Below are positions 1 to 22,526 of a DNA stretch of 22,526 nucleotides, in pieces. The stretch lies in the IMG/VR virus record IMGVR_UViG_3300034418_001056, positions 1 to 22,526 of that record; one strand, written 5' to 3'. The notes beneath the pieces were generated by a model that saw only the letters and a list, made by a program, of their open reading frames with translations, was not told where the DNA came from and made no database searches. Source of the DNA: a virus. Positions within the stretch are counted from its first letter, which is position 1. The number at the start of each line of letters is the position of its first letter. Both the position numbers and the translations under genes were made by a program.

Positions 1-2338
1 GGTTCAGCGCTTCGTAAAATCCCTTGATGATAGGTGGTGTATCTGGGTTGACGCGAGTATCGTTGATCGTCGGGTCATTATACCGCTCGATACTCGCCAT
101 CATAGATCCGCCGAACATCGGCCCCAGAACCGTGGAAGTTGCCTGCTTTGATACGAGGTTCATAGCCGCCTGCATCCGCTCTGCCGTGCTGGTGTACGAC
201 GACCCCATGATCTCTGACACGTTCGCCATACCCTGCAACATTGGCAATTGACCGAGATAGTTGGCGGCCGCCAGCGATGCGCCCATCGTCAACTGTTCCA
301 GTTTTGACGGGTCATCCTCATACTTGGCATATTCAGCATAGTCGGCAGCGATTGCCAACACGCCCGATATCGGGTCGAACCGGGAATAACTGACTGACTT
401 GTATGTGCCATCGTCCTGTTTGAAATTAAACGAATACGGTTGCAGGCCTTGACGTTGGAACGCCTGTATAGACCCCGGCGCCGTCGGGCCAGACCCAGTA
501 ATGATCACGTCATCGCCTGCCTCGCCGCCGGCAAACGTGGCAAAAGTCGCCATGACCGATGTGCCAAGGGCGATCTTCGCCAAAGCTGCATCGGCCTCGG
601 CGCCACCGGCTTTGATAGCCTTGTAAAACGACGGCATCATCAGTGCTAATGGTGAACGCTCCGACACCGCCTTAACAATGTTGGACGGTGTTTTGAAGAA
701 CGGCACAAATATCTTGGCGAGAGGGTGCGACATCGTCGTCTGCATATTGCCCAAGAAACCTTCAAGATCCTTCTGGAAGGTCACCATCTCGGAGAACTTG
801 CCGACCTCATCGATCAAATCCTGGCCGGGATTACGCATATTCATTTCATACTGGCGTTTGGCCATGTCGACCGGCATCCCGCCATCTATGGCGTCCATCA
901 TGCGACGATACGACAGCGCATGAAGCTGCATCCGGCCAGACAGACCTTTGAAGAACTCATCTTCACTGACAAGGAACCGCCCCGGCAACCGCACGGCGAC
1001 ACCAAGCAGATCCGTCGCCCTGCCGGCGGTGCTGACCGGATCAAGGCCAAAGTTCTCGGCAGTGATCGCCTTATTTTGTCGCGCCTCAAGTTTCGTCTTT
1101 AATCCACCCGAGATCGGCGACTCATCCTTAAATGCCTTGGCAGCAAATAGCAGGCCTTCCAGCAACCCTTGGCGAATGCCGTGCATTAGACTAAGGGCCT
1201 CGCCCATCCGCACACCCTCCGTCGACTTGGTAATGCCGCGCCTGACCGACCCGATCGCGCCGGCAATGAACCGCTCCGGTATCTGCACCCCGACAAAGGC
1301 CAGGTTGGCGCCTACGTTGACGGCATGGGTGGTAAATGCTGACAACAGGCTATTCATCCATACCTCTTGCCACACGTCTATGGTCTTGCCCAAGATGCCA
1401 CGGCTAAATTGCGCCTTGGCTTCTTGTGTCGGCAAGACGGCATACTGGTGGGCGAGATAGTCGATATCGGCCTCTGTGGCCCCGTACAAGGCGTTCTGGA
1501 TGCCTTCTACACGGGCAGGGTCGATGTTGATGCCGATACGGCTGGCAGCCGTCGCCCTGGCGGCCTCGGCCTGACCGCCAAGAAGGTTGGCCGCCATCTT
1601 GCCTTCAAGCGACATCGCCACCATGAAATTGCGGCGGTCTGCCGCCGTCGCAGTGCCATTGAGAACCAACTGGTTGAGGCGGGTAGTTTCAGCATTCAGT
1701 GACCACAATGCCATACGGCCGGCGATGATATCCTCGGCGGCGAGCGGCTGCCCGACAGCACGATTGAGGATCAGGTCAAATACGCCATCCTGGTTCTTTT
1801 CCGATGCCGTCTGGATCATCTGGTCAAACGAAATTGACCCCCGCTTCTGCTGCGCGACATAATCTTTATACGTCTGCAGTATCTGATCCATTAACTCTTT
1901 TTCATCTTGGGCTGTATTGACCCGCTCAAAATTGATACGCGCCACAGGAACTCCGGCGGCACGTTGCGCCGATGATGGCGAAGGAACACCGGTCGACATC
2001 ACGTCAATGATGTTATTAAACGTCGCCATCTCGGCGTCTGACGGGTCGCGGATGACGAAAAAATCGCCACGCCTTTCGACGGGTTGATCGATGATGTCGC
2101 GGCCGATCGGCTTTGCATTATCGACAGCATCGAGGGCAGACTTGCCTTTATCCATGACAGCCTTCGCGCCAGCCTTTACAACATCGACAATGCTAGCCAC
2201 TTCAATATTATCTGCGGGATCTGGAGCAGGGGCATCGAGCGGGGCAATATCTTCCGGCGGCACGTCAATAGGCGGCGTTGCCGTCGTCAGCATTTCCAAT
2301 TGCGGCTCGTCTTGAGGTATTAGGATGTTCTCAACCAT
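1..2338 (-). CDS. Large internal virion (ejection) protein, gp16-like, 3' end cut by window edge
   Basis: I translated this frame by hand from an ATG at 2338 and it stays open to base 1, giving at least 779 residues, so the C-terminus lies outside the window. A Shine-Dalgarno-like GGGAG sits 7 nt before the ATG. The N-terminus is acidic and rich in Pro, Ala and Asp (about residues 1-50). I see no lytic transglycosylase domain there, although T7 gp16 carries one at its N-terminus. A segment near residues 541-565 reads FVPFFKTPSNIVKAVSERSP; this 'PF.KTP.NI' pattern recurs in very large podophage virion proteins. Alanine-rich and hydrophobic stretches are frequent, as expected for a protein that crosses membranes during DNA ejection. 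It is last in the order tail tube A, tail tube B, gp14-like, gp15-like, which is where T7 encodes gp16. The role is inferred from position and composition. Confidence 0.75.
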   Translation of the reverse strand, partial: MVENILIPQDEPQLEMLTTATPPIDVPPEDIAPLDAPAPDPADNIEVASIVDVVKAGAKAVMDKGKSALDAVDNAKPIGRDIIDQPVERRGDFFVIRDPSDAEMATFNNIIDVMSTGVPSPSSAQRAAGVPVARINFERVNTAQDEKELMDQILQTYKDYVAQQKRGSISFDQMIQTASEKNQDGVFDLILNRAVGQPLAAEDIIAGRMALWSLNAETTRLNQLVLNGTATAADRRNFMVAMSLEGKMAANLLGGQAEAARATAASRIGINIDPARVEGIQNALYGATEADIDYLAHQYAVLPTQEAKAQFSRGILGKTIDVWQEVWMNSLLSAFTTHAVNVGANLAFVGVQIPERFIAGAIGSVRRGITKSTEGVRMGEALSLMHGIRQGLLEGLLFAAKAFKDESPISGGLKTKLEARQNKAITAENFGLDPVSTAGRATDLLGVAVRLPGRFLVSEDEFFKGLSGRMQLHALSYRRMMDAIDGGMPVDMAKRQYEMNMRNPGQDLIDEVGKFSEMVTFQKDLEGFLGNMQTTMSHPLAKIFVPFFKTPSNIVKAVSERSPLALMMPSFYKAIKAGGAEADAALAKIALGTSVMATFATFAGGEAGDDVIITGSGPTAPGSIQAFQRQGLQPYSFNFKQDDGTYKSVSYSRFDPISGVLAIAADYAEYAKYEDDPSKLEQLTMGASLAAANYLGQLPMLQGMANVSEIMGSSYTSTAERMQAAMNLVSKQATSTVLGPMFGGSMMASIERYNDPTINDTRVNPDTPPIIKGFYEALN

Positions 2339-2365
2339 GCGCCTTCTCCCGGCGCGTGGCGCCTG

Positions 2366-2566
2366 TTAATCGGGTTTGTCTTGCTTGTCGAAGTGCGCCA
2401 ACCAGTATTCCATTGTCTCTGGTTGCTCGCGCTCGTAACCGAGCCGCTCCAAAGCATCGTTGTGCTTCTTGCAGGCGTCGATCATCTTTTGCGCCCATAC
2501 CTCGTTGGGTATGGGCGGCAGATGCGACGGGCGAAATGGTTGCTGCATCTTTTGCATGATCAGCAT
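2366..2566 (-). CDS. Small hypothetical protein (66 aa) between two ejection-protein genes
   Basis: The frame encodes MLIMQKMQQPF... and ends ...HFDKQDKPD. I do not recognise the family. It is preferred over the overlapping 89-aa frame because its third codon positions are about 70% G or C, like the neighbours, while the other frame has AT-rich third positions and a low-quality composition. No strong ribosome-binding site precedes the ATG at 2566; in-frame ATGs at 2557 and 2548 are alternatives. The frame is the same as that of the upstream 676-aa gene, separated only by its TGA stop and ten sense codons. It could therefore be reached by readthrough or by reinitiation. It ends 27 bp before the gp16-like start. 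Confidence 0.6.
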   Translation of the reverse strand: MLIMQKMQQPFRPSHLPPIPNEVWAQKMIDACKKHNDALERLGYEREQPETMEYWLAHFDKQDKPD

Positions 2567-2596
2567 TGTACCAAAGTTGTACTGGTTTGTGAAAGG

Positions 2597-4627
2597 TCAT
2601 TTAACGCCCTCCTTGCCCGTCTTGAGTTCAGGCTGGTCGGCGCCGGCGGCCAATAGCCCCGCGCCACCGATCGACAGCAGGGGTGTCTTCCCTTCCATAA
2701 ACCCTTTAAAGATCGTGTCTTTGTCTCGGCCGGTCAGTTGCGCCGTGACGTCAATACGATCATTGATTAGTTCAACCACAGTTTTGAATTCTGACGCGAG
2801 GCCAGTGCGATCGCCAGAACCGAACCAACCGAGAGACTGAGCTTCGGCCGGAGACACGCCAAGTATCTCAGCAGCTTTGCGATAAATGTCAGAGAATACC
2901 GCATATTCCGTCTGCATATCCTTGCCGGCGATCTTCTGGCTTCCCAATGTGTCGTTCAGCCATGTGGCTGGGTTCAGCCTCGACGGGTCCGCTTTATATT
3001 CCTTGAGATATTCCGGCTTGATAAACCCGTCAGGGATTGACCCCGGCTGTATCTCGTTCATCGCGTCAAGGGCGCCCCTGATCGCATGTGTGTCTACCGT
3101 CACGCCGTCAAAGTTGCCGGCGACGTTCTCAGCAAATGTGTATGGCTTCGGGTTGGTATCATTGCTGATGCCTTGGTTCCCTTTTATATCTTTGAGTAAC
3201 TTGCCGTGTATCCCGCTGTCGCCGATCATCATCGGATATCCATGCTCATTGATGCCGCCACTGCCAGGGCCGACGACCTCGGCTATATCAATACCGGCTT
3301 TGCTTTTTGCCGCCGCCAGTGACGCATTTCTGAGGTTCTGTTCCGTCATCGTGCGGGGGCTGGTCGCTGCATAATAAAGAGCGAAGTCTTTGAGTTGCTG
3401 ACGCGCCGTCGCCTCTGGGATGCCCAGTGCGACTGCCTTATCGACCAATGGTCCGGTATGATAAAAATACTGTGCAGCAGTGCCAAGGTATGGCGTCATT
3501 CTCTCAGCCAGACGCGCCGCGATAAGATCAGTCATATCAGCGACAGGCCGCGCTCGATTTCCAAGCGGAAGTTTAACGCCGTCGGGGGCGCGTGGCACAG
3601 GCACAGGCGTTTGCGCGGCATGTGATTTGTTATACCCCTCCGGCGTTGTATCAAACATATTGTCGCCTGATGGGCTAACGCGGTCGGCCGCCTTTAATTT
3701 CATCTGCTGCGACCGAATATCCAGCACTTCCTTCATCGTCGGGAGAGTGGTGTCAGGGGCTGCCGCGTCGGTAAATTTCATGTCTGGAGTGACAGACATA
3801 TCTGGGGCTAGATCAAATTTACCAACATCCTCGATCGACATCCCCACAGGGATTGGCGACTTGCCATCGGCCCATCGGCTGCTGATCATCGTCACAATAT
3901 CCTGTGCCGCGCCGCTATTCTTTGCCATAGCAACCAAGCTGCCCAATCCATTAACGAGCGGCCCTAAGACAGCCCCCGGCAGCGCCCCGACTAAGCGCGA
4001 GTTGAAGTCTTGGATTGTCGCATTATCACTGGTCACAAAGTCGCTGACGATCTGTGATACTTCCTGTGCCTTGTCGCTAGGGATCATGGCGATCATCTGC
4101 GCGATGCCGTCGGCCTCAGTCTTGCCTGACGTGGCGAAATCACCGATGACACCACCGACAATGTCAGCGACAGCAGGGCCATAACCAGCCATTTTCAGCG
4201 CCCTCATAGCGGGGATCATCCCCGGCAGTGCTTGGCCCAGACCTGACGCCAATTGACCGGGAAGGGTGGTCGGCGGGTCAATGGTGGGGTCTACACCTAC
4301 AGCATCAAGTGCCGCACCACCCATCGCCTCAATCACTGGGGCGCCGGGGATCATCCTATTGATTTCATGCGCCCCGCGAGCCGCGCCATGCAGCAGGCCT
4401 TGCCCCATGTCGGCAATATAATTTACCGCGCTGTCAATCGCACTAGCAGCGTCTGGTGTAACGATGTCTCCTGATATGTCGGGTTTGACGAGGTATTGAT
4501 CAACTAGGCTGGGCGGCGCTGCATAACGCACCATGCCATCCCTGCCACGCTGTAATGTAAAACCATCCGGCAGACCGTGCTTCTGGTAAGTCAGGCGGTC
4601 GGTATATTCTTGGGTCAGGTCGGTCAT
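2597..4627 (-). CDS. Probable ejected virion protein (676 aa) with C-terminal HhH-GPD-like region
   Basis: The start at 4627 overlaps the stop of the gp15-like gene (ATGA), indicating coupled translation. The N-terminal 240 residues hold several Gly/Ala-rich hydrophobic stretches (about 75-160 and 215-235), consistent with membrane contact after ejection. Residues 416-431 (ALYYAATSPRTMTEQN) and 495-520 (PYTFAENVAG... then VDTHAIRGAL) resemble phage proteins of the DUF7178 type, as I recall that family. The VDTHxxR at 511-517 matches the motif that carries the catalytic Asp of HhH-GPD DNA glycosylases such as endonuclease III (VDTHIFRV). The gene lies between the gp15-like and gp16-like genes, so delivery with the genome is likely. 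Enzymatic activity is only inferred, and a clear helix-hairpin-helix is not obvious by eye. Confidence 0.7.
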   Translation of the reverse strand: MTDLTQEYTDRLTYQKHGLPDGFTLQRGRDGMVRYAAPPSLVDQYLVKPDISGDIVTPDAASAIDSAVNYIADMGQGLLHGAARGAHEINRMIPGAPVIEAMGGAALDAVGVDPTIDPPTTLPGQLASGLGQALPGMIPAMRALKMAGYGPAVADIVGGVIGDFATSGKTEADGIAQMIAMIPSDKAQEVSQIVSDFVTSDNATIQDFNSRLVGALPGAVLGPLVNGLGSLVAMAKNSGAAQDIVTMISSRWADGKSPIPVGMSIEDVGKFDLAPDMSVTPDMKFTDAAAPDTTLPTMKEVLDIRSQQMKLKAADRVSPSGDNMFDTTPEGYNKSHAAQTPVPVPRAPDGVKLPLGNRARPVADMTDLIAARLAERMTPYLGTAAQYFYHTGPLVDKAVALGIPEATARQQLKDFALYYAATSPRTMTEQNLRNASLAAAKSKAGIDIAEVVGPGSGGINEHGYPMMIGDSGIHGKLLKDIKGNQGISNDTNPKPYTFAENVAGNFDGVTVDTHAIRGALDAMNEIQPGSIPDGFIKPEYLKEYKADPSRLNPATWLNDTLGSQKIAGKDMQTEYAVFSDIYRKAAEILGVSPAEAQSLGWFGSGDRTGLASEFKTVVELINDRIDVTAQLTGRDKDTIFKGFMEGKTPLLSIGGAGLLAAGADQPELKTGKEGVK

Positions 4628-6393
4628 TTCTGCACTCCCAGCCTGCGCTCATACCCTTCGATCGCGCTGCGGATGTCGAGGATGTCGTTGATAATTTTTT
4701 TATTAGTGGCATTCGCACTCGGGATCAGGCCGACTAGAGTATTTCGGTCTGCTGTCGCGTCGATACCTTGCTTCTCAAGATATTTTGCTTTTGTCTCCAA
4801 GTTGGATTGCGCCTCTGCATAAGCCTTCTCTGTCTCACGCCGCTCAATCTCGACCAGATTATCCTTAACCCATTTATTGACGTCCATCGCAGGATTGAGC
4901 GTCAACGCCTCGTTAAAATCGCCGATCGTAGTTTCATATACAGCCTTGCGACGTGCCACTTCTTCTTTATCAAGGCCAGCCGTGTCAGCCTGTGGGTCAT
5001 AGCGCACTTTTGCCGAGATGATCGCTTTAGCCCTTGTCACCGATTTATCACGCTGCTGCATGACCAATTCAGTCAATTGTGTGGCCTCGGTCTGCACGAT
5101 CTTACCGGCCGCCAATGATGCGTCGATCTTGCGGAAGTATTCCGACGTTGGTGCGCCGCCAATCGTGATCTGCCGCTTCAGTTCTCCCAAGCCGACAGCA
5201 TCGCCAGACTTAAACCCGGTCGGGTGTTCGCGCACTGTCTCTTCATATATTGGCCTGATTTTCGGCGACATCGATGCGACTGCACTTTTCATTCCCGCCA
5301 GATCGCCATCGCGACGCGCCTGACTGAATCGATCGACTGCCTCCAAATCTGCATCATCACGCGCCGCCGTCCGTGCCGCACGTTCAGCATTCTTATCTGC
5401 AACCCGCTCACTGCGGAGTTTTCGCATCGCGCCGCGCACGTCCAGTTTTTCGTTCTCATCCAGGGCGTCGTAGGCATTCTGCATCGCGGGGCTGTCAAAC
5501 CGTCCCGCCTTCGCTTGAGCGAGTGCCGCCGTAATCCCCTCGGGATGCTGGTCTGCCCAATCTTCAAGGGCCGCCTTTCGCGCCGTTGTCACCGCCTTAT
5601 TGAAATCCTCGCGGCCGGATTTCTGCATTGTCGGATCATTCGCATAAACAGCATAATTGTCGATCGACTGACGAAGAACATCCAACTGCTGATCGACGGT
5701 TATGGTCTGCCCAGTCGTCTGGTCAATCATGTCGCCGCGAGCAATGATCTGCGGGGTCGCTTCGATGATCGACTGCACACCCTTTTGAGCTTTGACCTTT
5801 TTCTCTTTCAAGGTGCGGGTGGCTTCTTCGCTGATTGCCGATGACAGGGTGCTGTTAGCCATCTGCGACAAGCTGGCGCGGATTGTTGAATACAGTTCCG
5901 GCGCGGCGTCTTTGACAACCGACGACAGCCCATCCACCAGGTCGGCCAACTTGCCGCCGGGGCGAGGGGATCCAGACGACATATCTGTGAGGGACGACAG
6001 GTCAGCCTTGCCCAGTTTAATATCGGCCAGCATCATCGTCAGTTCTGTACGGGCCTGCAGGTCGATCTCAGACGCAATTTGCTGCATCTGCACCTTACGG
6101 CCAGCCTTGTCGAACGTCGTCAACTGACCGGCAAATAATTCTTCTGGATCCTTGCCCAGCGCCTTGGCATCTTCCAATTGCTTTAGTGTGATCGGGTTCT
6201 CAGCATAATACTTGGCGCCCTCGATCGCGGCCTGCTCGTCGGCAATCTTATTAAAAAAACTACCCAGCCGATCGGCACTGTCTGCCATCGCCAAAGATGA
6301 CTTCTGGCTTTCGCGCAGATCAGCAAAATCGATATTGCGAGGCTGTGCGTGTGCGATGCCGCCGCCGCGATAATTGGTAAATCTTTCAGCCAT
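4624..6393 (-). CDS. Internal virion protein, gp15-like (589 aa)
   Basis: The protein is long, hydrophilic and largely helical by composition (Ala, Glu, Lys, Gln and Arg rich), with no signal peptide. T7 gp15 is longer (747 aa) but has the same position, directly after gp14. In T7, gp14, gp15 and gp16 form the internal core that is ejected into the cell and makes the channel for DNA transfer. Basic-acidic helices around residues 200-400 suggest coiled-coil or repeat packing. The ATG at 6393 shares one base with the TAA stop of the gp14-like gene (TAATG), and the gene ends with an ATGA overlap on the 676-aa gene. The assignment rests mainly on gene order, length class and composition. Confidence 0.7.
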   Translation of the reverse strand: MAERFTNYRGGGIAHAQPRNIDFADLRESQKSSLAMADSADRLGSFFNKIADEQAAIEGAKYYAENPITLKQLEDAKALGKDPEELFAGQLTTFDKAGRKVQMQQIASEIDLQARTELTMMLADIKLGKADLSSLTDMSSGSPRPGGKLADLVDGLSSVVKDAAPELYSTIRASLSQMANSTLSSAISEEATRTLKEKKVKAQKGVQSIIEATPQIIARGDMIDQTTGQTITVDQQLDVLRQSIDNYAVYANDPTMQKSGREDFNKAVTTARKAALEDWADQHPEGITAALAQAKAGRFDSPAMQNAYDALDENEKLDVRGAMRKLRSERVADKNAERAARTAARDDADLEAVDRFSQARRDGDLAGMKSAVASMSPKIRPIYEETVREHPTGFKSGDAVGLGELKRQITIGGAPTSEYFRKIDASLAAGKIVQTEATQLTELVMQQRDKSVTRAKAIISAKVRYDPQADTAGLDKEEVARRKAVYETTIGDFNEALTLNPAMDVNKWVKDNLVEIERRETEKAYAEAQSNLETKAKYLEKQGIDATADRNTLVGLIPSANATNKKIINDILDIRSAIEGYERRLGVQK

Positions 6394-6941
6394 TATATTG
6401 ACCCCGGGTGTGCGCCGACACCATACTGTGCCTGTCCAGCGGATGATAAACCTGATGTATTAAGAGTGCCGCCACCGCCCCCGCCACCCATCGCCCCGCT
6501 ACCAGCAAACATCATGAACCCCTTACCGAGAGTCCCGATGGCGCTATACAGACCAGCCTGTGCGGCCGACTTGCCGGCGGCCCGGTAGATGTTCGCCTGC
6601 ATTCCAGCCATCTCGGTTGCCATAACCGCATTACGCTTGGCAGTGTTAAAATTAGATACGCCAAAACGCTGGTTGGCGGTCTTGATCGTGGCCGCCGACC
6701 CGGTCAGATTGACTTGCACCAATCCGGCACCGGCAGCCGCATTGATCGATGCATTTGACCGTACCAATCCGTCAAGCGCCTCAACGCCCTTCTGCTTGTA
6801 GGCAATCGCCTGCGACCGGCCCTGGAACTCGGCCATATTCGCCTGCGACTTATAATTTGCCTCTGCAGCTTTCCCGGCTTTGTATTGGCCGACTGCTGAT
6901 ATTGCCGACTGTGCGAGGCCAGCAACTGCCATTGCCATCAT
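6393..6941 (-). CDS. Internal virion protein, gp14-like (182 aa)
   Basis: This Ala/Gly/Met-rich protein has a hydrophobic N-terminus (MMAMAVAGLAQSAISAVGQY), a helical middle with NYKSQANMAEFQGRSQA, and a glycine run (GAMGGGGGGGT) near residue 150. This layout is typical of phage gp14-type internal virion proteins, which insert into the outer membrane during infection; T7 gp14 is 196 aa. It follows tail tubular protein B by a few bases and precedes the gp15-like gene, as in T7-type maps. A GGGAG motif stands about 9 nt before the ATG at 6941; the adjacent ATG at 6938 is an equally possible start. Confidence 0.78.
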   Translation of the reverse strand: MMAMAVAGLAQSAISAVGQYKAGKAAEANYKSQANMAEFQGRSQAIAYKQKGVEALDGLVRSNASINAAAGAGLVQVNLTGSAATIKTANQRFGVSNFNTAKRNAVMATEMAGMQANIYRAAGKSAAQAGLYSAIGTLGKGFMMFAGSGAMGGGGGGGTLNTSGLSSAGQAQYGVGAHPGSI

Positions 6942-6945
6942 CGCA

Positions 6946-9144
6946 TTATGCTCCCGCGCTTACACGATACTCTAATCCGAGTACCGTAAATTTAAGGGGC
7001 GTTAACTGCCCGATCGACACCGCAGCATCTTGGGAAAATCCCTGTATGCTATGCAGCGTTTTTATGCCTGTGAACTCAGCCACCGGGTCGCCCAGCAATG
7101 ACACGTCAAATTCCCTGAACGGGATGTCGATATTGTTGATCGTCAGAGACTGCGTACTGTCGCAAATCACGTCAACGCGAAGGACGCGACGTTTCATCCC
7201 TTGTCGAGTGCCGCCGGCCTGGCGCGGATCGACTGGCATCGTCTGAACCGTCACCGTGTAATTTAGGCCCAATTGATAGCTGGACGTCGAAGCGCGGGGG
7301 AATGTCAGGTCGCCGGATGCATCCATCGTCTGCTCGACCTGCACCGCGCCATCAAGAAGCAGTTGCACATCCTCTAGCGCCAGGTGATTGCCGGCGATGG
7401 ATGACGCCACACCACCGGCAACCGCGCTGTCCAACGTGTACGATGAATTGAAGGCCTCAAGCATATAAGTATCGACGGAATTGATGACCCGCTTAACGAC
7501 AGCGTAGATCGTGTCGATATCCACAGAGACATCGATGAATGTGCCGTCCGTTATAAACTCGGAAGCGGCGACCACATTCTGTGATCTCAACAGCGTGTAG
7601 GCCGTCATGGTGCCGCCGTCACCATTAACAATGAGCAGCAAGTCGCCCTCATCAGTCGATGTTGCCTTCCGCAGAGCCATCCGCGTCGGCGTCTTGAGAA
7701 GATGCGATGATAACACTGATACCCGCGCAGACACATAAGTTTGCTGGGCATCGGTATAGACAAATTCGTTTAACGCTCTGCCCTGGCGTTGGATATAAAG
7801 TGTTCCGCTATCCAGACCTTGAACGCCCACACCTTCCTTAGTGCCATTGCGCGATGCAAGACGGACGACGAAGTTTGACGGCGTAATAGGTTCAAGCGTG
7901 GTCTGCGGGACATAAAATTCACCACCGGTAGTCAAAAATTGCAAGTCGCGTCCAGAGAAGATTTCGACAACAGCGTTTAACTGGTTGGTATCGATCGTCG
8001 CCTCAACTGCGGCGTCGTCCAATCCCTCGCCCTGGTCGTGATTGAAGAACTCGCCGACGCGGGATCCCCACACGGTAGATGGCAACGCCTTCGACCCGCC
8101 GTGATATAGCCGACCTTCATGGAATGTCGCAGTGCGGGGCCAGCCGCGCAGCGTTGACCAGGCGTCCTCGTAGCCGCTCTCCAGTTCCCAATCACCTGAC
8201 GCAATCGCAGATGTGTCAAAGAACGGCACTTCGACGTAGGCCTTGACGACCGTCGCCGACGTGAACTCAACGATGCGAGCACGGCCAAAATTCACGGTAT
8301 TATTGACGTATTGACCTACATCACTATCGACTGTGAATGTCGATGTATTGTCGGGTGTCGTCGTCCACGCAACAGATACTGTCGCCACCTTGGTCGCGCC
8401 GACATAATCGGAAATAATGCGCCTCTGGCCCTCGCCAGTGCCGCCGGTGATCAGGATGCCGGCGCCATTATAAATATCATCAGTCGCCACCGCGCCGGCA
8501 TCTAGCGTGATAGTCGATGCCGCCCCAGCTTGCGCCGTATTTGACCGGCCCTCATGGAAGGTAGCCGCACCTGCTGTCAGAGTGACGTTGCCATCAATGG
8601 CAGATGGCGTCAGTGTCGTCGCCGGGTTCGTCGTCGTTACTGTAAAGGCATACTTTGGCAGGGTGTCGAACGTCACATCGCTGATCGTCCAATCGGTATC
8701 TGTCGCGCCGCGCACGATCTTTTTCGGGGAGATATCTTCTTGCACGATGATCAGCGTGTCGGCCGACTGCACCCATCGCATCGTCGGCAAGACAGCCGAC
8801 GTGACGCCGGTGGTCGTCAGGTAGTCATTGCCGCCGCCATTGATCGCAGTCTGCAGCACCTTGTTTTTGTAGATGTACATCCGCTCATTGGTAAACAGCA
8901 GCATATAACTGTCGCTGATCGAAAACTCGAAAGGCACCAGACGGACACCATCGGCCGGCGAACCACCAATCGTCCCGATATACTGCAGACCGGGGCGCCG
9001 GGTGATGCCACCTTGCGGCTGGATGATCACATTCTTTGCCGACGCCAGCGCCTTGTAATACTGCTCGAGGTCAAGCCGCGCTCGCAGTTTCGGGTCAATT
9101 TCGCCGGATGTGAAATCGGTCTGGATGTTTAATGTGCGGCTCAT
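6946..9144 (-). CDS. Tail tubular protein B, gp12-like (732 aa)
   Basis: The N-terminus (MSRTLNIQTDFTSGEIDPKL, then KNVIIQPQGGITRRPGLQYI) is the characteristic opening of the podovirus tail tube/nozzle protein: a 'GE.P.L..R.D...Y..g...l.N....pqGg..rRPG' pattern. Length is close to T7 gp12 (794 aa). The protein forms the distal part of the short tail through which DNA leaves. The rest is beta-rich (many Thr, Val, Asp), with segments such as RLYHGGSKALPSTVWGSRVG that belong to the same family signature. The start at 9144 overlaps the stop of the tail tubular A gene (ATGA). Confidence 0.93.
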   Translation of the reverse strand: MSRTLNIQTDFTSGEIDPKLRARLDLEQYYKALASAKNVIIQPQGGITRRPGLQYIGTIGGSPADGVRLVPFEFSISDSYMLLFTNERMYIYKNKVLQTAINGGGNDYLTTTGVTSAVLPTMRWVQSADTLIIVQEDISPKKIVRGATDTDWTISDVTFDTLPKYAFTVTTTNPATTLTPSAIDGNVTLTAGAATFHEGRSNTAQAGAASTITLDAGAVATDDIYNGAGILITGGTGEGQRRIISDYVGATKVATVSVAWTTTPDNTSTFTVDSDVGQYVNNTVNFGRARIVEFTSATVVKAYVEVPFFDTSAIASGDWELESGYEDAWSTLRGWPRTATFHEGRLYHGGSKALPSTVWGSRVGEFFNHDQGEGLDDAAVEATIDTNQLNAVVEIFSGRDLQFLTTGGEFYVPQTTLEPITPSNFVVRLASRNGTKEGVGVQGLDSGTLYIQRQGRALNEFVYTDAQQTYVSARVSVLSSHLLKTPTRMALRKATSTDEGDLLLIVNGDGGTMTAYTLLRSQNVVAASEFITDGTFIDVSVDIDTIYAVVKRVINSVDTYMLEAFNSSYTLDSAVAGGVASSIAGNHLALEDVQLLLDGAVQVEQTMDASGDLTFPRASTSSYQLGLNYTVTVQTMPVDPRQAGGTRQGMKRRVLRVDVICDSTQSLTINNIDIPFREFDVSLLGDPVAEFTGIKTLHSIQGFSQDAAVSIGQLTPLKFTVLGLEYRVSAGA

Positions 9145-9767
9145 CAGCGGCCGCCATTACGGACCAAGACTAATTCAAAATTCTCAAACGTCTGGGTGAC
9201 ATTGTTGGCGCCGTCCATCTGAGCAGCGATGCGGAATTGACCACCTCGGCCATTTTCCCACTCAGCGCCAAATGCACGTTTATGCCAGTATTCTGCTTTT
9301 GTGATCTGGTCGGTCACTGTCTCTGCAATAACCGACGCCATCGCATACTTGAGCAGATTGACGAAGTATGCCGGCATCAGGCTCTCAGTGACGATCTTCT
9401 GGTAATCGATGTAGATCGTTTCTTCGTTCGTATAAACGTAATTGCCGATCCGCTCCCAACTGGTAATCGGGGTCGCGCCGGCCGACGATGAATTGTAAAC
9501 CGCGATCGGCCCGACATTCAGATCGCCAGGGAGATCATACTTGTATGACCACTCGTTGACCGGGGCGGTGACATTGCGAGCCAAGACAGACTTGACCACT
9601 GAGAACGACCACTCGCGCATGCCCAGGACCGTATCGCGCATGTCTGGGTACAAACGAGAACAGACGGTCGACTTATCGTCACCGTCCGTAAAACTGGATA
9701 TTGTCCCGGCACCCAACAATAAACAAGCGTCTGAACAAATCGAAACGTCCGTGTCACCAGATGCCAT
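9144..9767 (-). CDS. Tail tubular protein A, gp11-like (207 aa)
   Basis: This protein has the features of the T7 gp11 adaptor that joins the portal to the tail nozzle: an N-terminal CSDACLLLGAGTISSF stretch, then YPDMRDTVLGMREWSFSV, and a later ETIYIDYQKIVTESLMPAYF segment in which family members place 'Y...v.d...fp..f...l...lA'. Length 207 aa compares with 196 aa in T7. The ribosome-binding site GAGGG lies 6 nt before the ATG at 9767. The gene is separated from the upstream decoration gene by a GC-rich hairpin and overlaps tail tubular B by four bases. Confidence 0.92.
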   Translation of the reverse strand: MASGDTDVSICSDACLLLGAGTISSFTDGDDKSTVCSRLYPDMRDTVLGMREWSFSVVKSVLARNVTAPVNEWSYKYDLPGDLNVGPIAVYNSSSAGATPITSWERIGNYVYTNEETIYIDYQKIVTESLMPAYFVNLLKYAMASVIAETVTDQITKAEYWHKRAFGAEWENGRGGQFRIAAQMDGANNVTQTFENFELVLVRNGGR

Positions 9768-9778
9768 ATTAAACCCTC

Positions 9779-9815
9779 AAAAGAGAGTAGGGGCCGGGGA
9801 GCGATACCCGGCCCC
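9779..9815 (-). terminator. GC-rich hairpin between decoration and tail tubular A genes
   Basis: On the minus strand a perfect 9-bp stem, GGGGCCGGG/CCCGGCCCC (arms at 9807-9815 and 9790-9798) with an 8-nt loop, is followed by TACTCTCTTTTG. The tract after the stem is only moderately T-rich, so it may be a weak terminator that lowers tail expression relative to capsid. It could also be a processing or stability hairpin. Confidence 0.5.
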
Positions 9816-9822
9816 AGCCCTG

Positions 9823-10098
9823 TTAGTCGGTGTCGGTCACCGCGATGGTGGTGCCGTCTGACACATCGACCACACCCGAGGCGTTCGACAGAACGACGAC
9901 GAGCGACGCCGTCGGCGTGTTACTGTCGTACACGTAGATAAGGTCGCCGACCTTCAGCAGTTCGGATGCGCTGTTGAAGTAACCAGACGTGTTAACCGTC
10001 GCGATGGCGTCGGTCGTTGTGTAAGACCACATCTGCGGGGCCAAAGATGCCTTTGACTGGCCGCCGATCGGGTTAAGACCACTTGCTGCGTATGCCAT
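9823..10098 (-). CDS. Small protein after capsid gene, candidate head decoration protein (91 aa)
   Basis: The start MAYAASGLNPIGGQSKAS and the following APQMWSYTTTDAIATV...SGYF pattern occur in a widespread family of small phage proteins encoded beside the major capsid gene. The sequence is rich in Thr, Ser, Val and Asp with few charged Lys or Arg, suggesting a small beta-sheet domain. A strong GGAGGG ribosome-binding site sits 7 nt before the ATG at 10098, only 15 bp after the capsid stop, so high expression with the capsid is likely. Head decoration or cement is inferred from position and composition; a head-tail joining role is the main alternative. Confidence 0.7.
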   Translation of the reverse strand: MAYAASGLNPIGGQSKASLAPQMWSYTTTDAIATVNTSGYFNSASELLKVGDLIYVYDSNTPTASLVVVLSNASGVVDVSDGTTIAVTDTD

Positions 10099-10113
10099 TA
10101 TTCATCCCTCCGA

Positions 10114-10962
10114 TCAGGATTCGTCGCAGGTGATCTCGACAATGCCAGTGGCATCGATCGCGACCGCATTTGCGGCGAGGCAAGAGTTGACGAGGAACGA
10201 CGTCTTTTCAGGGACGTAGTTGATCTCGGTTTTGAGCAGGCCTTGGGCATAACCCAGTGCCGATTTGTGGAAAGCGAAGTTCCGGCGTTTCGATGCCCCA
10301 GGAACTGCAAGACCACCTTCATCACGGTCACCGATGAAGACGAACTTGAACCCCATGAACGTATCGACCTGACCGCTCGCAAGGGCGCGAGCAGCGTGGT
10401 AGTCGGCAGACACGGCGCGTTCATCGCCGAGCAGGCCGGCCTTGCTGTTGGCATGCGCTAGGAAGATACGATCTTCTGCAGGCACATTGTTTGCATCGAG
10501 CAGACGAGCCGCTTCGATGACTTTGCCGACGTTCAGGTTGGAAGCCGTTGCGCTGCCGGTGGTGACAATCGTGTCAGCAACCGTCAGCGAGGACGATGCG
10601 GCCTCGAGGGCGTCGATCTTCATCTGATCGATGCGGCGGCCGATTGCATTACCGACAACTTGCGACAATTCACGCACGTCATCGAAATTGACTTTTGCCT
10701 GGTTGAAGACGTCCGAATACTCGGCGGCATTCCAATCTTCCAGCGTGACGCTGACGGTCGAATATGCGGCGTTGATCGGGGTGACATCGGTCTGCGGGAT
10801 CCGCTGAGAAGCGGCGCCTTGGGCGATTTTAGGGAATTTGTGGGTCGTCCCTTCGACATTCATACGCTCGCGACACGTACCGGCGAGGCTCTGCATGCCT
10901 TGAAAGGCCTGCTTAACCATCACGTCAAACGTGGTCACAAACGCGGGGGAGATATTAGCCAT
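10114..10962 (-). CDS. Major capsid protein (282 aa)
   Basis: I chose the ATG at 10962 (MANISPAFVTTFDVMVKQAF) because GGAGG stands 5 nt upstream; the longer frame to 11052 starts in the structured leader without a ribosome-binding site. The body resembles podovirus coat proteins of the HK97 fold. It has an early helix with VKQAFQGMQSLAGTC, a segment DVFNQAKVNFDDVRELSQVV, then GRRIDQMKIDALEAAS, and a late FMGFKFVFIGDRDEGGL followed by FHKSALGYAQG. The last pattern (short helix 'f.k.A.g.a.g') is frequent near the C-terminus of coat proteins. It lies between scaffold and decoration/tail genes, as expected. At 282 aa it is shorter than T7 gp10A (345 aa). Confidence 0.88.
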   Translation of the reverse strand: MANISPAFVTTFDVMVKQAFQGMQSLAGTCRERMNVEGTTHKFPKIAQGAASQRIPQTDVTPINAAYSTVSVTLEDWNAAEYSDVFNQAKVNFDDVRELSQVVGNAIGRRIDQMKIDALEAASSSLTVADTIVTTGSATASNLNVGKVIEAARLLDANNVPAEDRIFLAHANSKAGLLGDERAVSADYHAARALASGQVDTFMGFKFVFIGDRDEGGLAVPGASKRRNFAFHKSALGYAQGLLKTEINYVPEKTSFLVNSCLAANAVAIDATGIVEITCDES

Positions 10963-11033
10963 GTCGGCCTCCATTGCGTTGATTGAAAAATTGTCCAATC
11001 GTCGCGGGTAGGCCGATAAACGGGCCGCAACTT

Positions 11034-11053
11034 GGTGGGTTAAAAGGCCCACC
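11034..11053 (-). other. Hairpin in capsid gene leader
   Basis: A perfect 6-bp inverted repeat GGTGGG/CCCACC (11034-11039 and 11048-11053) with an AT-rich 8-nt loop. It is the last of three tandem hairpins between the scaffold and capsid genes in the direction of transcription. Function unknown. Confidence 0.5.
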
Positions 11054-11060
11054 CCGCCTT

Positions 11061-11086
11061 AAAAAGACGGCCCTTCAGATGAAGGG
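11061..11086 (-). terminator. Candidate intrinsic terminator between scaffold and capsid genes
   Basis: On the minus strand the 6-bp stem CCCTTC/GAAGGG with a 4-nt loop (11071-11086) is followed by CCGTCTTTTT, with the T run at 11061-11065. The T run starts four bases after the stem, so termination may be partial. If it is active, the capsid gene needs its own promoter or an antitermination mechanism. Confidence 0.5.
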
Positions 11087-11093
11087 GTAAGCG

Positions 11094-11136
11094 TCACTGT
11101 ACAAACTACACTATTGCGGCGTAGTTTGTACAGTGA
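11094..11136. repeat. Perfect 16-bp inverted repeat with 11-nt loop
   Basis: The arms TCACTGTACAAACTAC (11094-11109) and GTAGTTTGTACAGTGA (11121-11136) are exact inverted copies around ACTATTGCGGC. In minus-strand RNA it would form a long hairpin soon after the scaffold stop codon. On the plus strand it is followed by a T-rich stretch (TTATTTGGTTCTTTT), so it could terminate counter-transcription. Other options are an RNase III-type processing site, an mRNA stabiliser, or a protein operator. Confidence 0.85.
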
Positions 11137-11165
11137 TTATTTGGTTCTTTTGAGAATTGTAATTT

Positions 11166-11996
11166 TTAACCGAACGAAGCCGCTGCCTTGCGATCGACTT
11201 CAGCACGGTAGGCGGCGTCGATATGATACCGCAAATTGCCGTCCTGATCCTTGGCGTTCATCAATTGCTCAAGCTCATTCTTGGTTATTTTACCGGCATC
11301 GGTCGGCACCGCTGCCTTGAACGGGATACGATCGGCATAGCTCTCGCGAACCTTGAGTAAGGCTCGGGTGCCGACCGCACTGTCGGCGGCACTTTGGAAC
11401 CACGCATACTCCTCGGCCGACCAGACGCCTGACGCCGCCAGACCCTGCGCCCACTGGCCCATATCACTAATGATTGCCTCGGCATTCGGCCCGAGTTCTT
11501 GGCTGATCTGCTCGCGAGCCTGCTTGACCATGACATCCTGGGCGCCAACAGCATTGAGGAAGGTGTCGATCAACCCGTCGTACTGTTCCTTCGATATTTT
11601 ATGCTCTTTGGCAAAATCATTGAACCCCGTGAGCAGTGGATCATCCTCTGGGATGCCGAAATCTTCCAGCTTCTCATGCTTGTAAGTTTCGACATCGACC
11701 GGCTTGTGGTCGCCGGCGCGAAACTTTTTATAGAGTTCTTTGTGCGCCTTCTCGAGTTCTTCAACGCTTTTGTATTTATCCGCATAAACCCGCGCCTCTT
11801 CGGCGGGTTTCTCTTCAGCCTTTACTGGATCCGGCTCATCATCGCGAACCTTCACCATATTATCGTCAGCGTCGTCTCTCTTGGCGTCGAGAGGCGCATA
11901 CAGGCTGTCGCGGTCTTTCTTCTCTTCGACAACCGGCGCCGGAGCGCCGACATCGATCTGACCATTTGCGTCTGGAGTTAATTCATCGCTCATCAT
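11166..11996 (-). CDS. Scaffold / capsid assembly protein, gp9-like (276 aa)
   Basis: The protein is strongly acidic at the N-terminus (Asp, Glu, Pro and Ala rich, about residues 1-70), followed by a helical charged region (YADKYKSVEELEKAHKELYK near residues 70-90). The middle and C-terminus contain GIPEDDPLLTGFNDFAKEH and an Ala-rich helix ending in DRKAAASFG. This organisation fits podovirus scaffolding proteins such as T7 gp9 (307 aa), which guide coat assembly and then leave the prohead. It sits between the portal group and the capsid gene. The ATG at 11996 overlaps the stop of the Bbp19-like gene (ATGA); a second ATG follows directly. Confidence 0.82.
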   Translation of the reverse strand: MMSDELTPDANGQIDVGAPAPVVEEKKDRDSLYAPLDAKRDDADDNMVKVRDDEPDPVKAEEKPAEEARVYADKYKSVEELEKAHKELYKKFRAGDHKPVDVETYKHEKLEDFGIPEDDPLLTGFNDFAKEHKISKEQYDGLIDTFLNAVGAQDVMVKQAREQISQELGPNAEAIISDMGQWAQGLAASGVWSAEEYAWFQSAADSAVGTRALLKVRESYADRIPFKAAVPTDAGKITKNELEQLMNAKDQDGNLRYHIDAAYRAEVDRKAAASFG

Positions 11997-12274
11997 TTAT
12001 ATTCCTTCGCTCGTTGGATACACTGTTCGATATAACGCACGATCGAGTCCTGACCCTCACGGGCAAAGCCGTGCGAGGCCTCGGCGCCGGGGTACCAGGC
12101 CGGTTGCTCTATCGTCATTTGACGCAAGTGCGCCAAAACTTTCCGGCCCGACGGGGTGCCAAAACACTTGTTCATGTGGACAAGGATATCGGGCGGCGTC
12201 AGGTTTTTCGCGAGGACATCGTCATCGCGGGTGGCATTAAGTCCTGCCCAGCCTTCAGTCGAAATATCAGCCAT
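11993..12274 (-). CDS. Bbp19-like small phage protein (93 aa)
   Basis: The core CFGTPSGRKVLAHLRQMT followed by GAEASHGFAREGQDSIVRYI matches the Bbp19 family pattern, named after a Bordetella phage BPP-1 gene: 'F.t..G..vL..L', then an 'REG.r..v..I' motif. Members are short and usually lie near portal and capsid genes; their function is not established. The ATG at 12274 overlaps the upstream HNH-like gene by eight bases, and its own stop overlaps the scaffold start, so the three genes are probably translated together. Confidence 0.72.
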   Translation of the reverse strand: MADISTEGWAGLNATRDDDVLAKNLTPPDILVHMNKCFGTPSGRKVLAHLRQMTIEQPAWYPGAEASHGFAREGQDSIVRYIEQCIQRAKEYK

Positions 12275-12494
12275 AAATTCTCGCTCTGTTTCTCGATTTT
12301 GACATCACCCGCAAATTCTTCTTGGAATTGTTCTGTGGGTTGCTGTCTTTGTGATCTACATCCTTACCATCGCCTTTTTTAACCCGGCCCTGCTTTTCCA
12401 TATCGCGGCGAGCGGCGTTTCGAGAGGCGCGATTTTTCTTTTGCTCCGGTTTCGAGTGATATAGCGCATATTCGCGCTTGTAATTACGCGACAC
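12267..12494 (-). CDS. Small HNH-like protein (75 aa)
   Basis: A basic N-terminal part (RASRNAARRDMEKQGRVKKG) leads into KDVDHKDSNPQNNSKKNLR and then MSKSRNRAR. The DH, the N-N and the NLR spacing follow the HNH nuclease pattern 'DH.dgn..NN...NLr....s.N'. The final His of a classic HNH is Asn here, which also occurs in HNN variants. Size and wording match small proteins found in virion gene clusters of many phages, where HNH proteins often assist terminase or packaging. The start is a GTG at 12494, overlapping the portal stop by 11 nt; no strong ribosome-binding site is seen. Confidence 0.7.
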   Translation of the reverse strand: MSRNYKREYALYHSKPEQKKNRASRNAARRDMEKQGRVKKGDGKDVDHKDSNPQNNSKKNLRVMSKSRNRARIYG

Positions 12495-14037
12495 TCTTCA
12501 CCAGCCCGGCAACAGATCCAGGCTGTTGCTGCTCCATCTGTGCAGCCATCGCTGCCGCCTCTTGCATCTTGGCCTCGATCTCAGCCTGTGACCGGCGAAG
12601 GTTCTGAGGGATGCCCAGCTTATCGCCGACCCATGCCGACGCGGCGCCGGCATTCACTGCCATCTGACCTTCCGGCCCCAGCGATGCGGAGATCTGGGCG
12701 AACTTCATGAACTCGCCGACTTCCTCAATGTTCTGCGCCTGGGCGAGGGGGGATATCGGAACGACCTTGACCTCGAGGCCATTAACTTTGAGGGGCAGAT
12801 CAATCAGGCCTTTTTCATTCATCACGCTAAGAACGAGGGTGACGATCGGGATCATTGTCTCGTTGGTCAGGCGGCCAAACGCAGACCCCAGGTTCTGCGA
12901 CAACTCTTTCATCCGCTCGACCACCTCAGTCGCCGACCGAGCCGACATATTGTCTGGCGGCAAACTCTCATCCAGCAGGGTCTTTTTGATATTCATGCGG
13001 AGATCGTTAATCACCAACTGGGTCAGATTAACATCAGACGCCGACTGTAATTTCTGCAGAGATGGTCCTTGCGGCCCCCCATTTCGGGCAACAGGGATAA
13101 TCGCGCCCGGGACGATCTTGATATTCTGGGGGTTCATCACACCATCGTCGGTCGCGGTGTAGACGCCGGCGATGCCGATCGAGGCGTTCTTCAACAGAAA
13201 CTCAACCACCTTGTTCAGGGTCTTGATGTCGTAAATTGCCGTCGTTAATGGACCACGCCCATAGATCTCACCGGCAACTTTCATGAAGCGGCCGATCACC
13301 CATGGCGACTTCCGCATCTTGCGGCCGATCAACTGATGGGCGCCTTTAGGGACGACCAGGTGATATTCATTCTGACGCTCTGCGTAGTTATAAACAGCCG
13401 CCTCGATCAACTCGATGTTCTCGGTCGGCTTTGCCTTGATCTGCTGCGCGAGGTCATCAGGTATCTTCGCACTCGGCCACTGCGCCTGTATCGCTTCACC
13501 CTTCATCCGCATGCGGCGATAGACATTATCGACGTTGCCATTGATGCCTTCTTCAATCGCGACAAGAAACTGCGGCACTGCAGTGAACCGGATCGGCGTT
13601 GTTTCATCGCCAGCCTCAACCGTCATCGCGCCGGTGCCGACTGCCATGTCGATCAGAAATTCACCCATCGCCAGGTCGAAGTTCGTCAGGCGCAGCACGT
13701 CGAACATCTTGTCGGTGTATTCGTCCAGCTTGGCCTGAACGATCGGCTTCATGTCGGGCGGGATGGCATTACCGGCCTCGAGGCGGCACCACTTCCGGCC
13801 CGGTGGGAATAAGCCAGACTGAATTTTATTGGCAAACCGCTGCGTCGAGTTGACGCCGGTCGAGTCAAATACCCGCGCACCCTTCGCCTGACCGGCCGAA
13901 TCTTGTTCAAAATCGCCGTCATACAGATTACGCTGGGGCAGGGCGTACTCATACGCCTCTTTATAAACGTCTCGCCACTGTTCCTTGTGAGACTGCGCTG
14001 CCTTGAACCGGTCGAGAATATCTTTTGCAGTGAACAT
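12484..14037 (-). CDS. Portal (head-tail connector), T7 gp8-like (517 aa)
   Basis: The family signature is clear. An early WRDVYKEAYEYALPQRN is followed by a segment with RVFDSTGVNSTQRFANKIQS and LFPPGRKWCRLEAG. A crown-region segment VIGRFMKVAGEIYGRGPLTT follows, and later ATEVVERMKELSQNLGSAFG. The dodecameric portal sits at one capsid vertex, takes part in DNA packaging and connects to the tail. Length 517 aa is close to T7 gp8 (536 aa). The C-terminus is Gln/Ala/Met rich. The ATG at 14037 overlaps the upstream small gene (ATGA). Confidence 0.94.
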   Translation of the reverse strand: MFTAKDILDRFKAAQSHKEQWRDVYKEAYEYALPQRNLYDGDFEQDSAGQAKGARVFDSTGVNSTQRFANKIQSGLFPPGRKWCRLEAGNAIPPDMKPIVQAKLDEYTDKMFDVLRLTNFDLAMGEFLIDMAVGTGAMTVEAGDETTPIRFTAVPQFLVAIEEGINGNVDNVYRRMRMKGEAIQAQWPSAKIPDDLAQQIKAKPTENIELIEAAVYNYAERQNEYHLVVPKGAHQLIGRKMRKSPWVIGRFMKVAGEIYGRGPLTTAIYDIKTLNKVVEFLLKNASIGIAGVYTATDDGVMNPQNIKIVPGAIIPVARNGGPQGPSLQKLQSASDVNLTQLVINDLRMNIKKTLLDESLPPDNMSARSATEVVERMKELSQNLGSAFGRLTNETMIPIVTLVLSVMNEKGLIDLPLKVNGLEVKVVPISPLAQAQNIEEVGEFMKFAQISASLGPEGQMAVNAGAASAWVGDKLGIPQNLRRSQAEIEAKMQEAAAMAAQMEQQQPGSVAGLVKSVA

Positions 14038-14273
14038 CAGACGACTGACGAACCAAGGGCGCCCGAACCGGTCGGCACACCAAGTTGCGGATCTTCACGG
14101 CCGGCATACAGCAATGATTTCTGACCACCGTACGTGGCGGCACGTTTTTGCGCCGCCAGTTGCCGGGCCTTACGCTTGCGATCAGCTTCTGCCTGTGCGT
14201 TTGCAGCGTCCTGTGCGTCGGTCGCGGCTTTCGGGGGTTCTTGAACCTTTGGTGAAGAAAATAGTCCACCCAT
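14037..14273 (-). CDS. Small hypothetical virion-region protein (78 aa)
   Basis: The protein begins MGGLFSSPKVQEPPKAA, has an Ala/Arg/Lys-rich helical middle (ANAQAEADRKRKARQLAAQK), and ends GVPTGSGALGSSVV. Short proteins with an 'MGGLFSxPK' start are frequent next to portal genes, but I know of no assigned function. The ATG at 14273 is chosen over the in-frame GTG at 14282 because AAGGAG lies 8 nt upstream of the ATG and would be too close to the GTG. The gene begins five bases after the gp13-like stop and overlaps the portal start. Confidence 0.68.
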   Translation of the reverse strand: MGGLFSSPKVQEPPKAATDAQDAANAQAEADRKRKARQLAAQKRAATYGGQKSLLYAGREDPQLGVPTGSGALGSSVV

Positions 14274-14278
14274 AAAAA

Positions 14279-14773
14279 TCACTCCTTAAACCGGACAAAC
14301 AGAAAATAATCAGCGCCCTCTGGGCCGAACTGGGCCAATCGCGCTTCTGGTACAAAATAGCATACCTTTGCGAATTGTACACTTGAAATATGTGAAGCAT
14401 TTACATAGGCCTGCAACCGCCGAAATCTGCCGATTTTCACCAACTCATCCAAAATAAGCCGGGAAGCTCGCACAAATGACACCGGATTTTCCCGCGCTAT
14501 TGTACCAGGCATCGCCCACGCCTCGCCGACACCGGGCCATAGCTGAACCGCGCCAAATACGCCGACTGTAGCCATATCATCGCCGGTTTTCAGCACCGAA
14601 TAGGCGGGGCCGAACTGCGACTGCATGGTGATATAGGTGGTATAATCGGCAATAACCGACCCTAAACCGCCAGATGCCACGTCAAGATCGAAGAAATTGA
14701 GGTGCCATGGCGAAAAAGGCACACAAATCATCGATTTTGCCGACAAAATACCTTTGAGTTTTGTACATTCCAT
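14279..14773 (-). CDS. gp13-like / GNAT-fold phage protein (164 aa)
   Basis: The pattern DDMATVGVFGAVQLWPGVGEAW followed by RASRLILDELVKIGRFRRLQ resembles the DUF2833 group that includes T7 gp13 (internal virion protein A, 138 aa), where 'G...a.fG..p.....g..W......' precedes a helix and a C-terminal strand. The fold is related to GNAT acetyltransferases, but acetyltransferase activity is not established for the phage proteins. AGAAGG lies 11-12 nt before the ATG at 14773. In T7, gene 13 is next to gp14; here it lies between the large terminase and portal genes. Confidence 0.62.
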   Translation of the reverse strand: MECTKLKGILSAKSMICVPFSPWHLNFFDLDVASGGLGSVIADYTTYITMQSQFGPAYSVLKTGDDMATVGVFGAVQLWPGVGEAWAMPGTIARENPVSFVRASRLILDELVKIGRFRRLQAYVNASHISSVQFAKVCYFVPEARLAQFGPEGADYFLFVRFKE

Positions 14774-14820
14774 GTCAGTATTTACCTTCTCTGGACGTGA
14801 TGTCCTCCCTGGAAACTCGA

Positions 14821-14849
14821 CCCCCGGCCTTAACAGCCGGGGGTTTTTT
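14821..14849 (+). terminator. Intrinsic terminator pointing against the gene direction
   Basis: A perfect 8-bp stem CCCCCGGC/GCCGGGGG (14821-14828 and 14836-14843) with a 7-nt loop is followed by six T on the plus strand. The T run touches the stop codon of the large terminase gene. The minus-strand side of the hairpin continues TCGAGTTTCC, which lacks a T run, so this structure is built to stop plus-strand (antisense) transcription. In the terminase mRNA it would still form a stable 3' hairpin. Confidence 0.8.
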
Positions 14850-16384
14850 CAGGTGAACACGTCAAAATCAGAATTAGCGACATGCACCTTGCCGCCATCG
14901 CGAGCCGTGTAGCCACCCCGCGTCAGTGATCGATGCTCACCGCCGCCCAGCATCAGATACCCATAAGCATCGCCGCAGTGCGACGACATGTTCTTATTCG
15001 GCATATCCTTGAATCGCTCATACCCGGCGCCGACCGCGACGCGCTTAAAGTGATAACCACCGGCCAATGATTTACGCAATTGTTTGCAGGCCGAATGCAC
15101 GATCAACCCTGGCTTGCCGCGCACAAGTCTCATCATCGGCGCTGCGCCAGCCTCGCGCCGCACTTTCCATTCGTTCGATGCCGTCGGACGGGCCTGCAGT
15201 CCCAAGGTTTTCAGATAATCGAATGCCGTCACTTCGTAAATTTCATCACGCTTCATGCCGGCCGGGTCACCCCAGATCATCCACTCAACATTAGGGAAAC
15301 GAGACTGCAAGTCGCTGATCAGCATCTGGCCGAACCGCTCCAGCCCGATGTCAAACATCACCAACTCATGCAATACCCGCCACTGACCATCAAAATGCCG
15401 CTGACCAAAGATCGCCGCCGGCGTTAAACCAAAATCCAGCCCGACATGCACGGGCAACGACGGGTCAAACGCCACGTCGCCCGACATCAGGTGATCATCA
15501 TACTCAGACCAGACCGGCTTGCCCTCCTGCACATAGGTAAACCGACCCTGGGCATAGCACCGGATCCAATCCAAATTTTTACCGCCCAGCATTTGGTCAT
15601 AATAACCGGCCGGCAGATTGTTCAAGTTCTCAGCGTCAGGATTAACGTACCACCACTTGCCGGCCGATTGAATATACCCATTGGCCTCGGGCATCTCCGG
15701 CAAGTCGGCCACCGGCACTTCCAGAACACCACCCGGTTGCTTGTAAAATTTCCATGCATACTTGCCGGTTTGCTTATCCTTCTCTGACAAATTGTACCAC
15801 CAATGATCATCGTCCATCGGGTTGGTATCCATCCACACACCACGCCACGTCGCGCCACCGTCGCGCTTCGTCGGATAACGACCCACACGGTGGGTCAACC
15901 CATCGATCACCGCTTTCGGCAATTCTCGGGCCTCGTTGACCCACGCACCCGTCAATTCCAGCGACAGCAGCTTTCGAACATCCTTCGGCTGATCCAACGC
16001 CAAAAATATCACTTCGCAGTCAATACCGGCCGCCTTACCACGCGTCGGCAGCTTGATATGGTGCGAAATAGGCGGCGACCAGCGCATCTGACCCCAGACA
16101 TTCTCAGGAAATAACTCCTGCCACGTCTTGATCGTCGTCGTTCGTAACTCAGGATAAGAATTTCGCACGATAACGAACCGGGAATACTTAATCCCGTCAC
16201 GCGGCGAAGCCTTCTGCTGGATCGCCCTCAACATGATCTCGGCACAACACGCATAAGACTTGCCAGATCCCACCGGACCCATAATGCCGCGCACAAATGC
16301 ATTCGACCGCAAAAACGAATAAACCGTCGGCGACCTGGAAAAGTCGAGATCAAGAGAACCGGGGATTAAATCTTCATCACTCAT
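14849..16384 (-). CDS. terL: Terminase large subunit (511 aa)
   Basis: This is the packaging motor ATPase and DNA-cutting nuclease. Walker A is GPVGSGKS at residues 36-43. A Walker B-like strand with the catalytic Glu is LTGAWVNEA at about 144-152. The motif DTNP follows at 186-189. The nuclease domain starts at HVGLDFG (313-319) with Asp317, then WGDPAG (Asp373) and HCGDAYGY (Asp472), giving the three acidic residues of the RNase H-like fold. Length is normal for the family. The ATG at 16384 overlaps the preceding gene (ATGA). The C-terminal 40 residues are variable. Confidence 0.96.
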   Translation of the reverse strand: MSDEDLIPGSLDLDFSRSPTVYSFLRSNAFVRGIMGPVGSGKSYACCAEIMLRAIQQKASPRDGIKYSRFVIVRNSYPELRTTTIKTWQELFPENVWGQMRWSPPISHHIKLPTRGKAAGIDCEVIFLALDQPKDVRKLLSLELTGAWVNEARELPKAVIDGLTHRVGRYPTKRDGGATWRGVWMDTNPMDDDHWWYNLSEKDKQTGKYAWKFYKQPGGVLEVPVADLPEMPEANGYIQSAGKWWYVNPDAENLNNLPAGYYDQMLGGKNLDWIRCYAQGRFTYVQEGKPVWSEYDDHLMSGDVAFDPSLPVHVGLDFGLTPAAIFGQRHFDGQWRVLHELVMFDIGLERFGQMLISDLQSRFPNVEWMIWGDPAGMKRDEIYEVTAFDYLKTLGLQARPTASNEWKVRREAGAAPMMRLVRGKPGLIVHSACKQLRKSLAGGYHFKRVAVGAGYERFKDMPNKNMSSHCGDAYGYLMLGGGEHRSLTRGGYTARDGGKVHVANSDFDVFT

Positions 16385-16887
16385 CGCACAACATCCCGGT
16401 TAGGATAACGCCCTCGCTCAAATCGCAACGGGCAATCGTCAGGCATCACCACATCGATGCCCAGCTCGCGGCATAAATGAATAAAATGCAGGGTGCCGGG
16501 CCGCTGATCTTCATAAACCCCCTTCAACGACTGCTCGACGCCCCACAACCCGATCGCCGACGCGCCGCGCATAATCGACCACGCCATCGCAATTGAGACA
16601 GACGACGACAAAAACTCCGTCCCAAACCGTGCTTCCATCGCCGGCATATCCATCAACCGTGCCGGCGCTCCCAGAACGACCGCCACCATAGGGTCAGCGC
16701 ACCACACAACACCCATCGATTGCAGCATTGCATGGTATGAACCGATAACCTTCACCGGGTCATGCACCTCGTACCAAACCGTACACCGCGGCAAAGGAAA
16801 AGTGCCGACACCCTCAACAGCCCAGCCATCATCATAAAACGGCGCCTCAACCCGAGTGCGGCCAGAGCCGACGATCGCGACCTTCAT
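16381..16887 (-). CDS. Rossmann-like phage protein between terminase genes (168 aa)
   Basis: The protein starts MKVAIVGSGRTRVEAPF, a strand followed by a glycine-rich loop as in nucleotide- or SAM-binding Rossmann folds. Later come DGWAVEGVGTFPLPRCTVWY, with EVHDP close behind, and SVSIAMAWSIMRGASAIGLW. I recall similar phage proteins with a 'VGSGPS...D..W..w' opening, but no established function. It overlaps the small terminase stop and the large terminase start by four bases each, so it is firmly part of the packaging operon. A nucleotide-linked role is speculation. Confidence 0.75.
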   Translation of the reverse strand: MKVAIVGSGRTRVEAPFYDDGWAVEGVGTFPLPRCTVWYEVHDPVKVIGSYHAMLQSMGVVWCADPMVAVVLGAPARLMDMPAMEARFGTEFLSSSVSIAMAWSIMRGASAIGLWGVEQSLKGVYEDQRPGTLHFIHLCRELGIDVVMPDDCPLRFERGRYPNRDVVR

Positions 16888-17294
16888 TGCCGGTCCTCCG
16901 GTGCCTTAATGTTGATGCCAAGGATCGAGGGACGGTCGTCCTCATCAGTCTGTGGGTTGTCGAGGCCAGCCGCCTTCGCAAGGATCCGCAGCACCTGAAC
17001 CTTATCAACCAACTCGATCTCGAGAACCGACGCGCCATCCTTGTTGACCGTCTGCCGGATCTTCTTCAGGCCATGCAATTTCTGGTCGGGGATATCGGAC
17101 GACGCCTTCACAGCAACATTACCGTACTGGTCCCAAGTGACGAAGTCCGTCATCACCGTGCCAGCCATCGTCAGAGCCAGGTTGGCGATCGCTTCCTTGT
17201 TCTCGGCGATGACATTCGATGTTTTCAGCCGCTTGGCGAGGGCAGGGGCATTGCCAAAATTCGGGGGTTCGTGTGTGGATTTGCGGCCGGTCAT
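16884..17294 (-). CDS. terS: Terminase small subunit (136 aa)
   Basis: The N-terminal part (ALAKRLKTSNVIAENKEAIA, then NLALTMAGTV) is helical and basic. The middle has WDQYGNVAVKASSDIPDQKLHG, and the end holds LEIELVDKVQVLRILAKAAG, which matches the 'v.lyDK...L..LaK.lGl' motif of phage small terminases. Such proteins recognise the packaging site and load the large subunit. I start it at the ATG at 17294; the frame is open further upstream, but that extension translates to Arg/Pro-rich sequence typical of the GC-rich block. A GGAA lies about 8-9 nt upstream. The stop overlaps the following gene (ATGA). Confidence 0.8.
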   Translation of the reverse strand: MTGRKSTHEPPNFGNAPALAKRLKTSNVIAENKEAIANLALTMAGTVMTDFVTWDQYGNVAVKASSDIPDQKLHGLKKIRQTVNKDGASVLEIELVDKVQVLRILAKAAGLDNPQTDEDDRPSILGINIKAPEDRQ

Positions 17295-17650
17295 TGGGTA
17301 TTTCCGCAGTGGCTGTTTTCGGGGGAAAATATTGCGTGACACCCCCCTATCGACCCCGCCGGGGTGGGGGGGGATAAGGGTCGGTCTGGCAGCCGGCGGC
17401 CGCCATTTTCTGGGCGCCAGGTGGGCTGTCCAAAACCCCGACGAACGTATGGGAATTGGACAAGCCGCCCATGCCTGCGGATCAGCGGGAAGGGGGGCTG
17501 TTTCCTCGCACCGCCTGTACGCCCCTGTGCGGCCCCGTGGTGCGCGACAGGCGCTGGCCGCACCCACCCCAGCGCGGACCCGCGACATGACGCCTCACGC
17601 GCCATCCTAGGGCAAATTTGAACTAGTTTATGGCGCATATCGATAATCAT
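17291..17650 (-). CDS. Doubtful open frame (119 aa) in the GC-rich block
   Basis: The frame starts with an ATG at 17650, five bases after the stop of the winged-helix gene, and ends with an ATGA overlap on the small terminase start, exactly the geometry of real genes in this operon. The product is Arg, Pro and Gly rich with no recognisable motif, and several other frames are also open because stops are rare in GC-rich DNA. A GGTGGA lies about 11 nt before the ATG. I record it for its geometry, but composition speaks against a normal protein. Confidence 0.25.
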   Translation of the reverse strand: MIIDMRHKLVQICPRMAREASCRGSALGWVRPAPVAHHGAAQGRTGGARKQPPFPLIRRHGRLVQFPYVRRGFGQPTWRPENGGRRLPDRPLSPPTPAGSIGGCHAIFSPENSHCGNTQ

Positions 17651-17655
17651 AATGT
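17295..17655. other. GC-rich 361-bp block before small terminase, possible packaging/regulatory region
   Basis: Bases 17340-17600 are markedly more GC-rich than the neighbours, with G and C homopolymer runs (eight G at about 17367-17374) and the inverted repeat ACCCC-GCC-GGGGT near 17354-17366. The rest, 17605-17655, is AT-rich and contains the palindromes CAAATTTG and AACTAGTT and an ATCGAT site, a plausible promoter or DNA-bending stretch. No recognisable protein is encoded. Position directly before the terminase genes makes a cos or pac site possible. An alternative is a poorly conserved gene (see the separate low-confidence entry). Confidence 0.5.
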
Positions 17656-18150
17656 TTATTCCACCCCTTGTACCGGCACTGGCGGCGCATCACCAGCCGC
17701 CCCGACTGCAGCGATCATCGCCGCCATCTCATCATCACGATGGCGTTGATCCACTGGCCGCATGAAGATGGCGTGTGTCTGCGCCTTGCCGTACTTGTGC
17801 CTTGGCCTCGGCGCCTTGCACATATAGCCGAGATCTCTAAGGCCTCGGACTGCCCAACTGACAGTCTTGGATGGCATCCCAGTGTCGCGGCATATCCTTG
17901 CCTGGCTGACCCACGTTCTGCCGCTCTTGTCCCGATACATGCAATAGGCGGCCAGCACTCTGAACATGGCATGGGTCAGTCTTGCGTCACAGATCGCCAT
18001 CACTGGTGTCAATGCGATGACCCGCTCATCCAGTGCCTTCTTCACATTGCCCTCAGTAAAAGCCACTGGCACCACCTTAAAATCGACATCAGAAGGGGAT
18101 AGGGTCGTTGAGGTTGTCCTGAGTTTGCCTGATTTCTTCGATGTGGGCAT
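17656..18150 (-). CDS. Winged-helix DNA-binding protein (164 aa)
   Basis: The ATG at 18150 (MPTSKKSGK) is preferred over the longer open frame because GGAG lies 9 nt upstream and the longer part translates to implausible sequence inside the preceding gene. Residues 60-115 hold a helix LTHAMFRVLAAYCMYRDKSG, then WVSQARICRDTGMPSKTVSWAVRGLRDLGY. This is a helix-turn-helix with a wing of the type seen in phage replication-initiation or regulatory proteins ('w.s...iA...g.s..tv...i..L...G'). It may bind the repeat cluster upstream of its operon neighbour or regulate the late genes. It overlaps the preceding gene by 62 bp, which is long for this genome. The C-terminus is Ala/Pro/Val rich. Confidence 0.72.
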   Translation of the reverse strand: MPTSKKSGKLRTTSTTLSPSDVDFKVVPVAFTEGNVKKALDERVIALTPVMAICDARLTHAMFRVLAAYCMYRDKSGRTWVSQARICRDTGMPSKTVSWAVRGLRDLGYMCKAPRPRHKYGKAQTHAIFMRPVDQRHRDDEMAAMIAAVGAAGDAPPVPVQGVE

Positions 18151-18655
18151 TTGGGAAGGCTCCTTTTGCAAATTGTACAACGGGCGCAGACCGCTCAAGC
18201 ATTGCGATGATACGCCCAATCTCCTGTAAATGGTAGACTGCACCGGTGACCCCGTTCTTTTGCAGGCTGATGGCATCAGCGAGTGTCTGGACGACACTGA
18301 ACGAATTGCCCTGATCATCCTCGGCGACCCACACCTCGGCGACAATCTTGCGATGACCGCCGGCGGTGGCTTCGGCATCGAGTGCTTGCCACGCCCGACA
18401 CATCACCTTCGCCCGTTTGACGACCTCGTCAGGATCCTGTGCCTCGATGGCGGCATTCAGCTTCTCCCTGGCCGCCCCGAACTTTGCCGCAGTCTCGACC
18501 GACACCAGCCGCTCCAATCTGCCGACGCCCCACTTGCATTCCATCTCGTTGGCGATCTGGTCGAGCGGCTGCAGGGCCGAGTAGATGATGCCGGCATCGA
18601 CGTCACCGACGACGAGTGGATTAGTGATTGGGTCGGGTTTCTTAATATCCTTCAC
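18089..18655 (-). CDS. Hypothetical phage protein with SSB-like C-terminal tip (188 aa)
   Basis: The GTG at 18655 is chosen because GGGGG lies 5 nt upstream; an in-frame TTG at 18667 has no such site. The segment LDQIANEMECKWGVGRLERL is followed by a helix with AAKFGAAREKLNAAIEA, and then VVKRAKVMCRAWQALDAEA. I recall similar proteins in phages of alphaproteobacteria, without known function. The last residues NDPIPF resemble the DDDIPF tip with which bacterial SSB recruits partner proteins. It follows the primase-helicase gene and the TGCAG cluster, so a role in DNA replication or repair is plausible but not shown. Confidence 0.68.
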   Translation of the reverse strand: MKDIKKPDPITNPLVVGDVDAGIIYSALQPLDQIANEMECKWGVGRLERLVSVETAAKFGAAREKLNAAIEAQDPDEVVKRAKVMCRAWQALDAEATAGGHRKIVAEVWVAEDDQGNSFSVVQTLADAISLQKNGVTGAVYHLQEIGRIIAMLERSAPVVQFAKGAFPNAHIEEIRQTQDNLNDPIPF

Positions 18656-18792
18656 TTTTACCCCCAACTACGGACACTGCATTCTGCATTCTATATAGAG
18701 GAATGCAGTAAATGCAGCGTAGGCCTGCGTTTGTTGCAAATACTGCATTTCCTGTTTTGCAGCTTTTGCAGTGTATGCAGCCGGCATGTAAA
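18656..18792. repeat. Intergenic cluster of TGCAG/CTGCA repeats
   Basis: Between the primase-helicase stop and the next start lie at least eight copies of a TGCAG-type word in both orientations: 18676-18683, 18684-18691, 18701-18708, 18711-18717, 18742-18749, 18755-18762, 18764-18771 and 18774-18780. The second and third form a perfect 8-bp inverted repeat CTGCATTC/GAATGCAG around TATATAGAG. The arrangement resembles binding-site iterons of a replication origin or a multi-site operator. Neither is proven. Confidence 0.75.
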
Positions 18793-20904
18793 TCACCCAT
18801 GATCGACACTCCAAATCCACTCGCCATCACGCCATGCGAACTCACTATCGACCAGCCCATCCAATGCCCGGTTGAACGTCGTCGCCTTGTTTTTGGGGTC
18901 ACCAGATAGCCTTTTATAGACAGCGAAGCGCAGGCTATCCTCACTGACGCATTTGATATTTCCAAATGCTGGCATATGCCGGTGTTCTGCGCTGTCCGTC
19001 GTCATAATATTTGCGAGTTCTTTTAGGACAATTCGCTGGTTCTTGCCTGATGGCTGGGCCTTACGCCCTTTCCGCGCCGGCGCTTCGACGTCGGCGACCA
19101 CGACGCATGACGTGACCTCTTTGTCGCGCTTATTGAGGCCCAGGACGACCTGCTTGAGGCCGAATGGGTATTCTTGACCGCCCTCGAACTCGCGCTGCTT
19201 CTTTACCGCGGCGATCGATACTGTGTCGCCTTCTCTCCTGACCTCGATCTCGGTATCTGTGGCGGCTCTGAGCAGGCTATGGCCTCTAGCCCCTCTGGCC
19301 TGATCCTTGCCGCTGTGGTGGATAAACATGACGTGCGCCCCGGTTTGCTGCCGGATCCGGTCAGAGTTAATGACGATCGCCCCCATATCATCTGGGCTAT
19401 TTTCATTGCCGCCACTTATGGCTCGGCTGAGTGTGTCGATGACGATCAGACCGACAGGGCGTGGCATCTTTTCATTTGCCGCTTTAATACTGTCGATCAA
19501 GCGGGATGTGTCGGCCTCTGGGTCGAGTAGGTTGACTGATGTGGTGATGATGCCGAACGGCGGTATCTCGCCCTGCATTTTGTCTTTGTAGTGGTCGCGG
19601 AATGCAATCATTCGGTTGGTGATGCCGTGCTTTCCCTCGAGTGCCAGGTATATCACGCCAGTCTGGTCTGTTTCCTTGCCGCGCCAAGCCCATCCCATTG
19701 CCGTGTGCAGGGCCAGATCGCAGGCAAAGAATGTCTTGCCGCTGTTGCTTTCACCATAAACCACCGACATCTGGCCGATTCCCAAGGTGTCCTCGACAAA
19801 GTCCTGTGTATCTGTTGAGGCCTCGATGTCGCCGAACCATGTGATGGGGATATGATTGTCGGCGTTGCCGGCGTCCCAATCGCTGTTCTTCTCGGCTTCT
19901 TGTTCCTGTTTGATGATAGTCGCCGCCTTGTGGGCGAGGGTAGGCTCCGGCGCATAACCTTTGCGCCTTGCCCCGTCGATCGCCTCTTGAACCTCGGCGA
20001 TTGTCTGTTGCTGCGTGTAGCCGGGCAGGGTGGTATCGGCGAGGTAGTCCTGTATTGCTTCATCAGTGTGATCTGTGGCGACAAGATGGGCGGTGATGGC
20101 GACCATATTGTGGTGCCAATGATCGCCTTGCAGCATCCTGTCTTTTGCGGCCTGTGCATCGACGCCATTGCGTATGTGCAGGGTATGGTGCTGAACAGCG
20201 TTCGTGGCGCCTGCATGGTCATTTCTGGGCGCTGAGAGTGCCATCTGTGGCGTTACCTGATGCCGGGTGATCTCGCCCAGATTAAACTGCTGCCGGCGAC
20301 CGTGCGGCATATGCAATTCTGTCATCTCGGTCAGCCGCCCCTCTTTCTTGGGCCATGCGACTGAGCCGGGGATACGCATGATGCGGCTTTCGTTCTTACA
20401 AGCTGGGTCACCGTCGAGCAGCGTGGCGACGTGGGCGAGGGCATTCCGCATCAGGGCGTGGTCGCGGATGGGTTCGACTAAGGGTAAATACTTATGTGAT
20501 CTGAGGTGCGGGTGCCGGCCGGTAACAACGGTGATTGGCGCCTCGATGCCGAGTTCCTTCATCTTCGCGGTGGCGGCCGCGCTGGCCCCGTCATCATCGA
20601 AGTCGGCGAACAAGGTGTATAATGCAATGACGTCGGCATCACCACCACGGGAATGCGGCAGGTTGGTGCGGCGCAGGCCGGGTCCAAAGTAGACATTCTG
20701 CCCAGGTGTCGCATTGGTCTGCGCTGCGAAGTCGGCCGCCTCGGCATAATCCTCGACCGGAAACATCCTCGCCTGCTTGGGCGACTTGCTGTCGGGCAGG
20801 GTGTAGGCGATCTCGATCTGCCCATCGATCATGACATGGCTGTATAGCCGCTCGAAAAAGTCGGCGATGACCTGTGGATCCGGTTGATGTGCGTGTGCCA
20901 ACAT
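18793..20904 (-). CDS. Primase-helicase: PrimPol-like N-terminus, RepA-type ATPase (703 aa)
   Basis: Residues 90-190 carry a primase-like domain of the RepB/PrimPol type. The acidic motif LFADFDDDG is at 98-106, VVTGRHPHLRSHKYLPLVEP at 126-145, and the motif NESRIMRIPGSVAWPKKEGR at 171-190. Residues 370-560 form a RecA-fold hexameric helicase of the RepA/AAA_25 type, with Walker A GESNSGKT (384-391), Walker B LIVIDTLSRA (486-495), the HHSGKD sensor (529-534) and GARGHSLLRAATD (538-550). The last 80 residues look like a winged helix. The protein would prime and unwind DNA at the fork. GAGGG lies 5 nt before the ATG at 20904. It follows the candidate ssDNA-binding gene, separated by a long hairpin. 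Confidence 0.93.
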   Translation of the reverse strand: MLAHAHQPDPQVIADFFERLYSHVMIDGQIEIAYTLPDSKSPKQARMFPVEDYAEAADFAAQTNATPGQNVYFGPGLRRTNLPHSRGGDADVIALYTLFADFDDDGASAAATAKMKELGIEAPITVVTGRHPHLRSHKYLPLVEPIRDHALMRNALAHVATLLDGDPACKNESRIMRIPGSVAWPKKEGRLTEMTELHMPHGRRQQFNLGEITRHQVTPQMALSAPRNDHAGATNAVQHHTLHIRNGVDAQAAKDRMLQGDHWHHNMVAITAHLVATDHTDEAIQDYLADTTLPGYTQQQTIAEVQEAIDGARRKGYAPEPTLAHKAATIIKQEQEAEKNSDWDAGNADNHIPITWFGDIEASTDTQDFVEDTLGIGQMSVVYGESNSGKTFFACDLALHTAMGWAWRGKETDQTGVIYLALEGKHGITNRMIAFRDHYKDKMQGEIPPFGIITTSVNLLDPEADTSRLIDSIKAANEKMPRPVGLIVIDTLSRAISGGNENSPDDMGAIVINSDRIRQQTGAHVMFIHHSGKDQARGARGHSLLRAATDTEIEVRREGDTVSIAAVKKQREFEGGQEYPFGLKQVVLGLNKRDKEVTSCVVVADVEAPARKGRKAQPSGKNQRIVLKELANIMTTDSAEHRHMPAFGNIKCVSEDSLRFAVYKRLSGDPKNKATTFNRALDGLVDSEFAWRDGEWIWSVDHG

Positions 20905-20922
20905 TATGCCCTCGGTTTAATT

Positions 20923-20980
20923 CGCTCTTTATTGATGCCGCCGGGTCACCCAACTCACCGGCGGCATCTGACAAAGAGCG
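20923..20980 (-). other. Long intercistronic hairpin before primase-helicase gene
   Basis: The inner arms GATGCCGCCGG/CCGGCGGCATC (20934-20944 and 20958-20968) and the outer arms CGCTCTTT/AAAGAGCG (20923-20930 and 20973-20980) are perfect, separated by a small internal loop. The hairpin starts two bases after the upstream stop codon and ends 18 bp before the next start codon. No T run follows on the minus strand, so it is not a standard terminator. An RNase III-type processing site or a translation control element is more likely. Confidence 0.8.
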
Positions 20981-20982
20981 GG

Positions 20983-21585
20983 TTAGAACTCTTCGTCACC
21001 GGCCGGCGCTGGTGCTGGGATGCTTGGCGCCGGTGCGGCAGCGGCGGGAGAGGGCGCAACCGCCGCTGTTTCTGTATCGTCACCGGCCAGTGCTGCCGGC
21101 CGATTGACCCATTTGACGATCTTCAGGTTGGGGATGACGGTATTGCCTTTGCCGACTTTCTTAGGCGTGACGCCCTCGAACGCGACAACCGGAACCTTGC
21201 CCGGGTTGTTGCCGGCGCTGGCCTCGTACTCATTGTACAGGTTCTCGATGCCCATGCAGGTGCCGGTGCCGGTCGATGCCAACTCGCGGATCGGGTCATC
21301 GCCGAACAGCTTGGGGCTGAAGAACTTGAGGCTGATGCCGCGCTTCCACTCACCCTCACCGGGCTTGCGTCGATAGTCGTCGTCGGCCTCATCCCACACC
21401 CATTGTGGTGCCATACCTTCACCGAACAGACCCCAGCCCTGCTGGATGTTCTCGATGTCGGCGATCGCCTGGGTAAAGGTGAACGGCTGGGCGCCGCCAT
21501 CCTTTGACATTTCCCAGGTCGAGATTGATGCTTTGAAATTAATATACGGCTGGAAGTCGCCGCCGGAGGAGAGGTGAAGGGGCAT
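20983..21585 (-). CDS. Candidate ssDNA-binding protein with acidic C-terminal tail (200 aa)
   Basis: The N-terminal 150 residues contain a conserved-looking core: FQPYINFKASISTWEM, the segment IENIQQGWGLFGEGMAPQWV, KRGISLKFFSP, and GKVPVVAFEGVTP. I recall this family from phages of alphaproteobacteria, usually annotated as hypothetical. The C-terminal 40 residues form an Ala/Pro-rich linker ending in GDEEF. A flexible linker plus an acidic end with terminal Phe is the hallmark of T7 gp2.5 and bacterial SSB, where it contacts polymerase and primase-helicase. The gene directly precedes the primase-helicase gene. AGGA lies 7 nt before the ATG at 21585. Assignment is inferred from tail and position, not from a clear OB-fold signature. 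Confidence 0.6.
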   Translation of the reverse strand: MPLHLSSGGDFQPYINFKASISTWEMSKDGGAQPFTFTQAIADIENIQQGWGLFGEGMAPQWVWDEADDDYRRKPGEGEWKRGISLKFFSPKLFGDDPIRELASTGTGTCMGIENLYNEYEASAGNNPGKVPVVAFEGVTPKKVGKGNTVIPNLKIVKWVNRPAALAGDDTETAAVAPSPAAAAPAPSIPAPAPAGDEEF

Positions 21586-21637
21586 TGTGTGTTCCTTTAT
21601 CCTTCAATTGCGCCCTGGTCTTTGTGACAGGTAGACG

Positions 21638-21661
21638 CCCGGTGCCAAGGCATTGACCGGG
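21638..21661. other. Short inverted repeat upstream of the candidate ssDNA-binding gene
   Basis: The arms CCCGGT and ACCGGG (6 bp) enclose an inner GCC-AA-GGC on the plus strand, forming a compact hairpin between the 91-aa gene and the ssDNA-binding candidate. No T run follows on the minus strand. It may be a processing or stability element like the other intergenic hairpins. Confidence 0.4.
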
Positions 21662-21671
21662 TGTGGATGGG

Positions 21672-21947
21672 TTAAAGAAGTTTAGAGATGGCGATGTCGG
21701 CGGCTGTCTTGGCGGCCTGGTATAGCCAGTCAGGCAGCTTGGTATCGACATCAATCAGGGTGTCCTGACCATTATCCTGACCCCACAGCCCGACTTCTCG
21801 GATGACGTTGGTGCCGTCCGTTGTCTTTTCGATGAGGATCTCGCCCTCGATGTCGAAGAACATTGTGGTCGGGCCGTGCGCCAGGTCGAACGACAGGTAG
21901 GCGGTGTCATCATTTTTCCATTTAGTAGATACGTTTCGTACATTCAT
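21672..21947 (-). CDS. Hypothetical protein (91 aa)
   Basis: The protein starts MNVRNVSTKWKNDDTAYLSF and has a beta-rich first half (DLAHGPTTMFFDIEGEILIE), then GLWGQDNGQDTLIDVDTKLP, and an Ala-rich C-terminal helix. I do not recognise a family. The ATG at 21947 overlaps the stop of the upstream gene (ATGA), so it belongs to the early DNA-metabolism operon. Third-position GC use is like that of its neighbours. Confidence 0.65.
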   Translation of the reverse strand: MNVRNVSTKWKNDDTAYLSFDLAHGPTTMFFDIEGEILIEKTTDGTNVIREVGLWGQDNGQDTLIDVDTKLPDWLYQAAKTAADIAISKLL

Positions 21948-22216
21948 TCGTCTGTTGCCTTTGCAATCTCTGCGCCCAGTGCGGCATAGCCGATGATGTC
22001 GCGCCAGTTATCGGCGCGTCTGGGTGCGTGAATAGTTCTGACAATCTTGAGGTCGATCAGCATCAGGATGACTTCCTCGGCGCTGACATCGACGCCAAGG
22101 ATATTTGCCCATCGGTCTGCGATCTTATGGAATTGCTTTGCCGCGTCACCATGCTGCGCGGCGCGTGTCTCTGTGATGAGTTCGTCGGCTTGCGCCAGGA
22201 TGTCGGAGCGGTTCAC
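21944..22216 (-). CDS. DUF6378-like protein (90 aa)
   Basis: The sequence AQHGDAAKQFHKIADRWANI, then VDVSAEEVILMLIDLKIVR, and DNWRDIIGYAALGAE, follows the pattern of DUF6378 phage proteins ('R..qYGd...nf..iA..W...lg...ta.dv..mm...KiaR......D...DiagYaalg'). Their function is unknown; the helical bundle with D-x-x-G-Y-A recalls the MazG-like/phosphohydrolase style, but that is only a resemblance. The start is a GTG at 22216 that overlaps the resolvase stop (GTGA). Length is typical. Confidence 0.75.
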   Translation of the reverse strand: MNRSDILAQADELITETRAAQHGDAAKQFHKIADRWANILGVDVSAEEVILMLIDLKIVRTIHAPRRADNWRDIIGYAALGAEIAKATDE

Positions 22217-22526
22217 TGGTTAAAACCTTTTGCCAAATAGAATGCGAGCAGCGCCGCCTCGGCCCGGCCGTCGTCTTTTACGCGGGACCATTGATCTGCA
22301 TAGTCTGGGAATAATTGCGTGGCGCGTCGGCGACTCTCGCCCTTGTCGGACGACAGGTGCATGGCCGACTTCCACCGCTGCGGCGTGACGCGGGTGAGGG
22401 GAATGCGAAGCGCACTAACGACGCCTTCGACGGCGCCATACGACCTGCCAAAGTTAAACATCGACGTGACGCCTTGACCCGGCATCGCGCTGACCTGCTC
22501 GAGGATTAGATGATCCGGTTGATGAT
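22213..22526 (-). CDS. RuvC-like Holliday junction resolvase, 5' end cut by window edge
   Basis: At least 103 residues of the C-terminal two thirds are visible. The frame continues past the in-frame ATG at 22485 to the window edge, with the upstream residues HQPDHLILEQVSAMPGQG. The LILEQV strand supplies the second acidic active-site residue (Glu). MFNFGRSYGAVEGV is the phage RuvC-type helix, RVTPQRWKSAM follows, and KDDGRAEAALLA carries the C-terminal acidic residues. Such enzymes cut branched DNA made during replication and recombination and help prepare DNA for packaging. The first acidic residue lies outside the window. Confidence 0.9.
   Translation of the reverse strand, partial: HQPDHLILEQVSAMPGQGVTSMFNFGRSYGAVEGVVSALRIPLTRVTPQRWKSAMHLSSDKGESRRRATQLFPDYADQWSRVKDDGRAEAALLAFYLAKGFNQ

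Follow-up and report, generated by a model that had tools for sequence, protein, structure and literature searches.

Repeat cluster downstream of the primase-helicase gene

The window, the whole stretch of DNA analysed here, is an incomplete virus record of 22,526 bases (IMG/VR IMGVR_UViG_3300034418_001056, positions 1 to 22,526). Its matched structural genes are those of a terminase, a capsid protein and a head-tail connector. The primase-helicase gene (20904-18793), a 125 bp intergenic stretch, a 192-aa open reading frame (18667-18089) and the gene of an HTH_36 protein follow one another on the minus strand, in agreement with the flanking genes named in an initial annotation of this DNA. The intergenic stretch has a G+C content of 44.8%, compared with 55.9% for the window, and contains short repeated words around a TATATAG core. 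The features are listed below; word copies and the palindrome are read directly from the sequence.

18793-20904, minus strand: primase-helicase of 703 aa, with a weak N-terminal AEP primase match, a RepA/AAA_25 hexameric-helicase domain and a predicted C-terminal winged helix (Pfam, profile and Foldseek matches)
18793-19044, minus strand: segment encoding the C-terminal winged-helix domain (from residue 31 of the fragment onwards), the putative word reader (AlphaFold2 model; word-tracking residues in H80-96)
18773-18780, plus strand: word copy GTATGCAG
18764-18771, plus strand: word copy TTTTGCAG, 9 bp from its neighbours
18755-18762, plus strand: word copy TTTTGCAG
18743-18749, minus strand: word copy AATGCAG
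18734-18739, no strand: degenerate copy TTGCAA
18725-18731, minus strand: degenerate copy CTGCGTT, judged by eye
18711-18717, plus strand: word copy AATGCAG, outer copy of the pair that flanks the palindrome towards the primase-helicase gene
18702-18708, plus strand: word copy AATGCAG, inner member of the same pair (9 bp spacing)
18690-18699, no strand: palindrome TCTATATAGA, counterpart of the CTW2-4AG hairpin of the relatives, with only one further base pair in the window
18684-18690, minus strand: word copy AATGCAG, inner copy of the pair that flanks the palindrome on the side away from the primase-helicase gene
18677-18683, minus strand: word copy AATGCAG, outer copy of the latter pair (7 bp spacing)
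18089-18667, minus strand: 192-aa protein without assigned function; a homologue directly follows the repeat site in CRP-811-group phages (BLASTP E 1e-14 against CRP811_9)
17656-18378, minus strand: HTH_36 / O-like protein, the binder favoured in the initial annotation; the frame starts at 18378 or later (Pfam HTH_36 E 4.2e-7; phrog_270 E 2.7e-6)

The initial annotation had pointed to a crowding of TGCAG/CTGCA words at this site, and the crowding is real. Eight such words lie within 104 bp (18677-18780), accompanied by a ninth TGCA within TTGCAA and by the degenerate CTGCGTT. The largest cluster in the whole window numbers eight (110 bp span), whereas 1000 dinucleotide shuffles of the window gave maxima of two to six in 999 cases and seven in one, and 5000 shuffles of the local 200 bp never exceeded five. 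The word is not exclusive to the site, which holds 6 of the 30 copies of ATGCAG and 5 of the 9 copies of AATGCAG in the window. The perfect inverted pair described earlier is exact and consists of CTGCATTC (18684-18691), TATATAGAG (18692-18700) and GAATGCAG (18701-18708). Three further properties were absent from the initial annotation: the core of the pair is part of a CTATATAG palindrome, neighbouring words are mostly 7-9 bp apart (spacings of 9, 9, 14, 9, 22, 9, 19 and 7), and the primase-helicase has a predicted winged helix of its own.

Predicted domains of the primase-helicase

The primase-like, helicase and winged-helix parts of the primase-helicase are all contained in one open reading frame of 703 aa. 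The sole Pfam match of the protein is AAA_25 (E 1.1e-32), and no Toprim match was found in Pfam at E <= 0.1. The best profile match of the helicase domain among solved structures is RSF1010 RepA (1g8y, E 3.2e-6), which Foldseek ranks eleventh by E-value, after DnaB, KaiC and RAD51 chains, with a TM-score of 0.74 normalised by the target. The N-terminal part has a weak profile match to the AEP domain of PrimPol (6zp9, E 0.0039). The C-terminal 113 residues are predicted by AlphaFold2 to form a winged helix with a mean pLDDT of 89.2 and, in the numbering of this fragment, the order H31-45, E50-54, E58-64, H65-73, H80-96, E100-103, E106-109. Foldseek matches of the winged helix are weak (best E 0.014, none at 0.001) and include many winged-helix domains, among them those of cullin WHB, CRP and histone H1. 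The full-length model has a pTM of 0.47, and therefore the relative arrangement of the domains cannot be taken from it.

Conservation of the site in named phages

The two contigs nearest to the window hardly differ from it, and relatives this close (L002-L004) are uninformative on the conservation of the repeats. Roseobacter phages CRP-811, CRP-823, CRP-821 and CRP-831 share the order of single-stranded DNA-binding protein (SSB), primase-helicase, repeat stretch and 190-aa homologue. The words differ, being TTTGTAGT in CRP-811 and CRP-823 and TTTATACA in CRP-821 and CRP-831. The spacings are nearly equal, at 10, 48, 9, 9, 12, 18, 9, 21, 7 and 15 in CRP-811 and 10, 48, 9, 10, 12, 17, 9, 21 and 8 in CRP-831. 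All 11 copies of TTTGTAG in the CRP-811 genome and 10 of the 11 copies of TTTATAC in that of CRP-831 are within the site. Across the window, CRP-811 and CRP-831, neighbouring words are mostly 7-10 bp apart and form phased direct repeats beside the gene. Site and layout are thus kept among relatives, while the letters of the word are replaced in the more distant ones. The initial annotation would have taken a lack of repeat conservation in close relatives as a refutation; such a test would mislead, because the nearest contigs are near-identical and distant relatives keep the layout but swap the letters.

A cluster is also present in Rhizobium phages 16-3 and RHph_X2_25, Salicola phage CGphi29 and Vibrio phage 1.076.O. 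Caulobacter phage RW, Microcystis phage Mae-JY30, BFK20 and mycobacteriophage Bernardo have none when words are counted at the stop codon. A Prim-Pol/AAA_25 protein has been described in CRP-810-type phages, in a source whose available text does not contain the word 'repeat' (PMC11288001).

Survey of the primase-helicase family

Loci were collected from viral-contig searches, a bacterial-genome search and named phage records, giving 405 sequences including the window; the large searches contributed the best 80 of 349, at least 550, 510, 395 and 107 relatives. The primase-helicase was found in 402 of the 405 sequences and its stop codon in 390, and 260 distinct loci have at least 250 bp downstream. 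These loci are best-scoring relatives that share ancestry, a non-random sample, in which 214 of 260 have at least six copies of a hexamer within 300 bp at the 3' end of the primase-helicase gene. Among control windows elsewhere in the same loci, 169 of 10,391 reach at least six copies of one hexamer per 300 bp, and in 202 of the 260 all control windows of the locus score below the site. The words of the 214 loci fall into 46 clusters, so that the layout is common and the words differ; similarity between words was scored from hexamer counts, for which cut-offs had to be chosen, and some distinct words were merged by single linkage.

The remaining 46 loci have no cluster by the count at the stop codon. 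In 31 of them, at least six copies occur in some 300 bp window between -3.5 and +3 kb, a good part of which may be due to chance since many windows were tried. Seven of the 46 were read individually, and in all but L389 the reading frame runs past the winged helix through the repeats. The words are there translated as a tail of the protein, in five loci from bacterial genomes (L332, L350, L358, L379, L397) and one viral contig (L321). The site can also be displaced: L093 (MW202711.1) carries a GGGACA cluster that contains a CTCTATATAGAG core and lies some 1.4-1.5 kb away from the primase-helicase gene.

When the count is anchored on matches to a winged-helix profile, clusters are found in 195 of 217 loci, the other 22 lacking one within 300 bp of that domain, and in 26 of the 43 loci that lack a profile match; the profile was built from 70 C-termini, all from loci with clusters, and therefore this comparison leans towards an association. 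As clusters are present in those 26 loci, other reader domains must exist there. Loci with a cluster and no profile match include L084, L091, L336, L349, L366, L367, L375, L384 and L400. Four of these (L367, L375, L384 and L400) have a different short segment, for example VYRAL or IYRAM, which suggests other reader domains. A search of the fetched loci with the winged-helix profile (E <= 0.01) returned six reading frames besides the recorded primase-helicases. Four are primase-helicases or cut pieces of them (L001, L087, L406, L407), and two are separate frames beside the primase-helicase, with a GGGACA cluster close by, which looks like a split gene (L177, L277). None of the fetched loci has a nuclease-fused (Odn-like) winged helix at this threshold.

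Hairpin and arrangement of the words

Most of the clusters contain a hairpin. A CTW2-4AG core with at least two further paired bases is present in 156 of the 214 clusters, compared with 19 of 1,712 control windows and 37 of 1,070 shuffles, and with at least four further paired bases in 106 of 214, compared with 1 of 1,712 and 3 of 1,070. The CTATATAG palindrome of the window has one further pair, fewer than the two used here, and is outside the 156. In 99 representative hairpin loci, the words are concentrated about 12 and 21 bp from the hairpin on one side and 10 and 18 bp on the other, and the nearest words across the hairpin are oppositely oriented in 88 of the 90 loci that have words on both sides. 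Perfect even palindromes were also tried as the common core; their signal was weak, since the most frequent cores (CTTTAG, CTAAAG) are imperfect palindromes, and the CTW2-4AG test took their place.

Word identity follows the winged helix

Covariation was computed over the 214 loci with clusters, the other 46 being excluded. Among these sequences, the identity of the word follows the C-terminal winged helix far better than the primase-helicase core. The partial correlation of the word with the C-terminus given the core is 0.37, and that with the core given the C-terminus is 0.003. All 197 pairs with at least 90% identity in both core and C-terminus have the same word. Within 10 clusters of similar cores (125 loci), word and C-terminus correlate with r 0.739, compared with at most 0.204 in 2000 permutations, which being made within core clusters lessen but do not remove the effect of kinship.

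Word and C-terminus are physically linked in the DNA, and the next gene was taken as an equally close neighbour to control for linkage. The word follows the C-terminus better than the next gene, although the next gene also has some explanatory value when all pairs are taken: dropping the C-terminus from the comparison costs an R2 of 0.048 and dropping the next gene 0.033 over all 22,791 pairs. The respective losses are 0.038 and 0.016 at a core identity of at least 0.6, 0.105 and 0.000 at 0.7, and 0.251 and 0.015 at 0.8, where the sign for the next gene is negative. At a core identity of at least 0.7, all 27 pairs that combine C-termini at least 90% identical with dissimilar next genes (score ratio < 0.2) share the word, compared with 15% of the 33 pairs in which the next genes are similar (>= 0.6) and the C-termini below 60%. 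Pairs with C-termini 60-80% identical are less tidy, the word being shared in 33%, 64% and 20% with rising similarity of the next gene.

The residues that track the word are concentrated in the predicted recognition helix. Residue 89 differs in 92% of 417 pairs with different words and in 5% of 414 pairs with the same word (C-termini 55-97% identical). At matched C-terminal identity, columns 89, 88 and 86 track the word most strongly, each of them within H80-96; next come 72, 84, 110, 101, 93, 91 and 70, some of which are outside the recognition helix. This comparison used 160 representatives with 141 same-word, 172 different-word and 68 matched pairs per draw, intermediate pairs being excluded. 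Positions 80-92 score above the rest (Mann-Whitney p 2e-4, with columns taken as independent). In distantly related pairs (core identity under 0.60 and C-terminal identity under 0.40), the residues at positions 84, 85, 86, 88 and 89, which were chosen after the matched-identity result and partly on the same loci, are shared at 0.47 in same-word pairs (n=230) and 0.18 in different-word pairs (n=7,641), compared with 0.23 and 0.19 for the other C-terminal columns. Without GGGACA-type words, the distant same-word pairs (n=71) give 0.41 at the five positions and 0.245 in the other columns.

Exchange of the winged helix together with its words

Different words occur in 101 of the 378 pairs of loci with cores at least 90% identical. 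We aligned five different-word pairs from the top of the list and two same-word pairs. In L064/L069, the identity is 0.87-0.99 in the core, 0.37-0.55 in the winged helix and repeats, and 0.86-0.97 beyond; L064/L069 and L070/L066 together span 0.85-1.0, 0.37-0.56 and 0.86-0.97, with outermost blocks at 0.72-0.76. The same drop, in a milder form, is seen in L006/L007 and L243/L240, and in L237/L228 the downstream flank recovers to only 0.70-0.76. The same-word pairs L005/L006 (0.89-1.0 from -203 to +197) and L007/L008 (0.96-1.0 from -212 to +188) have no drop at the winged helix or repeats. Since the drop is confined to the winged helix and repeats, the exchanged unit in the clearest cases is the reading domain with its words. 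The adjacency of reading domain and words in the DNA would allow recombination to exchange them as one cassette, giving each lineage its own address.

The winged helix also changes faster than the core. In the 101 different-word pairs (54 loci, core >= 0.90, picked by word difference), pN/pS falls from 0.63 in the recognition helix to 0.41 in helix 2, 0.29 elsewhere in the winged helix and 0.09 in the core; these values are rough because pS is high (0.58). The recognition helix of same-word pairs (n=260) has a pN/pS of 0.06. Positive selection was considered; even in the recognition helix pN/pS stays below 1, which indicates faster change and is no proof of positive selection.

A probable replication origin read by its own helicase

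The cluster at 18677-18780 is probably the replication origin of the phage, where the words would serve as iterons bound by the winged helix at the C-terminus of the primase-helicase. Judging from the compared sequences, an origin with a changeable molecular address is the most likely identity of the site, and the primase-helicase would be its initiator. We hypothesize that several copies of the primase-helicase bind the phased words, and that words facing each other across the CTATATAG palindrome place two rings head to head. The DNA would open at the palindrome, the RepA-type helicase would load itself, and the N-terminal primase would make primers, perhaps at the exposed hairpin. The suggestion of a replication origin in the initial annotation is thus well supported by the comparison, whereas its alternative, an operator for the neighbouring winged-helix protein, gives way to the primase-helicase's own winged helix, which the word follows. 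GC skew, the check proposed there, does not indicate the site in two complete relatives: the detrended cumulative minimum is at 9002 in CRP-811 (site at 4455) and at 8688 in CRP-831 (site at 3950), in both cases near a switch of gene orientation, and GC skew here neither locates nor excludes an origin. The raw minimum in the incomplete window is at 19415.

It is unlikely that the words are an operator through which the primase-helicase regulates expression of its own gene or of the following one, without any origin function. The site is intergenic within a run of genes on the same strand, and the words would be numerous enough for cooperative repression. However, it is located 3' of a gene and not at a gene start, and the stretch 18500-19000 contains no match to a sigma-70-like promoter or an intrinsic terminator, the types searched for. 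The reading frame that runs through the cluster in six prophage or viral loci would be odd for an operator of the next gene, and the hairpin between facing words, with a helicase as putative reader, fits an origin better. The downstream HTH_36 protein is an even less probable reader of the words, whether as operators or as origin sites at which it would load a helicase as lambda O does. Its gene (17656-18378) is two genes away and matches HTH_36 and, weakly, PHROGs of O-like replication initiation proteins (E 2.7e-6 to 4e-4), but no alignment to it was obtained with the gene that comes second after the site in CRP-811. Furthermore, next-gene similarity adds nothing to the explanation of the word at core identities of at least 0.7 and little over all pairs, whereas the primase-helicase C-terminus does contribute at this level. 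CRP-811 has another winged-helix gene elsewhere, CRP811_24.

Repeats and palindromes also mark partition, packaging and recombination sites. A parS-like, packaging or recombination site placed here by chance would share these elements, but the site is tied to the 3' end of the helicase gene and its word follows the helicase's own domain, which makes such an identity very improbable. We consider a structured RNA or a protein-coding repeat the least probable explanation, with hardly any weight. The single strand folds better than its shuffles (DNA parameters, z -4.11) and some relatives translate through the cluster; the folding is, however, explained by the inverted words, and Rfam gave no match at gathering scores. 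Words occur in both orientations, and from CRP-811 to CRP-831 their letters change while the positions stay.

Comparison with known replication systems

In phage lambda, the iterons of the origin are read by the initiator O, and the helicase loader is separate. The window resembles lambda in having putative iterons and a putative initiator, and differs in that the lambda origin is inside the O gene (PMC7157519).

The best analogue is the Rep/ori system of SaPIs, in which the helicase uses its C-terminal domain to recognise iterons located immediately 3' of its gene (PMC7581432). By analogy, the present system would work in this manner with a helicase of the RSF1010-RepA type: a putative initiator helicase with a C-terminal origin-reading domain, short iterons and a candidate origin directly 3' of the gene. 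PICI origins have two iteron sets around an AT-rich region (PMC6092414); words are likewise on both sides of a central region here, in opposite orientation in 88 of 90 loci. SaPI Reps are described as related to DUF927 or Primase_Cterm helicases (PMC7581432), unlike the RepA/AAA_25 domain here. Whereas SaPIs are satellites without structural genes of their own, the window has terminase, capsid and head-tail matches, and unlike in SaPI and PICI origins a CTWWAG hairpin recurs.

The IncQ plasmid RSF1010 has a RepA-type helicase, an AEP-like primase, to which the match here is weak, and iterons (PMC4234260, PMC4538821). Its tasks are divided among RepC, RepA and RepB', with ssi hairpins (PMC4234260, PMC4538821), whereas one polypeptide is present here in place of three separate proteins; the ssiA/ssiB primase hairpins may have a counterpart in the CTWWAG hairpin (156 of 214 loci). 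The pRN1 ORF904 and phage BIP-1 proteins likewise combine primase, helicase and winged helix with an origin directly 3' of the gene, but are described with an SF3 helicase and a large stem-loop without iterons (PMC4234260), unlike the RepA-type helicase and iterons here. In phage P4, the single protein alpha reads repeats by a winged helix, unwinds and primes, and has a Toprim primase (PMC4234260), for which there is no match here.

In Vibrio cholerae PLE, the DNA-reading domain of RepA and the origin also covary and are swapped as a module, and two origin groups are described (PMC8263062), compared with 46 word clusters here. The PLE initiator is of the RepA_N type, for which neither primase nor helicase activity is predicted (PMC7145576). 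An origin-directed nuclease (Odn) can select for reader/origin swapping in PLE (PMC8263062). Two near-identical Gordonia phages differ in the winged-helix part of their initiators, which was interpreted as a domain exchange; the exchanged domain is N-terminal there, and the accessible text does not mention a link to origin words (PMC10684548). By the features compared, the present system would work like those of SaPI, RSF1010, pRN1/BIP-1, PLE and the Gordonia initiators and is a member of none of them. Among open-licence PMC papers, we found no description that combines a phage, a RepA helicase, iterons and a replication origin; an earlier one may exist elsewhere.

A possible family of self-addressed primase-helicases

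A layout comparable to that of SaPIs appears beside a different type of helicase in about two hundred phage and prophage loci. It is possible, and in our estimate just short of probable, that these belong to a widespread phage and prophage family with a self-addressed primase-helicase, in which the recognition helix evolves in step with some ten origin words, through single-site changes or cassette exchange, producing dozens of mutually distinct addresses. The change may be driven by avoidance of cross-talk with co-infecting phages and prophages or by origin-directed nucleases, as with Odn on PLE origins. The pairs of word and helix would then amount to a readable recognition code, and the CTWWAG hairpin would be the site of melting and priming. 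The layout itself would allow candidate origin positions to be assigned in many uncultured phages from sequence alone. The 46 word clusters with their matching recognition helices would form a natural data set on the evolution of protein-DNA specificity, and sets of non-interfering plasmid origins may be possible.

Genes beside the site

The 192-aa protein has no PHROG match at E <= 0.001 and no Pfam match at E <= 0.1. It belongs to a family of about 190 aa with a WGV/WGI..L motif and no Pfam or PHROG match, which sits after the repeat site in the window (18089-18667), the CRP phages, MW202711.1 (L093) and, judged by eye, L009, L014, L064 and L069. In L093, the family member comes after the displaced GGGACA cluster. 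The HTH_36 protein (17656-18378, minus strand), two genes past the site, is a possible second initiator or regulator. A long tandem array of GGCGCCC(C/T)GCAAA-type repeats is present about 5.7 kb upstream of the primase-helicase stop codon in L025 and is unrelated to the origin word of that locus.
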